Source: Psychrobacter immobilis (GTDB lineage Bacteria > Pseudomonadota > Gammaproteobacteria > Pseudomonadales > Moraxellaceae). Taken from it: 64,000 nt of DNA. Position 1 is the stretch's first letter, and every line of letters starts with the position of its first letter. A model generated the notes under the pieces. That model ran no database searches and was not told the origin of the DNA. It worked only from the letters and a program-made list of their open reading frames with translations. Shown in pieces: positions 1-64,000 of the stretch. The DNA is taken from NCBI RefSeq assembly GCF_904846285.1, contig NZ_CAJHAD010000001.1, positions 1 through 64,000 on the forward strand, given 5' to 3'. The position numbers and the translations under genes were made by a program.

Positions 1-2237
1 GCATCACAGGTGGCCCAAGCATCACGACGACAGGCATTGATGCTGGCAATAAGAAGATCACCGGTGTGTTAGCAGGAGAGGACGCAACTGATGCTGTTAA
101 TAAAAGCCAGTTAGATGCTATTACTGGGAATATAACAGCAGGTGGAGTTCAGTATGATCGTAATACGGATAATACAGTGAATTACGACCGAGTCAGTTTT
201 GCGGGCGCACCAGCTGTTATTGGTAAAGATAAAAATGATAACAATATTGTTGTCCGTGGTGGAACTACGCTTACTAACATTGCAAACGGTATTAATGCTG
301 CTGATGCAGTGAATAAAGGTCAGCTAGATAACGTCACTAAAGTCAAGATATTTGATAAAAATGGTGATGAAATCACCGTCAATATCGCGGACCAAATTGT
401 TAACAATAATGTGAATAATGAGGATTTAGACTCCTTATTCCTGACTTATAATGTTAGAGGGCAAGGAGTAACAGATCGCCTAACTATTGGTGAAACTGTA
501 CAAAAAATGAATACTGAAGGTGTTAAGTTCTCTCATACCAATGGAGTTGCTCCTCCGGTTGGCGATGCATTAACTAACGATTCTAGTGCTGGCGGAGATA
601 ACTCAACTGCGATTGGCGTCAATGCCATTATTACTAGAAACGGTGAGTCTTCGATTGCCTTAGGTCATAACACACGTGTTGAAGGCGCTTCTTCGGTTGC
701 CATTGGTAACGGCTCTCAAGCTAACGGTAATCAGTCCATTGCCATTGGTACTGGCAATATTGTTAATGGCGATAACTCTGGCGCTTTTGGTGATCCAAAT
801 ATTATCGACGGTAGTAGTAGTTATTCTGTAGGTAACAACAATAATATCGATAGTGACGATACTTTTGTTCTAGGGAATAATGTTATACAAACAGTCGCTG
901 GTTCAGTAGTATTGGGTAGCGAATCCGGTACAACTACCAAAGGTGGTATTATCGGTTATCTAGCAAATATTAATGATATCAATGATCTCATACTAGCGAC
1001 TAGGAGTAATAGAGGCGCGGTTGCTGTAGGTAATGCGGAGGCTGGTATTTACCGTCAAATCACAGGTGTTGCAGCCGGTACTGCCGATTCTGATGCCGTT
1101 AACGTCTCTCAGCTAAAGGCCGTCAATGCCAAAATTGATAACATCGGTGGGAGCAATACCACACTTAATGATGCGGCCGTTCAGTATGATAAAAAAGATG
1201 GCAATATCAATAAAGGCAATATTACCTTGGCTGGTACTTCTGTTTCGACTGGCACCGGCAACAATGGCAATACTGTTGTCACTAGTGGAGGAACTACTAT
1301 TACCAACGTAGCCAATGGATTAAACGTATCAGATGCCGTCAATAAAGGACAACTAGATAGTCTGGGTGGTGGTGTCGCTGGTATTATCGGTGGTGGCGCT
1401 AAATATGAAAATGGCAAATTGGTAGCTGGTAGTAATGGCATTGGCAATACAGGTGAATCCACTATTCATGATGCTATCGCTTCTATTAATAATGGTAACG
1501 CTCAGGCGAATGAAAGTATTAAAGCCAATACTGATAGTATTAAAACTAATGCTAACAACATCAAAGCCAATAATGACAGTATCAAAGCAAATACCGATGA
1601 CATCAAAGCAAACACTAATAGACTTAATTCTGGCCTAAGCTTCGGTGCTGATAGTGGTAACGATATCAATAAATCAGTAGGCGATAGTACTGCTCTTAAG
1701 TTTGAAGGCGGCAATAATATCACCACCACGGCGACTGGTAACGGCATTAAGTTTGATTTAAACGGTAATATTAGTGTCGATAGTGTGACGACTGGCAATA
1801 CGACGATCAACAATAAAGGTGTGATTATTAAAGATGGTCCGAGTATGACTGTCGATGGCATATATGCTGGTGACAAAACCATTACTGGAGTCGCTGATGG
1901 TATCGAAGTGAAAGATGCGGTCAACTTTGGGCAGTTAAATGCTTTAGATAAGCGTCTTGGTAACAGTATCAATGAGCTAGGTTATAAAATTAATGAAGTA
2001 GAAGATGATGCGAATGCAGGCATCTCAGCTGCTATGGCAATGTCATCTCTCCCACAAGCTTATATACCTGGCAAGTCAATGGTAGGTGGTGGTATCGCTA
2101 CCTATAATGGTCAAAGTGCTGTTGCAGTTGGTGTATCTAAAGTCTCTGATAATGGTCGCTGGGTAATTAAGGCAAATGGTACAGCAGATACACAGGGGAA
2201 TGCGGGCGGAGCGATTGGCGCAGGCTTTCATTTCTAG
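1..2237 (+). CDS. Trimeric autotransporter adhesin (YadA/Hia type), 3' part
   Basis: This is the C-terminal 744 codons of a surface adhesin of the type Vc secretion family; the reading frame is open from base 3, so the start and signal peptide lie upstream. Five neck-type DAVNxxQL motifs occur near bases 92, 305, 1095, 1335 and 1917. A YadA-like head with SxAIG repeats lies at about 590-930. Five exact seven-residue coiled-coil repeats lie at 1515-1619. The last ~75 residues (from about 2000) form the YadA membrane anchor, which ends in Phe as outer-membrane barrels do. Family knowledge: three chains together form one 12-strand barrel and a long stalk that binds surfaces or host matrix. The ligand cannot be told from sequence. 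The small lipoprotein gene that follows is probably its partner. Confidence 0.95.
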   Translation, partial: ITGGPSITTTGIDAGNKKITGVLAGEDATDAVNKSQLDAITGNITAGGVQYDRNTDNTVNYDRVSFAGAPAVIGKDKNDNNIVVRGGTTLTNIANGINAADAVNKGQLDNVTKVKIFDKNGDEITVNIADQIVNNNVNNEDLDSLFLTYNVRGQGVTDRLTIGETVQKMNTEGVKFSHTNGVAPPVGDALTNDSSAGGDNSTAIGVNAIITRNGESSIALGHNTRVEGASSVAIGNGSQANGNQSIAIGTGNIVNGDNSGAFGDPNIIDGSSSYSVGNNNNIDSDDTFVLGNNVIQTVAGSVVLGSESGTTTKGGIIGYLANINDINDLILATRSNRGAVAVGNAEAGIYRQITGVAAGTADSDAVNVSQLKAVNAKIDNIGGSNTTLNDAAVQYDKKDGNINKGNITLAGTSVSTGTGNNGNTVVTSGGTTITNVANGLNVSDAVNKGQLDSLGGGVAGIIGGGAKYENGKLVAGSNGIGNTGESTIHDAIASINNGNAQANESIKANTDSIKTNANNIKANNDSIKANTDDIKANTNRLNSGLSFGADSGNDINKSVGDSTALKFEGGNNITTTATGNGIKFDLNGNISVDSVTTGNTTINNKGVIIKDGPSMTVDGIYAGDKTITGVADGIEVKDAVNFGQLNALDKRLGNSINELGYKINEVEDDANAGISAAMAMSSLPQAYIPGKSMVGGGIATYNGQSAVAVGVSKVSDNGRWVIKANGTADTQGNAGGAIGAGFHF
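1515..1619 (+). repeat. Five 21-nt heptad repeats in the adhesin stalk
   Basis: Five consecutive seven-residue units of the form (S/N/D)IKxNxx run without interruption. Ile falls at heptad position a and Asn at position d. The DNA copies differ at several bases, so the array is conserved at protein level rather than freshly duplicated. Confidence 0.85.
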
Positions 2238-2328
2238 AACTAGTATTGCTATATCTTTTTATGGCAGCGCTTATTTGTAATAGAGATGCGTTGCCATATT
2301 ACCCATAAAAAATATTAAGGAATGAATA

Positions 2329-2787
2329 ATGAAAAAACCTGTCGCTCATTATGGTTTGTTAGTAACGACCGCATTGCTTTTCACGGTGTCTGGCTGTGCG
2401 CAAAAAAATATAATGCCAACTTGGCATTTGACACCTAGCGCACAAACAGGCTCTGTCAATCCTGATGACTTAGTATTCCCTGACCCTAATAAAGCTTGGC
2501 AGAAAGGTGGCACGATCGTTAATCATCAGGATGTGGCAAAAATTAGAGTAGGGACTACCAAAGATGAGATTTATAAATTAATAGGAACTCCTCATTTTAG
2601 TGAAGGCTTTAATGCGCGCGAATGGGATTATATTCTTAAGTTCTATGATGCTAACAATAAGGTAGAGACTTGCCAATATAAAATCATCTTTGATAAAGGC
2701 TATGAAGGCAGAATGCGAGATGATGCTTTTGGTGTATCAGAGGTTTATTGGAAACCTGCTTCTTGCGCTAAACACGAAAACTCATAA
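2329..2787 (+). CDS. BamE/SmpA-like lipoprotein, probable adhesin partner
   Basis: The 152-residue protein has a lipoprotein signal with the lipobox VSGC (Cys23), so it should be lipidated and anchored in the envelope. Residues ~45-140 resemble the SmpA/OmlA (BamE) fold, with the typical VxxVRVGxTKDEIxxLIGxPHFSEGF-type signature starting near residue 70. It begins 91 bases after the adhesin and ends with its own terminator. In Acinetobacter, the AtaA adhesin is followed by TpgA, which has the same N-terminal domain plus an OmpA-type peptidoglycan-binding domain. Here the OmpA-type part is absent. Role as an adhesin-assembly or anchoring factor is inferred from this position; general BamE itself is less likely because of the neighbour. 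Confidence 0.75.
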   Translation: MKKPVAHYGLLVTTALLFTVSGCAQKNIMPTWHLTPSAQTGSVNPDDLVFPDPNKAWQKGGTIVNHQDVAKIRVGTTKDEIYKLIGTPHFSEGFNAREWDYILKFYDANNKVETCQYKIIFDKGYEGRMRDDAFGVSEVYWKPASCAKHENS

Positions 2788-2811
2788 TAGTAATCTCTGA
2801 ATCTCTACTGT

Positions 2812-2849
2812 AAAAGATGCAACCCATGAACTGGTTTGCATCTTTTTTC
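2812..2849 (+). terminator. Rho-independent terminator
   Basis: Stem AAAGATGCAA pairs with TTGCATCTTT around a short loop and is followed by a T run. It closes the adhesin-lipoprotein unit. Confidence 0.85.
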
Positions 2850-2991
2850 TATAAAGCAATTTTTTATCTGATCAATTATGAGTGCTAGGATTCATTACAT
2901 CAAAAAATCAAACGATTTTAGGTGCAGTGGTAAGAGGATAAGCTATTAGCAAAGTCTATAAAAAAAGCTGATAAATAAAGTAGGAAGTTTC

Positions 2992-3410
2992 ATGCGTAAC
3001 AAAAAAGACCGAATTCGTCACGCCTTAGGGTTTGAGATTATAGGTCTAATATCTTTGCACCGCTAGCGAGCTTAGTATTGGAGTTTGAGCTGCATCTGAT
3101 GGGCGTAATGGCAGTGGCGGGCTCTATCGTCGCGACTTTTTGAAATTACTTTTATAATATTTTGTTTGACCGAGCTATGCTCAGGCTACGCGGCGCGGTG
3201 CAAAAGACCGTAGCAATACGCGTGCTTCAAGCAGTTTTATTTAAGGGCGCGCTATTGTTGCTATTTTTACCCGTGATTGCATGGTATTTGAATATCAGCC
3301 TGAGGGAAGCGTTTAAGATGGATATCGCGATGTCGACCTTTTATCTGATTTATACCTTTGTTTACAACTGGATTTATGACAAGGTGTTTCCTATTCCTCA
3401 AAGTAGTTAG
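2992..3410 (+). pseudogene. Broken PACE-family efflux gene (AceI-like)
   Basis: Read across frames, this encodes a ~140-residue, four-helix membrane protein like the PACE (chlorhexidine/AceI) transporters: N-terminal MRNKKDRIRHALGFEIIGLI in frame 1, then FAPLASLVLEFELHLMGV and the second bacterial-transmembrane-pair half in frame 3. Two lesions are visible. A frameshift between about 3048 and 3054 leads frame 1 to a TAG at 3064-3066. In the restored frame a TGA at 3141-3143 sits where the family has the Trp of an FWNxxYN-type motif. From 3162 on the frame is open to the TAG at 3408. Family function is proton-coupled export of biocides and short diamines; with two independent lesions the gene is probably dead, unless either is a sequencing error. 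Confidence 0.8.
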
Positions 3411-3570
3411 CTTAAAACAGCTCTTACATTCAATGCTAGCTTAGCAAGCTTCGTTTACCCAGGCTAAATTGATTGGTGAGTAGTAAATGCTTTAAAATAA
3501 CAAGCTAAGATTATTAGCTGAAGCAAATAAATGTTAAGGCGAAAAATAGAAGTACCAAGGAATCAGCTCT

Positions 3571-3858
3571 ATGTCAATTTACGTTGATTTTATGCAGATA
3601 GAATTTAAAGGCTATAAATGGTGCCATATGTTGGCCGATACCCTGCAAGAATTGCATGATTTTGCCGCACTTATTGACGTAGATAAGCGCTTATTCCATC
3701 GAAACGCCAGTTATCCACATTATGATGTCACCGTGCAAATGCGTGAAATAGCAATTGAGTATGGCGCTATACCTGCCGGTCGAAAAAAGATTATCGAATG
3801 TGCCAAGAAGTTAAAAGTAGAGTTGCATGAGCAAATCGCACGGTCTGAGCATTGCTAA
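3571..3858 (+). CDS. DUF4031 domain protein
   Basis: A 95-residue cytoplasmic protein. The start MSIYVDFM, the WCHMLADTLQELHDFAALI segment and the YPHYDVT segment match the DUF4031 family, whose biochemical role is not established. An AAGGA ribosome-binding site lies about ten bases upstream. It stands alone, between the broken efflux gene and the LysR gene on the other strand. The family is about 80-100 residues long, so this looks complete. Confidence 0.75.
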   Translation: MSIYVDFMQIEFKGYKWCHMLADTLQELHDFAALIDVDKRLFHRNASYPHYDVTVQMREIAIEYGAIPAGRKKIIECAKKLKVELHEQIARSEHC

Positions 3859-4039
3859 TAAGTGAAGCTGTTAAAGATATAAAAGAGATAGTCTTAAGCA
3901 TAAAAAGTCCTTTTAATATGAGTGTTTATTCAATGAGTGATGGTTGTGTCAAATGGTCTTATTTCTAATACTATAGACATTTCTTAAAAGTATTGGAAAA
4001 CATTCATATTAAGTAAAATCCGACCATAACTTTTTATAT

Positions 4040-4927
4040 TTACGCTAGGCGCTCTGCCAAATAATCTACCAATAATCTAATCTTCGGTGATAAATGACGA
4101 TTATGCGGATAGACGGCCCAGATACTTTCTTCAGGCTCTCTATAGTTATCTAGTAAGCTGACCAGCTCACCTGATGTCAAGTATTGCTGCACGTAATAAT
4201 CAGGCAGCTGGACGATACCTAGACCTTTTAAGGCGGCATCGACTAGGCTGTGACCACTGTTATATTGCACGCTACCAGAGACCCGCAGGTTTGTTTCTTT
4301 ATCAGCATTGTTAGCGTTGTCGCTATGTTCTATAAAGTGCCAATAATCACGCGTGCCCAGTAAGCAATTATGTTGTCTTAGATCGGCTAGAGAATATGGT
4401 ATACCGTATTTTTCTAGATAAGCGGGCGCGGCGCAAACAAAGTTGGTGCGATGACTAAGTTTTTTTGCCATCATCGTTGAGTCGCTTAATTTGCCAATAC
4501 GAATCGCCAAGTCATAACCGCCCTCGACCAAGTCGATTTTTTGATTGCTCAAAAAAGCCGTTACTTCAATATCGCGATACTGCACCATGAAGTCATTGAC
4601 CAGTGGCAACAATTGCTGCTCGCCATAAGTGACAGGGGCGGTCAATTTAATTCTGCCTTGGGGCTTTGACTGTAAATTGCTCACTGCTTGTTCGGCAGCA
4701 TCCAAGCCATCGAGCACACTGCGGCAGTGCTGATAAAACACCCGACCTTCTTCTGTCAGCGATACCTTGCGCGTCGTGCGATAGAGCAATTTAATATTAA
4801 GGCGTTTTTCTAAAGCGCTTATCTGCCGACTGACTTGCGCGGTTGAAATACCCAATTCTTTTGCCGCCCGCGTAAAGCTTTCGTACTCCGCCACATAAAC
4901 GAACTCGCTAATGCCATCCCAGCGCAT
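4040..4927 (-). CDS. LysR-family transcriptional regulator
   Basis: The protein has an N-terminal winged helix-turn-helix (residues ~1-60, with FTRAAKELGISTAQVSRQISALEKRL-type spacing) and a periplasmic-binding-like effector domain to the end. I chose the ATG at 4927 rather than the GTG at 4939 because the protein then begins MRWDGISEF, the normal LysR beginning. It is divergent from the formaldehyde dehydrogenase gene with 196 bases between, the usual arrangement for a LysR protein controlling its neighbour, so control of that gene by an aldehyde or nitrosothiol-related signal is a reasonable inference. The sequence resembles the large AaeR/DsdC-like crowd of LysR proteins too little to name an effector. 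Confidence 0.9.
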   Translation of the reverse strand: MRWDGISEFVYVAEYESFTRAAKELGISTAQVSRQISALEKRLNIKLLYRTTRKVSLTEEGRVFYQHCRSVLDGLDAAEQAVSNLQSKPQGRIKLTAPVTYGEQQLLPLVNDFMVQYRDIEVTAFLSNQKIDLVEGGYDLAIRIGKLSDSTMMAKKLSHRTNFVCAAPAYLEKYGIPYSLADLRQHNCLLGTRDYWHFIEHSDNANNADKETNLRVSGSVQYNSGHSLVDAALKGLGIVQLPDYYVQQYLTSGELVSLLDNYREPEESIWAVYPHNRHLSPKIRLLVDYLAERLA

Positions 4928-5108
4928 GATTATTACCACTGTGTAAAAGATATTTGCAAATATAGCATATTGTTATCGCAGCAGAAACAACTATAATGGA
5001 CAGTATAAAATTAACACTTTACAGACTGATATAACTAGCACTTGCCTCTATCAAGCAAGCGCTATAAGCTAAATTGGTCTGCGGGTAATAAACGATAAAA
5101 TTAATTAA

Positions 5109-6248
<1,140 letters not shown>

Positions 6249-6285
6249 AAGTTTAACTAGGTTTGTTTTAGCGTTATAAAACGAA

Positions 6286-6320
6286 GATGCCGCTCCTATT
6301 ACAGGGCGGCATTTTTTTAT
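6286..6320 (+). terminator. Terminator after frmA
   Basis: ATGCCGC pairs with GCGGCAT and is followed by a T run; the converging DUF2164 gene begins its stop codon just beyond. Confidence 0.8.
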
Positions 6321-6327
6321 TAGTTTT

Positions 6328-6576
6328 TTAATCTTTTTTAAAGCTGTGCATATCTTCTAGCACTGCCGTAAACCTATCGTATAGCCAAGGTTCAAGATCA
6401 TCAATCACTTGACTATATAGATGTGGTCCTATGGTTTCGATGATAAAGTCTAATAAAAACTTGGCGGGTAAATTACCAATATCGACATCAAATTCCTCGC
6501 TCATATAATCTCTAAGCTTATCCAAAACAATTTCTTCTGCTTCATCTGATAAGGTGATCAGTTTGTCTTTGCTCAT
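6328..6576 (-). CDS. DUF2164 family protein
   Basis: A small acidic cytoplasmic protein of 82 residues when started at MSKDKLITLS. That start is preceded by AGGACAG seven bases upstream, which is why I prefer it over the longer frame from 6603. The pattern of an LSDEAEEIVLDKLRDYM segment followed by an IGPHLYSQVIDDL segment fits DUF2164, a family without known function. It converges on frmA and is 125 bases from the FrnE-like gene upstream, which also reads on this strand, so they might be cotranscribed. Confidence 0.75.
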   Translation of the reverse strand: MSKDKLITLSDEAEEIVLDKLRDYMSEEFDVDIGNLPAKFLLDFIIETIGPHLYSQVIDDLEPWLYDRFTAVLEDMHSFKKD

Positions 6577-6701
6577 ATAAAACTGTCCTAATAGACATGC
6601 CAATAACGATGTCTAATATTTAAGTGGTTTAAATAATGACTGAAGTTTCAAGGGTATCTGGATGTTAAATAACCGTTAAACTGAGCTATACTTTTCATTA
6701 C

Positions 6702-7361
6702 CTAATCTTGCATAGTGGCCAATTGTTCTAAAATATTGACGTAATTGTCCACGCCTTGTGCGCCACTGACTAAATGCCGCTCATTAAAAATCATTGCTGG
6801 TACACTCTGAATACCTTGCTGCTGCCAGTGCCGCTCTTCTGCGCGTACCTCTTTGGCAAAACGCTGCTCTTCTAATACCGCGAGCGCCTCGTCACGATCA
6901 AGTCCTACTTCCGCTGCAATATCGGCCAACACTGTATTATCAGAAATATTGCGACCATCGGTAAAGTGAGCAATGAATAACGCCTGCTTTAAATCATGCA
7001 TTGGCTTTTGCCCTTGCTGACCAGCCCAGTACAACAACTGATGCAGATTAAAAGTATTATGCATACGCGTGTCATCGTTGAAATGAAACTCAAAGCCGAC
7101 TTCAGAGCCTGCTTCCGTCATTCTAATGCGACTCGCATCTGATTCTTCCTTGCTAGAGCCATATTTTTCCATAATATGCTCGCGTAAGTTTTGTCCTTCG
7201 CTTGGCATATTGCTGTTTAGCTCAAACGGATGCCAATGTATTTCATGTTCGGTATTGGTTTGCTTAAGCGCCTCAGCCAATTGACGGTAGCCGATAATAC
7301 ACCAAGGGCAAACCACGTCTGAGACGATATCTATGCGCAGTGGCTGTTTTGAATTGTCCAT
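6702..7361 (-). CDS. FrnE-like DsbA-family oxidoreductase
   Basis: A 219-residue thioredoxin-fold protein with a CPWC active site at Cys18-Cys21 and no signal peptide, so it should act in the cytoplasm. The helical insertion, the IHWHPFELNSNMP segment and the late VPAMIF cis-proline loop match FrnE and the 2-hydroxychromene-2-carboxylate isomerase-like branch of the DsbA family. Such proteins have been linked to disulfide exchange under oxidative stress. It lies next to the formaldehyde/nitrosothiol gene frmA, which would fit a redox-stress neighbourhood, but this is only position. The start ATG follows a weak AGGAAA site. Confidence 0.9.
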   Translation of the reverse strand: MDNSKQPLRIDIVSDVVCPWCIIGYRQLAEALKQTNTEHEIHWHPFELNSNMPSEGQNLREHIMEKYGSSKEESDASRIRMTEAGSEVGFEFHFNDDTRMHNTFNLHQLLYWAGQQGQKPMHDLKQALFIAHFTDGRNISDNTVLADIAAEVGLDRDEALAVLEEQRFAKEVRAEERHWQQQGIQSVPAMIFNERHLVSGAQGVDNYVNILEQLATMQD

Positions 7362-7734
7362 ATTTTCCTACCTATTTTATTGGTGATGCTTTATTTATTT
7401 ATGAAGTTTTTTTATAAGATTCAATCGATATTAAGAGAATGGGGCGGTGATTACAATGGCTGCTGAGTTACAGGTTCTATTTAAAAATTAACATGACCGA
7501 GAGCAGGTATTAAGTAGGTATTAAATAGGTTAGAACTAAGGTTAATGCAGGGTAAAAAAATATTTGTCAACGAATTTTGATTAAAAAACTACACTGTAAT
7601 GACAACAAAGTAAAAACAAAGTGCCGTTTTTGATAAGACATAATAAATTGATTAACGCTTGTTCAAAAGCGTCTATAACTATTCTTTCATCACTTTCATC
7701 ACTTTCATCTATTATCTGCCAGCGAGAAGCCAGC
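7362..7734. other. Intergenic region before the molybdoenzyme operon
   Basis: An AT-rich divergent region between the FrnE-like gene and paoA. It should hold both promoters. I see no clear palindrome, terminator or riboswitch-like structure. An in-frame GTG at 7621 could extend paoA by 38 residues but the extension is Ser/Ile-rich and lacks a twin-arginine signal. Confidence 0.5.
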
Positions 7735-8409
7735 ATGTCTACTTTGACGTTAACGATTAATAAGCAAGAGTATCAGCTCAACAATCTTGATGCGCGCACG
7801 ACATTGCTTGATGTCTGCCGCCAACATCTACAAATAACTGGACCCAAAAAAGGTTGCGACCACGGTCAATGTGGCGCTTGTACCATGCTGATTAATGGCC
7901 GACGGGTCAATTCTTGTCTGACCCTTGCGGTTATGCACGACTGTGATGAGATTACAACAATTGAAGGCATTGGCTTGCCTGAATCGCTATCTGAATTGCA
8001 GCAAGCGTTTAAAGACCATGATGCGTTTCAGTGTGGTTACTGTACGCCGGGGCAAATTTGTTCAGCGACTGCCGTGATAGAAGAGATTAAGCAAAATTGG
8101 CCAAGCTACGTGACTACAGATTTGCAAAATCCTGACGGCTTGCTAGTACAAGAAATCTCTGAACGTATGAGTGGCAATATTTGCCGCTGTTCTGCTTATC
8201 CAAATATTATTAATGCCATCTCGCAGGTTTTGGAGAGTGAGATAAAAGATAACGCTGTTGCTAAAACTGTAACCCAAAAAGGCTCCGATGTTTCAAGCGT
8301 CACAGGTATTTGGTCACCTCCGCCCAGTGAAACGCAGCTTAGCAAACCTTCAAAAAACAAACCGTCACAAAATAAAAGCCATACGGCGCAAGTAGGAGGT
8401 CGTTCATGA
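7735..8409 (+). CDS. paoA: Molybdenum aldehyde oxidoreductase, 2Fe-2S subunit
   Basis: The small subunit of a xanthine-oxidase-family enzyme, related to E. coli PaoA (YagT). It carries two [2Fe-2S] clusters: the plant-ferredoxin type (Cys41, Cys46, Cys49, Cys61) and the C-terminal type (Cys100, Cys103, Cys150, Cys152), passing electrons from the molybdenum centre to FAD. I start at the ATG at 7735, which puts the ferredoxin domain at residue 3. The E. coli protein has a twin-arginine export signal; none is present here even if the GTG at 7621 is used, so this enzyme is probably cytoplasmic. The last ~45 residues are a polar Ser/Lys/Pro-rich tail. The stop overlaps the next start as ATGA. Confidence 0.93.
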   Translation: MSTLTLTINKQEYQLNNLDARTTLLDVCRQHLQITGPKKGCDHGQCGACTMLINGRRVNSCLTLAVMHDCDEITTIEGIGLPESLSELQQAFKDHDAFQCGYCTPGQICSATAVIEEIKQNWPSYVTTDLQNPDGLLVQEISERMSGNICRCSAYPNIINAISQVLESEIKDNAVAKTVTQKGSDVSSVTGIWSPPPSETQLSKPSKNKPSQNKSHTAQVGGRS

Positions 8410-9398
8410 AACGCTTTGAATATATCCGTGCTACTGCGCCTGAGCAAGCGGCAATTTCTGCCAGTTCAAAGGAAGCGTCATTTATCGCTGGAGGTACTAA
8501 CTTACTAGATTTGATGAAGCTAGAAATTGAAACGCCTATCAAACTGGTTGATGTGACTCGCCTAGAGCTCGAGCAAATCGAAACGACCGCTGATGGTGGA
8601 TTACGAATCGGTACGCTCGTGACCAATAGTGATTTGGCGGCGCATCCAGAAGTGATTGCCAATTATCCAGTATTATCTCGGGCTATTTTGGCAGGCGCGA
8701 CTGGGCAATTGCGTAATAAAGCCACAACTGGCGGCAACTTTTTACAGCGTACGCGTTGTTATTATTTTTATCAAACCGATAGCCCGTGCAATAAGCGTGA
8801 ACCCGGTACCGGCTGTCCCGCTATCAATGGCGAGAACCGCACCCTTGCCATCTTAGGTACCAGTGATGCTTGTATTGCCCAACATCCCTCCGATATGGCG
8901 GTGGCGATGCGTTTGCTTGATGCGACGCTTGAAACGGTGAAAGCAGATGGCAGCACACGTAATATTGCGATTAAGGATTTTTATTGTTTGCCGAAAGACA
9001 CACCGCATATCGAAAACGTTTTAGAGTCAGGCGAGCTTATCACTCATATTGTAATGCCAGCACCTATCAAAGGTATGCATACGTACGACAAAGTTCGAGA
9101 CCGCGCCTCTTACGCTTTTGCTTTGGTCTCTTGCGCTGCCGTCATAGATAGCGATGATAATGGTAATTTGGCAACCGTACGTTTGGCATTTGGCGGTATC
9201 GGCACTCAGCCATGGCGCAATGAAGCGGTAGAGCGATTATTAACCAATACCACAGGTGATGACGCTACTATCGGGCAAGCCGCAGATTTATTATTACAAG
9301 ATGCCAAAGGTCACGGTCAAAACGATTTTAAGATACCACTGACACGTCGCCTACTTAAACAAGTCATTCAGCGCGCCTTAGCGGGCGAGGGAGCATAA
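8406..9398 (+). CDS. paoB: Molybdenum aldehyde oxidoreductase, FAD subunit
   Basis: The 330-residue flavin subunit of the CO-dehydrogenase medium-chain type. The FAD loop AGGTNLLDLMK (residues 28-38) and the ATTGGN motif (~106-111) are visible. Cys118, Cys128 and Cys137, with Cys156, lie in the loop that binds an additional [4Fe-4S] cluster in E. coli PaoB, so that extra cluster is probably kept. Start overlaps the end of paoA by four bases and the gene is followed after two bases by paoC, so the three subunits are translationally coupled. The electron acceptor is not shown by the sequence. Confidence 0.93.
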   Translation: MKRFEYIRATAPEQAAISASSKEASFIAGGTNLLDLMKLEIETPIKLVDVTRLELEQIETTADGGLRIGTLVTNSDLAAHPEVIANYPVLSRAILAGATGQLRNKATTGGNFLQRTRCYYFYQTDSPCNKREPGTGCPAINGENRTLAILGTSDACIAQHPSDMAVAMRLLDATLETVKADGSTRNIAIKDFYCLPKDTPHIENVLESGELITHIVMPAPIKGMHTYDKVRDRASYAFALVSCAAVIDSDDNGNLATVRLAFGGIGTQPWRNEAVERLLTNTTGDDATIGQAADLLLQDAKGHGQNDFKIPLTRRLLKQVIQRALAGEGA

Positions 9399-9400
9399 TC

Positions 9401-11821
9401 ATGTCTTTATTGGACTCAGTATTGCCATCAGAACCTACCAAAAAAATGATGATGAATGAGCCTGTCGATTCGCTTTTTGACAAAACGGCAAGCAATTTGG
9501 TCGGTAAACCCATTAACCGTGTCGATGGCTCACTAAAGGTCAGCGGACAAGCGCCTTATTCGGCAGAGATTTATCGAGAAAATCAAGTGTATGGCGTGTT
9601 GGTCAGTGCCAAGATTGCCAAAGGACAAGTGGAAAATATCGATAGTAGCGCTTTAGATGATATTCCTAGCATCATTAAAGTCGTTACCGATCCGCAGCAT
9701 TTTTTGCGAAACTCACAGCAAGGCGGCGAAACCAAAGCGCCGACACAGGGCGCCAGCGAGATTTTTTATCATGGGCAACCGATTGCTGTAGTCATTGCCG
9801 AAACCTTTGAAGCGGCAACCGAAGGCGCCAACGCTATCAAAGTCATTTATAAAGACGAAACTGAACAAGCGGCAATGAACTTTACCAAAGAGCTTGCAAG
9901 CGCCCATGATGTCGATGAAAAAAAAGGCGCAGATAAAAACGCTATAAAAGGTGATCCAGAACAAGGGCTTGCCGATTCTGCCGTTACGCTTGACCGCTTT
10001 TATCATACGCCAAGCCAGAGCAATTCGCCGATGGAGCCGCACGCCACGCTGGCCTATTGGGAAGACGATAAGCTCATCATGTACACCTCAAACCAGATGA
10101 TCGCCTCTTGTAAGCAGCAAGTGATGGACGCTTTGGCTTTAAATAAAGATCAGGTGCAATTGATCTCTTATTTTGTCGGCGGTGGCTTCGGTAGTAAATT
10201 AGGCATTGCACCTGAATCGATTGCAGCAGCGATTGCGGCAAAAGAGCTTGGTCGCCCTGTGCTAATCAGTATGACGCGTCCGCAAGTGATGGAGGCGACC
10301 GTCAGGCGCTCAAACACTCGTCAACGTATTGCTATTGGCTGTGATAAAGACGGCATCATCAATACTATGATTCACGATACCGTCAGTAGTAATTTACCGG
10401 GTGAGGCATTTTTTGAGCCGACGGCTTTGTCTACTAAATATTTATACCGCGGTGAAAATCGCCGGGTGAATTATAAAAAAGTAGATATGAATCAGGTGCT
10501 TTCTGGCTCTATGCGTGCGCCTGGCGAAGCGGTCGGTATGATTGCGGTTGAATGTGCGATGGATGAATTGGCCACGCAATTGAATATGGATCCGCTTGAG
10601 CTGCGCCGCCGTAACGAGCCTGAGCAAGATCCAAGCCAAGATATCCCGTTTTCAACGCGGCAACTGCTTGCGTGTATGGAGCAAGGGGCCGCACAGTTTG
10701 GTTGGGAGCAGCGCAACCCTAAACCTGCCAGCCAGTTAGAGGACGATTGGTGGATTGGCACGGGTATGGCGGCATCTGCTCGTGGTAACCAGTTGAAACC
10801 TTCAGAAGCGCGGGCGACACTGAAAATTGATCATTCGAAAGCACTTGGCGTTAAAGCCATTATCGAAACCGATATGACTGATATCGGTACTGGCTCTTAT
10901 ACGGTCTTTTCTCAGGTGGCCGCTGATTTACTGGGCTTGCCGATAGACCACATCGAGATGAAATTGGGCGATAGTGAATTGCCGCCTGCAGTTGGTTCAG
11001 GTGGTAGCATGGGCGCAGCAAGCGCTGGTAGTGGGGTTTATCTCGCCTGTGAGCAACTGCGTGAAATGCTGGCAGAAAAAGTTGGTCTTTATCCAGATAC
11101 CATTCAGCTTGATAAAGGTCAGATTAAACAAGCAGGCGAGCATGATCCTAGTATTTCAGAAGCGGCGGTAGAAACGCTTAAAGATAAAGTGCTAGGTTTA
11201 AAACACAAAGTCACTGAAAAAACCGGCTTAACGTTACCCAAGTCTGCTGCAGAAAAATACGATTTTAGCAATTTTCAGTCTTATGCACTGGCAGATATTA
11301 TCGCTGAATACGATGAGCAAAAGATTAGTGCTAAAGGTCAAATCGCGCCGGGTAAAAATGCCAAAAGCCACCGTCAGGCGTCTTTTGGTGCTAACTTTGT
11401 AGAAGTAGCGGTACATAGAGTGACCGGCGAGATTCGCGTGAAACGCATGGTAGGTGCATTCGCCGCTGGACGTATTCTCAACCAAAAAACAGCTACCTCG
11501 CAGTGCTACGGCGGTATGGTGTTTGGCATCGGCTCCGCGCTAATGGAAGAGGTCATCCATGATAAGCGCGATGGTCGCCTATGCAATCATGACCTTGCTG
11601 AATACCATATTCCAGTCAATGCTGATGTACCGCAACTGGAGGTGATATTGGTGGAAGAAGACGATCCTTATACCAACCCAATGCATATCAAAGGGATTGG
11701 CGAGACCGCTATATCAGGTGCTGCCGCTGCTATTGCCAATGCGATTTATAATGCGGTCGGCGTGCGAGTTTATGATTTCCCCATCACACTTGATAAGCTC
11801 CTTTATGAATTGCCCGAGTAG
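9401..11821 (+). CDS. paoC: Molybdenum aldehyde oxidoreductase, Mo-cofactor subunit
   Basis: The catalytic subunit, which should bind molybdopterin cytosine dinucleotide and hydroxylate aldehydes (possibly aromatic ones, as E. coli PaoABC does). The substrate-pocket FVGGGFGSK motif, the MRAPGEA segment and the C-terminal GIGETAISGA segment with the expected catalytic Glu are all present. At 806 residues it is longer than E. coli PaoC (about 730); extra sequence is evident at about residues 580-625, a Lys/Glu-rich stretch, and near residues 168-190. The start follows GAGGGAGC. A terminator candidate at 11902-11931 follows, then the maturation genes. Confidence 0.93.
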   Translation: MSLLDSVLPSEPTKKMMMNEPVDSLFDKTASNLVGKPINRVDGSLKVSGQAPYSAEIYRENQVYGVLVSAKIAKGQVENIDSSALDDIPSIIKVVTDPQHFLRNSQQGGETKAPTQGASEIFYHGQPIAVVIAETFEAATEGANAIKVIYKDETEQAAMNFTKELASAHDVDEKKGADKNAIKGDPEQGLADSAVTLDRFYHTPSQSNSPMEPHATLAYWEDDKLIMYTSNQMIASCKQQVMDALALNKDQVQLISYFVGGGFGSKLGIAPESIAAAIAAKELGRPVLISMTRPQVMEATVRRSNTRQRIAIGCDKDGIINTMIHDTVSSNLPGEAFFEPTALSTKYLYRGENRRVNYKKVDMNQVLSGSMRAPGEAVGMIAVECAMDELATQLNMDPLELRRRNEPEQDPSQDIPFSTRQLLACMEQGAAQFGWEQRNPKPASQLEDDWWIGTGMAASARGNQLKPSEARATLKIDHSKALGVKAIIETDMTDIGTGSYTVFSQVAADLLGLPIDHIEMKLGDSELPPAVGSGGSMGAASAGSGVYLACEQLREMLAEKVGLYPDTIQLDKGQIKQAGEHDPSISEAAVETLKDKVLGLKHKVTEKTGLTLPKSAAEKYDFSNFQSYALADIIAEYDEQKISAKGQIAPGKNAKSHRQASFGANFVEVAVHRVTGEIRVKRMVGAFAAGRILNQKTATSQCYGGMVFGIGSALMEEVIHDKRDGRLCNHDLAEYHIPVNADVPQLEVILVEEDDPYTNPMHIKGIGETAISGAAAAIANAIYNAVGVRVYDFPITLDKLLYELPE

Positions 11822-11901
11822 TTATCCTTACGTAATCCAGATGAATAGGACAATTGGAATAAACGAATTGGTAACTCATAGTTGATAACTGATATCAGCA
11901 A

Positions 11902-11931
11902 CCCGCTAGCGATTATTACTAGCGGTTTTTT
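11902..11931 (+). terminator. Terminator between paoC and the maturation genes
   Basis: CCGCTAGC pairs with CTAGCGG with an eight-base loop, then a T run. It may lower, rather than stop, expression of the two cofactor genes downstream. Confidence 0.75.
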
Positions 11932-11983
11932 ACAAGGCGAAACGTAATTTTAATATAAGAATAAATAGCATATAAGAGGGGTT

Positions 11984-13237
11984 ATGAATCAGGTCGCTGA
12001 TATTCTGAAACTAGCTAGCGAAGTACAGCAGCAAAACATCGATGCGGTGTTAGCAACGGTAGTGCGCACCGAAGGCTCGGCATATCGTCGGGCTGGCGCA
12101 ATAATGCTTATCTGCGCTGATGGGCGCTCGGTTGGGATGATTAGTGGTGGCTGCTTGGAGCCGCATATTATCAAACGCGCTTTTTGGTTGACGCGTAACG
12201 GCGCTAATGTGCAGGTTTATCAAACTGGTGATGAGCAGTTGGATGAAGAGGTCGGATATGGCGATAATAGCGATTTTGGGAATGAAAGTAACTTGGCCAG
12301 TGAGCTAAATTTTGGTTTGGGCTGTAACGGCAAGGTGAATGTGCTGTTTGAGCGTTTGACAGCTGCAATGCCGTTTTTAGAAGTTATTCGCCATGTTCGT
12401 CGTAGCCAACAACCTGCAGCGATAGCAACGTTAATTCGCTCAAATGACAATTGTTATTTGCCGATTGGACTGCGGCTAGATTTAGAAGAATATATTGCTA
12501 GCGGAAAGATAACGTCTATCAGTGAGGGTTGCACTGGTAATCAAGTATTAATTGATGACTCGAATGCTTTTACTTATCAGATTAAAGAGTTAGTTAAAAC
12601 TCTATCAACGTATAAATTTTCTGACAAAAAAACCGAATACGTTATCTTAAAAAATGGTGATATAACCACAGAATGGCTTATCCAGCGTCTACAGCCGCAA
12701 CACCGTTTGCTTATTTGCGGGGCAGGGAATGATGTGATGCCGCTTGTGACCATGGCCAAGCTACAGGACTGGCACGTCATCGTTATCGATAGCCGCGCTC
12801 AATATGCCACGCGATTGCGTTTTCCCGAAGCTGATATCGTGATGCCAGTAGCATTGGACGATAATGAAAAACTGCTTAAACTGAGTAATAATGCGGCGGT
12901 CGCGTTGATGTCGCACAGTTTGACCCAAGACCGCGCCCGTCTTTCGCTATTGCTAGAGCATTCGACTCATTATAAGTATCTTGGACAATTAGGCCCAAGT
13001 TATCGAACCGAGCGCTTAGTTAATGAGATTCGTGCTGTCAAAAATAATTCTGAGCGTCTAAATGACGGCGTGAAAAAGCTACATTATCCTATTGGTTATA
13101 AATTAGGTGGCGACGGCCCTGAAGCCTTAGCACTTGGCATCATGGCACAAATAAGCGCCGTTATGCACGAGCAAACTGCGCCCGCTGATTTTTTAGATAG
13201 CAATAATACCAAACCCGAAATATTGAGCTGGGTATGA
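11984..13237 (+). CDS. XdhC/PaoD-type molybdenum cofactor insertion protein
   Basis: The 417-residue protein is of the XdhC family, which binds the molybdenum cofactor, assists its sulfuration and hands it to the large subunit. Visible are the N-terminal VRTEGSAYRRAGAIML and SGGCLEPHI motifs (residues ~22-65) and the C-terminal Rossmann-like part from RLLICGAGND (~240), followed by YLGQLGPSYRTERL and GYKLGGDGPEALALGIMAQ. It is longer than E. coli PaoD (about 318 residues) because of an Asn/Glu-rich insertion near residues 85-110 and a longer linker. The position directly after paoABC supports a dedicated chaperone. The stop overlaps the next gene by four bases. Confidence 0.92.
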   Translation: MNQVADILKLASEVQQQNIDAVLATVVRTEGSAYRRAGAIMLICADGRSVGMISGGCLEPHIIKRAFWLTRNGANVQVYQTGDEQLDEEVGYGDNSDFGNESNLASELNFGLGCNGKVNVLFERLTAAMPFLEVIRHVRRSQQPAAIATLIRSNDNCYLPIGLRLDLEEYIASGKITSISEGCTGNQVLIDDSNAFTYQIKELVKTLSTYKFSDKKTEYVILKNGDITTEWLIQRLQPQHRLLICGAGNDVMPLVTMAKLQDWHVIVIDSRAQYATRLRFPEADIVMPVALDDNEKLLKLSNNAAVALMSHSLTQDRARLSLLLEHSTHYKYLGQLGPSYRTERLVNEIRAVKNNSERLNDGVKKLHYPIGYKLGGDGPEALALGIMAQISAVMHEQTAPADFLDSNNTKPEILSWV

Positions 13238-14031
13238 AGGAAAACGATTCAACGTCAAATAGCGCCGCAATACCAAATCAAAACTCTAGCCAGCAAACCA
13301 ACCATGCCATTATTATTCTAGCTAGTGGACTCAGTCGCCGTCTTGGTCAATCCAAACAGCTAATTTGTAAAAATGGTGTTCCTCTCATTAGGCATATGCT
13401 ACAACTCGCAATAACTACAAGTCCGCAAGCTATCATCATTGTCATTCCTAAAGGAGCAGGGAAGATAGCCAGTGAGGTAGCAAACCTGAGCGACACCCAT
13501 CTAAATGTCAAAATTATTATCAACCAAACTCCCGAAATAGGTATGGGACACAGTCTTTATATTGCTATTGAGGCGCTAACTCAATTTGTTAATGATAAAA
13601 ACTTTAATCATAAAGTGGTTGATCGAGTGTTAATCATGGGTGTTGACCAAATTCTATTGGATCTTGAACATGCAAAAGAGTTGCTAGCCGATAAGCATTT
13701 AGTGGTTGCCAGCGGTTATGAGCATTGGCAGATTTTCGATACGTTGCCAAAAGATGGGCATAGTGAGCGTAAAGCTGGTGCCAGTCATGAGTCGACAAAT
13801 CTTATCGTTGGTCTACCATTGGTTATTGATTATCTGCTACTTAAACAGTGGCAGTTTAATTTAAGTGGAGACAAAGGCCTACGTCATTTAATTAGAGCGT
13901 TACCGCCGCATCAATTGACAGTGGTGAATAATCCTAAGCTTAGCTACGATATCGATACCTCAGAGCAGCTCGCTTATGCCAGACAACAGGGCTGGGTTGA
14001 CGATGTGCTATGTGGCGTAATATGGTATTAG
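13234..14031 (+). CDS. MocA-like molybdenum cofactor cytidylyltransferase
   Basis: A 265-residue nucleotidyltransferase of the MobA/MocA type. It should attach CMP to molybdopterin to give the dinucleotide cofactor used by PaoC. The nucleotide-binding start IIILASGLSRRLGQSKQL (residues ~26-43; the family has LAAGxSxRxGxxK), the GMGHSL segment near 108 and the metal-binding MGVDQ near 136 are visible. The usual first Ala-Gly of LAAG is Ala-Ser here. Overlap with the XdhC-like gene shows translational coupling. A role on another sugar nucleotide is unlikely given the neighbours. Confidence 0.88.
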   Translation: MKENDSTSNSAAIPNQNSSQQTNHAIIILASGLSRRLGQSKQLICKNGVPLIRHMLQLAITTSPQAIIIVIPKGAGKIASEVANLSDTHLNVKIIINQTPEIGMGHSLYIAIEALTQFVNDKNFNHKVVDRVLIMGVDQILLDLEHAKELLADKHLVVASGYEHWQIFDTLPKDGHSERKAGASHESTNLIVGLPLVIDYLLLKQWQFNLSGDKGLRHLIRALPPHQLTVVNNPKLSYDIDTSEQLAYARQQGWVDDVLCGVIWY

Positions 14032-14213
14032 ATAGTTAAGAGAGAAGAGCTAGGAGTGTCACTCAAATAGCAGATATCAGGCTTATGATTACAATGCAAT
14101 GCTCAAACTTAAATAGTAACAGGAATACTCGAATCTATTACTACGGTCGTACAAGAGTGCAAATTGTCTGATATATAATTTGATTTTTGTTAACTATGAA
14201 ATAAGGGCGTCTT

Positions 14214-14735
14214 ATGAGTCATACATTATGGCTAGTAGTTGGTATCATCAGTATTCTTGGTGGTATCTTTGCTTTTTTTAACCCTCTTAGCGCCAGTTTC
14301 GCCGCCGAACAATTGGCTGGATTTGTATTTCTTCTCGTCGGTATATTGCAGTTCATTGCCCTGTTTCGTGCTTATACCACTACGGGTAAAGTGTTGGCTG
14401 CTATTGGCGGTGTGCTGGGTATATTAATCGGTATTGAGCTGCTACAAAACCCACTGCAAGGTATCTTAACCTTGACCATGGTGATTGCTATTTTATTTAT
14501 GGTAACCGGTATTGTGAGAGTGATGGTTGCTTTTGGTTTACGCAGAACAGTCGCTTTTGTTCCAATATTAATCTCAGGGCTTATCTCGATTGTATTGGCT
14601 ATCATGATTTTTACCAGCTATCCGCAATCAGCGACCTATATTCTCGGCGTCCTATTAGCGGTTGAGCTGATATCTAATGGTATTTCATTAATCATTTATT
14701 CACGTGTACAATCACCTTTGGTTAGCCGCTTATAA
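14214..14735 (+). CDS. HdeD-like membrane protein (DUF308)
   Basis: A 173-residue, almost wholly hydrophobic protein with about six transmembrane helices arranged as repeated pairs, matching the HdeD/DUF308 family. E. coli HdeD contributes to acid resistance at high cell density; the molecular role is unknown. Start codon 14214 follows AAGGGCG. It is a single gene with its own terminator shared with the converging methyltransferase gene. Confidence 0.85.
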   Translation: MSHTLWLVVGIISILGGIFAFFNPLSASFAAEQLAGFVFLLVGILQFIALFRAYTTTGKVLAAIGGVLGILIGIELLQNPLQGILTLTMVIAILFMVTGIVRVMVAFGLRRTVAFVPILISGLISIVLAIMIFTSYPQSATYILGVLLAVELISNGISLIIYSRVQSPLVSRL

Positions 14736-14787
14736 GTTCATAAACTTATAAATGACACGAACAATAAGTCATGCTATAAAATTCATA

Positions 14788-14820
14788 AAAAAGACGCCGT
14801 AAAATGGCGTCTTTTTTTAT
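14788..14820. terminator. Bidirectional terminator
   Basis: AAAAAGACGCC pairs with GGCGTCTTTTT. With A and T runs on both sides it can serve the HdeD-like gene and the converging methyltransferase gene. Confidence 0.85.
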
Positions 14821-14847
14821 TTATAACCTATTAGTGCTTATAAAAAT

Positions 14848-15507
14848 CTAACGCGAAAACGTCAAAATATGCCCCTTAAAAGGTAGCTCAAGATAAGAAG
14901 TATCCTCAGGTTTGACGTGCTTACTGCTAAAGCCAAACTCAACCATTTTATTGGTCAGCTTATTTTTGCGCCCGCGCCCAGGGTCAACGACGATGACCTC
15001 ACAAGTTGGTAAAGCATGACGCTCGATAAACTCTGCCAAGATATCGATATGCTGGTCTTCATAAAGCAAATCGCTACCGATAATGATATCAAATTTGCCA
15101 AGATGGCTATTGTCTTCTGCCCAGTCTAAACGCTCAAAGTTAATCTCTTTATTATTATTGAGCGTGGTGTTTCGATCCAAAAAGTACTCAACCGTTGGGT
15201 GATAATCGGTCGCTGTGATATCGGCATGGCGGTGGTTGAGTAATAAACTGGATAATGCCATACCGCAGCCAACTTCTAAGATACGTTTGCCAGCAATATC
15301 ATAATCAAGCATATGATTGGCTAGCACCAAACTTGATGGCCAAATCACGCCAAACATCGGCCATGACGCCGAGCAAATACCGAGGTCTAATGCCTCATTA
15401 TCAGGGTCACTAAATTGTTGATTGTCACGTAGGGTGCAAATATGGATATCGGTACTGCCAATTTCAATGGTTTGATAACGCACGCGCACGGTGGTCAGCG
15501 AAGTCAT
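14848..15507 (-). CDS. Class I SAM-dependent methyltransferase (METTL21-like)
   Basis: The 219-residue protein has the AdoMet-binding motif LEVGCGMALSS (about residue 78), an acidic residue ending strand 2 (ATDYHP), and DIIIGSDLLYEDQH after strand 4. This last motif is typical of the METTL21/protein-lysine methyltransferase branch, in which a D-(L/V)-(L/V)-Y motif is expected. A protein substrate is therefore likely but unidentified. I start at the ATG at 15507, preceded by AGGACAG; the longer frame from 15558 lacks a ribosome-binding site. Confidence 0.85.
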   Translation of the reverse strand: MTSLTTVRVRYQTIEIGSTDIHICTLRDNQQFSDPDNEALDLGICSASWPMFGVIWPSSLVLANHMLDYDIAGKRILEVGCGMALSSLLLNHRHADITATDYHPTVEYFLDRNTTLNNNKEINFERLDWAEDNSHLGKFDIIIGSDLLYEDQHIDILAEFIERHALPTCEVIVVDPGRGRKNKLTNKMVEFGFSSKHVKPEDTSYLELPFKGHILTFSR

Positions 15508-15868
15508 AAACTGTCCTAAAAAATAAGTAAGAATGCAAGGGTTAGCAAAGGATGCCACTTTCGAGGAATATATGTATTACAAAAGGTGGTTTGAAGCTCG
15601 AAAATGTGTAGATGTCTATCACGGACAACTGTTAAATGGTTATAGGCAGTATGACCTAACATTTGACAACTTGCTGTTAATTTTAAGGGTGTTCTTATTA
15701 CGCTATGAGATTATAAAAATAGAGACCGATTTGAGATACATAATCATCATAAAATTTAGATACAGACATAAAAAATGCACCTCTTATGGTTAAAGAATGC
15801 ATTTATATTAGGCAGCTAGTTTGATACAGTAATGGTCTAATTAAATATGGTATTGATAAAAGATGAGT
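15508..15868. other. Intergenic region without a supported gene
   Basis: AT-rich. A plus-strand open frame at 15533-15793 has no ribosome-binding site or family likeness and overlaps the methyltransferase leader, so I do not call it. A weak AATGCA/TGCATT hairpin lies near 15775-15805. Confidence 0.5.
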
Positions 15869-16483
15869 TTAATTAGTAAATCTAAGCCCAGAGGTTTTGA
15901 GCGCCCATACCAGCTCAACAAAGGCGCGATTGTTGGTCAAAGGTTCACCATCGATGATAAGCACGTAGCCTGAGCCATCAATCCAGAGAAATACAAAACT
16001 GGTTTCAGGAATCAACAAATCGACTTGCTGAAAGAAAGAGATAGCTTGGCTCTCTACCGCCCAGCCGCGTTGTTTTTGGCGCAGCATAAAGCCTGAAAAG
16101 TCAGCCGCCGCCACACTCAGCATGTCCGCTTCTCCTTGGCTATAGCCAATCCGTGCCAGACAAAACCCTTCATCAGAACCAATCGCCGCGCGGCGTTTAC
16201 CGGACAAGCTTGAAACCACATAGGGTAAAAACTGATCCAGTGGCAAGTTCGGGGCTGGCAAAAACAGCGAAAGTTTTTCAATCCAGCCATGTTCTAAAAA
16301 GCTGTCTAACCACTCATCAGAATAGCGTTCGAGCCAATCAGCGGCTAACAGCGTCTCGTTATGCGACAATAAATCTTGCAAGGATAGCTGCTCAGGCGTT
16401 GGTTCACTTTGCGAAAATGCCTCAAAAATACCGGCTGGGGTCAAGGTCAGATAGGTTTTATCAGCGTTTAAATAATAAGACAT
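15869..16483 (-). CDS. Unrecognised protein, possible roadblock-like C-terminal domain
   Basis: A 204-residue soluble protein that I do not recognise by family. Its N-terminal half is helical and acidic, with many Leu, Trp and Glu residues. From about residue 98 the order of elements resembles a roadblock/LC7 domain: a strand ending in SDEGFCLA, a loop, the helix ADMLSVAAADFSGFML, then two strands (SFVFLWIDGSGYVLIID) and a final helix. The true roadblock protein encoded at 18962-19324 has SNDGLMIA and a similar helix in the same order. This likeness is by eye and not proof. It is the last gene of a five-gene minus-strand cluster, 55 bases after the 208-residue gene. Confidence 0.7.
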   Translation of the reverse strand: MSYYLNADKTYLTLTPAGIFEAFSQSEPTPEQLSLQDLLSHNETLLAADWLERYSDEWLDSFLEHGWIEKLSLFLPAPNLPLDQFLPYVVSSLSGKRRAAIGSDEGFCLARIGYSQGEADMLSVAAADFSGFMLRQKQRGWAVESQAISFFQQVDLLIPETSFVFLWIDGSGYVLIIDGEPLTNNRAFVELVWALKTSGLRFTN

Positions 16484-16538
16484 AGCGGCTACCCGTTAGA
16501 TGAATGTTGATGATGCTATGAGAAAAACGATTTAGGAT

Positions 16539-17165
16539 TTAAGCGTTTTGTACATTTTTAGTTTGATCAAGTTTTTGCTGACAGTTATTCCAGCGGTCAT
16601 TGAATTGCCAATCACTTTTACCCAAGCGGAACCAAACTAATGAGAACGCCAGACGGTCGTTGCGAGCGATACAATGGGCAAAAAACTCGTTTTCAATTTG
16701 TTCTATGGTGTCAAAGTCTTGGTTATCACGCGCGAGCATCAAGTCACTGGTGATATCTTTGGCGATTTCTTTGGCGTCATCACTACTGATACGCAGTCGC
16801 TGGGTTTGTTCATTTAAGGATGGCGATACCAGTACGCTCCAGCGCGTTGCTAGCATGCTGTTTTTTTGGATATAGCTTTTTTTATCGATACAATCACGAA
16901 AGCCTTGCTCGATATGTGGCAGCAGTCGACCTTGCAAGCGGGTAAACATATTGGTGACATCATAGGGGATGTCGTACCAGCAGCCATAAAAGAAATCGGC
17001 TACGGCACCTTGCAGCGGCTCTTTTTCGTTTAAAAGTAGCGCAGCATTGATACGTTGTTCGTGAAAATGGCGGTTGTTTGGAGCGATAAATATTTTACGC
17101 GAATAAAGACGATAGACACGCCGCGCCGCCATTTCACTTTCTTTGATGAGATCTAAATCAGACAT
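16539..17165 (-). CDS. Unrecognised helical protein in the roadblock cluster
   Basis: A 208-residue protein with no signal peptide or membrane segment and no family that I recognise. It is predicted mostly helical and rich in Arg, Asp and Asn. Notable segments are RRVYRLYSRKIFIAPNNRHF near the N-terminus and FFYGCWYDIPYDVTNMFTRL near residues 57-77. The start is preceded by AGGACA at a good distance. The codon use is like that of its neighbours, so there is no sign of recent transfer. It lies between the binding-protein gene and the possible second roadblock-like gene, all on one strand. Confidence 0.75.
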   Translation of the reverse strand: MSDLDLIKESEMAARRVYRLYSRKIFIAPNNRHFHEQRINAALLLNEKEPLQGAVADFFYGCWYDIPYDVTNMFTRLQGRLLPHIEQGFRDCIDKKSYIQKNSMLATRWSVLVSPSLNEQTQRLRISSDDAKEIAKDITSDLMLARDNQDFDTIEQIENEFFAHCIARNDRLAFSLVWFRLGKSDWQFNDRWNNCQQKLDQTKNVQNA

Positions 17166-17365
17166 AAGCGTGTCCTGTTATTCATAGCACGATTAAAGAA
17201 TCTGTTAAAAAGTTATTAAAAGAACATTCGTAAAAATGCTATTAAACCATCGCTTTGAACAATCGCTATGACTTTATATGAGATAACGATTGTTGTTCAG
17301 CATTATTGTAGCGTAATAGGCTACAACTTAAGTAAGATGCCAATTAACCATGAATCACAAATAGG

Positions 17366-18115
17366 CTAATCAAGTAAAGTTTGCATCAAATCAATCATAA
17401 ATTCAGCGTCTTCTTCATCCATGGCTTCAAAACCTTGCGGCATACCAAGTTCAGCCAACGCTTCTTTGCCATCATCATCGTTATGCATATTCAGAATGGC
17501 ATTCATAAGAATTTCTGTATCAGGAAAGCCGTCTTTAATGAGCAAGACGTGGCTGATATCTGCTAAGTCACTTTCGATTAACACCGACAATTGCGCTTTG
17601 GTTAAGCGTGAAAAGCTATGAAAAATCTCCGCTAAAAAGAAAGCGGCTTGCGCCTCTCCTTTAATCACTTGACGTGCTGCTGCTTGATAAGTCTCAGTGA
17701 CTGTCCAATTAAGGTCAGCTTCTTCGATATCGACTGCTTCAAGTAAACGCAAACCAATCAATTTTACATCGCGGTTATCAGCCATCGCTATGGTAGCGCC
17801 AGCTTTGATGTCCTCTAAGTGATTGATGTCGCTATTTGCAGCAGCGGCAATGACCATTTCATCCGATTTACCGATAGGACGCGCAACCGCACGGTAGCCT
17901 TGCTCACGGATAAGTGTGGCAGCATCAAAAGGGTTGGCATAAATGACTTGAATGTCGCCTTGATTGATAATGGCTTCTTGTTCAGCATGCGAGGCGGGGA
18001 TGTTTAGGTGCATATTGAGATTGGCACGCTTTTGAATCAAGATATTAAACATGTGCCAGCCTGCAAAACGCTCCGGCGAAAAATCAGGGGCGATTAACAT
18101 ATTATGTGTCGTCAT
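17366..18115 (-). CDS. Cytosolic PhnD/SsuA-like substrate-binding domain protein
   Basis: A 249-residue protein with a type 2 periplasmic-binding fold of the PhnD/NMT1 kind: an opening MLIAPDFSPERF strand, YANPFDAATLIREQGYRAVARP, IAAAANSDINHLEDIKAGATIAMAD, and VIKGEAQAAFFLAEIFHSF. It begins MTTHNMLIAP with no signal peptide, no lipobox and no transmembrane helix, and no ABC permease or ATPase is nearby. I infer an intracellular ligand sensor, not a transporter part. The C-terminus is acidic (EEDAEF). Its start lies three bases beyond the PAS gene stop and its GAGGA site is inside that gene, so the two are translationally coupled. Confidence 0.8.
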   Translation of the reverse strand: MTTHNMLIAPDFSPERFAGWHMFNILIQKRANLNMHLNIPASHAEQEAIINQGDIQVIYANPFDAATLIREQGYRAVARPIGKSDEMVIAAAANSDINHLEDIKAGATIAMADNRDVKLIGLRLLEAVDIEEADLNWTVTETYQAAARQVIKGEAQAAFFLAEIFHSFSRLTKAQLSVLIESDLADISHVLLIKDGFPDTEILMNAILNMHNDDDGKEALAELGMPQGFEAMDEEDAEFMIDLMQTLLD

Positions 18116-18118
18116 GAT

Positions 18119-18613
18119 TTACGCTTCCTCGTCTTGTTTCATTTGGGCGTATTGAGCGATTGCCGCATCAATTTTGCTGCGTGATGGCTTACGGCGTACC
18201 GAAGTATAGCCAACGGTTTCGCCGCGGCGGACGTTCGGCACAACAGTGGCATAAACCCAGTAATGGCTACCGTCTTTGCATAGGTTCTTGACATAGCCGT
18301 GCCATTTTTGCCCAGCATCGGCAGTCGACCACAAGTCTTTATAGGCCGCTTTTGGCATGTCAGGATGACGCAAAATATAATGCTGCTTGCCGATTAATTC
18401 ATCGACGTCATAGCCGCTAATCTCGACAAAGGCATCATTAACGTGCGTCAAAACACCGTTTAAATCGGTACGTGACACAATCAATTTACCGTCAGGGTAA
18501 GGGCGTTCGATACCAGTATCATAGACAGTGCGCGAAGTGCCATCGTGATAAGTCATGGTGACTTGTTCGGCTGGCATCTCAGGCTTCATGGCGTCGGGGA
18601 GTGGAGAACCCAT
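18119..18613 (-). CDS. Stand-alone PAS-domain protein (Aer-like)
   Basis: A 164-residue protein with one PAS domain at about residues 40-140. The segment LIVSRTDLNGVLTHVNDAFVEISGYDVDELIGKQHYILRHPDMPKAAYKDLW has the features of the Aer redox/energy-sensor PAS, including the RHPDMP motif (~89-94) and the Trp that follows; Aer-type PAS domains bind FAD. There is no HAMP, methyl-accepting, kinase or GGDEF domain, so its output must be another protein. An AAAGGAG site lies seven bases before the start. It is coupled to the binding-protein gene and lies 348 bases from the roadblock gene. Confidence 0.88.
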   Translation of the reverse strand: MGSPLPDAMKPEMPAEQVTMTYHDGTSRTVYDTGIERPYPDGKLIVSRTDLNGVLTHVNDAFVEISGYDVDELIGKQHYILRHPDMPKAAYKDLWSTADAGQKWHGYVKNLCKDGSHYWVYATVVPNVRRGETVGYTSVRRKPSRSKIDAAIAQYAQMKQDEEA

Positions 18614-18961
18614 TGTAATCTCCTTTAGTTATCATCTTAGTGATAATCATTAAAAAGCGGAATTGGTTAAAGCATACTGTCTTAAGTTAATTTTTAAACC
18701 TAAGCTTAAAATTAGGCTTTAAATACATACTTTGTGCTGATTAAGATTGCAAAACTCTCAAAGCTTTTAATAAGGCACTCAAAGCTTTTGGTAAATGAAC
18801 GTTTAGAAAACCTAATCACTCATTCAATATAAACAGTATGCATTACCTTAAAAATTTTTTATAAGACAAGGTTTCAATTTTCATTTAAAGTGTTATTAAT
18901 GAAGTAGTTTATAGCGCTGATACCGCATAAAACCGTAATAACAGAACTTTAAAAATAAATA
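18614..18961. other. Intergenic region between the roadblock and PAS genes
   Basis: AT-rich, with a direct repeat of CTCAAAGCTTTT at about 18757-18768 and 18779-18790. No open frame and no strong terminator are seen, so it could be a long leader or hold an internal promoter. Confidence 0.4.
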
Positions 18962-19324
18962 TTAGATGAGTTTTGCCAGTGCTTCTGATGCACGTTTAAT
19001 ATCTAAGAATATCAAGCCCAGTTTGGCGTTTGGTTTTGCCATAATGGTCAGTACTGCTTCATCGCCTGATGAGGTCATAATCACGTAGCCTTTTTCGCCT
19101 TGGATCATGATACGGTCGATGCTACCACGAGCCAATTCACGACCTGCACGGTCACCTAGTGACAATAAAGCGGCAGACATAGCGCCGACGCGGTCTTCAT
19201 CAACGCCTGTTGGCAGCGCAGATGCAATCATAAGACCATCGTTAGAAATAAGAGCAGATGCTTCAACATCGGCTGATGAGCTGTTTAGGTCTTCCAAGAT
19301 TTGTTGGAATGAATCTGTACGCAT
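18962..19324 (-). CDS. Roadblock/LC7 domain protein (MglB-like)
   Basis: A 120-residue protein that is one roadblock/LC7 domain: ASALISNDGLMIASALP, the long helix GAMSAALLSLGDRAGREL, IDRIMIQGEKGYVIM, and the closing LGLIFLDIKRASEALAKL. In Myxococcus and Thermus, MglB of this fold acts on the small GTPase MglA as activator. No GTPase gene lies in this window, so the partner is elsewhere or different. The start ATG follows AGAGAA. It is the first gene of the minus-strand cluster. Confidence 0.92.
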   Translation of the reverse strand: MRTDSFQQILEDLNSSSADVEASALISNDGLMIASALPTGVDEDRVGAMSAALLSLGDRAGRELARGSIDRIMIQGEKGYVIMTSSGDEAVLTIMAKPNAKLGLIFLDIKRASEALAKLI

Positions 19325-20021
19325 AACGATTTCTCTGTGACGAATGAATAAAGGGGTAAATTGGGATTGGGAATGTGCTAATTTTAGGCTTTAACTAGTG
19401 GACGATATTATAAACCCTTACCATTAATATTGATATGGCAGAACGCCAATCAAAGCCTTAATATTGCCCGTTTTTTACCTTTTAGCGTGTTTTTATAACC
19501 GCTTATCTTTAAGTTTGTTTTAATAGCAAATAAAAGTTGATTTAAATGCTATTTTTCATTATTTAGCCTTTGCTGAAATTGGTTTGGCTTTTTCGAAAGG
19601 GTTATAAGCTTCAGTAAATATCATAATAATAAGTTTATAGAACGACCAGATTTTTATAAGATTGCACCAACCAATTTACACCATCCGCATAAATTTTCTG
19701 ACTAACAAGTTTCCATTCTAAAGGTATCTATAGCTTATAATTATAAAAAAATCCCTCATAACTTTTGATGATGGCGATATTTACTAGACTTATACCTTAA
19801 AAAAATGATATATAGATATGAGATAAAAATTGTTTGTGCTTTTGAGTTTATGATTTAGAGACACGAGCAGTTGGCTTCTCATCCCAGCAGTTTCTATAGC
19901 TCATAACGTATAGGAGCGATTTCAATCCCACATTCGCGTTTTAAATCCCATCGTTTGTGTTTAAGCGATAAAACGCCGGTGTAAATCAGCATGATGACCA
20001 TTTTTCCCCTAAGGAACCTAT
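19325..20021. other. Long AT-rich divergent region before gdhA
   Basis: About 700 bases between the roadblock gene and gdhA. It must contain both promoters. I see no open frame worth calling, no tRNA-like fold and no T-tract terminator. The stretch near 19740-19830 is very AT-rich. Confidence 0.5.
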
Positions 20022-21368
20022 ATGAGTATCAGTCAGGCAATCGAAAAAGTCGAAGCACGTTACGCCCATCAACCTGAATTTATTCAGGCAGTAAAAGAAG
20101 TTGCAATCACTATTGCTCCGCTATACGACGCCCACCCCGAATACGAAACGTTCAAAATATTTGAGCGTCTTGTTGAGCCTGACCGTGTGATCGCTTTTCG
20201 TATCAATTGGGAAAACGATAAGGGTGAAGTACAGGTAAATCGCGGCTGGCGTATACAGTTCAGTAACGCTTTAGGTCCTTATAAAGGTGGTATCCGCTTC
20301 CATCCTACCGTCAACCAATCGGTACTCAAGTTCTTAGGTTTTGAGCAAATCTTTAAAAACGCCTTGACGGGTTTGCCAATGGGTGGCGGTAAAGGTGGTA
20401 CTGATTTTGATCCTAAAGGTAAGTCGGATCATGAAATCCGCCGTTTTTGCTATGCCTTTATGCGTGAGCTGCATCCGTATATCAGTAAAGATATTGACGT
20501 ACCTGCTGGTGATATTGGCGTTGGTGGCCGTGAAATCAGCTATATGTTTGCGATGTATAAAAACTTGACGCGTGAGCATGGCGGTGTATTGACTGGTAAA
20601 GGTGTTGGTTTCGGTGGTAGCTTGATGCGTACCGAAGCGACTGGTTATGGCGCCGTATATTTCTTAGAAAATATGCTTGCCGCCCAAAACGACAATATCA
20701 AAGGTAAAAAGGTATTGATATCAGGTGCCGGTAACGTTTCTTTACATGCCGCTGAAAAAGCCCATATGCTGGGTGCAACGGTACTGACCGTATCTGATTC
20801 ACAAGGTACGCTGTACGATGAAAACGGCATGGATCAAGAAAAAATTAACTGGCTAAAAGAGCAGAAATCACATAGCAAGCCGTTGGCTGAATATGTTGGT
20901 GTGTTTGGCGGCGAATGGTTGGCTAATCAAAAACCTTGGCATTTTAAAGGGGATATCGCCATTCCATCAGCGACCCAAAACGAAGTCGATGAAGACGATG
21001 CCAAACTGATGGTCGAAAACGGTATCAAGTATATTGCCGAAGGCGCTAACATGCCATTGACCGCTGAAGCGATTGATCATGTGCGTTTGCACCGTGTGCA
21101 TTATGCACCCGGTAAAGCGGCCAATGCTGGCGGTGTCGCGGTATCTGGTCTTGAGATGTCTCAAAACTCAGTACGCCAATATAAAACCTTTGAAGAAGTT
21201 GATGAGCGCTTAAAGTGCATTATGAAAAATATTCATGATTGCGCCGCTGAAGCCTCAGAGAAATATCATCAAACGGATAACGGTTATATCGACTATATGA
21301 CAGGCGCAAATATTGTTGGCTTCAAACGCGTTGCTGATGCGTTATGTGCTTATGGTATCTTGAACTAA
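20022..21368 (+). CDS. gdhA: NADP-type glutamate dehydrogenase
   Basis: The 448-residue length and sequence fit the hexameric NADP-dependent glutamate dehydrogenase that makes glutamate from 2-oxoglutarate and ammonium. Visible are the substrate-binding GPYKGGIRFHP segment (~87-97), the catalytic-lysine loop LPMGGGKGGTDFDPKGKS (~121-138), PAGDIGVGGREI and the nucleotide-binding ISGAGNVSLHAAEKA. An AAGGAAC site lies about nine bases before the ATG. Monocistronic, with a strong terminator. Confidence 0.97.
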   Translation: MSISQAIEKVEARYAHQPEFIQAVKEVAITIAPLYDAHPEYETFKIFERLVEPDRVIAFRINWENDKGEVQVNRGWRIQFSNALGPYKGGIRFHPTVNQSVLKFLGFEQIFKNALTGLPMGGGKGGTDFDPKGKSDHEIRRFCYAFMRELHPYISKDIDVPAGDIGVGGREISYMFAMYKNLTREHGGVLTGKGVGFGGSLMRTEATGYGAVYFLENMLAAQNDNIKGKKVLISGAGNVSLHAAEKAHMLGATVLTVSDSQGTLYDENGMDQEKINWLKEQKSHSKPLAEYVGVFGGEWLANQKPWHFKGDIAIPSATQNEVDEDDAKLMVENGIKYIAEGANMPLTAEAIDHVRLHRVHYAPGKAANAGGVAVSGLEMSQNSVRQYKTFEEVDERLKCIMKNIHDCAAEASEKYHQTDNGYIDYMTGANIVGFKRVADALCAYGILN

Positions 21369-21441
21369 GTAGCGTTAATGGGCGCTAGATATAATAGCGC
21401 CTGATACTATTCTCAATAGCTGATATTCCCCGATTAAACAG

Positions 21442-21479
21442 AACCGCGTCTACTTCGATAAGTAGGCGCGGTTTTTTAT
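21442..21479 (+). terminator. Terminator after gdhA
   Basis: ACCGCG-TCTACTT pairs with AAGTAGG-CGCGGT, then a T run. Confidence 0.88.
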
Positions 21480-21628
21480 TTGCAAACACCGACGATACAC
21501 TTGGATACCTTTTTACCTCGCAGGCTTACCTTATCAAGGTTATGATAAAGAATAAAACCACGTTAAATAAAAAATTGAACAACAGAAATATCGTTAGAAA
21601 AACACAGTATCAATAAGGAGACAATCTT

Positions 21629-22210
21629 ATGAGTAAGGTTTTAAATGGCTTTAAAATAGCGACACTCAGTACGTGTCTGACATTGGCTTTAACGACAGGT
21701 GTAATAAGTACAACTGCTAATGCATCCAGTGATACGAATGAAATACGCGCTGCGCAAGCGGCAAAGATTGGCTTAAAACAAGCCATTACTATTGCTAGTA
21801 AAAAGGCTTCTGGCATTTTGGTCAGTGCAGAGTTTGATGACGATGATAGCGACGCCGTGGGCAAGGGCGGTGTTTATGAGTTAGAATTTAGTACAGACAG
21901 CATGAGTTATGAAATCAAAGTTGATGCCAATACTGGTAAAGTGGTAAAAACGGAATCTGAGCGTTTAGGCGGTGATGATATTAATGATTACCAAGTTCAG
22001 AAAAAAGCAAAAACCACTACTATGACGGCGATGAATATTGCTGAAAAGCAAACAGGTGGTCAAATCCTAGCAATTGAATTTAAGAATAACCGTGATTATG
22101 CTGACCATCCTTTATACTATAAAGCTGACCTTTTAAAAGCTAATAAGATTATCAGTATAAATGTCGATGCCAAAACGGGTAAGACATTTGCCAATAAGTT
22201 TAAAAAATAG
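21629..22210 (+). CDS. Exported protein with two PepSY domains
   Basis: A 193-residue protein with a Sec signal peptide (cleavage likely after TANA, about residue 32). Two PepSY-type repeats follow: LKQAITIASKKASGILVSAEF with a VDANTGKVVKTES end, and AMNIAEKQTGGQILAIEF with an INVDAKTGKTFANKF end. PepSY domains occur in envelope proteins and may bind or inhibit peptidases. The DDDDSDA stretch is acidic. AAGGAG stands eleven bases before the start. It is a single gene with its own terminator. Confidence 0.88.
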   Translation: MSKVLNGFKIATLSTCLTLALTTGVISTTANASSDTNEIRAAQAAKIGLKQAITIASKKASGILVSAEFDDDDSDAVGKGGVYELEFSTDSMSYEIKVDANTGKVVKTESERLGGDDINDYQVQKKAKTTTMTAMNIAEKQTGGQILAIEFKNNRDYADHPLYYKADLLKANKIISINVDAKTGKTFANKFKK

Positions 22211-22239
22211 CAGGCATATTTATAAAGATAGTAAAAAAG

Positions 22240-22273
22240 ACATCAACTGAGTATATCAGTTGATGTTTTTTTT
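22240..22273 (+). terminator. Terminator after the PepSY gene
   Basis: ACATCAACTGA pairs with TCAGTTGATGT around a five-base loop and is followed by eight T residues. Confidence 0.9.
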
Positions 22274-22668
22274 CTTAAAAATAGTGCATAGAAGAGTGTC
22301 TGTGTTTACCTTATCGAAAGTATTCGTCATAAACCTTAGAAATCTTACGCATACTCACTGTTTTTGTACGTTTATTCTTACCCAAGTACGATAGTATATG
22401 AGCAAGTCTTGGTTGCATAAGCAGCGCTGACGGTTAGAATTATTATCAATGTTAACCGTCACTTAGCGTGAACGCTGCAACATAATATAAAAATAGCATT
22501 GAAAAATAGTCGTAGTATCCTCAAATCGGGAAACCAAAGCCCAGCATGATAGACACAAGCATGACAGAAGGCAGGTACGCTTTTTAGTCAAAACGGTTTG
22601 CTAGGTTTTCTCCCTATTTGTTGTTCTGATATTTTTTGCATTATTCATCTACTTTATAAGGACGTCTT
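22274..22668. other. Leader region of the amino-acid ABC operon
   Basis: No open frame is supported here. It should hold the promoter of the importer operon. I saw no clear operator or riboswitch. Confidence 0.4.
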
Positions 22669-23505
22669 ATGAAACGTCGTACTCTTTTAGCTTTTGCTGC
22701 CAGCACCGTATTGCTTGCCGCTTGTAATCAATCACCTACTACTGACGCTGATACCACTGCGACCGACAGTGCGGCGGCTGGTGGTTCTGATTTGCTCCAA
22801 CGTATCAATAGTGGGGGCACCATCAACGTCGGTACTGAAGGAACCTATCCGCCGTTTACCTATCATGATGAGAGCGGAAAGCTCACCGGTTATGATGTCG
22901 AAGTGACACGCGCGGTCGCTGATAAGCTAGGCGTAAAGGTTGAGTTTAAAGAAACACAGTGGGATGCGATGCTAGCAGGACTTGATTCCAAGCGTTTTGA
23001 TATGGTTGCCAATCAAGTGAGTTTGACCACACCTGAGCGCTTAGCAAAATACGATAAAGCTCAAGCGTATAGCTGGTCAGGCGCTGTGGTATTGGCTCCG
23101 ACTGCTGATAGTCGTTATAGCTCATGGGAAAGCTTAAAAGGGCTGCGTTCAGCACAGTCGCTGAGCAGTAACTATGGCGAGCTTGCAGAACGTTACGAAG
23201 CCGAAATTGTTCCTGTCGATGGTATGGCGCAAGCGATTCAATTGGTCAAACAAGGCCGCGCTGACTTTACGATGAATGACAATCTTGCCGTATTGGATTA
23301 TCTAAAAAAATTCCCAGACGCCAATCTTGAGATTAAATTGGTGGCTCCTGCTAGTGAGCAGACGGGTTCAGGCTTGGTATTGCTCAAAGGTGATGATGCC
23401 GTTGTTGCAAAGCTAAATGAAGCAATGGCAGCGCTTGTAGCTGATGGCACGCTAACCAAGCTAAGCGATGAGTTCTTTGGTGCTGATATAAGTCAACAAA
23501 AATAA
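22669..23505 (+). CDS. Cystine-type amino-acid ABC importer, binding lipoprotein
   Basis: A 278-residue family 3 solute-binding protein with a lipoprotein signal (LLAAC, Cys19) followed by a Thr/Ala-rich linker. The stretch [20 protein letters not shown] and [20 protein letters not shown] closely follow the E. coli cystine-binding protein FliY (TcyJ), so L-cystine or a related amino acid is the probable ligand. It is anchored to the membrane rather than free in the periplasm. AAGGACG precedes the ATG. The stop codon overlaps the permease start by one base. Confidence 0.9.
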
Positions 23506-24242
23506 TGCTAGCTTCTATCACCTCAGTGTTAACTGATTTATTAGCCATATTGCCATTTATGGATGCGGCGCGGGCGCAAATTGTTATCAATTCATTTTGG
23601 CCAATGCTCAAAGGCGGTATCTATTATTCGATACCGCTGGCATTGATCTCATTTGCGATTGGTATGGTGATTGCGCTGACAGTGGCGCTGATTCGTATCG
23701 TACCGCGTGCGGGCTGGTTTCATGAGATTATTTATCGGCTTGCCCGCATCTATGTGTCCGCTATTCGCGGGACGCCGATGCTGGTACAGCTGTTTATTAT
23801 CTTTTATGGCTTGCCTAGTGTCGGTATCAAGCTTGATCCGTTCCCCTCAGCGATTATCGCCTTTTCCCTAAATATTGGCGCTTATGCGTCGGAAACGGTA
23901 CGCGCGTCGATTCTGTCTATTCCAAAAGGGCAGTGGGAAGCAGGCTCGACGGTTGGCTTGACTTACCTGCAAACTTTTCGCCATGTCATTTTACCGCAAG
24001 CGCTGCGGGTGTCAGTGCCGCCGTTATCTAATACCTTTATTAGTCTGGTAAAAGATACGTCGTTAGCGTCATTAGTGCTGGTCACTGAGCTCTTTAAACA
24101 AGCACAGATTATCACCGCCCGTAATTATGAATTTATGCTGGTTTATACTGAAGCGGCGATTATTTACTGGGGTATCTGTCTGTTCTTGACCTTTATCCAA
24201 GGTAAGCTTGAAATCAGACTCGATCGCTATGTGGCTAAGTAG
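23505..24242 (+). CDS. Cystine-type amino-acid ABC importer, permease
   Basis: A 245-residue inner-membrane permease of the HisMQ/TcyL type. About five transmembrane helices are visible, with the conserved [20 protein letters not shown] segment (~86-105) and the ATPase-coupling [22 protein letters not shown] loop (~146-167). A single permease suggests a homodimer. The gene starts inside the stop of the binding-protein gene. Confidence 0.93.
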
Positions 24243-24296
24243 TTTACTGACTCACTTTATGATAGTTTTAGCATTATCTGTGCAACAGGAAACCTT

Positions 24297-25040
24297 ATGA
24301 TTCAAGTCAGCAACATTCATAAAGCCTTTGGTAGCAATCAAGTATTAAAAGGTATCGACTTGACCATCGAAAAAGGCAAAGTGGTGGTCATCTTAGGGCC
24401 GTCAGGGTCGGGTAAAACCACGTTTTTGCGTTGTTTAAATGCGCTCGAAATTCCTGATCAAGGGGTTATAGCTTTTGATGATGGTAGCTTGACGGTCGAT
24501 TTTGCTACTAAGCCGAAAAAGAAAACCTTGCTCGCGCTGCAACGCAAATCTGGCATGGTGTTTCAGTCTTATAACTTGTTCCCTCATAAGACGGCTATTG
24601 AAAATCTCATGCTTGGGCCGACGGTAGTACAAGGGCAAAGTAAAGCGCAAGCCCGCACGCAAGCGTTGGCATTACTCCATAAAGTCGGCTTATCTGATAA
24701 GGCAGATCTGTATCCGTTCCAGTTGTCTGGTGGTCAGCAGCAGCGTATTGGTATTGCTCGTGCGCTCGCTATTGAGCCGTCGTTATTGTTGTTTGACGAG
24801 CCAACCTCGGCACTTGATCCAGAATTGGTACAAGATGTACTTGGAACGATGAAGCAGCTGGCTTCTGAAGGCTGGACGATGGTTGTGGTGACCCATGAGA
24901 TTAATTTTGCCCGTGATGTTGCTGATCATGTGGTCTTGATTGAAGACGGTCATATAGTCGAAGAGGGTAGCGCCAAGCAGCTATTTGAAGATTCAACGCA
25001 TCCGCGTACGCAAGCATTCTTGCAGCGCATTCAGCTATAA
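24297..25040 (+). CDS. Cystine-type amino-acid ABC importer, ATPase
   Basis: A 247-residue ATPase with Walker A GPSGSGKTT (~35-43), Q-loop MVFQSYNLFPH, signature LSGGQQQR, Walker B LLLFDEPTSALDP and the switch His in VVTHEI. It resembles GlnQ and TcyN. There is an extra ~12-residue polar insertion between Walker A and Q-loop (FATKPKKKT). It lies 54 bases after the permease gene and completes the importer. Confidence 0.95.
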   Translation: MIQVSNIHKAFGSNQVLKGIDLTIEKGKVVVILGPSGSGKTTFLRCLNALEIPDQGVIAFDDGSLTVDFATKPKKKTLLALQRKSGMVFQSYNLFPHKTAIENLMLGPTVVQGQSKAQARTQALALLHKVGLSDKADLYPFQLSGGQQQRIGIARALAIEPSLLLFDEPTSALDPELVQDVLGTMKQLASEGWTMVVVTHEINFARDVADHVVLIEDGHIVEEGSAKQLFEDSTHPRTQAFLQRIQL

Positions 25041-25078
25041 GCCATATATTCAGTTGTCAGGTACTAAGCTATAAAAAA

Positions 25079-25109
25079 ATCATCAGTCAATCGGCTGATG
25101 ATTTTTTTT
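25079..25109 (+). terminator. Terminator after the amino-acid ABC operon
   Basis: AATCATCAG pairs with CTGATGATT and is followed by T residues. Confidence 0.88.
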
Positions 25110-25420
25110 GGCTTATTCCTTATTTTTACCAGCATTAGACCACTTGCATGAGCCTTTATCGTTTACGTTCGAAATGAGTATATGTTAAATATTACCTAAT
25201 ACCTGTTAAATATATCTGTATGAATGTATCGCTATTTTAGCTCAACCAATCCAGTGGCTTTTTTGTTCTAAAATCGCTTACTATAAAGACTGTTATGGGA
25301 ATGAGCATGGTTCCCTATGAGGACTTGAATCTTTAGATGTACTAGTGCGCTGTATAGGCATCGATCTGGCAGATGTATGAAGCACCTCGGAATTTCTATA
25401 CTCTCTCAGATTGTTGAATC
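25110..25420. other. AT-rich intergenic region
   Basis: No gene seen. ATGGGAA and TTCCCTAT at about 25293-25317 could form a hairpin, without a T tract. Confidence 0.4.
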
Positions 25421-26059
25421 TTAAACAATCCCAATGTGGCTCAGCATACGCATACGCATCAACCATACAGCGTCAAAGAAATACTTTTTGTGGTATTCAT
25501 CGGCCCAATAGTGATATTGATAATATCGCAAACCTAGAGAGCACAAGAAGCTTACTACCAATACCAATATAAACCATGAAATATGCGGTGTTTTTTTAAC
25601 AAAAAAACGATAAAGTATTAAAAAAGACATGGCACACAAACTAAAATACCAAGCAAAAGCACCATATCCCCATGCCACTATATGCCCGTTTGAAGTGTAG
25701 TTGACAGGAAAAACATCATAGAAACTTAAAGCTATCGAACATAACAACAAGATAGCTAAAACGACTGAAAATTTGGTCGAATAGTTTGGTATGGTAAGTA
25801 ACCGAATAACAAGGTAGAAGAATATATAGTTACCACAAATAGCTAATATCCCGTAGTCTCCATACATCAGACCAAAAGGTAAGTATAACGTACCCAATAT
25901 TAGAGTACCCATACCTCCACCGTCTTGACCATCTCCTACCATTATACTTAGTTTGTAAGCAGGCAATAATAAACAAAGAACATAAGTTATCATCAAAAAT
26001 TGAGTTACTAACTTTAGGTTTTTGTCTGATACAAGCAGAGCTGGTTTTTTATTCATCAT
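25421..26059 (-). CDS. Unrecognised polytopic membrane protein
   Basis: A 212-residue hydrophobic protein with about six transmembrane helices (near residues 15-35, 45-65, 70-88, 96-115, 130-152 and 160-180). Its loops are Tyr- and Asp-rich, and it ends with RMRMLSHIGIV. No family is recognised. The base composition is AT-rich compared with the operons beside it, as is the next gene, which suggests acquired DNA. No partner is evident. Confidence 0.65.
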   Translation of the reverse strand: MMNKKPALLVSDKNLKLVTQFLMITYVLCLLLPAYKLSIMVGDGQDGGGMGTLILGTLYLPFGLMYGDYGILAICGNYIFFYLVIRLLTIPNYSTKFSVVLAILLLCSIALSFYDVFPVNYTSNGHIVAWGYGAFAWYFSLCAMSFLILYRFFVKKTPHISWFILVLVVSFLCSLGLRYYQYHYWADEYHKKYFFDAVWLMRMRMLSHIGIV

Positions 26060-26369
26060 ATTTATGGCTTGTATGCTATTTTGTAAGTGGATGAGGAAAA
26101 GGGTAATTTGAGCTCTCTAAATAGCCAGTGATAGCTTTTGATTCAAGGCTTTTCAATAGAATACCCCAGTGCAACCAGTTATTTTAGCCTTTAAATCTAT
26201 TAGTAGACCACTTAAAACAGACCGCTATAATGGAACCACTTATATCAGAACGTGTTTGATGATTCCTAAATAGGTATTATTGATGCTAAAGTAACTCGAT
26301 ACTGCCTGAAAAATACTGCTAAAACACTTATTTTATGTAAGAAGTCTATTATTAAAATGAAGACATACC
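26060..26369. other. AT-rich intergenic region
   Basis: No gene or terminator seen. It separates two AT-rich orphan genes on the minus strand. Confidence 0.4.
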
Positions 26370-27125
26370 TTAATCAATCCAATAAAAATAATTTTCCATT
26401 TGTTTAATGTTCTTTTGAATAAAACAGACTTTTTCAGCTTGGGTTCTTGGTAGATGCTTAGCATCAGCGCCGCAATCTTTTGAACGATTAACAACCCATT
26501 TAAGCTGATCTTCTTTGAATTTATTGGCCAAAACTGGTCCATATACTTTTATTATGTTACCTCGAACCGATAGATAGTTATCATTTAATTCCTTGTCAGA
26601 ATTTCGGTATAACCTATCAATAAGTTCAGCTTGCGAAGCCAATGGCAAATAATTTGAGTTTTCTTTATAGGAGAAAGTAGCGCTTTCTTGCGTCCGATTA
26701 TTCTCTATATATGTTTCGCTATTTGCAGGATCTATAAAACCATTGACCTCCTTACCCTTGAAACGATAGCCCTGAAAGCCACAAGGAGTCACGCCATCGT
26801 TGCACAAGCTATGCTTGGTCTTGGTAGGATATAGCTTGACGGTATATGGCGACTTATCTTTTCTTTCTCTAAGCTGCTCTGTTTGTAATAAGCGTCCCAA
26901 ATCTGGCGCAACCAGTAGCATATCATCACAACTGACGTGGCCTTCACCACAACCATGGTAAAGGTTTAAGCGTTGACCTTGTACGTCCATCCCTAATATA
27001 AAATTTGCTTTTACAGGCGTCACGGCCGAGCTAACAGAAGCAGCTAGTATTAGGCTGGTAAATACACTTGTATAACACAGCCGTTGATATGTCAGTAAGC
27101 GAGATTTATTTAGGTTTAAAAGCAT
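26370..27125 (-). CDS. Exported protein with LprI/DUF1311-like C-terminus
   Basis: A 251-residue protein with a Sec signal peptide (about residues 1-40, ending near VKANF). The C-terminal ~90 residues (DKELNDNYLSVRGNII, FKEDQLKWVVNRSKDCGADA, AEKVCFIQKNIKQ) follow the LprI/DUF1311 pattern, in which a LKxxQxxWLxxRDxxC core is typical; some members inhibit lysozyme. The N-terminal half, with paired Cys residues (CGEGHVSC, CNDGVTPC), is not recognised. It starts six bases after the trpG stop and so is probably cotranscribed with the trp genes, though its function looks unrelated. Confidence 0.72.
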   Translation of the reverse strand: MLLNLNKSRLLTYQRLCYTSVFTSLILAASVSSAVTPVKANFILGMDVQGQRLNLYHGCGEGHVSCDDMLLVAPDLGRLLQTEQLRERKDKSPYTVKLYPTKTKHSLCNDGVTPCGFQGYRFKGKEVNGFIDPANSETYIENNRTQESATFSYKENSNYLPLASQAELIDRLYRNSDKELNDNYLSVRGNIIKVYGPVLANKFKEDQLKWVVNRSKDCGADAKHLPRTQAEKVCFIQKNIKQMENYFYWID

Positions 27126-27131
27126 GATGAT

Positions 27132-27794
27132 TTATACCTGTAATAAAAAATTCGTTAATAAACGCTTAGCGCCTTCAGTCGCAAACGACTCTGGGTGAAA
27201 CTGGACGCCTTGAATCGGATAGTCTCTATGCTGTAGCCCCATAATCTCATCACCTGCTTGCGCTGATTCAGCCAAACTTAAATCATGATGTTTATCATTA
27301 GCAACGACTGAAGTGACCTTTAAGCAGTCAGGTAAGGTATCTGCTTTTACCATTAACGAATGATAGCGCATGATTTCTATCTCTTGTGGCAAGCCTTGAT
27401 AGACACCTGCGTTATCATGGCGAATGGCTGAAACCTTGCCATGCATCGGCACGCTGGCTCGCACCACATCACCGCCAAATACGTGGGCGATACCCTGCAT
27501 CCCCAAGCAAACACCAAGAAGCGGCGTTGTTTTGCCCATCACCTCAATCACTTCGGCGCAAATACCGAAATAGGCGGGGTCATCAGGTGCGCCAGGGCCG
27601 GGTGAAATGATAATACGGTCAAGGTTCATCGCCTGCACATCAGCCAAGGTAATCTCATTATTGCGTTTGACGATGACGTTGGCTGCTTCTTTAGCGCCGT
27701 CTTTATCACTGTCCATCGTCTGTAAAATCTCACCGATATATTGATAAAGATTAAAAGTGAAAGAATCGTAGTTGTCGATAATTAAAACATTCAT
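27132..27794 (-). CDS. trpG: Anthranilate synthase, glutamine amidotransferase subunit
   Basis: A 220-residue class I glutamine amidotransferase that supplies ammonia to the chorismate-using partner. The catalytic triad is visible: Cys in LLGVCLGMQGIAHVFGG and His-Glu in VQFHPESFATEG. I start at MNVLIIDNYDSFTFN (27794), the universal beginning of the family, not at the TTG-like start seven codons earlier. Its neighbours TrpE and TrpR argue for the tryptophan pathway, but such subunits are often shared with p-aminobenzoate synthesis. The trpDC genes, usually next to trpG in Moraxellaceae, do not follow. Confidence 0.93.
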   Translation of the reverse strand: MNVLIIDNYDSFTFNLYQYIGEILQTMDSDKDGAKEAANVIVKRNNEITLADVQAMNLDRIIISPGPGAPDDPAYFGICAEVIEVMGKTTPLLGVCLGMQGIAHVFGGDVVRASVPMHGKVSAIRHDNAGVYQGLPQEIEIMRYHSLMVKADTLPDCLKVTSVVANDKHHDLSLAESAQAGDEIMGLQHRDYPIQGVQFHPESFATEGAKRLLTNFLLQV

Positions 27795-27828
27795 AAGGCA
27801 TAAGCTCTTTAGCAAAAATATAATGAAT

Positions 27829-29247
27829 TTACGTAGGCATAAAGCTGTCTAAGACTACTTTCATAGCCGACAGTTTGCGCTGGATTTCTAGGTATTCATC
27901 AGCAGGGTTGGAGTCGTAAACATTACCGCCGCAGGTTTGCGCATAAGCCGACTCACCATTGATAAATAGACTGCGAATAGGAATGGCAAAAATACAATCG
28001 CCATTAAAATTAAATGAGCCTAGCGCGCCGCCATAAGCACCGCGACCATCAGGCTCTAGCTCATTGATAACCTTGATTGCTTCTACTTTCGGCGCACCTG
28101 ATAAAGTACCGGCGGGAAAGTTGCTGGCAAGGGCGCTAAACATATCCTCATCAGGATGCAAAATCCCGACGATTTCTGAGGAGATATGCTGGACGTGTGA
28201 GAAACGTTTGATATCCATTAGGTTACGTACCTTTACCGTACCAAAACGCGCGACGCGGCCGATATCGTTACGGTGCAAGTCAACGAGCATATTGTGCTCG
28301 GCAATCTCTTTAGCATCGTTTAGCAAAGCACGGGCAAGCTTACGGTCCTCCACTATATCGGCGCCGCGCTTGGCGGTGCCTGCCAGTGGGTAGGTTTCCA
28401 TCTCACCTTGACGCAAGCGAAATAGCAGCTCAGGGGAAGCGCCAATGATGCACTGCTGAGCAAATTTCATAAAATACATATGCGGTGAAGGATTGACCGT
28501 ACGCAGCTTTTCATAAATCGGCATCTTGTCGCCTACAATGCGATATTTGGATTTAAAGCCCACCTCACACTGAAAAATACGCCCAGAAATAATGTCTTCT
28601 TTCACTTGCATGACGACTTTAGCATGCTCTTCTTGGCTCATACCATCACCCAAAAACTCAACGGTGGGCGGCTCGTAACTTGGAATGGGCGCATCAAGCA
28701 AGGCTTTGATTTGCTCGATACGATTGTCTTGCTGCGCAGTTGGATAATAGAAATAGAAAATCTCACCGGTCATCTTATCAAGGGTCAGCCCATCCAAATA
28801 GACGCCAAATTTAAAGGGTTCAAAATCATCACTGGACTTCGCATTGACACTTGGCTCAAAGAAATTGACACTGTCATAGCCCAAATAGCCGACCAGTCCA
28901 CCGCTTTGGTCGCGAGCAATGACGTGTTGCGGGGTGATTGTGCGTAGTAGCTGATACGGGTTGTCCGTTTGATAATGACTGGTTTCAGCCGTTTTATTAT
29001 CGGTAATCGCTAAGGTAGTACGGTCGATAGCGGCAATGGTCATAACGGGGTCAAAACCAATGGCATGATGGCGCGCCATATGACCATCTTCACCCAATGA
29101 TTCGAGTAAATAACAGGTCTCAAAAGCACGCTCAATGCGCTTAAATAAGGCGAAAAAGTCAATATCTTGCGTGAGTTTAATACGTTGTGGTTTGCTAGGA
29201 ATATCGATAGCAGCAGGTTGGTCAGGCTTGGAAGTAGGAGAGGTCAT
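27829..29247 (-). CDS. trpE: Anthranilate synthase component I
   Basis: The chorismate-binding subunit, about 472 residues. The PLAGTAKRG motif has Ala where PabB-type enzymes have Lys (PIKGT), so it should make anthranilate. The LLES motif near residue 45, part of the tryptophan feedback site, is present, as are ELLFRL, NDIGRVARFGTVKV, FPAGTLSGAPKVEA and the GAYGGALG ending. I prefer the ATG at 29247; the ATG at 29259 adds four residues. It lies 34 bases before trpG and 72 bases after trpR, all on one strand. Confidence 0.9.
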   Translation of the reverse strand: MTSPTSKPDQPAAIDIPSKPQRIKLTQDIDFFALFKRIERAFETCYLLESLGEDGHMARHHAIGFDPVMTIAAIDRTTLAITDNKTAETSHYQTDNPYQLLRTITPQHVIARDQSGGLVGYLGYDSVNFFEPSVNAKSSDDFEPFKFGVYLDGLTLDKMTGEIFYFYYPTAQQDNRIEQIKALLDAPIPSYEPPTVEFLGDGMSQEEHAKVVMQVKEDIISGRIFQCEVGFKSKYRIVGDKMPIYEKLRTVNPSPHMYFMKFAQQCIIGASPELLFRLRQGEMETYPLAGTAKRGADIVEDRKLARALLNDAKEIAEHNMLVDLHRNDIGRVARFGTVKVRNLMDIKRFSHVQHISSEIVGILHPDEDMFSALASNFPAGTLSGAPKVEAIKVINELEPDGRGAYGGALGSFNFNGDCIFAIPIRSLFINGESAYAQTCGGNVYDSNPADEYLEIQRKLSAMKVVLDSFMPT

Positions 29248-29319
29248 AACAATATCCAAAATAGTTCAATGATTTATCATATAAAAATATGGCAAAAAGA
29301 AATCATAATTTTTGATGAA

Positions 29320-29625
29320 TTAAGCGTCTTTTATAGGTGTGCTTTTTATAGATATATTGTCTCTATGAGACTTTAGTAAAGCGCTGACATCGTGCGCTTG
29401 CATGGCTTTAGCACCACGCGACACAGTGGCGATACCAACGCCGAGCTGCTCAGATATCTCACGCTGGGTTATGCCGCGTTCAAGTAAGTCAAAAATACGA
29501 ATACGATTGGAGATTTCTTGTTGTTCTTTATCGGTCAATAATGCAGTAAATAGCTCGTCGATAGCGGCGCTGTCATTACAGTTGGCTAAATGGTTCAGTA
29601 AACTGCGATAAGGATTGGTGCTCAT
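29320..29625 (-). CDS. trpR: Trp repressor
   Basis: A 101-residue TrpR. The helix-turn-helix ITQREISEQLGVGIATVSRGAKAM follows the E. coli reading head closely, and LLTDKEQQEISNRIRIFDLL matches the L-tryptophan-binding core, including the Arg residues that contact the ligand. With tryptophan bound, TrpR blocks trp promoters. Unlike E. coli, trpR here is the first gene of the trpE-trpG unit, and an operator-like site overlaps its promoter, so autoregulation of the whole unit is likely. Confidence 0.93.
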   Translation of the reverse strand: MSTNPYRSLLNHLANCNDSAAIDELFTALLTDKEQQEISNRIRIFDLLERGITQREISEQLGVGIATVSRGAKAMQAHDVSALLKSHRDNISIKSTPIKDA

Positions 29626-29673
29626 AATATTTAATCTTAGTAGTAGGCAGGATAATAAGCAAGATGCTGTCTT

Positions 29674-29710
29674 GTTTCAGTATTCTAGTACAGTAGTACA
29701 AGAAAAACAA
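29674..29710 (-). promoter_or_regulatory. trpR promoter with overlapping TrpR operator
   Basis: On the minus strand a -35 TTGTTT (29705-29710) and a -10 TAGAAT (29682-29687) are separated by exactly 17 bases. Across the -10 lies GTACTAGAATACTGAAAC (29674-29691), whose first eight bases equal the left half of the E. coli aroH TrpR operator as I recall it; the right half is weaker. The placement matches the way TrpR blocks E. coli trp promoters. Confidence 0.65.
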
Positions 29711-30001
29711 GTCATAAGCGTATTGGTACGAGAGATGTCGTTAGCATGGCGACCAACCTTTATATTCACGATTTTCTCATCAATTTATTATTAACTCAAT
29801 ATCAGGGATGCCTTACGTTCAAATTCTTCTATCCCAATGCTTTTATCCCCATCCTTTTAACTATTTTTTAACCGCGCTTTTATAAACTCTAGCAACTCTC
29901 ACTCCCTTGTTTTTGAGCGAGATTATCAAAAACCTCAATTTCTCACATTATTTATTGCCAAATTGTTAATACTTCGTTATTATGCCTGTCATATTTTAAA
30001 T
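29711..30001. other. Intergenic region, trpR to iron receptor
   Basis: AT-rich; upstream of the two promoters, with no gene seen. Confidence 0.4.
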
Positions 30002-30020
30002 GCTAATCATTATCATTATT
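30002..30020 (+). promoter_or_regulatory. Fur box before the TonB-dependent receptor
   Basis: GCTAATCATTATCATTATT matches the 19-base Fur consensus at 15 positions, and further ATT repeats continue to 30028. It lies about 170 bases before the receptor start, so iron repression of the receptor is expected. Confidence 0.8.
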
Positions 30021-30192
30021 ATTAATCATGTCATTTGTATATAGATTGATTTCGTAGGTGTTATAAATCAAAAAATGATAAAGATTTTAATAGAGCATAA
30101 GAAAGCAAAGTCCCAAACGATCTTTTTCAAACTGTCTTTCTAAAGTGGCGCTTAAATCCTTCAATCCTAATAGTAAGTAAAGTGAGTGTGTT

Positions 30193-32256
30193 ATGCGTGA
30201 AGTTAAGTCAGCAACATTTTCTAATCAATTAACGGTGTTATCGGTCGCTGTTTCAGCAATCCTGTGTTCACATCTGGCGGTTGCGGCAGCGGACGTGCCT
30301 AGTACCACCCTACAAACCATCACAGTGACGGCCAATAGCTCGGTACGTGAAAAGGTGCAAGAGGATGGCGTCGATGTCGAAGACTATACGCCTGCACAGC
30401 AAGCGAGCCATTTAAGCGATTTTTTAAATGTGGTACCAGGCGTGACCATAGGCGGTACGTCATCGGTCAACCAGCGCATTCGTATTCGCGGTCTTGAAGA
30501 CAGCAACCTAAAAGTCACCATTGATGGCGCGCGCCAAGAAGGCAAGCTGTTCTATCATATGGGCGATATCACCATTGATCCTGATTTGCTCAAACAAGCG
30601 GATGTGGCGGTGGGTAACAACTCTGTCACGCTCGGTAATGATGCACTTGGCGGCGCGGTTGCTTTTAAAACGGTCGATGCCGCTGATTTACTTAAACCCG
30701 GTCAAAAGATTGGTGCCAAGCTAAAAGCCGGTTATGCCAGTAATAATGATGAGCTATTGACGTCAGCCACCGTTTTTGGCGCACCATCTGATAATGTCGA
30801 TTTATTGGCTTATTATGGCAAGCGTGATACCAGTTCGGGTGAAGACGGTGAAGGCCGTGAGTTGTTTGAAGACAGTGAGAGCGAGAGCTTCTTATTAAAA
30901 GCCGGTGCTTATGTTGGTAATGACCATCATGTAGGCGCAAGCTTTAGCCGTACTGAGAAAGAAGGGATTTTTCCATTCCGTCCAGACTTTCCGAGTCGCT
31001 CGGAAGCTCCAATTCCGCAACAGGTGAAGCGCGATACTTATGGTATTGATTATAAGTTTAATCCTAGCAATCCGCTGATTGATATAGATACCAATGTGTA
31101 TCAGACTAAAACCCGTATTTTGCGCGATTCTGAATATCTTACAAATCCAGGTTTCGATTTTAACGCTGAAGTCCAAACCACAGGCGCAAAAATCCAAAAT
31201 ACCAGTGATATCGCTACCAATGTTGGCACGCACAAGCTGATATCTGGAATTGAGCATTATAAAAAAGAGTCAGAGATGGAGCGCGACTTCGTCAAAAAAG
31301 GCTCAGATCAGGCAACCAATACTTCTGTTTATCTAGAAGACCAGTGGCAAAATGGTAAGCTTACTTTAACGCCTGGTGTGCGTTATGACCGCTACAAATC
31401 TCCTGAGTTTATTTCTGGTGGCAAAACCTATGATAATGTCGTCGGTGCACTTGCTGCAAGCTATGAAATTGCACCACTAACGCAAGTATTCGCTAGCTAC
31501 ACACAGTTATTTAATGGTCCGGATTTAAGCCAAACAATATTTAATTCAGATGGTGATAAAACGTACGTTAATAATGACTTAAAAGCAGAAGAAGGATCTA
31601 ACGCTGAAGTAGGTATTATCACAACCTTGCGCGACCTAACAGTAACTGGTGATGCACTGCAACTAAGCGGTAAATACTTTGAAACTGATATTGAAAACTA
31701 CATTGAATTTGTGAGATCAGGTGGGACAAGACCGGGCTTGAACTGTGCAAATGGACAGCCAGGTGGCGATTGCCAAGGTGTCATCAATAAAGATGAAGAT
31801 TATAAGATCAAAGGCGTCGAGCTGGCTGCTGACTATAAAATGAATGACTTTAGTATGGGTTTGAGCTATTCACGAGCGCGCAGTAAAGGCGATAAAACAG
31901 GCTATAGTATTCCATCAGTGACCGGAAGCAGCTCAGAATCAGGTGATAAATATATGGTCAATTTGGCTTATAGTCCAACGGAGACCACAGATATTGGCTG
32001 GCGCAGTACCTATGTCGCTTCAGTGATGCCAAATACTAGCGCGAATGATATTGAAAAACCAAGCTATGACGTTCATGATATCTTTATGAACTATTCGCCA
32101 AAACAAATTGAAGGACTAAAAGCGACGGTTGGCGTTTACAATCTTTTCGATGAAGCTTACGCTAGCCACTCATCTCGCCTAAACCCGATTGATGATGTTG
32201 CTACTGACTTCGAGCCAGGTCGTAATATCAAAGCGTCATTGACGTATCAGTTTTAA
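30193..32256 (+). CDS. TonB-dependent outer-membrane receptor, iron chelate
   Basis: A 687-residue receptor with a signal peptide ending near AVAAA (~32), a TonB-box-like LQTITVTA segment, a plug domain (~55-165, with RIRIRGLEDSNLKVTIDGARQ) and a barrel ending in aromatic Phe. A Cys pair (LNCANGQPGGDCQG) in one extracellular loop is notable. I do not see the FRAP and NPNL motifs of haem receptors, so a siderophore is more likely, in keeping with the nearby FecCD-type importer, but the ligand is unknown. A Fur box precedes it and a terminator follows. Confidence 0.92.
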   Translation: MREVKSATFSNQLTVLSVAVSAILCSHLAVAAADVPSTTLQTITVTANSSVREKVQEDGVDVEDYTPAQQASHLSDFLNVVPGVTIGGTSSVNQRIRIRGLEDSNLKVTIDGARQEGKLFYHMGDITIDPDLLKQADVAVGNNSVTLGNDALGGAVAFKTVDAADLLKPGQKIGAKLKAGYASNNDELLTSATVFGAPSDNVDLLAYYGKRDTSSGEDGEGRELFEDSESESFLLKAGAYVGNDHHVGASFSRTEKEGIFPFRPDFPSRSEAPIPQQVKRDTYGIDYKFNPSNPLIDIDTNVYQTKTRILRDSEYLTNPGFDFNAEVQTTGAKIQNTSDIATNVGTHKLISGIEHYKKESEMERDFVKKGSDQATNTSVYLEDQWQNGKLTLTPGVRYDRYKSPEFISGGKTYDNVVGALAASYEIAPLTQVFASYTQLFNGPDLSQTIFNSDGDKTYVNNDLKAEEGSNAEVGIITTLRDLTVTGDALQLSGKYFETDIENYIEFVRSGGTRPGLNCANGQPGGDCQGVINKDEDYKIKGVELAADYKMNDFSMGLSYSRARSKGDKTGYSIPSVTGSSSESGDKYMVNLAYSPTETTDIGWRSTYVASVMPNTSANDIEKPSYDVHDIFMNYSPKQIEGLKATVGVYNLFDEAYASHSSRLNPIDDVATDFEPGRNIKASLTYQF

Positions 32257-32283
32257 GCCTGTATTTATTTTCTAGTCGCAAAA

Positions 32284-32320
32284 GAGCCAGCTTTTTATAA
32301 AAAAGAGCTGGCTTTTTTAT
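32284..32320 (+). terminator. Terminator after the receptor gene
   Basis: AGCCAGCT pairs with AGCTGGCT, then TTTTTT. The PepSY-TM gene follows, so this may be partly read through. Confidence 0.8.
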
Positions 32321-32411
32321 CACCATTTTTTGGCACTCAAGCTTTATTTTTAAACATTACGCTTCGGCTGTAGCCCCATTAACCCTATATATTCATAAAG
32401 AATCAGCACTC

Positions 32412-33827
32412 ATGACTTCACTTTCATTATCTTCTTTTGCATCGAATATGCGCCGTATTTGTCTATGGATTCATCGTTATACTGGGCTTGTGATGGCAGG
32501 CTTTTTAATCATGGCTGGCATTACTGGCTCGTTATTGGCTTTCCATAAAGAGCTAGATGATATGTTTAATTATAAATTGGCTCAGATTGAGCGGCAAGAT
32601 GCGCCACAGCTTCCTATTGCAACCCTGCACGATAAGGTGGTCGCCGCCTATCCAGAGTACAATTTTTCTAGTATGCCAACATCATTAGAAGCGGATAAAT
32701 CTGCATTATTTTCGGTCGATAGAGCCAGAGGTCAAAGCGCTAGAAATCAACCTAAAGCCCTGTTTCAAGAGGTTTATGTCAATCCTTATAACGGCGATAT
32801 CGTAGGAACGCGTGATAAAGACGCGTGGGCGTGGCGTAATACCATGTGGAAAGTGTTTTGGTTACACCGTGATTTATTGCTTGGCGATATCGGTAAGCTG
32901 ATGCTAGGTGTGATAGCCCTTATTTGGACGATTAACTGCTTTATTGGCTTTTACTTGACCTTTCCTAGGGCGGTTAACAATAAAAAAGTGTCGCAAAAAA
33001 CTGTACCTAAAACTACGCCTAAAAAACGTGCGTCTTTTATTAAGCGCTGGCTACCGGCGTGGAAAATCCGCCGCAAAACCAATACCTTTAAGCTCAATTA
33101 TGATTTGCATCACGCTTTTGGTTTATGGCTGTGGCTGATGCTATTTATTATTGCGTGGTCGAGTGTCGGTTTTAATTTAAAATCGGTCTATCAACCTGTG
33201 ATGCAAGTAGTGGTCGGGTTTGAAGGTAGAGAGGGTAAAAGAGAAGAAAAAGGCAAGTCAAAGACAACAGATAGATCGAGCGAGCAGGTTATGTCAGCCG
33301 TTGCACCAATGAACACTGAAACGGGTAGTGAAGCTTTTGCTAATAAATCCAAGATCAATAAAGCTAATAGTATTGCGTATTTAACTGAGCAAGCGCATAT
33401 TGCTGCGCAAAAAAACGGCGTAACCTTACAGCAGACATTGGGTATACGCTGGCTTGCGGAGGAGGGACAATGGCAAATGCGCTTTAAAACCGATAAAGAT
33501 GTCGGCACTCACGGTGGTGCTTCGTCTATCACCGTGGCTGCGGCGACTAGCAAAGTCGAAAAGGTTAATTTGGGTTATCAAAGCGCATTTGGCAATAAAA
33601 TCGACCAATGGTTCTCAACCTTGCACATGGGGCATATTGGACAGGGTAATGCTCATTTACTGTATCAAATATTCTTAGCAATGATAGGATTGGCCGTGGC
33701 AGTTTTGTCCGCTACCGGTGTGTATTTATGGGTCAAAGCTCGTCAAAGCCGATTAAAGCAAAAATTGACCATTAAAAATAAATTTTCAAACCATTACGGA
33801 AAACCAGCTATTAAAAAACAGTTATAA
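32412..33827 (+). CDS. PepSY transmembrane protein (PiuB-like, iron uptake)
   Basis: A 471-residue inner-membrane protein of the PepSY-associated TM family. Four helices are visible: residues ~18-42 (with IHRYTGLVMAGFL), ~165-185, ~230-255 (with LHHAFGLWLWLMLF) and ~420-445. His residues sit at helix ends (WIHRYTG, LHRDLL, LHHAFG, LHMGHIGQG), consistent with haem- or metal-dependent electron transfer as proposed for siderophore reductases such as FoxB. A charged Lys/Glu/Ser-rich insert lies at ~275-305. Its place after the receptor supports release of iron from the imported chelate. Confidence 0.88.
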   Translation: MTSLSLSSFASNMRRICLWIHRYTGLVMAGFLIMAGITGSLLAFHKELDDMFNYKLAQIERQDAPQLPIATLHDKVVAAYPEYNFSSMPTSLEADKSALFSVDRARGQSARNQPKALFQEVYVNPYNGDIVGTRDKDAWAWRNTMWKVFWLHRDLLLGDIGKLMLGVIALIWTINCFIGFYLTFPRAVNNKKVSQKTVPKTTPKKRASFIKRWLPAWKIRRKTNTFKLNYDLHHAFGLWLWLMLFIIAWSSVGFNLKSVYQPVMQVVVGFEGREGKREEKGKSKTTDRSSEQVMSAVAPMNTETGSEAFANKSKINKANSIAYLTEQAHIAAQKNGVTLQQTLGIRWLAEEGQWQMRFKTDKDVGTHGGASSITVAAATSKVEKVNLGYQSAFGNKIDQWFSTLHMGHIGQGNAHLLYQIFLAMIGLAVAVLSATGVYLWVKARQSRLKQKLTIKNKFSNHYGKPAIKKQL

Positions 33828-33839
33828 AACACCCCGTAC

Positions 33840-34610
33840 TTAAACCGTATCGACAATCACGGGTCGGCCTTGATGGTTAAGGACAGTCACATCGACTTTG
33901 TATAGCTCTTTCATGGTTTCATGCGTGAGTACATCAACAGGCGCACCGGTTGCCAGTACGCGACCCTCTTTCATCGTCACTACCGTATCGGCAAATTGCG
34001 CAGCTTGATTGATGTCGTGCAAGACAATCACCACGGTTTTTTGCTCAGTATGACTCAATTCGCGCAGCTCACGCATCAGACGGCCAGCATGGTACATATC
34101 TAGATTGTTGAGCGGTTCATCAAGGAGTAGGTACGGTGTATCTTGGCAGACAATCATCGCAATCAGCACGCGTTGACGCTGACCCCCAGAGAGCGTCGAT
34201 AAAAAGCGCTCGGCTAACGGCTCAAGCTCAAAGCGTTCGATAATTTCCTGCACTTTTTGCTGATCATCAGCCGTTGGTTGTCCTTGATGATAAGGATAGC
34301 GCCCAAACATCAGCAGCTCATGCACACGCAGCCTACCTTGTACTTGGTTGTCTTGCCCAAGCATGGCTACGGTCTTAGACAGCGTTCGTGCATGACAGCT
34401 GACAATATCATGCTCCTCATTCCCTATAACGAAACTGACCTGCCCTGATTGTAACGGTTGCAAGCGCGCCATCACCGAAAACAGCGTCGATTTACCCGCA
34501 CCATTTGGCCCTATTAAGGCAATCACTTGCGAGGGCGGTAAAGACAGGCTAATGTCATGCAGGATTTGCTGTTTGCCAATATGGTGGGAGACATTATTTA
34601 TTTTAATCAT
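33840..34610 (-). CDS. Iron-siderophore ABC importer, ATPase
   Basis: A 256-residue FepC/FhuC-type ATPase with Walker A GPNGAGKST (~34-42), signature LSGGQRQRV, Walker B YLLLDEPLNNLDM and switch VVIVLHDINQA. It energises uptake of an iron chelate through the two FecCD-type permeases encoded upstream. It is the last gene of the four-gene operon and converges on the PepSY-TM gene with only 12 bases between, with no obvious terminator between them. Confidence 0.93.
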   Translation of the reverse strand: MIKINNVSHHIGKQQILHDISLSLPPSQVIALIGPNGAGKSTLFSVMARLQPLQSGQVSFVIGNEEHDIVSCHARTLSKTVAMLGQDNQVQGRLRVHELLMFGRYPYHQGQPTADDQQKVQEIIERFELEPLAERFLSTLSGGQRQRVLIAMIVCQDTPYLLLDEPLNNLDMYHAGRLMRELRELSHTEQKTVVIVLHDINQAAQFADTVVTMKEGRVLATGAPVDVLTHETMKELYKVDVTVLNHQGRPVIVDTV

Positions 34611-34662
34611 AGCAGTTCTTGTTTTTAGAAAAATTTAACCATTGCGCTTTAAAAAGTCATCA

Positions 34663-35757
34663 TTAGCGGCGATAGGTCATAAATATTAATAATAAAAATA
34701 CCAAGCCGCCCGCCAGTTCAATCACCACTGACAATACGCCTGCCATGCCGAGCACTTGCTCAAATATGGTTTGACCGAGGACCAAGCAAATCATCGCCAC
34801 CAAGCTGACCAATATCAGACGCTCACTGTGATACATATGGCGCGCGATACGATTGGTCAAGGCGCAGACCAGTAAGCCAAAAAAAGTCACCGGACCGACC
34901 AAGGCAGTTGCCGTAGCGACCAATACCGCAATGACCGTTAATAGCCCGAATGCGAGGCGTTGATAGTTGATACCAAGGTTAATTGCTTGTGGTTTGCCCA
35001 GCATCAAGACATCGCATTGATAGCGCCAGCGCCAGATAAATAGCGCACTGATGACGCAAATAACAAAGCTAATGCCCAAAAGCTGCGGATTGACCGTATT
35101 AAACTGCGCGTAACTGGCCGATTGGACAACCACGAAGTCATCGGGGTTAATGAGCCGTGCAACCAGCGCCGATAAGCTGCGAAACAACACGCCAAAGATA
35201 ACGCCTACCAGTATCAGCCGCGTCAAATCCTGACTGCTTTTTGAAAACAACAGCCGAAATAACAATAACGACGCGCCAAACATGAGGACGATTTCAAGGG
35301 TGAATTTAGCAATGGGGTTGATGCTGGTAAAACTAATGGCGCCCAAAAAGAACACCAATAAGCTTTGTAATAACACATACAGTGAGTCAAAGCCCAATAA
35401 GGAGGGCGTCAAAATAGGATTGTGGGTTAAGGTTTGAAAAAGTAAGGTCGATACGCCGATGGCATAACCGACGACCAGTAGCGCCAGTAATTTTTTACCG
35501 CGTAATGGCAGGGCAAAGTCCCAATAGCCATTGACGTTAAGTGTCAAAAACAGTGTCATTGAGATGAGTAAGATAATCGCGGCAATGGATTTTGGATGAC
35601 CAGCGATAAAGGTCCAAAGTTTTGCTAAAGGATTTTGACGAGGAGTATCTTCAAGGCTGTCATTGTCTAAAGTAGCATTTGCTAGAGCGCTCTTTTTTGC
35701 CGAGCCAGTCTTGGTAGAATTGTCATTTATAAAGTTATGCTTAGACGGTGAAAACAT
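34663..35757 (-). CDS. Iron-siderophore ABC importer, second FecCD permease
   Basis: A 364-residue FecCD-family permease with about nine or ten helices. A ~50-residue polar N-terminal extension (Ser/Asn/Lys-rich) comes before the first helix. Helix-loop motifs LLVVGYAIGVSTLLFQTLTHNPILTPSLLGFDSLY and LGINYQRLAFGLLTV are visible; the family has GxxLQxxxRNPLAxPxxLG and LG coupling loops. The YAIGV/TLTHNPILTP form is like the VctG/YclO branch. AGGA precedes the start. Confidence 0.93.
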   Translation of the reverse strand: MFSPSKHNFINDNSTKTGSAKKSALANATLDNDSLEDTPRQNPLAKLWTFIAGHPKSIAAIILLISMTLFLTLNVNGYWDFALPLRGKKLLALLVVGYAIGVSTLLFQTLTHNPILTPSLLGFDSLYVLLQSLLVFFLGAISFTSINPIAKFTLEIVLMFGASLLLFRLLFSKSSQDLTRLILVGVIFGVLFRSLSALVARLINPDDFVVVQSASYAQFNTVNPQLLGISFVICVISALFIWRWRYQCDVLMLGKPQAINLGINYQRLAFGLLTVIAVLVATATALVGPVTFFGLLVCALTNRIARHMYHSERLILVSLVAMICLVLGQTIFEQVLGMAGVLSVVIELAGGLVFLLLIFMTYRR

Positions 35758-35877
35758 ACGTAAATCCTACTTTGCTACCTTTAATAGTAACAACGCCACG
35801 CTTATCTAGTCAGACAACAGGACGAATAAATGAAGAAAAGTGTTAATAGTTAAGGCGCTACACGATTGTGAGATAGC

Positions 35878-36987
35878 TTATTGCTCAGCAGGCGCACGCA
35901 ATAATAGCCATAAAAACAGCATTGTGCCGACCACACCAAAAACTGTCGCCACAGGCACTTCAAAGGGATAACGAATCGAGCGCCCGATAATATCACAAAG
36001 TAATACGGCTGATGCGCCCAAGAGTGCAACTGCGGGCAAGCTGCGGCGTAACTTATCGCCCATGATGCGACTAACGATATTGGGTACGACCAAGCCGATA
36101 AAGGGAATCATACCAACCGTTACGACGACCACAGCACTCATCATCGCCACCATGCCAACACCAAGCCCCGTTACTTGCCGTTTACTAATCCCCAAGTTTA
36201 GCGCGATATTGTCGCCCAAACCGACGATGGTCAGTTTATCGGCGATAATATAAGCCAGCACGCACAGTGCGCCCGTCAACCAAAGTAGCTCATAACGTCC
36301 GGCTAATACCGAAGAGAAGTCGCCAAATTGCCAAACGCTAAGCATCTGTAATGATTCAGTTTGGTAGGCGATAAAAGTGGTTATCGCCTCGATAATGCCA
36401 CCAAAGACAATACCAATCAGTGGAATCATCAAAAAATCCGTCGGCGGAACGCGATGTATCAGCAGCATAAAGAGCATCATGCCACCGACTGCCGCAATGG
36501 TAGCAACGCCCATTTTTACGATGAGCGCGCTGGCAGGGAACAATAAACTGACAACCAGTAATCCCAGCGCTGCACTTTGGGTCGCCCCAACCATAGATGG
36601 TTCAACGAAGCGGTTTTTGAGCACCACTTGAATAATCATCCCTGCCACCGCCATGGCGATACCTGTCAAAATAATGGCAACGGTACGCGGTATGCGGCTG
36701 ACCAACAACAGTGAGCTATCAGAGTTGGCGCTGTGATTCACAAGGCTTTGCAAAATACCTGACCACGAAAAATCTGCCACTCCGATAGATAAACTTAGTA
36801 ATACCAAAAGCCCCATAATAATGAGGCTGGCTGTGTTTATTAACCACGGCGGTATCGCAGCGCGGCGCTTTTTATCACGGGCGTAGCGGCTGACACTACT
36901 TGCACTCGGCTGCCAGCTTGATGGCGCAGCTGGCAGAGTAGAGCTGGTTTTAACGCTGGCTTGAGCACGAGGTGAAAATAACGACAT
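35878..36987 (-). CDS. Iron-siderophore ABC importer, first FecCD permease
   Basis: A 369-residue FecCD-family permease, partner of the one encoded just downstream. The MAVAGMIIQVVLKNRFVEPSMVGATQSAALG segment (~115-145) and NLGISKRQVTGLG coupling loop (~268) are present. A ~45-residue Ser/Ala/Arg-rich cytoplasmic lead precedes the first helix. A heterodimeric permease of this pair resembles the VctD/VctG and YclN/YclO arrangement, which import catechol siderophores or their fragments; that ligand class is an inference. Confidence 0.93.
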   Translation of the reverse strand: MSLFSPRAQASVKTSSTLPAAPSSWQPSASSVSRYARDKKRRAAIPPWLINTASLIIMGLLVLLSLSIGVADFSWSGILQSLVNHSANSDSSLLLVSRIPRTVAIILTGIAMAVAGMIIQVVLKNRFVEPSMVGATQSAALGLLVVSLLFPASALIVKMGVATIAAVGGMMLFMLLIHRVPPTDFLMIPLIGIVFGGIIEAITTFIAYQTESLQMLSVWQFGDFSSVLAGRYELLWLTGALCVLAYIIADKLTIVGLGDNIALNLGISKRQVTGLGVGMVAMMSAVVVVTVGMIPFIGLVVPNIVSRIMGDKLRRSLPAVALLGASAVLLCDIIGRSIRYPFEVPVATVFGVVGTMLFLWLLLRAPAEQ

Positions 36988-37045
36988 AACGGCTACTGGC
37001 TTATTAATGGGTAACTAAGAAGAATGGCTTATATAGTTATCGCGT

Positions 37046-38098
37046 TTATTTGGTGCCAGAAAAGGCGTTTTTGATGGTGGTCAAATCCTTTATCCATTGG
37101 TAATAACCACCGAATGCTAGGTAAGAGTCTGGGCTAAGGTAAACCACTTGTCCTTTACTCCAAGCATTGGTTTGGGCGACCAATGGATTGTCCAATACTG
37201 CTTTTGCACCAGCGCCATCTTCCCCAATTGCTGCACTGCGATCGACGACGAATAGCCAGTCTGGATTGGTCTTTTGTAGATATTCAAAAGATACTGGCTG
37301 ACCGTGACGCGCGTCGGCGATTTGGTCATCAGCCATCGGGATATCTAATACCGTACGAATAAAACCATAGCGCGACTTATCACCATAAGCGGACAGCTTA
37401 TTGCCATTCACCATAACCACTAAGCCTTTGCCTTTATCTTTGGTTAGGGTTTTAGTGTCAGCGATAAGACCATCAATATTGCCTTGTAGTTTCGCTGCCT
37501 GAGCGCTTTTACCAAATAAAGCGCCCAAATCATGCAGGCGTTGCTTGCTCGACTCATAAATATTTGCCGTATCAATGGTCATATCAAGCGTTGGCGCAAT
37601 GTTTGATAGCGCGTCGTATTTTTCTGCCATCCGTGAGCCGACCAAAATAGCTTGTGGCTGCATAGCGTTCAAGGCTTCAAGGTCTGGCTCAAATACCGTA
37701 CCGACGGCTTTTGGTTCAGGCTGAGTTTTTGAGTGTAGATTATCTAAATGCAGCCCACTTGGCATGCCATCGACAGCCACATCAAGTGCCGCCAAATCTT
37801 GCATCAAGGTCATGTCATAAACGACCAATGGTGACGGATTCATTGCCAAGTCGACCTTACCTTTTGTCGTATCGACGGCAATAGTCGCCACAGAAACATT
37901 GTCATTATTGGCAACATTTGAGGCGTTATCAGCCGTTTGGTTCTCAGTCTTGGCATCTGCTGGCTCAGAGTCATTCGATTCAGGCGAGCTACAACCCGCC
38001 ATGCCAATGCTGGCAATCAGCGCTGTCATCATGGCAGCTAATAAAGGACGCTTAAAAAGGGGGCTAGCGTTGTGGTTTGAGCATAAAGTATTAGGCAT
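37046..38098 (-). CDS. Iron-siderophore ABC importer, binding lipoprotein
   Basis: A 350-residue FepB/CeuE/YclQ-type binding protein. Lipobox MAGC gives Cys36 as the lipidated residue. An acidic Asn/Asp/Ala-rich linker (~38-75) is followed by the two-lobe domain, with PSPLVVYDMTLMQDLAALDVAVDGMP, LNAMQPQAILVGSRM and the DWLFVVDRSAAIG segment typical of the CeuE/FatB/VctP group. It is the first gene of the operon and divergent from tonB. Confidence 0.92.
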   Translation of the reverse strand: MPNTLCSNHNASPLFKRPLLAAMMTALIASIGMAGCSSPESNDSEPADAKTENQTADNASNVANNDNVSVATIAVDTTKGKVDLAMNPSPLVVYDMTLMQDLAALDVAVDGMPSGLHLDNLHSKTQPEPKAVGTVFEPDLEALNAMQPQAILVGSRMAEKYDALSNIAPTLDMTIDTANIYESSKQRLHDLGALFGKSAQAAKLQGNIDGLIADTKTLTKDKGKGLVVMVNGNKLSAYGDKSRYGFIRTVLDIPMADDQIADARHGQPVSFEYLQKTNPDWLFVVDRSAAIGEDGAGAKAVLDNPLVAQTNAWSKGQVVYLSPDSYLAFGGYYQWIKDLTTIKNAFSGTK

Positions 38099-38308
38099 AA
38101 ATAACTCGGTTTATCAAAGGGTTGGGCAGTCTTATAGGAAAAATACTAAATAAAAACTGCTAAATAATGAATCAACTTATAACTTATCAAGGCTGTTTTC
38201 TATCGTTGCTTTATAATTGGTTTTTTATGATAAGTTGCTTCTATAAATTGCTTATATAAGTATCATAAAACAGCCATCATGATAAAGTAATTGAGACTTA
38301 TTATCAAC

Positions 38309-38327
38309 AACAATGATAATGGTTTTT
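38309..38327. promoter_or_regulatory. Fur-box-like site between the importer and tonB
   Basis: AACAATGATAATGGTTTTT agrees with the Fur consensus at 13 of 19 positions. A -35-like TTGACA at 38335-38340 lies beside it. Either divergent operon could be controlled. Confidence 0.5.
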
Positions 38328-38469
38328 ATTAACGTTGACAGTTTTTACTATATTAATCTTATAAAATGCTTACGCTATAAGGTGGTAGCGATTAGTTAGA
38401 TTGGGTTTTGCTGACCCGAATCTTCTAGAATATGAGATATTAGACTAAAGATATTGGAAATTTACTATT

Positions 38470-38488
38470 GATAATAATTATCGTTTGC
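38470..38488 (+). promoter_or_regulatory. Fur-box-like site before tonB
   Basis: GATAATAATTATCGTTTGC matches the Fur consensus at 14 of 19 positions and is followed by a further ATTATTATC. It lies 44 bases before the tonB start. Confidence 0.65.
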
Positions 38489-38532
38489 ATTATTATCGAC
38501 ACCATTCTATGACGGTTAAATGTTAGGGTGTT

Positions 38533-39495
38533 ATGAGTTCAACGGATTTAGACGCGCCACCACTGAAAGCAATACTTATCGCTATTATCGTTGTGGTGGG
38601 ATTACATGTGCTCACGGCCGTTGCTTTGGTAACGATAAAACCGTCTGAGCCTAAAATTGAGCCTATCAAAGAAACGCTGCCTATCGAGATAGAGTTAATC
38701 TCATTGCCTGCTCAAAATACCGAGCCTGAGGTAAAAGCGGACCAACCAGCCGCTCAGCAAAAGACTCAGCCAATAGTAGAGCCTGAGCGGATAGAGCCGC
38801 CTAAGCCACAGCCAAAACAAAAACCAATAGCAGAGCCGAAGGCTAAAGTAGTGACAGCAAAGCCAACAGAGATAAGGAACAAAACGGCTGATGTCGAACC
38901 TGTTGCTAAAGTAGAAAACAAAAAGCCTGACGTTATTAAGAAAGAATCCCCTAAAATAGATACATCGATGGCCGATGAGCAACGTAAGATAATAGCGGCA
39001 CAAGCGGAAAAAGCCGCTCAAGATGCCCATGCTAGGGCAGTCGCAGACGCCAAAGCTGCCCGCGAGGCACAAGCTGCTGCAGATGCGAACACTGCAAAAG
39101 AGGCCGCTCAAAAAGCCGCACAAGCAAAGGCTGAAAGGGAAGCTGCGGCTCAAGCAAAAGCAGATGCCGACGCCAAAGCTGCGGCGGCGGCCAGTAATGA
39201 GCCTGTCAATTTTACCGCCAGCAATGCCAATTGGGCATCAGCACCAAACTTTAGCTTCCCTGAGCGTGCCGCCAAGCGAGCCCGTTCAGGCGATACGCTT
39301 AATGTGGTATTAATACTAAGGGTCAATAAACAAGGTGGTATCGATAGCGTGCGAATTGCCCAATCATCAGGAAATTCACTGGTCGATAAAGAGGCACAGC
39401 GCCAAGTCCGCTCTGGTAGGTTCAAACCCTTTAGCAAAAACGGTGTGCCAGTGGTCGGTAATGTGACATTGCCCATCGCTTATGCAGTTCCATAG
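38533..39495 (+). CDS. tonB: Energy transducer TonB
   Basis: A 320-residue TonB protein: one N-terminal membrane helix (~10-32), a Pro/Lys/Glu linker (~45-140), an Ala/Lys/Glu coiled-coil stretch (~145-220, TolA-like) and the C-terminal TonB domain (~225-320, with RSGDTLNVVLILRVNKQGGI and VRSGRFKPF). It carries proton-motive energy to outer-membrane receptors. The start follows AGGGTG and the gene leads tonB-exbB-exbD. Confidence 0.93.
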   Translation: MSSTDLDAPPLKAILIAIIVVVGLHVLTAVALVTIKPSEPKIEPIKETLPIEIELISLPAQNTEPEVKADQPAAQQKTQPIVEPERIEPPKPQPKQKPIAEPKAKVVTAKPTEIRNKTADVEPVAKVENKKPDVIKKESPKIDTSMADEQRKIIAAQAEKAAQDAHARAVADAKAAREAQAAADANTAKEAAQKAAQAKAEREAAAQAKADADAKAAAAASNEPVNFTASNANWASAPNFSFPERAAKRARSGDTLNVVLILRVNKQGGIDSVRIAQSSGNSLVDKEAQRQVRSGRFKPFSKNGVPVVGNVTLPIAYAVP

Positions 39496-39606
39496 AGATA
39501 CAAAAACCAGTTATCAAGATATCTAAGTGGCACACATTATTGCCGCCAACTGTTATCGATAATTATAAAATAACAAGTAATGACATCCCACTTTAAGGAG
39601 TCTGAC

Positions 39607-40314
39607 ATGGACTTTACGACCTACTGGCAATATAGCGATATGGTGACCAGAACCTTATTTTTCTTGCTCCTTGCCTTATCTATCGTCTCTTGGGTGACCG
39701 GTATCATTCGTATACTGCAAAGTCGCAAACTGGCCGCTAGTGTCGCCGATGATTTGAGTGCGCAGATTCATAGCAGGCGCGCACGTTTGATTGATACGGA
39801 TGGTGCGACGCGGCGTTTGGTGATTGAGCAGACCTTACTTAAGCATATCGGTCGCTACCGTTTTGCCAGTGAGCGCGGTTTACCTATCCTTGGTACAACG
39901 GCAGCAATTGCACCATTTATCGGATTGTTTGGCACGGTGTGGGGTATTTTTCATGCGCTACATAATATTGGCGTTAGTGGGCAAGCGGGCTTGGGACAAG
40001 TAGCAGGGCCAGTTGGTGAAGCCCTTATTATGACGGGTTTGGGGATTGCTGTTGCCATTCCAGCGGTGGTGTTTTATAACCTAGCGGTGCGCATCAATCG
40101 CCGCGTGATGTACCATGCCAACGATAGAGCGCATGATTTGTTGGCGCAATCTGCCGACATCGCGGCTTCTCAGCAACCATCAGCTCAGCAATCAACAGCA
40201 AACAGTAAGTCTAGTACGACTCAAACACAATCAACCAAAAGTGTGAGCTCTGAGCAACAAGCTGTTCAGTCATCTGAACTTTATCGTAAGTCAGCGCCAT
40301 CGCAGTTGTCATGA
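39607..40314 (+). CDS. exbB: ExbB proton-channel protein
   Basis: A MotA/TolQ/ExbB-family protein of 235 residues with three membrane helices; LPILGTTAAIAPFIGLFGTVWGIFHAL and EALIMTGLGIAVAIPAVVFYN hold the conserved channel residues. I start at the ATG at 39607 because AAGGAG stands six bases before it. The C-terminal ~60 residues are a low-complexity Ser/Gln/Thr tail absent from E. coli ExbB. Confidence 0.93.
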   Translation: MDFTTYWQYSDMVTRTLFFLLLALSIVSWVTGIIRILQSRKLAASVADDLSAQIHSRRARLIDTDGATRRLVIEQTLLKHIGRYRFASERGLPILGTTAAIAPFIGLFGTVWGIFHALHNIGVSGQAGLGQVAGPVGEALIMTGLGIAVAIPAVVFYNLAVRINRRVMYHANDRAHDLLAQSADIAASQQPSAQQSTANSKSSTTQTQSTKSVSSEQQAVQSSELYRKSAPSQLS

Positions 40315-40420
40315 TTGTTTAACAAAGAAGCGCTAAGCTAAAGCAGTTTAGAAAAGCAACGCGAAAATCAGCTAAAAGCACGAGTGGCAAAGATTCTAAT
40401 TAACGATATTGAGAATAATT

Positions 40421-40822
40421 ATGGCATTTCAATTGGGTGATGATGACGTTCAAAGCATGAATGAGATGAACCTTATTCCGCTTATCGATATCATGCTGGT
40501 ATTGATGATTATCTTTTTATTGACGGCGACGGTGCTAAACCCAACCGTACCCTTAGATTTACCAAAGACCAGTGCTGAGCTAAACCAAGCGCCGCCAGAA
40601 GCCATTCAAATTAGCATTGATAAAGATGCAGGTTTATTTTGGGATGATGAGCCTCTTAGCATGGAGGAATTAGCAGCGCGTCTGCAAGCGCAGTCGGCGA
40701 GCGGTAAGGATCCGTCTATCCAGCTGCGCGCTGATAAAGAAGGTAAGTATGATACCGTGGCGCAAGTATTGGCGGCTGCCAGCCAAGCGGGGCTAAGTAA
40801 GATTGCTTTTGTTAACGAGTAA
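40421..40822 (+). CDS. exbD: ExbD biopolymer transport protein
   Basis: A 133-residue ExbD with a cytoplasmic MAFQLGDDDVQSMNEMNLIPLID start and one helix holding the conserved Asp of NLIPLIDIMLVLMIIF, the proton-carrying residue. A periplasmic domain follows. The ATG at 40421 is chosen over the TTG at 40409. It ends the tonB operon, before a terminator. Confidence 0.93.
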   Translation: MAFQLGDDDVQSMNEMNLIPLIDIMLVLMIIFLLTATVLNPTVPLDLPKTSAELNQAPPEAIQISIDKDAGLFWDDEPLSMEELAARLQAQSASGKDPSIQLRADKEGKYDTVAQVLAAASQAGLSKIAFVNE

Positions 40823-41000
40823 TTTTTTAAAACGTGCAGGACTTAAAAGTAAATGCGCTATGAAAAAAAGCCTTTAGAAGAATGGTCTCTAGAAAAACAG
40901 TCTCTAGAAAAACAGACTGCCAAGATAAACCAGTAGGCTTAGCAATAAAAAAATAACCAAGACAATAACAAGAATAATTAAAATAATAACTCTTTTCTCC

Positions 41001-41038
41001 GGCCTCGCTTGGGCAACCTTGCGAGGTTATCTTTTTTT
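41001..41038 (+). terminator. Terminator of the tonB operon
   Basis: CCTCGC pairs with GCGAGG across a twelve-base loop; T-rich tail. Confidence 0.7.
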
Positions 41039-41092
41039 CGGCTGCCTTTGAGCGAAGCGAATAGCTTATAAGTTGAATGCTTTATATAGCGA

Positions 41093-41566
41093 TTACCAGC
41101 CATAGCCAAATGGGCGATAACCGTAACCTAAGCGTCCAGAGCCATAACCAAACGGATAAGGCGAGCGCAGATAATCAAAGTCACGCTGGCGGATATAATA
41201 GTAGCGCCCTTGGGAGTACGCTTCCTCGAGCTTTTCGATACCTTCGAGCGGACAGACAGGCTGCCAATCATAACCTTCGCGACCAAGTTTATAAGCATTG
41301 AGCTCAGTACAGTAATTTTTCAGCCCTTGCTGACGTCCTTGCTCCCACAATACGCGGTTTGGCGTTGCGCCAACGACGCTTGCGCATTGATTGGTATAGT
41401 TACCAAAGTAAGCGCCTGAGCGCCCACGGATACCATCAGCATAGCCGACCTCTTGCCAGTTGCTATTTTGGCATTGTTCAGGCGTTGGACTTTGGGTGGT
41501 TGCGCAGCCGGATAAGGCAAATAAAGCCGCGCCCATTAGCGAGATAGTAAGACGAGGTTTACGCAT
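41093..41566 (-). CDS. DUF2799 lipoprotein
   Basis: A 157-residue envelope lipoprotein (from the ATG at 41566, lipobox LSGC, Cys21). The NWQEVGYADGIRGRSGAYF segment and the YKLGREGYDWQPVC segment match DUF2799, a family of unknown role found beside envelope genes. The last 30 residues are rich in Tyr, Gly, Pro and Phe. A start at 41632 would add 22 polar residues in front of the signal peptide, which is unlikely. Confidence 0.83.
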   Translation of the reverse strand: MRKPRLTISLMGAALFALSGCATTQSPTPEQCQNSNWQEVGYADGIRGRSGAYFGNYTNQCASVVGATPNRVLWEQGRQQGLKNYCTELNAYKLGREGYDWQPVCPLEGIEKLEEAYSQGRYYYIRQRDFDYLRSPYPFGYGSGRLGYGYRPFGYGW

Positions 41567-42002
41567 GATTTTACCGACGCATTTACTCTTTTGTGAGGCG
41601 GTCGATGAGTTTCGCTTAAGAAGATAATTCATAATAAACCTGCGCGTGTTTAAAATTATGGTTTATCATAGCACTTTTTTATATAGTCAACTTCTTGCAT
41701 CTTGTTGGTAAATGAGGCGTTTTCTGTACTAAGTATTTGATATAGCACTATAAATAGCAGCGCATTGGTGGGTATCAGTCTTGCTCAATATTTAGCTACT
41801 TATCAGCGATAGTATTTGCGACCGCTTGATTTTTAAAGGTTTACGCGCATTATAAGCACGTAGCTATTATATAGCTGATAAAAGCTGTATCGCTAATAGA
41901 GGTTTATAATTAAGCTTTTTATATAAATAACCACGTTAATAGGTTATTCATCCTGTTTTAATTGCTAGGACTACACTAATTAAGTTAAAAGGTCAGACTG
42001 TT
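41567..42002. other. AT-rich divergent region
   Basis: No gene or structured RNA seen. It holds the promoters for the DUF2799 gene and the next gene. Confidence 0.4.
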
Positions 42003-42599
42003 ATGGGCATGTGGATTGCGATCGCCATTGTACTATTCGTATTAGGGAGTATGATGGCGCTCAAACCTAGCGGAATCGACCAGCGTTTGGATAAGCTGCG
42101 CATGACCGCGCGTCGCTTACAACTCAATCCTAAATTGGTGACTTGCCCAGATTGGGTAAAGGGTAAAGACAACGAGTATGGTCGCGGGATGATGGGTCAA
42201 TATTGCTTGGTGCTCGATGATACACAGCTGCCATATACACGCTATCAAGTGATTGATGGGCAATGGCGACCAGATAGCAGTTTTGTCGATACCACTACAG
42301 ATGCGACTAAGCTCAATATTCCAACTACTATTCGGTCTAGTCAAAGCAATAATCATACGACGGTTAAGAAGACCAATTTTCGTTTGGATAAAGTGCCACT
42401 AGATTTACCCGTCAGTATTGAGCCCTATGTAAAAGGCTTATTGACAAAGGCTAATAGCATTGTAATTTATTGGGAAGATATTGCCTATGTGCGTCCTGCG
42501 ACCAATCCTGCTTATCAGCAAAAATTGATTGAGAGTGATTTATTATTGCTTAAACAGAAGCTTGAAGAGTGGGCGCTACAGATGCAAAAGAGCTTATGA
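42003..42599 (+). CDS. Single-pass membrane protein, unrecognised
   Basis: A 198-residue protein with one N-terminal helix (MWIAIAIVLFVLGSMMAL) and a cytoplasmic-type domain with MTARRLQLNPKLVTCPDWV. The central part is Thr/Ser-rich, and the end is a helix (LLLLKQKLEEWALQMQ). I recognise no named family, but such a gene next to topA in relatives would be a useful check. The pattern of a lone helix with a basic stretch after it suggests an inner-membrane anchor. Confidence 0.7.
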   Translation: MGMWIAIAIVLFVLGSMMALKPSGIDQRLDKLRMTARRLQLNPKLVTCPDWVKGKDNEYGRGMMGQYCLVLDDTQLPYTRYQVIDGQWRPDSSFVDTTTDATKLNIPTTIRSSQSNNHTTVKKTNFRLDKVPLDLPVSIEPYVKGLLTKANSIVIYWEDIAYVRPATNPAYQQKLIESDLLLLKQKLEEWALQMQKSL

Positions 42600-42880
42600 A
42601 AATCGTGTCAGGGTAGTAAATCAATTTTTCGTCTCCATTAAGAGGCAATATGCAAGTCCTTTTGGCAAACTCTCAGTCATTTTAAGTTGACAGCTTAATG
42701 CTTAGCAGTGTAACGTCTTTATAACTGTATCTATGCGTTATGGTTATTGTTTGTTTTATAACCGTTTTTATCGGCAGCCCTTACTACAATAATTCGCTGA
42801 GCCATTATAACTAACTATTATAAATTGCCAGCTGCCGAATTTATCCTTATTTTAATTTACTTATTATGGTGTCGTCACTT

Positions 42881-45547
42881 ATGGCAAAACCCGCAACCAA
42901 AAAAAGTCCAGCTGCGGCTGCTGACAAAACTAAAGACAGCCCAAAGGGCAAGTCTTTGGTGATTGTAGAATCACCCGCCAAGGCAAAAACCATTAACAAA
43001 TACTTAGGCGACGACTTTATCGTACGCTCAAGTATCGGTCATATCCGTGATTTGCCAGTGGGCGCGAGCAAAAGCGCGAAGAAGCCTGCCGCAAGCAAAA
43101 AAGATGACAGCCTAAGCAAAGAAGAAAAAACCCAGCAAGCATTGGTCCGGCGCATGGGCGTCGACCCAGAACATAACTGGGCAGCAGTCTATGAAGTATT
43201 GCCCAATAAAACCAAGGTTATCAAAGAGCTTAAGGCCTTAGCCAAAGACGCTGACAAGATCTATCTCGCAACGGATATGGATAGAGAAGGGGAAGCGATT
43301 GCTTGGCACCTAAAAGAAGTTATCGGCGGTCCAGACAGTAAATATGAGCGCGTGGTCTTTAACGAGATTACCAAATCTGCCATCCAAAATGCTTTTAAAC
43401 AACCATCGAAGCTCGATATTGACCGTGTTAACGCCCAACAAGCACGGCGTTTTTTAGACCGTGTCGTTGGCTTTATGGTATCGCCATTATTGTGGCAAAA
43501 GGTTGCTCGCGGTCTGTCAGCAGGTCGTGTCCAATCGGTTGCCATGCGTTTGGTTGTGGAAAGAGAGCATGAGATTCGCGCCTTTATTCCAGAAGAATAC
43601 TGGCAGATTCATGCTGATACTCACGTCGCTAGCGGTAAAAAAGATGCTGAGCAAATTGCCATTCGTCTAGAAGCGACCAAGCAAGGTGGCAAAACGCTAA
43701 AGCTCGTCAATAAAGAGCAGACCGATAAAGTCTTAGCAGTACTTAACTCAAGCGACTTTATTGTTAAAGAGCGCGAAGAGAAGCCAACGCAATCACGTCC
43801 AAGTGCGCCGTTTATTACTTCGACCTTGCAACAAGCAGCCAGTACAAGATTGGGTTTTTCAGTTAAGAAAACCATGATTTTGGCGCAGCGTTTATACGAA
43901 GCCGGTCATATTACTTATATGCGTACCGACTCGACTTTCTTGTCTGGTGATGCATTGGCGGCGGTACGTGGCTATATTGAAGACAGCTATGGCGCAAAAT
44001 ACGTGCCAGAAAAGCCAAACTTCTATGGCAATAAACAAGGCGCACAAGAGGCGCATGAAGCCATTCGTCCCTCTAACGTCAATATGAAGTCAACACAGCT
44101 TAAGGGCGTTGAGCGTGATGCCATCCGTCTGTACGAGTTGATTTGGCGTCAGTTTGTTGCCTGTCAGATGCTGCCAGCAAAATACTTGTCAGTGAATCTG
44201 TTTGTTGCTGCCAATGATGTGGAGTTAAAAGCGCGTGGTCGCACTTTAGTATTTGATGGCTTTACTAAAGTTATGCCACCGGCGAAGACCGACGATACTT
44301 TATTACCGGATGTTAAAAAGGGCGATAAATTAACGCTAGATAAGCTTGATCCAAGCCAACACTTTACCAAGCCACCTCCGCGCTATACTGAGGCAAGCTT
44401 GGTCAAAGAGCTTGAGAAAAAAGGTATCGGTCGTCCATCGACTTACGCTTCTATCATCTCGACCATTCAAGATCGCGGTTATGTGAAGCTTGAAAATAAG
44501 CGTTTATTTGCCGAAAAAATGGGTGATATCGTCACTGATAGATTGACGGCAAGTTTCCCAGACTTGATGGATTATACCTTTACCGCTGCGCTAGAAGACA
44601 AGCTTGACCATGTCGCTGAAGGCGATACCGACTGGAAAGATGTCCTCGATAACTTTTATGGCGACTTTAAAAAGACCCTAGATCGTGCCAAAGAAAAAGA
44701 CGGCATGCGTCCGAATGATCCAACCGATGTGCCAGATGTACATTGCGATATTTGCGATCGTCCGATGCAATTACGTACCGGCTCAACGGGTGTATTCTTA
44801 GGTTGTACTGGCTATAATTTACCGCCAAAAGAGCGCTGTAAAGGCACTAAGAACTTAATGCCGGTCGAAGCGTTTGCCAATCTTGACGATGCCGAGGGTG
44901 ATGACGAAGCGGCTGAAGTTAAAGATTTGATGGAGAAAAAGCGCTGCCCAAAATGCGGTACGGCCATGAATGGTTATATCGTCGACGGTGGTCTCAAGCT
45001 ACATATCTGTGGTAATAACCCAGATTGCGACGGTTATATACTAGAAGAAGGTAAATTTGAAGTACCGGGGTCAGATGCACCGACCATTGACTGTAATAAA
45101 TGTGATGGACAGATGGAGCTAAAGACCGGACGCTTTGGTCCTTACTTTGCTTGTCAGAAATGTGACAATACCCGTAAAGTGCTCAAAACCGGCGAAGCTG
45201 CACCGCCGCGTATGGATCCTATTCATCTGCCAGAGCTAAAATCAACCAAGCACGATGATTACTTTATCTTGCGTGAGGGCGCGGCTGGGATGTTCTTAGC
45301 AGCATCTAAGTTCCCGAAAGTACGCGAAACACGTCCGCCAAAGCTTGCTGAGCTGCGAGAGATCAAAAATAAAATGGAAGATAAGTTCCAGTATTTGTTT
45401 GAAGGTCCAGATGAAGACCCTGATGGCAATCCAACGATTCTACGCTGGTCACGCAAGAAAAAAGAGCAGTATATCGGCTCTGAGAAAAACGGCAAAGCCA
45501 CCCGTTGGGGGGTGTACTGGCGTAATGGTGAATGGGTAGAAGAGTAA
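42881..45547 (+). CDS. topA: DNA topoisomerase I
   Basis: A type IA topoisomerase of 888 residues that relaxes negative supercoils. A basic Lys/Ala lead (~1-22) comes before the TOPRIM domain ([29 protein letters not shown]). The active Tyr is in [11 protein letters not shown]. Three C-terminal Cys4 zinc modules are visible: CDICDRPM to [12 protein letters not shown] to NPDC and CNKCDGQM to CQKC. The ATG at 42881 fits the lead better than 42866. Followed by a bidirectional terminator. Confidence 0.97.
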
Positions 45548-45581
45548 GCCTGTTTTACTTTTACCATAAATCGCTTTAAAT

Positions 45582-45617
45582 AAAAAAACCTCTTAGATAA
45601 TCTAAGAGGTTTTTTTA
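45582..45617. terminator. Bidirectional terminator between topA and sodC
   Basis: AACCTCTTAGA pairs with TCTAAGAGGTT around three bases, with A and T runs on the two sides. Confidence 0.9.
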
Positions 45618-45677
45618 TGCTATCAATTTGAAGAATACTAACAGTATTGAGCTTTAAAAGTTATTGGCTAAATACGA

Positions 45678-46235
45678 TTAGTTCTTTTCGATGATACCGC
45701 AAGCAACGCGATCGCCTGCATTACCAGCTGGCTGGCTAGTATAGTCGTCAACACCGCTGTGCACGATAAATGCTAAACGGTTAACACTATATTTACCGGC
45801 ATCAGCAGCGGAGATTTTCTTATTTACAAAGTTGATAGTAGCAACACCATCGGCATTGGCGGTTAAGTTCGGCAAGTCGCCCGCATGACCATTCATATCA
45901 TCAGGGTTAGAGTGCGGTTTATTATCTGGATTGAAGTGACCACCTGCCGCTTTACCCATATCAGCACAGCTACCCGTTTCATGGATGTGTAGTGATACCG
46001 TTTTACCTGGTTGCAGGTTCATGAGCTTACCGTAGACTTGTACGCCGCCATCAACTGGACGTAGGAATACTTGACCCACTTCATTTTTATTACCAGCGAC
46101 TGCATTGATAGTAGATTTTAGCGCAGGTTGGCTAAGTGGATTGCCGGTTTGCATTTGACCTTCGACGGTTTGACAACCCGTCATTACAAACGCTGAACCA
46201 CATAATAGGGCACTTGCAAGCATCGTCTTATTCAT
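45678..46235 (-). CDS. sodC: Cu,Zn superoxide dismutase lipoprotein
   Basis: A 185-residue SodC with a lipoprotein signal (VMTGC, Cys21), so it is envelope-anchored. Copper- and zinc-site His residues are in VSLHIHETG, GGHFNPDNKPH, NGHAGDLPNL and FIVHSGVDDY; the disulfide Cys pair is in GSCAD and RVACG. The start MNKTML at 46235 has GGAG six bases before it. It protects periplasmic and surface parts from superoxide. Confidence 0.95.
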   Translation of the reverse strand: MNKTMLASALLCGSAFVMTGCQTVEGQMQTGNPLSQPALKSTINAVAGNKNEVGQVFLRPVDGGVQVYGKLMNLQPGKTVSLHIHETGSCADMGKAAGGHFNPDNKPHSNPDDMNGHAGDLPNLTANADGVATINFVNKKISAADAGKYSVNRLAFIVHSGVDDYTSQPAGNAGDRVACGIIEKN

Positions 46236-46406
46236 TATTATCTCCATTTATATTTAATCGTTATGATGAATTTCTATAGTTTTAGTTAAAATATTCAAAT
46301 ATTACCTAATACCGCAACCAGTATAGCCAAGCGTTAGATATAGTTATTCATCAAATGCGCAACAATCGGTTAATAAATGTAAGTATCGTATGGGTTTGCA
46401 AATGGT

Positions 46407-47528
46407 TTACGGTATTTTCTTTACTTCGTTTTGCCATACTAAGGTTTCGCCTGTTGCCATCGTTTGCAATAAATTATAACGAGGCATATCGGTCTGATTG
46501 TCTGCTATTGGCGATATTGGCGATATTGGCTGTGAGGGTTGCAAACTTAGCGTTAGCTGACTGCTGCTATCACGCATCAAATCAAACAAAGCGGACTCGA
46601 TTCTATTGCCTGTCTCACCGCAGCCCATTACAGTGCTGATGATGGTGCCGACTTTGAAAGTATTATCATTGAGTAAAAAATAGGGCGCGCGCGAGCCGTT
46701 ACAGCCTGAGCTAAAGGATGCGTATTGATTGTTAGGCCAACTCTCAAAGCTCGCTGAAATAGGGTGCTCAGGGTGATAAAAATTGCCCAAAGATTTTCTA
46801 GTTAATTCCCCTTTTGCCTCATAAGTATTACTGACGGCACTCACCAGCGTCCAATGATACTGCTCTAATAACTCGTTAGTAATGGGCAATCCAGTGGGAG
46901 CTGCTAATGCTTTAGGTGAGCCTATAAAAATTAGGCGATTACCGTTTTCGATATTAAGTGCCAAACGTTTAGGGGCAGCTTGTATGGCGACTGGCGCTGA
47001 TTCTGATGTTAAATGCGAAGTTGGCAATAACTCAAAATTAAGCCTAACAGGTGCGTACTTAACAAATAACGATTGAATACTATTATCCTCTGTAATCACA
47101 GTTTTATTATCAAGGTCATTGTCATCGTTACAGTTCGCTGGAACTTTGGCAAGATGAGAATAATAGGGATAAGGCGGCGCGGACACCGACTGAAAATCCA
47201 TCATATATTGTTCACAGCCTTGATAAAATCTGACTGCACTAGGTTCTATTGCTAAGGTAATCGGTGCAAAATTTTCGATATCGACTATGTTACCGTTTTG
47301 ATTAATTACTTGCGCCAATTGCCAGTCATAGTGAGCTACCCATTGCATTACTTGTGATTCTTTAATTACTATCTCGTCAGTAAAGTTAGATTTATCTTTA
47401 ATAACAGGTGCGTTGACGATAGTGGTCTGCTGGATACTATTCAATGGCGCAGACTGGCAACCCATTAATCCCACTGCTACAGACAAGCTGATAATAGTTA
47501 ATGAGCGCTTTATAGTTGGCAGGAGCAT
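46407..47528 (-). CDS. META-domain lipoprotein, copy 1
   Basis: A 373-residue envelope lipoprotein (lipobox LMGC, Cys24). The C-terminal ~130 residues form a META/HslJ-type domain with the usual SSGCNGSRAPYFL and TVMGCGETGNRIESALFDLM segments. The N-terminal part repeats a related order (MQWVAHYDWQLAQV, FYQGCEQYMMDF). It ends with ATGETLVWQNEVKK, nearly the same as the end of its neighbour. META proteins are heat-shock or envelope proteins; this one's function is unknown. It lies 38 bases after the paralogue. Confidence 0.8.
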   Translation of the reverse strand: MLLPTIKRSLTIISLSVAVGLMGCQSAPLNSIQQTTIVNAPVIKDKSNFTDEIVIKESQVMQWVAHYDWQLAQVINQNGNIVDIENFAPITLAIEPSAVRFYQGCEQYMMDFQSVSAPPYPYYSHLAKVPANCNDDNDLDNKTVITEDNSIQSLFVKYAPVRLNFELLPTSHLTSESAPVAIQAAPKRLALNIENGNRLIFIGSPKALAAPTGLPITNELLEQYHWTLVSAVSNTYEAKGELTRKSLGNFYHPEHPISASFESWPNNQYASFSSGCNGSRAPYFLLNDNTFKVGTIISTVMGCGETGNRIESALFDLMRDSSSQLTLSLQPSQPISPISPIADNQTDMPRYNLLQTMATGETLVWQNEVKKIP

Positions 47529-47566
47529 TGTAAAATCCTTTTAAAAAATATGAAAATGAATAGAGG

Positions 47567-48643
47567 CTAAGGTGTTTTCTTTATTTCATTCTTCCAGATA
47601 AGCGTTTCGCCCGTATCAAGTTTTTGAGTAAGTAAATAATAGGGTAAGCTTGAGGAGTCGAGATTGGTATTTGGTAATCTTTGTAAGGTCAATTGGCTTT
47701 TGCTTAACTGTTCAAGTTCTCTGATTTTATCTTCTGCCGCTTCACGTTTAGGACTACACCCCATCATAGTTTGGGGGCTTGAGCCAATCAACAATTTATT
47801 GTCAGGCGTTAAAATGTAAGAACCACCAACACCATTACAATCAGAGCTAAAGCCAACATGATGCTCATCGTTATACATTGGGTAAGCAAAATAGGCAGTC
47901 ACTGGAAAATCTGGACGACTAAGCTCAATGATGGTTTTTTGATTGCTATCGACTGCGCTTACCAATCGCCATTGATATTCTTTTAGAAACTCATAAGTAA
48001 TGGCTAGTCCCGTTACTGGTTGTAGGGTCTTAAATGTACCTTCAAATACAAGCTGCTTGTCCTGAACATTTAAGACCAGCTCATAAGGGGTTGGTTTTTT
48101 TGGAGTAAGTTTATTCAAAAATGAAAACGATTTTGTTTGTGTAGATGGTGAAGTGATTCTAAGGTTAAAACGTCCTCTGCCGTATTCAGGAAATAATCGT
48201 TCTAAATACTGAAAGATATTGTGAGCTGCTTGTTTATTAGTTATTAAGCAAGAAGGCTGCGTAATGGTAGTTACGCCGTATGAGCTGTAAGTGTAATCTT
48301 GATAACCATCATGGTTTAAGCGATAGCGCTGGCAGTCATATTTAAACACTAAATTGCTAGGACGCACGTCAAGCATTAACGGCGGTACGGTATCGACATC
48401 ATTAACAATACTTTGATTGTCTATCCAGCGCACCAATTTCCAATCAAAGCGATTGACACTTTCAACATTTATTACTTGCTCAGATAGTACTGGAGCAGAA
48501 GTGCTAGAGCCAGTCACTATTGAGTTAGCAGGTGTAGAATTATCTTTTGCAATATTAGACTGACAACCTATTAGCGCTGCCGGAAAAGAGATAGCGAGCA
48601 ATAAGGATAGAGTTAAGCGATTTAAAGTCATTTTCATTACCAT
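47567..48643 (-). CDS. META-domain lipoprotein, copy 2
   Basis: A 358-residue paralogue of the gene just downstream, with lipobox LIGC (Cys27 from this start), SSDCNGVGGSYIL and TMMGCSPKREAAEDKIREL segments and the end DTGETLIWKNEIKK. The two proteins share architecture through their length but have clearly diverged, so the duplication is not recent. Start is uncertain among three nearby ATG codons (48643, 48637, 48631). Transcribed first of the pair. Confidence 0.8.
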   Translation of the reverse strand: MVMKMTLNRLTLSLLLAISFPAALIGCQSNIAKDNSTPANSIVTGSSTSAPVLSEQVINVESVNRFDWKLVRWIDNQSIVNDVDTVPPLMLDVRPSNLVFKYDCQRYRLNHDGYQDYTYSSYGVTTITQPSCLITNKQAAHNIFQYLERLFPEYGRGRFNLRITSPSTQTKSFSFLNKLTPKKPTPYELVLNVQDKQLVFEGTFKTLQPVTGLAITYEFLKEYQWRLVSAVDSNQKTIIELSRPDFPVTAYFAYPMYNDEHHVGFSSDCNGVGGSYILTPDNKLLIGSSPQTMMGCSPKREAAEDKIRELEQLSKSQLTLQRLPNTNLDSSSLPYYLLTQKLDTGETLIWKNEIKKTP

Positions 48644-48701
48644 ATAAACATTTGTCTAAAATATAGCACAGGGTCTTAACTAGATTGTTTTTATTATTAC
48701 C

Positions 48702-48742
48702 AAAAAAAAGCCGCCCATCATGACGATGAGCGGCTCTTTAAT
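48702..48742 (-). terminator. Terminator after lon
   Basis: On the minus strand GAGCCGCTCATCG and GATGGGCGGCTT form a stem followed by a T run. Confidence 0.85.
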
Positions 48743-48771
48743 TTGTAAGACTGGATTATTAACTAATCAGA

Positions 48772-51390
48772 TTAGTTATGCAGCGCTTTGCTTGAGGTTT
48801 TATCAACCGTTACTTTGGCAGGCTTAAGCGGCACTGGCATACTGACCAACGCTACTTTTAATATCTCATCAATCGTCGCGACTGGCTGAATGGTTAAGCC
48901 TTCTTTGACGTTATCAGGGATATCCGCCAAGTCGCGCTCGTTGGTATCTGGAATCAACACATGCTTGATACCGCCACGATGCGCCGCGAGCAGCTTCTCT
49001 TTAAGACCACCGATACGTAGGATTTTACCACGTAAAGTAATCTCACCTGTCATGGCAATATCGGGACGAATCGCAATACCAGTTAATGCAGATACCAGCG
49101 CTGTCGTTAACGCACCACCAGCTGATGGACCATCTTTCGGTGTTGCGCCTTCTGGCATATGGACGTGAACATCCGTGGTTTTAAAGGTCTCATAATCGAT
49201 ACCTAAGCTGTCACCGCGAGCACGAACCACACTCATGGCAGCACGAATAGACTCTTTCATCACGTCCCCAAGTGAACCGGTAAAGATAAGCTCACCTTTA
49301 CCTTTCATCGCGACCGCTTCGATAGTGAGTAGCTCGCCACCGACTTGAGTCCAAGCAAGCCCAGTAATACGACCAATCTCAGGCTCTTCTTCCGCTAGAC
49401 CATAGTCATATTGATGGACACCTAGATAGTCATCGATGTTTTTGTCATCGACCACGACCAGTTGACGCTCTGCTTTTTTCGGAGCGCGAGCGCCATGCGT
49501 TTCAACCGAACCGCGAACCACTTTACGGCAGATTTTATTGACTTCACGCTCAAGGTTACGCACACCTGCTTCACGCGTGTAGCTACGAACGATGCTATGC
49601 AACGCCGCTTCAACAATCTCAATCTCGCCTTCTTTAAGACCATTATTTTTAATGGCTTTTGGTACGAGATATTTCTGCGCGATATTGACTTTTTCTGCTT
49701 CGGTATAGCCCGGTAGACGAATCACTTCCATACGGTCGAGCAGTGCTGCTGGAATATCCATACTGTTAGCGGTACAGATAAACATCACTTGTGATAAATC
49801 TAAGTCCATATCTAAGTAATGGTCATTAAAAGTATCGTTCTGTGAAGGATCTAGCACTTCAAGCAACGCTGATGCTGGATCGCCACGGAAGTCTTGCGCC
49901 ATCTTATCGATTTCATCTAACAAGAAGAGCGGGTTTTTAACTTCCACTTTCGCCAGTGATTGCACGATTTTACCTGGCATTGCGCCGATATACGTACGGC
50001 GATGACCACGAATTTCCGCTTCATCACGTACGCCGCCAAGTGCCATACGCACAAACTTACGACCGGTAGCGCGCGCAATCGACTCACCTAATGAAGTCTT
50101 ACCAACACCCGGAGGACCAACTAAACAAAGAATCGGACCGCGAAGTTTTTTCACGCGTGACTGTACGGCGAGGTATTCTAAGATGCGGTCTTTAACATCT
50201 TGCAAGCCATAATGGTCTTCGTCTAAGACGGTTTTAGCTTTATCTAAATTGATCGAAACTTTGGTTGTGGCATTCCACGGTGTGTCCAAAATCCATTCAA
50301 TATAGTTGCGTACCACTGAAGACTCTGATGAAGCAGGTGGCATCATTTTGAGCTTTTTCATCTCTTGCTCAGCTTTTTTGCGCACATCTTCTGGCAAGTC
50401 AGCATCTTCTAGACGCTGCTCAAGCTCAGCCACGTCATCTTCACCATCGAACGCACCGTCATTCATATCTGACAGCTCATTCTTGATGGCTTTCATCTTC
50501 TCGTTTAAGAAGTACTCGCGCTGGTTATCTTCCATTTGCTGACGAACCGCATCTTGGATATCTTGCTCGATATTTTGTTCAGCACTTTGTTTAACCAAGT
50601 ATTCAGTTAAAGTATTGATATGCGTTTTGATATCGTCTTGTTCTAAGAACGATTGCTTAATATCCAAATCCATCGACACGCGGGTTGAGATAAAATAGAC
50701 CAGTTCAAGTAAGTCATCGATGCGTTTGGCCACGCGGGTTAGCTCACGGGCATTACGTAGACGAGCGTCAGCATAGCCTTCAAACAACGTAGTTAATGCT
50801 TGAATGGTATTTTTTTGCTGGCTCTCATCCATGTCGACATCAAGGTCAGCACGTTCAAATTTTGCCATCAATAGCCCGTCATGACTCTCTATCGAGTCAA
50901 CACGCGCGCGGTATTGACCTTCGATCAGTACTTTGATGCAATTCTCATCGCTATCATGTGGTATGGTGCTGACGATACGGCAAACCGTACCGTACTGATA
51001 CAAGTTGTCTTGATCAATATCTTCAGTCAGTGAGTCTTTTTGCGCCACGACTAATACTTTATTGCCGTACTCAGCTTGTGCCAATTCAACAGCTTTCACC
51101 GATGGCGTACGACCAACAAATAAGGCAATTTGCATATGCGGATAAACAACCACATCGCGCAATGCCAGTAGCGGAAGATAGTTTTCTTCAGCGTCTTTAT
51201 CCTTAATATCTTCAGAATCGCTGTCTTTACTCTTATTGTCTTCGACAGTTTTATTTTCAACCGTTTCAGACGCCGACTCGTTTTCTAACATATCGTCAGA
51301 TGAATTATTTAGCGCACTATCATCAGAAACGTTAGATGAAACGTCGACATCGATGTCGATATTGTCTTGGGCAATTTTATGTTCACTCAT
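48772..51390 (-). CDS. lon: ATP-dependent Lon protease
   Basis: An 872-residue Lon. The substrate-binding N-domain begins at YLPLLALRDVVVYPHM (~71). Walker A GPPGVGKTS, Walker B PLFLLDEIDKM and the Ser-Lys dyad (KDGPSAGGAL and GGLKEKLLAA) are present. Before the N-domain is a ~65-residue acidic Ser/Asp/Glu-rich lead not present in E. coli Lon. The start at 51390 has GAGGA before it. A heat-shock promoter candidate lies upstream. Confidence 0.97.
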   Translation of the reverse strand: MSEHKIAQDNIDIDVDVSSNVSDDSALNNSSDDMLENESASETVENKTVEDNKSKDSDSEDIKDKDAEENYLPLLALRDVVVYPHMQIALFVGRTPSVKAVELAQAEYGNKVLVVAQKDSLTEDIDQDNLYQYGTVCRIVSTIPHDSDENCIKVLIEGQYRARVDSIESHDGLLMAKFERADLDVDMDESQQKNTIQALTTLFEGYADARLRNARELTRVAKRIDDLLELVYFISTRVSMDLDIKQSFLEQDDIKTHINTLTEYLVKQSAEQNIEQDIQDAVRQQMEDNQREYFLNEKMKAIKNELSDMNDGAFDGEDDVAELEQRLEDADLPEDVRKKAEQEMKKLKMMPPASSESSVVRNYIEWILDTPWNATTKVSINLDKAKTVLDEDHYGLQDVKDRILEYLAVQSRVKKLRGPILCLVGPPGVGKTSLGESIARATGRKFVRMALGGVRDEAEIRGHRRTYIGAMPGKIVQSLAKVEVKNPLFLLDEIDKMAQDFRGDPASALLEVLDPSQNDTFNDHYLDMDLDLSQVMFICTANSMDIPAALLDRMEVIRLPGYTEAEKVNIAQKYLVPKAIKNNGLKEGEIEIVEAALHSIVRSYTREAGVRNLEREVNKICRKVVRGSVETHGARAPKKAERQLVVVDDKNIDDYLGVHQYDYGLAEEEPEIGRITGLAWTQVGGELLTIEAVAMKGKGELIFTGSLGDVMKESIRAAMSVVRARGDSLGIDYETFKTTDVHVHMPEGATPKDGPSAGGALTTALVSALTGIAIRPDIAMTGEITLRGKILRIGGLKEKLLAAHRGGIKHVLIPDTNERDLADIPDNVKEGLTIQPVATIDEILKVALVSMPVPLKPAKVTVDKTSSKALHN

Positions 51391-51446
51391 ATATTTTTCC
51401 TCGTTCACCAGACTTGTAAAGTCAAGTTAGTGGTTCATGTTTAGAT

Positions 51447-51474
51447 AAATGGTGCTGCTGAATGAAATTGCAAG
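51447..51474 (-). promoter_or_regulatory. Sigma-32-type promoter candidate of lon
   Basis: On the minus strand CTTGCAA (51468-51474) and CACCATTT (51447-51454) are 13 bases apart. The sigma-32 consensus is CTTGAAA, 11-16 bases, CCCCATNT. It lies about 57 bases before the lon start. Control of lon by heat shock is established in E. coli. Confidence 0.6.
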
Positions 51475-51710
51475 GCTCTATCACGAACAGTAATGAGAAT
51501 ATTAAGCCTTTATTGGTATTTTCTCTTATGTCTGTTAGGTTCTGCGCGTGGGCTTTATGGGCAAAATCAGGTAAAATGACGCGCGTCTTAACCGCTCCGT
51601 TCAAATAGCAACTATATGGATTAAAGTGTGAGTTAAAACGCGAGGGCGAAATAAATAGGTCGGCAATGTGACAATAGCGGGCCACAAAACATAGGGTAAG
51701 GGGCGAGAAT
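51475..51710. other. Divergent region, lon and antiporter gene
   Basis: No gene is supported. A minus-strand open frame here has no ribosome-binding site and no family likeness. Confidence 0.4.
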
Positions 51711-53072
51711 ATGACCATCAATGCGGTGCTACTAGCGGTAGTCATCATGCTAGGGCTGTCTTTAGCGCGGGTACACGTGGTACTCAGTTTATTAATCGGG
51801 GCGCTAGCAGGTGGGCTGATTGCTGGTCTTGGCATGACCGATACCTTAAATGCCTTTCAAGAAGGGATCCGTAATGGCGCGCAAATCGCGTTGTCTTATG
51901 CCTTGTTGGGTGCTTTTGCAGTAGCGATTGCACATTCGGGCTTGCCGCAATCTTTGGCAGGAGCAGTCATTAAGCGCATTGATGCCGGTGGCACTAGTGG
52001 CATGATTAAATACATGCTGTTTGCCGGTCTGGTTACCATAAGTTGCTTTAGCCAAAACTTAATTCCTATTCATATCGCCTTTATTCCATTGCTCGTGCCG
52101 CCCTTATTGCTTGCCTTTAACCGCATGCAAATCGATAGACGCCTGATTGCCTGTCTGATTACCTTTGGTCTCGTCACCACTTATATGTTTATCCCTTATG
52201 GCTTTGGCGATATTTATCTCAATCAAATCATGCTTAAAAACGTTGGTGAAGCCGGTATTGATGTATCGAATATTTCGGTCACCAAAGCCATGGCGATTCC
52301 AGCACTTGGCATGCTCGTTGGTTTGCTAGTGGCGGTATTTATCAGCTATCGTAAGCCGCGTCAGTATCAGCAGCTAGCAATCGATAAACAAGCGCGCGAT
52401 GCGGTAGTACAAAATGATTCTTTAAGCAAAACAGCCGCCGACGCACAAACGCAAAGCAAGATGAAAACCATCGTCGCACTGATTGCTATTGTCACCGCCT
52501 TTGTTGTACAGCTCTATACCGACTCACTATTACTCGGCTCGATGTTTGGTTTTGGCGTGTTTATGGCAACGGGCGTGGTCAAATGGCGTGATGCCGATAC
52601 GGTCTTTAATGACGGCATCAAGCTGATGGCGATGATTGGCTTTATTATGATTACCGCGCAAGGTTTTGCCGAAGTCATGAAAGCGACCGAACAAATTCAA
52701 CCATTGGTTGATGGTGCTGCGTCTTTATTTGCAGGTAATAAAGCGATGGCCGCATTTATTATGCTCTTGATCGGTTTGATTGTAACCATGGGTATTGGTT
52801 CGTCATTTTCGACCATTCCTATTTTGGCAGCGATTTATGTACCACTATGTATTTCTTTAGGGTTTTCACCACTCGCCACAGTGGCGATTATTGGTACAGC
52901 TGGCGCGCTTGGCGATGCCGGTTCGCCAGCGTCAGACTCGACGCTCGGACCAACTTCCGGTCTAAACGTAGATGGTCAGCATGACCATATTAAAGACAGT
53001 GTGGTACCGACCTTTATTCATTACAATATTCCATTATTGGTATTTGGCTGGATTGCGGCGATGGTGCTTTAA
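51711..53072 (+). CDS. Na+/H+ antiporter-family protein
   Basis: A 453-residue membrane protein with about twelve helices, of the ion-transporter superfamily group to which YuiF-type Na+/H+ antiporters belong. Internal likeness between halves is visible (VVIMLGLSLARVHVVLSLLIGALAGGL; LLLGSMFGFGVFMATGVV), as is the ending GTAGALGDAGSPASDSTLGPTSGLN. A ~45-residue polar cytoplasmic loop lies at ~215-255. The substrate could also be an amino acid or carboxylate; annotation rests on likeness only. AAGGGGCGAG precedes the ATG. Confidence 0.8.
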   Translation: MTINAVLLAVVIMLGLSLARVHVVLSLLIGALAGGLIAGLGMTDTLNAFQEGIRNGAQIALSYALLGAFAVAIAHSGLPQSLAGAVIKRIDAGGTSGMIKYMLFAGLVTISCFSQNLIPIHIAFIPLLVPPLLLAFNRMQIDRRLIACLITFGLVTTYMFIPYGFGDIYLNQIMLKNVGEAGIDVSNISVTKAMAIPALGMLVGLLVAVFISYRKPRQYQQLAIDKQARDAVVQNDSLSKTAADAQTQSKMKTIVALIAIVTAFVVQLYTDSLLLGSMFGFGVFMATGVVKWRDADTVFNDGIKLMAMIGFIMITAQGFAEVMKATEQIQPLVDGAASLFAGNKAMAAFIMLLIGLIVTMGIGSSFSTIPILAAIYVPLCISLGFSPLATVAIIGTAGALGDAGSPASDSTLGPTSGLNVDGQHDHIKDSVVPTFIHYNIPLLVFGWIAAMVL

Positions 53073-53101
53073 TCAATAATCTAAACTTTGATAATAGATA
53101 T

Positions 53102-53146
53102 AAAAAAGGCGAGTGATTTTATAATCATTCGCCTTTTTGATTTTTT
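53102..53146. terminator. Bidirectional terminator
   Basis: AAAGGCGAGTGATT pairs with AATCATTCGCCTTT; T-rich on the plus side, A-rich before it. Confidence 0.87.
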
Positions 53147-53176
53147 GTCATAGAGTCATGTATGCCTTTCTTAACA

Positions 53177-53410
53177 CTACTCGTCAAAATCGGTAATCTC
53201 ACTATTCAAGCCATTCAAAAACTCATCACTCTGCGCCAGTAATTCGTTTAAGCGGCGTTCATTGATAACTCTTGCCAGCTCATCAGCGCTAAAAGTCTGC
53301 TCTTGACTATAATATAGCAGCTCATAATCCGCTTTTTCTAACTCTTGCAAATGTTGTTCGACATTCTCTGCACTAGAGTTAGTATCTAGAGATTTCTTAT
53401 TATCATTCAT
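53177..53410 (-). CDS. Small acidic protein coupled to the cyclo-ligase gene
   Basis: A 77-residue acidic, probably helical protein with no recognised domain (ELLYYSQEQTFSADELARVI; LNELLAQSDEFLNGL). I begin it at the ATG at 53410, which overlaps the stop of the upstream cyclo-ligase gene as ATGA, so translation is coupled. The longer frame from 53464 would run inside that gene and is unlikely. Function unknown. Confidence 0.7.
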   Translation of the reverse strand: MNDNKKSLDTNSSAENVEQHLQELEKADYELLYYSQEQTFSADELARVINERRLNELLAQSDEFLNGLNSEITDFDE

Positions 53411-54129
53411 CGAAACCACCTCAAGCCACTCGGCGTTATCAAACCATCTAATGGCACATCCCACGGTTGACGCTCAAGCTGTTCTACTACTTGAAAGTCG
53501 TAACACCAACCAATTTTTAATGGCTTTTTTAACCCTGCTTGATGGCTTTTACTAAGGGTCGTATCATAAAATCCGCCACCCATACCCATACGGTTACCGT
53601 TTTTATCAACTGCTGTTAATGGACAGATAATGACATCTAATTCAGCTGCCCACAATAATCGTCGATGATGATTTTGCTTCATACCTAAGCCGTGAATACG
53701 CGTCGGTATATTCAATAGTTTCGACTGATAGATAGGCACAAAGCGCAGCCGTTTATCATCGTTGCCATTTCTAGTACGTCCGAGCGAACCAACCACAGGC
53801 AGATAAGGTAAATAGCCTAAGCGTTGACACCAGTCCAACAGTAGCTGAGTGGGCAGCTCGCCAAAGCCATCATAATATAAGCCGATACGGGCGAGCGGTG
53901 GTAAGCGCTGTTGCAATTTAACTAAATGCAAACTTGCCATACGTGCGTATTGTCTGCGCTCGCCATCCGTGAGCTTACGGCGCTGACGGGTAAATTGCCG
54001 TCTGGGTGGATTGGCCAAGCTATCAGCGACTTTAATCTCTTTTTTAGAGTGAGCGTCATGAGTCGATAACTCAGGTAACGAGTCAGATAACGAAGTAGCA
54101 GATTGTTGTTGGCTGGTGTTTTTAGACAT
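53407..54129 (-). CDS. 5-formyltetrahydrofolate cyclo-ligase
   Basis: A 240-residue member of the family that turns 5-formyl-THF into 5,10-methenyl-THF with ATP. The GMGGGFYDTTLSK phosphate-binding loop (~191-203) and the PLDGLITPSGLRWF ending are present. A ~50-residue basic lead (PPRRQFTRQRRKLTDGERRQYA) precedes the core. In E. coli the gene adjoins zapA and 6S RNA; neither is here. Confidence 0.93.
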   Translation of the reverse strand: MSKNTSQQQSATSLSDSLPELSTHDAHSKKEIKVADSLANPPRRQFTRQRRKLTDGERRQYARMASLHLVKLQQRLPPLARIGLYYDGFGELPTQLLLDWCQRLGYLPYLPVVGSLGRTRNGNDDKRLRFVPIYQSKLLNIPTRIHGLGMKQNHHRRLLWAAELDVIICPLTAVDKNGNRMGMGGGFYDTTLSKSHQAGLKKPLKIGWCYDFQVVEQLERQPWDVPLDGLITPSGLRWFR

Positions 54130-54269
54130 CAGTTAGCCTCACGGACTTGGAGAAATTTATAATAAGTCATGCTATCATAACGGCACTTTAAAACGTATTT
54201 TCCTTTATGTGCAGCGTGTGTTGCACTTTTTCGAAGCAGCTATACAACAAACCATCAAAGAGGGTAGTT

Positions 54270-55673
54270 ATGTCGACACAGAATCAGGCAACTCGTACCG
54301 AAAAAGATACCATGGGCAACGTGGAAGTCCCAACTGATGCTTATTGGGGTGCGCAAACTCAGCGTAGCCGTGAAAACTTTAAAATCGGTGGCGAGACTTT
54401 GCCACGTCCAATGATTGAAGCAATGGCTTTGGTTAAAAAAGCCGCTGCGATTACCAATGCCAGCCTTGAGCGTATCGAAGGCAATAAGCGCGATTTAATC
54501 GTCCAAGCTGCTGATGAAGTCATCAACGGTGGTCTAACGGATCAGTTCCCATTGGTTGTATGGCAGACTGGTTCTGGCACCCAGTCAAATATGAACATGA
54601 ACGAAGTATTGGCCAATCGTGCCAACGAAATCGCTGGTTCTGAGCGTGGCAGCTACACGCCGATTCACCCGAACGACCATGTCAACCATGCGCAATCTAC
54701 CAACGACAGCTTCCCAACTGCGATTCGTGTGGCTGCTGCTCGTGAAATCAATGGCTTATTGATTCCAGCGGTAAAAGCACTACGTGATACCTTGGCTGCT
54801 AAAGCTAAAGAGTTTGATAGCATTGTCAAAATCGGTCGTACGCATTTACAAGACGCTACGCCTTTGACCTTAGGTCAAGAGTTTAGCGGCTATGTCAGCC
54901 AACTTGATCATTCATTAACTCGTATCGACAACGCTTTACAAGGTTTGTATGAATTGCCACTAGGCGGTACGGCGGTTGGTACGGGTCTAAATGCTCATCC
55001 TGATTATGCGGTAAAATCAGCTGAGCAATTATCAACCTTGACGGATCTACCATTTGTCACCTCACCAAATAAATTTGAAGCTCTAGCCGCTCGTGATGCC
55101 GAAGTATTTGCTTCAGGCGCACTCAAAACCCTAGCGGGTAGCTTAAATAAAATCGCTAACGACGTACGTTGGTTGGCGTCAGGTCCTCGTTGTGGTCTAG
55201 GCGAGTTGACGATTCCTGAAAATGAGCCAGGCTCATCTATCATGCCGGGTAAAGTGAACCCAACTCAGTCAGAAGCGATGACCATGGTTGTCGCTCAAGT
55301 AATGGGTAATGATGTCACTATCAGCATGGCAGGCGCGTCAGGTAACTTTGAGCTAAACGTTTATAAGCCAGTTATCGCGTTTAACTTGTTGCAATCTATT
55401 AAACTGCTTGGCGATGCGTGTAATAGCTTTAACGAAAACTGTGCCGTTGGTATTGAGCCAGTAAAAGACAAAATCGATGATTTCTTGCATAACTCATTAA
55501 TGCTAGTTACCGCATTAAACCGTCATGTTGGTTATGAAAATGCAGCGAAAATCGCTAAGACGGCTTATAAAGAAAATAAAACCTTGAAGCAAGTTGCGGT
55601 TGAGCTAGAGCTATTAACTGAAGCGCAGTTTGATAAGTGGGTTATTCCTGCTGATATGGTAAACCCTAAGTAA
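54270..55673 (+). CDS. fumC: Class II fumarate hydratase
   Basis: A 467-residue iron-independent fumarase: fumarate plus water to L-malate in the TCA cycle. The signature [13 protein letters not shown] and [18 protein letters not shown] are present, with the [15 protein letters not shown] segment. I start at ATG 54270 ([13 protein letters not shown]), after GAGGGTAG. It is useful under iron limitation or oxidative stress, though no such control is visible here. Confidence 0.97.
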
Positions 55674-55700
55674 GCTATTTAATACTTTCTTAGAATAGTG

Positions 55701-55749
55701 AAAAGACCTTGTCATCCTTTATAAATGGATGTGGCAAGGTCTTTTTTTT
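55701..55749 (+). terminator. Terminator of fumC, repeat copy 1
   Basis: AAAAGACCTTGTCA and TGGCAAGGTCTTTT arms with a 17-base loop. Same arms as the terminators at 56471 and 57537. Confidence 0.9.
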
Positions 55750-56006
55750 ATCTATCAATTGAAGCACATACATCGAGAGAAACAATGTCTTACGCTCATA
55801 CAACAAGCAAACCAATACTTATAACAGCGCCAACAAAAATTTTGCTTATAATGAGCGCATAGGTAAGAGTTCGTGAATAACAGTTATAAATCACGACAAA
55901 GACAATAAGAGCGAACGATGAGACTAACTAAAAATAGTTCGCCGCTAACGTCCATGTTTGTATTCTCTTATCTATGACCATTCTAATTATATCATTGAGG
56001 TAATTT
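55750..56006. other. Intergenic region before the ACP-like gene
   Basis: No gene found; expected to hold a promoter. Confidence 0.4.
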
Positions 56007-56438
56007 ATGAAAAAGTTAACGGCCGCTCTATCATCAGCTGGTATTTTGATGGCAATGTTGGGTTCTGGTTCTGCAATGGCTTACTCGGACAAAGTAATGG
56101 AAGCTAGCGAGAGTTATGATACTGCTGTTAAAATTAGACAAGTCAACTATACTTGCCAAAGCAACAAGAAAGTCAGCGTGACTTATGGTTTTAATAAGCA
56201 AAACCTACCGACCTTTGCAGAAGCCAATCTAAATGGTAAAAAAAGATTTTTACCGATTAACTTAGGTCGCTCTGACGATGTTGATACCGTGTTTGGTGAT
56301 GAAGAAAACTTCAGTATTATGACTGGTGCACTGCGTTTAAATAATTATCATAAATCATCGGCTAATATCCAAAACGCTAAGAGTGAAATTCTTTATAAAG
56401 GTTGTAATGTTGCTTCTACCAAAAAGCTTAAAGGCTAG
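56007..56438 (+). CDS. Exported ACP-like protein, candidate lysozyme inhibitor
   Basis: A 143-residue exported protein (signal peptide to ~25, GSAMA). The mature part has YTCQSNKKVSVTYGFNKQNLP, LNGKKRFLPINLGRSDDVDTVF and a second Cys near the end. This order resembles the Neisseria/Moraxella adhesin complex protein (ACP), which inhibits C-type lysozyme; MliC-type inhibitors share the YxCxxGxxVxVxY idea. I judge by recollection of these families, so it is tentative. GAGGT precedes the ATG; followed by the second copy of the repeated terminator. Confidence 0.65.
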   Translation: MKKLTAALSSAGILMAMLGSGSAMAYSDKVMEASESYDTAVKIRQVNYTCQSNKKVSVTYGFNKQNLPTFAEANLNGKKRFLPINLGRSDDVDTVFGDEENFSIMTGALRLNNYHKSSANIQNAKSEILYKGCNVASTKKLKG

Positions 56439-56470
56439 TTTTTAACAAGCTGATAGATGTAGAGAATTTT

Positions 56471-56508
56471 AAAAGACCTTGTCATGAAATGTGGCAAGGT
56501 CTTTTTTT
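56471..56508 (+). terminator. Terminator, repeat copy 2
   Basis: AAAAGACCTTGTCA and TGGCAAGGTCTTTT arms, loop of six bases. Confidence 0.9.
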
Positions 56509-56628
56509 ATTTTTTAGATTTAACGGTAGAGCCTGTGACACCCAACGATTTCATTTATGTTTTTAAGTTATGATATATAAAACCTTGTTAAAAGATAATA
56601 AACTACCAAATCTACAGAGCATTAAACT

Positions 56629-57417
56629 ATGAATTCAACTGATACCAAATATACTAACTATACGATATTTGAAGAACTGAATTATTATGTCAACTTTTAT
56701 GAGTCTTTGTCGAATTCTGTTATGAGCTTTGCAACTAAAGGTACAACAGCAGTTGTTAATATGGATACCTATGTCTATATGTCGATGAGAGGTACTCTAG
56801 AGTCTATAAATTTAGTTTTAAAAAATGGTAATTTAAATGATGCCTATGCATTATTAAGGAAGTATTATGATTCAGTCATGATTAATGCATATACAAACTT
56901 ATATATCAATCAAAACTCAGGAATAGCAGATTTTTATGTTACTGAAATCAATAATTGGCTTCATGGAAAAAAACCGTTACCAAGAATGTCTAAGATGGCA
57001 AAATATCTAAATAACTCTTCATCTTTATCCAAGCTTAATAAGTTAATTGATTTAGACAGGCGCTATGAAGGTATTCGAGATCGTTGTAATGACAATATGC
57101 ACTACAATTTTTTTGCTTTGATACTGCTCAACGATGGCAGGGTATATTTGAAAGAGCGTTTTCAGAATCTTGAGCAGTTACGAAACGATATTCGAGATGT
57201 GTTTATACTTAATATTTCATACATTTTGACGATTAATGAACACTATATGGTGTCTTCTGATTATTTAGACCATCTGAACCTTGGTATGTCGCCACCTGAA
57301 AGTAGCCAATACTGGGTAGCTCCATTCATTCAGGAAATGGCAAATAAAGTCCTTCTAAAAGAACGTCCAGATATCTTAGAACTTCTGAAAAGATCAACAA
57401 ATATGGAACTTTCTTAA
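56629..57417 (+). CDS. AT-rich orphan gene, HEPN-like motif
   Basis: A 262-residue helical protein with no signal peptide. I recognise no named family. The gene is far richer in A and T than those beside it, and uses many ATA, TTA and AAT codons, suggesting acquisition. Residues 152-158 (RCNDNMH) fit the R-X4-6-H motif of HEPN-fold RNases, and the long helices before (LRKYYDSVMINAYTNLY) fit a HEPN-like bundle. A defence or toxin role is inference. No adjacent nucleotidyltransferase or antitoxin gene is seen. Confidence 0.65.
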   Translation: MNSTDTKYTNYTIFEELNYYVNFYESLSNSVMSFATKGTTAVVNMDTYVYMSMRGTLESINLVLKNGNLNDAYALLRKYYDSVMINAYTNLYINQNSGIADFYVTEINNWLHGKKPLPRMSKMAKYLNNSSSLSKLNKLIDLDRRYEGIRDRCNDNMHYNFFALILLNDGRVYLKERFQNLEQLRNDIRDVFILNISYILTINEHYMVSSDYLDHLNLGMSPPESSQYWVAPFIQEMANKVLLKERPDILELLKRSTNMELS

Positions 57418-57449
57418 AAAAATTATTAATAATATATTTAAAAGTATTG

Positions 57450-57518
57450 TAGGGTGTGTCCCACGCACCTATTTTAAGAAATATGTATTTTATCGGTGAG
57501 CTAGCTAGGCGCACCCTA
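57450..57518. repeat. Short inverted-repeat element (MITE/REP-like)
   Basis: TAGGGTGTGTCC at 57450-57461 and AGGCGCACCCTA at 57507-57518 are imperfect inverted repeats (10 of 12). The inside has no open frame. It sits directly after the AT-rich orphan. Confidence 0.5.
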
Positions 57519-57536
57519 TAATTAAAGTAGATATAA

Positions 57537-57576
57537 AAAAAGACCTTATCACATAACGCGACAAGGTCTTTTTTTT
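57537..57576. terminator. Bidirectional terminator, repeat copy 3
   Basis: AAAGACCTTATC and GACAAGGTCTTT arms; A and T runs on both sides. It lies between the orphan gene and the converging porin gene. Confidence 0.87.
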
Positions 57577-57594
57577 ATCTAAATCTAAGATTTA

Positions 57595-58407
57595 TTAGAA
57601 TTTATAAAGCAAACCTAGCGTCGTTGTTGCATCCGTACGCGAATCTACCATTGGACTGTCATGTTGCTCATTGGCCAGATAGCTTAAACTTTGATTGGCA
57701 AATCCCGCCCAGCGCTCATTGAAATCATAGTTGGCACTGATATTGATATACGGATTCAAGCTTGAATTAGAGGTATAAGCCACAACGCCTGTTTTCGCTG
57801 ACTCTTGTTCAGTAACGCCATAATAATAGTTGTTATAGTCAGCATCATGATACTCAAAGCCAATGCTTGGATAGACCGTCAGCTTATCTTTAGTGATTTT
57901 GGCAAGGTAGGTCAAGCGCGCCGTATTACCACCACTATTATCTAAAACGTCAGTCGCGACTTGCAGGCGGAAGCCGCCAACAGGCGTACGACGTAGATAC
58001 GATAGACCGGCAGCGGCTGATGCTTTACGTTTATCTAGACCTTGCAGCGCGCCAGTTGCATCATCAGGGTCGAACTCACTGCCATCAAGCTGCACGTAAG
58101 CCGCTAGCTGATTGGTGCCATCATTGATGATATAAGCGCCAGCCTGCGCACCGCGTGCATAGATTCTGTTGTTATCATAAAACACACCCGGCAATACTTT
58201 TATCTCAGTGCTATCTTCCAAATCATAAGCTGATTTGACCGCCATGACGTTGACGCCGACGCTTAAAATTGCATCTTTATCAGTCGGTAAGTTGTTCTTA
58301 AAAAGTGCAGCATTAGAGAAGCTAGCGACACTAATTAGGGCGGTGGCGGTCAATGCGCTAAGGACAGTACGCGTTAACGATTGCGATAGTGCTGATGATT
58401 TAAACAT
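57595..58407 (-). CDS. MipA/OmpV-family outer-membrane protein
   Basis: A 270-residue outer-membrane barrel with a signal peptide ending near FSNAA (~33). Alternating strands, the YYYGVTEQES segment (~193-202) and the end TTLGLLYKF with terminal Phe match MipA/OmpV proteins. MipA in E. coli binds MltA and PBP1b; OmpV proteins are linked to osmotic or antibiotic response. Its exact role here is not shown. Confidence 0.88.
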   Translation of the reverse strand: MFKSSALSQSLTRTVLSALTATALISVASFSNAALFKNNLPTDKDAILSVGVNVMAVKSAYDLEDSTEIKVLPGVFYDNNRIYARGAQAGAYIINDGTNQLAAYVQLDGSEFDPDDATGALQGLDKRKASAAAGLSYLRRTPVGGFRLQVATDVLDNSGGNTARLTYLAKITKDKLTVYPSIGFEYHDADYNNYYYGVTEQESAKTGVVAYTSNSSLNPYINISANYDFNERWAGFANQSLSYLANEQHDSPMVDSRTDATTTLGLLYKF

Positions 58408-58483
58408 GGTTTGCTCTCATAAGTGGGTGGGATAAATGGTTAAAACAGAGTCGATAAATAGAATGATAAATAAGTCTGGCACT

Positions 58484-59470
58484 TTACTCAATGGCTGCTA
58501 ACACTTGTAGTATTTGCTGATGAATATCTTGCCACCACCATATAAAGCCAATACTAATCAGCAGCATGACCAGCCACGGTAGCAATTGCCAAATAAAGAT
58601 GGATTTGGTCGCTGTTTGTTGTTCGTTAGAGTTAGGGTGATTAAGGCTTGCTTGATTAGCATTCACATTTATAGGCAAGTTTACAGCAGAGTCATGATTA
58701 AAACTGCTGTTATTATCAAAATTACCATCATTATCAAAGCGAGGAGTGTCGGCAGAAAAGTCAGGGTCGCTGTTTACTGCAGAGTTGATATACGTCGTCT
58801 GATAAATGTCTCCATCTCGGCTAGGTGCATTCTGTAGCGTAGCAGCCAACCGCTGACGGTAAGCAATCACGAACGCCAATGCAATCACCAATCCCGTTAC
58901 TGCGCCGCCAATATGTCCGGCATTATCAATACCCGGTACGGCAAAGCCATATACTAAGTTTATGCCCATAATAATGATTAGGCTTTTAAGATTCAGCACT
59001 ATACCGTTGACCGAGATTTTAAACAGTGCGGCTATCAATAGCGCAGCACCGATACCCATGATGCCGCCAGACGCGCCCGCCGATAGTCCAGGTTGTCCAG
59101 TGCCATCTAAGATACCTTGCCACGTAATATGGTTGTTCAGTAGGTTGCCACCGATTGCCGCTAGTAAAAATAGTGCCAAAAACTTTGCTGAGCCAAACAT
59201 CGGCTCGGCAATTTGCCCAAAGAAATACATGGCAAAACCATTAAACAATAAATGCATCAGACCGATATGCAAAAAGGCACTACTTGCCAAGCGCCATGGT
59301 TCACTATCCATGGTATAAGGCAAAGCATTGGCGCCCCATTTTAGCAATTCTGCAGTCGATGGATTATTGGCATCGACGCCAGTCAGCACCTGCACTATAA
59401 ATAGCACGATAAAGCTTACTAATAGCAAAGTGGTGACGGGTGCTGTTTTTAATAATTGTTGAATGGTCAT
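58484..59470 (-). CDS. Rhomboid intramembrane serine protease
   Basis: A 328-residue rhomboid with six or seven helices. The catalytic Ser134 is in GASG and His186 in GHIGG; the HIGLMHLLFNGFAMYFFG segment matches L1-helix 2 of GlpG. A ~90-residue Asn/Asp-rich cytoplasmic segment (~205-290) separates the core from a last helix, and is not in GlpG. It cleaves membrane-protein helices; substrates unknown. Confidence 0.93.
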   Translation of the reverse strand: MTIQQLLKTAPVTTLLLVSFIVLFIVQVLTGVDANNPSTAELLKWGANALPYTMDSEPWRLASSAFLHIGLMHLLFNGFAMYFFGQIAEPMFGSAKFLALFLLAAIGGNLLNNHITWQGILDGTGQPGLSAGASGGIMGIGAALLIAALFKISVNGIVLNLKSLIIIMGINLVYGFAVPGIDNAGHIGGAVTGLVIALAFVIAYRQRLAATLQNAPSRDGDIYQTTYINSAVNSDPDFSADTPRFDNDGNFDNNSSFNHDSAVNLPINVNANQASLNHPNSNEQQTATKSIFIWQLLPWLVMLLISIGFIWWWQDIHQQILQVLAAIE

Positions 59471-59567
59471 AAAATCTAATTATCAATAAAAAATTATCAA
59501 TACAGTATAAAGGCTAGGGTTAGGGCGTGTCACCCATAAGCTGGTTATGAATATTTAATAAAGGCTG

Positions 59568-59620
59568 CCTTTTTAATAAGAACCAGTTTAATAAGAACCA
59601 GTTTTTAATAAGAATTAGTC
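59568..59620. repeat. Three ~15-base direct repeats at the 3' end of lldD
   Basis: TTTAATAAGAACCAG occurs twice in tandem, and a third degenerate copy covers the lldD stop codon. Noncoding except for the last copy. Confidence 0.7.
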
Positions 59621-60792
59621 TTAAGATTCTCATAAGTGCCTTTAACCAAAATATCATCGGTCACTTGATTGATATCGGTATGACCACAAAACGCCATACT
59701 GATATCGCATTCGTTATAAATAAGCTCTAGCGCACGGCGCACGCCATCTTCACCGTAAGCACCAAGCCCATATAAAAACGCGCGACCAATCATCGTACCA
59801 GTAGCGCCTACGGCTAGTGCTTTGAGCACATCTTGACCGGAGCGAATACCACTATCGAGCCAAATCTCGATATTGCTGTTTTCCGCTCGTACCGCTTGCA
59901 CGATATCAGCGAGCGCCGCAATGGAAGATAGTGCCCCATCGAGCTGACGGCCGCCATGGTTTGAGACGACCAACGCATCGGCACCGCTACGGGCAGCCAT
60001 GATGGCATCTTCAGGTTCCATAATACCTTTGATAATCAGCTTGCCGCCCCACATATCTTTAATACGCGCGACATCATCCCAACTCAGCGCAGGGTCAAAC
60101 TGTTCAGCCGTCCATGCCGATAGCGATGAGATATCATCGACGTTTTTGGCGTGACCAACGATATTGCCAAAGCTATGACGTTTGGTGCCGAGCATATTCA
60201 TGCACCATTGCGGCTTGGTCATGAGATTCAGTATATTGGCAATGGTGGGTTTCGGCGGCGCAGAAAGACCGTTTTTAATATCTTTATGGCGCTGTCCGAG
60301 CACTTGTAAATCCGCGGTTAAAATAAGCGCGGAACAATTGGCAGCCTTAGCACGGCGAATCAAGTTCGCCATAAATTCTTGGTCGCGCATCACATACAGC
60401 TGAAACCAAAACGGCGCACTGGTGTTTTCTGCCACATCTTCGATAGAGCAGATACTCATGGTCGAAAGCGAGAAAGGCACACCAAACTTTTCCGCTGCCC
60501 GTGCGGCGTGAATCTCGCCATCTGCCCACATCATACCGGTAAAGCCAGTAGGCGCGATAGCAACCGGCATTTTGACTTTTGAGCCTAGCATATCAGTGGT
60601 AAGCGAGCGCCCTTCCATATTGACCAATACCCGCTGGCGCAATTTAATAAGGTCAAAGTCAGTTTCATTATTACGATAAGTGGTCTCAGTCCATGAGCCT
60701 GAATCGACATAGTCATAAAACATCCGCGGTACTTTACGCTCGGCAACACAGCGCAAATCCTCAATTTCCGTTATTTTCTTTAAATCTTTCAT
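59605..60792 (-). CDS. lldD: FMN-dependent L-lactate dehydrogenase (LldD-like)
   Basis: A 395-residue FMN alpha-hydroxy-acid dehydrogenase, close in length to E. coli LldD (396). The active-site motif SNHGGRQLDGA is present, with the FWFQLYVMRD segment and LDSGIRSGQDVLKAL. It should oxidise L-lactate to pyruvate on the inner membrane face and reduce quinone. No lldP permease or lldR lies beside it, so a related 2-hydroxy acid is possible. GAGAAACCT precedes the ATG. Confidence 0.9.
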   Translation of the reverse strand: MKDLKKITEIEDLRCVAERKVPRMFYDYVDSGSWTETTYRNNETDFDLIKLRQRVLVNMEGRSLTTDMLGSKVKMPVAIAPTGFTGMMWADGEIHAARAAEKFGVPFSLSTMSICSIEDVAENTSAPFWFQLYVMRDQEFMANLIRRAKAANCSALILTADLQVLGQRHKDIKNGLSAPPKPTIANILNLMTKPQWCMNMLGTKRHSFGNIVGHAKNVDDISSLSAWTAEQFDPALSWDDVARIKDMWGGKLIIKGIMEPEDAIMAARSGADALVVSNHGGRQLDGALSSIAALADIVQAVRAENSNIEIWLDSGIRSGQDVLKALAVGATGTMIGRAFLYGLGAYGEDGVRRALELIYNECDISMAFCGHTDINQVTDDILVKGTYENLKTNSY

Positions 60793-60872
60793 AGGTTTCT
60801 CATTATTATGATTGTTTTATAATAGCTGTCTTATGCTGGCTGATTTATAAAGATAACTTTATCAAGACTGCT

Positions 60873-61187
60873 TTATGAAGCTAATAATTGCTGCAAATCT
60901 AGCACTGAAAACGGATAATTTAAACGTTTTGATGGCGTTAATATCACAGGAATCGTGGTGGCAAAATCCATCATAAGTGCCTCATCAAAATCAGCAATAT
61001 CAACATGCTGATAGCTTATCGGCTGCACCGCTTGAAATTGGGTGAGCAACTGCTCAGCGATGTCACAAAGATGGCAGCCAGTCGTCCCGAGTAGCCACCA
61101 TTTATCCTGATTTTCAGCCGTACCAAGATTGGTATTGGCGGCACTCATACGTGCCCGTAGCATTGCTATCGTAGTATCATTATCCAT
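60873..61187 (-). CDS. Glutaredoxin-like protein (DUF836)
   Basis: A 104-residue thioredoxin-fold protein with a CHLC motif (TTGCHLCDIAEQLL), VDIADFDEALM and the TTIPVIL cis-proline loop. The DUF836 group has this layout. I chose the ATG at 61187 since a longer start adds only polar residues, but the lead is uncertain. Substrate not known. Confidence 0.83.
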   Translation of the reverse strand: MDNDTTIAMLRARMSAANTNLGTAENQDKWWLLGTTGCHLCDIAEQLLTQFQAVQPISYQHVDIADFDEALMMDFATTIPVILTPSKRLNYPFSVLDLQQLLAS

Positions 61188-61471
61188 ATTCACGCTCTTG
61201 TTCTTATATCCGTTTATCGCATTTGTCGCCAAGTGCTTATCTTAAGTCTTTTAAGAAAAAGCATTCATATCACTTGGCAATATTTACATGATAAAGAAAT
61301 GGGGTAAATAATGACAGCGATTGTGAGATTAGGTAAGATGACCTGCTATTTATCATTGCGCATTATTAGCGCATTATTAGCGTCTTATTGATAGCTTGCA
61401 GTTTATAGTGAGTCGTTTATAGACAGCCGCTTTTTATATGACTATTTTTTAACCACTCGGATATCGCACGC

Positions 61472-62158
61472 ATGACAAGTTTTGGCAAATTTATCAAACG
61501 CTTATTATTGGCATTTATAGTGCTGGTGGTGGCATTCCATGTGTTGGTCGCAGGGTTACTGTTAATCTGGAAGACTCAGCCGATTAATAATAGTATGTTT
61601 ATGCTGACCCACCGTTTGACAGGCGGCACAGTCACGCAGACATGGGCGGAATATGACGCCATTGCCAAATCTGCCAAGCAAGCGGCGATTGTCAGTGAAG
61701 ATTCGACGTTTAGCCAACATAATGGCTTTGATATGAAGGGTATTAAGGCGGCGCAGAAAAAGAACGAAGAGACTGGGAAAATGTCAGCGGGCGGCTCAAC
61801 GATAACGCAGCAATTGGCCAAAAACCTATTTCTCACCTCGCATCGCTCTTATACCCGTAAAGCCGAAGAAGCTATTCTCACTATAATGATAGAAACCTTT
61901 TGGGATAAACAGCGTATTTTGACCGCTTATCTAAATGTCGCCGAGTTTGGCAATGGCATTTACGGTATCGATGCTGCAGCCCAGCATTATTTTGATAAAT
62001 CAGCAGCCAATCTAAACCGTGATGAATCCGCTTTACTCATCGCCATGCTGACCAATCCAAAATACTATGAAAGTCATCAAAGCGACAAACGCTTGCGTAA
62101 TAAGCAACGTATCATTAAAAAACGAATGAAGAATGCCGTTTTGCCGCAATCGGCTTAA
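61472..62158 (+). CDS. mtgA: Monofunctional peptidoglycan glycosyltransferase
   Basis: A 228-residue GT51 enzyme that polymerises lipid II glycan strands. One N-terminal helix (~12-32) anchors it. The catalytic Glu is in VSEDSTFSQHNGFD (~75), and GGSTITQQLAKNLFL (~107-121) and RKAEEAILTIMIE follow. No transpeptidase domain is present, as expected. Confidence 0.95.
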   Translation: MTSFGKFIKRLLLAFIVLVVAFHVLVAGLLLIWKTQPINNSMFMLTHRLTGGTVTQTWAEYDAIAKSAKQAAIVSEDSTFSQHNGFDMKGIKAAQKKNEETGKMSAGGSTITQQLAKNLFLTSHRSYTRKAEEAILTIMIETFWDKQRILTAYLNVAEFGNGIYGIDAAAQHYFDKSAANLNRDESALLIAMLTNPKYYESHQSDKRLRNKQRIIKKRMKNAVLPQSA

Positions 62159-62328
62159 ATTGCTCGCTTAAACTGTTAGTGATTTTAAATAGCAGTAAGC
62201 CTAATTGTGCTATGTTATAGGATATAGAATTAGCCTCTTTAAAAAAATTAGTATAAAAATTTCTTAAGCGGGTTTGAGTATAAAAATAAAAGATGATGGC
62301 GTATCGATAACGCTAAAGGAGTGGGAAA

Positions 62329-64000
62329 ATGGCAGAGATGGACAATAAGTATGAAGTTAATGACAGTATTGATATGAGTATAAAATCTGACAATGAAACA
62401 AGCCCAAACTTTATTGAAGTGAGTGACAATTCGACCGATAGTTTAACCGATAGTACGACTAACAGTTTAACTGAGAACCTAACTGAAATTGAGTGGCAAC
62501 GTTCAGAAGACGGCAGCTATTCGCCGAGCAGTTATATCAATCGCGATTTCTCTTTACTACAGTTTCATTTGCGGGTTTTAGCACAGGCGGCCAGTCCGCG
62601 CCATCCTTTATTAGAGCGGTTGTTTTTCTTAATCATTTTTTCCTCCAATATCGATGAGTTCTTTGAGATTCGCGTTGCCGGTATTATGCAAAAACTCAAT
62701 CTAGGCGATGTATCGACCAGTGTCCATGGTATGCGCCCCAGTGAGATTCTTAATGAAATATCAGCAATAACCCATGATGCCATCGATGAGCAATATCGCA
62801 TTCTCAATGAAGATATCCTGCCAGCACTTGCTAAAGAAGATATTCGTTATCTAAAACGTGATGAGCTAAATAGCGAGCAATCGGCATGGATGAAGCGCTA
62901 TTTTACTGAGCAAGTATCCCCAGTCTTAACTCCCATTAGCATTGACCCTGCGCATCCATTTCCGCGCTTGGTGAATAAAAGCTTAAACTTTATTGCTACC
63001 TTAGAAGGCAAAGATGCCTTTGGCCGCGATATCAATCTAGCGATTGTGCCAGCACCGCGCAGCTTGCCGCGCGTGATTCGTCTGCCTGATGAGCTGACGG
63101 GTGGTAAAGAGCACCATGTGATGCTGTCAGCCGTGATTCATGAACATATTGGTGAGCTATTCCCTGGCATGAATGTCACCGGCTGTCATCAGTTTAGATT
63201 GACACGCAACGCAGATTTAGACCTAGCAGACGATGTCGATGACATTGCCAAGGCCTTAGAAGGCGAGCTTGAAAACCGCCGCTTTGGTGATAAGGTGCGT
63301 TTAGAGGTCACCACTGACTGTCCGACGCCCATTAGTGATTATTTGCTTAATGAGTTTGAGCTGCATGACAATCAATTATACCGCGTCAATGGACCGGTGA
63401 ACCTAACGCGCCTATTGTTTGATTTTAATATTCCAGCGCTGCGTTATCAGCCGTTTACCCATGTCGTACCTAAGCCTTTTCGCCGTGAAGTCGATAAGCT
63501 CGATAAAGCAACCAGTATGTTTGCTGCGATGCGTAAAGGTGATGTCTTGGTTCATCATCCGTTTCATGCGTTTTCACCGATTATTAATTTATTATGGCAG
63601 GCGGCAAGCGACCCAAAAGTATTGGCCATTAAACAAACCTTATATCGTTCGGGTACCAATTCAGAAATCGTCAAAGCCCTAGCGGCAGCAGCGCGTCATG
63701 GTAAAGAGGTGACAGCGGTTATTGAATTACGCGCCCGCTTTGATGAAGCGTCTAATATCGCGGTTGCCAACTATCTACAAGAAGCAGGCGCAGTCGTGGT
63801 TTACGGCATTGTGGGCTACAAGACCCACGCCAAGCTGATGCTCATCGTGCGCCGTGAAGACGATAAGATTCGCCGTTATGTGCATTTAGGCACAGGGAAC
63901 TATCACGCTGCCAATGCCAAAGTTTATACCGATTACGGCTTATTCAGTGCTGACCCTGATATCTCAGAAGACGTGCATAAAATCTTTCAAGAACTGACGG
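62329..64000 (+). CDS. ppk1: Polyphosphate kinase 1, 5' part
   Basis: The first 557 codons; the gene runs off the window end. It makes polyphosphate from ATP. PPK domains begin at [16 protein letters not shown] (~67). The catalytic His of YKTHAKLML is residue 500, versus His435 in E. coli, so a ~65-residue Ser/Thr/Asp/Glu-rich lead has been added. AAAGGAG lies nine bases before the ATG. Confidence 0.95.

Follow-up and report, generated by a model that had tools for sequence, protein, structure and literature searches.

A conserved roadblock, PAS and PhnD-like gene cluster in Psychrobacter immobilis that lacks the MglA-type GTPase of its relatives

Five minus-strand genes of Psychrobacter immobilis, located at positions 15869..19324 of the window (the whole stretch of 64,000 nucleotides that was analysed, from contig NZ_CAJHAD010000001.1), are considered here, with a probability of roughly 0.5, to be the rest of a seven-gene operon from which a GTPase and its partner protein X have likely been lost, and whose remaining products probably assemble into a cytosolic sensor complex that would function GTPase-free. 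This reading is drawn from the conserved gene order, the absence of the GTPase and X, a second roadblock protein recognised by its predicted fold, purifying selection, and the joint disappearance of the GTPase and the end of X in other lineages. The seven-gene operon amounts to a Group 3 MglA system, as described in the main text of Wuichet and Sogaard-Andersen (2014; PMC4316618), with additional genes.

The five-gene cluster and its conservation

All five open reading frames listed in the initial annotation were found on the minus strand in an ORF check. The first cluster gene, RB (18962..19324), encodes a roadblock/LC7 (MglB-like) protein of 120 aa, and is followed by the genes for an Aer-like PAS protein of 164 aa (18119..18613), a PhnD-like protein of 249 aa belonging to the periplasmic-binding-protein fold family (17366..18115), the all-helical protein D of 208 aa (16539..17165), and protein E of 204 aa (15869..16483). 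D and E are separated by a junction of 55 bp (16484..16538), which is the site of the X and GTPase genes in relatives. The gap between the PAS and PhnD-like genes is 3 bp, while those between RB and PAS (348 bp) and between PhnD and D (200 bp) are long, so that a single transcript for the window's cluster is putative. Promoter-like sites numbered 7 against 11.9 expected by chance (below chance), and terminator-like sites 7 against 4.6; none of these was used. An RNA element in the intergenic gaps was rejected as a candidate, the lone Rfam match (IsrM, 19.5 bits against a cut-off of 376) being at chance level.

The order RB-PAS-PhnD-D-E on the same strand is kept in 85 of 102 loci from Psychrobacter, Moraxella, Comamonadaceae and Lysobacteraceae (81 of 98 when four duplicate loci from genomes already represented are removed), a non-random sample that was chosen by RB similarity and in which 80 loci were among the best matches listed; at L127 and L131, the PAS row chosen may be a different, longer PAS protein. 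Gene spacing is tight or overlapping in Ottowia, Rhodoferax and Lysobacteraceae loci, with every gap in the seven-gene operon of Ottowia sp. GY511 between -4 and +16 bp, and gaps of -4, -4, 40 and -4 bp in Lysobacteraceae NML95-0200, which is without X and the GTPase. The kept order rules out a chance grouping and, together with this spacing, supports the earlier proposal that the genes form one cluster, which combines a roadblock protein with one redox-type and one ligand-type sensor; the search for conserved order that had been suggested for Moraxellaceae was positive there and beyond. The sensors can be absent, since a Polaromonas locus (L144) reads RB-D-X-GTPase-E, with neither PAS nor PhnD. 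Among the flanking genes, no family is common to all lineages; Moraxella loci and the Psychrobacter loci that carry the GTPase have a few in common.

Sensor-like proteins and the helical protein D

The PAS protein matches PAS_3 (PF08447) in Pfam with an E of 9.1e-18. The PAS domain of E. coli Aer (8dik) is the closest to it among solved structures (E 1.3e-35), with RHPDMPKA retained, and the protein is of the FAD type by homology. In this domain it resembles Aer, from which it differs in that no HAMP, chemoreceptor signalling or other output domain was found in Pfam or NCBIfam, where PAS-bearing families alone matched; its initial description as an Aer-like protein with no output domain was thus accurate. 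The PAS and PhnD-like proteins might instead be a soluble chemotaxis-type sensor module with the roadblock genes as neighbours only, a reading that would suit the closeness of the Aer structure and the 348-bp gap between RB and PAS in the window, but that is highly improbable given that the five-gene order extends from Moraxellaceae to Comamonadaceae, that some lineages have the genes overlapping, and that the family searches of the PAS protein yielded no chemoreceptor output domain.

The PhnD-like protein matches Phosphonate-bd (PF12974) with an E of 5.7e-34 (118 bits; cut-off 27), and fails the PhnD equivalog TIGR03431 (14.6 bits; cut-off 261.1); its best E against solved structures was 0.21. 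It is encoded directly after the PAS protein and shows by eye no hydrophobic leader or signal peptide. The motif S[ST]SG is a mark of phosphonate binding, and is found in 0 of 87 relatives of this protein, all 87 of which carry the motif YANPFD. The likeness to PhnD lies in the shared Pfam family, and the differences in the leader, the motif, and the lack of phosphonate permease genes in the cluster.

Protein D is modelled by AlphaFold2 as nine helices (pLDDT 90.5). A fold search of the PDB gave no match at E<=0.001, and a TPR-like label was for this reason not adopted. Neither D nor E matched a Pfam or NCBIfam family at E<=0.5, and while both had been reported as unrecognised proteins, this description stands for D only, as E has a predicted roadblock fold.

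Two roadblock proteins, the second by predicted fold

The reported MglB-like roadblock gene is confirmed by the match of RB to Robl_LC7 (PF03259; Pfam E 2.4e-18), and the nearest solved relative of RB is an Asgard archaeal roadblock protein (7f8m). The protein is 100% identical in 21 of 199 family genomes, and shares 78-91% identity with nine relatives, Burkholderiales among them.

By its predicted fold, E is a second, hidden roadblock protein in the cluster, with residues ~79-204 forming the predicted roadblock fold and the N-terminal residues ~1-78 lying outside it. This assignment comes from the fold search and not from profile-profile comparison, as hhalign gave a probability of 0.9% and no usable match between E and RB. 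Robl_LC7 is touched at E<=1 by 15 of 21 E-family members, with a best E of 0.0018, and the window's own E has no Pfam match at E<=1.

The missing GTPase and its partner X

A small MglA-type GTPase of ~180 aa and a partner protein X of ~430 aa are encoded in the same operon at 29 of the 85 ordered loci (26 of 81 without repeats), and every one of the 29 loci with the GTPase also has X. Judged by ORF start, the GTPase gene lies at the D/E junction in 27 of the 29, the E ORF being apparently over-extended in the other two. Its signature across 15 aligned rows comprises the P-loop GPVGAGKT (13 of 15), PGQ and DAR (15 of 15), and no G4 lysine, in agreement with the Group 3 description in PMC4316618. 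In the alignment, X consists of conserved ends and a variable linker, and nothing usable was found for it in Pfam.

The initial annotation had noted the absence of a GTPase from the window, and none of the MglA type was found there or in the genome as a whole (99.9% complete), whether the query was one sequence, a profile of 15 rows or the Arf family, so that relocation of the gene elsewhere in the genome was rejected. The best match of the GTPase profile in this genome (E 0.047) is in an ABC-type ATPase (named by eye), the Arf profile found large GTPases resembling MnmE and HflX (by eye) along with two weaker matches, and X had no match at E<=10. The proposed check for an MglA-like GTPase was hence positive in the operon of relatives and negative in the window's own genome.

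When an RB orthologue is defined by at least 84% identity, with G088 (internal stop) counted as present and G229 not, RB is found in 66 of 199 family genomes, which include all 15 that have the cognate GTPase. Among the 51 RB genomes without it, 23 match a distant relative of the GTPase (G088 and G097 by short stop-containing fragments alone) and 28, the window's own included, have no match at E<=0.001. These two groups bear in opposite directions on an alternative that is rather unlikely, in which the RB-E pair regulates an NTPase encoded elsewhere, such as a paralogous GTPase, an MnmE/HflX-like large GTPase or a pilus motor ATPase. Roadblock proteins have been described as predicted NTPase regulators (main text of PMC4316618), and the near-invariance of RB is as expected of a protein with a demanding partner, but the stronger Arf matches in the window's genome resemble the housekeeping proteins MnmE and HflX.

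Probable joint loss of the GTPase and the end of X

With contig-end-cut rows L134, L167 and L150 omitted, the C-terminal part of X was found at 25 of 27 GTPase loci as opposed to 1 of 58 complete GTPase-less loci, as judged by part profiles that were built from GTPase-bearing loci alone and for which the X of L062 was too distant to be recognised. Of these GTPase-less loci, 40 are without X and 17 have X minus its C-terminal part; the exceptions are L133, with full X and no GTPase, and L115, with the GTPase and no X C-terminus. In other lineages too, the C-terminal part of X thus goes missing along with the GTPase.

On a tree of 88 of the 102 loci, which omits seven distant or differently ordered loci, four repeat fetches and three incomplete loci, GTPase presence changes six times, and one of these changes takes in an entire clade of 36 Psychrobacter rows (support 100). 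Seven changes are counted on the full tree, six without L134, L167 and L150, and five when L115 is also removed. Such a count cannot separate gain from loss, and the six changes are most simply explained by five GTPase losses and one regain. The opposite history, in which the GTPase and X were added more than once to an older five-gene operon, would draw on this blindness of the count and on the GTPase of L115 inside a GTPase-less clade, but is improbable, as Neisseria and the most distant order relative (L102, L062) likewise have a core of GTPase, E and RB, the GTPase is at the same D/E site in loci with the five-gene order, and the 17 GTPase-less loci that keep X minus its C-terminal part fit loss.

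Selection on the retained genes

All five retained genes are under strong purifying selection. In 35 GTPase-less Psychrobacter, dN/dS was 0.009 for RB, 0.037 for E, 0.047 for PhnD, 0.050 for D and 0.051 for PAS (pairs with dS outside 0.1-1.5 were excluded), values which are lower than in eight GTPase-bearing relatives, where usable pairs are few. Open frames and gene order are kept in 35 of the 36 loci of the GTPase-less Psychrobacter group, and the remaining locus ends at a contig edge. The cluster is dispensable, since RB is missing in 17 of 66 sampled Psychrobacter, of which 16 gave no match and one, G229, a broken copy, namely a weak roadblock match of about 50% identity with three stops. 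These absences, along with the missing GTPase and X, are what would be expected if the cluster were a decaying remnant left after GTPase loss, but in view of the low dN/dS and the intact frames and order, decay is very improbable indeed.

Relation to known systems

Group 3 MglA systems have been described in beta- and gamma-Proteobacteria (Wuichet and Sogaard-Andersen, 2014; main text of PMC4316618), where one or two MglB roadblock proteins accompany an MglA homologue whose G5 motif is DAR and which lacks the G4 lysine, as well as a partner protein with a receiver-like N-terminus, a winged-helix C-terminus by fold prediction, and a variable linker. The window's cluster is like these in its roadblock proteins, RB by Pfam and E by predicted fold, and its relatives are like them in having an MglA homologue with DAR and no G4 lysine and a partner with conserved ends and a linker; it differs in having neither the MglA homologue nor the partner, and in adding the PAS, PhnD-like and 208-aa helical proteins. 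Because relatives carry the MglA-type GTPase in the same operon, the window's cluster is regarded as a GTPase-less Group 3 branch. The earlier suggestion of a possible new signalling system is therefore supported in part, the system being of a known kind. The words PAS and PhnD are absent from the main text of PMC4316618, and no report of the PAS/PhnD/208-aa association or of a GTPase-less Group 3 form was found in the open-access literature.

Another comparison is offered by the actinobacterial conservons (main text of PMC4316618), which likewise join a small GTPase, an MglB-like protein and a sensor, and some copies of which are reported to have lost the GTPase gene. They differ in having a membrane histidine kinase, CvnA, and a fourth protein, CvnC, and no such family was matched by the window's five proteins in Pfam or NCBIfam. 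In a study of Snodgrassella (PMC11112851), the mgl genes are likewise of Group 3 with more than one roadblock gene, but mglA is retained, and an orphan mglB lies about 1 Mb from it.

Proposed mechanism and a possible link to type IV pili

In the preferred reading, that of a GTPase-free sensor complex, the Aer-like PAS protein would read redox or oxygen through a flavin, and the PhnD-like protein a small cytosolic ligand, with flavin and ligand binding both suggested by homology. Both inputs would shift the RB-E roadblock pair from one state to another, D serving as a putative helical adaptor in the complex. Where the system is complete, RB and E would together set the GTPase and, through it, drive X. 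In Psychrobacter, where the GTPase/X branch is gone, the complex around the roadblock proteins would itself engage the remaining target, for which the type IV pilus machinery is the most likely candidate. More tentatively, and with chances somewhat short of even, the flavin-PAS protein, the cytosolic binding protein and the roadblock pair may represent a switch that dropped its GTPase and winged-helix effector about five times independently, with the roadblock proteins themselves becoming the output and directly controlling surface behaviour, perhaps through the pilus motor.

Roadblock proteins are understood chiefly as GTPase regulators. Through the apparently recurrent loss of the GTPase and the end of X, and with RB the slowest-changing of the five proteins, a GTPase-free roadblock function becomes testable. 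For the little-studied Group 3 Mgl systems, redox and a small ligand also become candidate inputs, and type IV pili become a candidate output.

Gene co-occurrence provides a hint that the type IV pilus is the output of the cluster. Canonical PilT, scored as present at E<=1e-145 (a cut set after seeing a gap from 3e-153 to 1e-133), is found in all 66 RB-bearing genomes of the 199 in the family, and in 105 of the 133 RB-less genomes, whereas RB is found in none of the 28 genomes without canonical PilT by this cut. When ancestry is counted the link is not significant, as PilT changes three times (sign test, p 0.25) on a tree of 55 of 59 genomes that were hand-picked from the 199 in two sets of 30, of which 30 and 26 were usable and one was shared, the four without an rpoB match being omitted. 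The initial idea of a role in motility or surface behaviour is accordingly correlative and nonsignificant with ancestry counted, and what speaks for it is the PilT co-occurrence together with the observation in Snodgrassella that a point mutation in the orphan mglB altered motility, which its authors read as type IV pilus-dependent (PMC11112851).

Composition and conservation of the cluster

All five minus-strand genes of the initial annotation (15869..19324) were found in place, and encode RB, a 120-aa roadblock/LC7 protein (Pfam PF03259, E 2.4e-18); PAS, the 164-aa product of the second gene, whose nearest match among solved structures (8dik, E 1.3e-35) is the PAS domain from Aer, an aerotaxis receptor; PhnD, a 249-aa PhnD-like binding protein from the third gene (Pfam PF12974, E 5.7e-34); D, a protein of 208 aa predicted to be helical; and E (204 aa). 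D and E had been described as unrecognised, which holds insofar as neither has a Pfam or NCBIfam match at E<=0.5, but E is by its predicted fold the second roadblock protein of the cluster. Among proteins of solved structure, RB lies nearest to roadblock proteins of Asgard archaea (7f8m, E 7.9e-28; 9jue, E 6.7e-20), with bacterial MglB far behind (E 1.5e-4).

RB has 1692 relatives in a large protein collection and, among 199 genomes of the family, matches in 80 and orthologues (84-100% identity) in 66. Cluster genes were located with iterated profiles in 102 loci, comprising the window, 20 loci from sampled genomes, one gonococcal record and the 80 best from named genomes (four of the 102 being repeat records of the same genome). 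The order RB-PAS-PhnD-D-E was found on a single strand in 85 of these, a count from a non-random sample, as loci were chosen on RB similarity; it is present in 35 of 36 loci of the GTPase-less Psychrobacter group and in 50 loci outside it (Moraxella, Comamonadaceae, Lysobacteraceae and others). This speaks for the grouping that had been proposed and against the outcome named there as refuting it, namely that related genomes would not hold the genes together. In Ottowia and Lysobacteraceae, most of them overlap or almost touch. The PAS and PhnD sensor pair can be absent with the rest of the operon kept, as in an uncultured Polaromonas (CALMEI010000012.1; RB-D-X-GTPase-E). A cluster of Moraxellaceae type also occurs in BMPS01000005.1, whose title, Streptomyces cinereus, looks wrong.

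Probable repeated loss of the GTPase and its partner

In 29 of the 85 ordered loci, two extra genes lie between D and E, encoding a ~430-aa partner protein (X) and a small GTPase (~180 aa), which in alignment has a P-loop, PGQ in switch II and DAR at G5, and lacks the G4 lysine. Wuichet and Sogaard-Andersen (PMC4316618) describe Group 3 MglA systems as made up of an MglA homologue, MglB proteins (one or two) and a partner whose N-terminus is receiver-like, whose linker varies and whose C-terminus is a winged helix; the seven-gene operon fits this description. The same work records GTPase gene loss in conservons and, at that time, no characterised orphan MglB. To this our analysis adds that Group 3 systems have probably lost the GTPase repeatedly, along with the last part of the partner, that two sensor genes accompany these systems, and that the remaining genes have persisted while strongly selected.

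As initially noted for the window, the search of its whole genome found no GTPase of this kind, the best profile match (E 0.047) lying in an ABC-type ATPase, and X was not found either; the Arf family matched large GTPases resembling MnmE and HflX (named by eye), with two further weak matches (E 0.26 and 0.50). The MglA-like GTPase that the initial annotation proposed seeking in Moraxellaceae does occur there: the cognate GTPase of the RB operon (at least 70% identity) is present in 15 of 66 RB genomes and in 0 of 133 others, and 28 of the 51 RB genomes lacking it yield no GTPase match whatever at E<=0.001. A distant second GTPase adjoins a second roadblock gene at G184:C45:203637-204693 and in some Psychrobacter and other family genomes; this pair was not found in the window's genome.

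When the GTPase is mapped onto a tree built by a quick method from the five proteins of 88 loci, its presence needs seven changes, or six once rows cut by contig ends are left out, a number that gives no direction; one change spans the entire Psychrobacter clade (36 rows, support 100). Because the GTPase is present in Comamonadaceae, Moraxella, some Psychrobacter, Neisseria (L102) and the most distant relative (L062), it has probably been lost repeatedly. The pieces of X give the same picture, as its N-terminal, middle and C-terminal parts were all found in 25 of 27 GTPase-bearing loci, while among 58 complete GTPase-less loci, 40 lack X, 17 have X without its C-terminal part and one has all parts.

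In L102 (Neisseria gonorrhoeae NZ_CP119142.1, ~6780-8336), the order is GTPase-E-roadblock, with no match to PAS, PhnD or D within that stretch, and the record divides the GTPase frame between two overlapping ORFs. Genome G150 (genus g36) carries all seven genes at locus L058, which suggests horizontal transfer, since this is the only sampled g36 genome with an RB orthologue.

Selection on the remaining genes

Mean dN over mean dS in 35 GTPase-less Psychrobacter was 0.009 for RB, 0.037 for E, 0.047 for PhnD, 0.050 for D and 0.051 for PAS, compared with 0.048-0.139 for the same genes in eight GTPase-bearing relatives (just 4 to 9 usable pairs each). This comparison gave no sign of relaxed selection after GTPase loss, and by this sequence measure the five genes appear to be still in use.

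Proposed mechanism and output

The sequence data show the conserved grouping, the pattern in which GTPase and X are absent, the selection and, through its predicted fold, the second roadblock protein. In the mechanism we propose, PAS would carry flavin, the PhnD-like protein would bind a ligand, and a roadblock complex would integrate both inputs, with an output that may act on type IV pili without the GTPase. This pilus output is our best guess and not a result. In Snodgrassella, a bacterium with a Group 3 system, mutation of an orphan mglB altered motility, read by the authors of that study as pilus-dependent (PMC11112851).

The family model of the type IV pilus protein PilT matches 198 of the 199 genomes and does not tell PilT apart from its relatives; canonical PilT is present in all 66 RB genomes, and RB in 0 of the 28 genomes without it (Fisher p 5.5e-6). 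An rpoB tree covering 55 genomes places the changes in PilT, three in all, in one clade of Psychrobacter and two of Moraxella, with RB absent in each (sign test p 0.25, three events being too few to reach significance). RB itself changes ten times on this tree, mostly where PilT remains.
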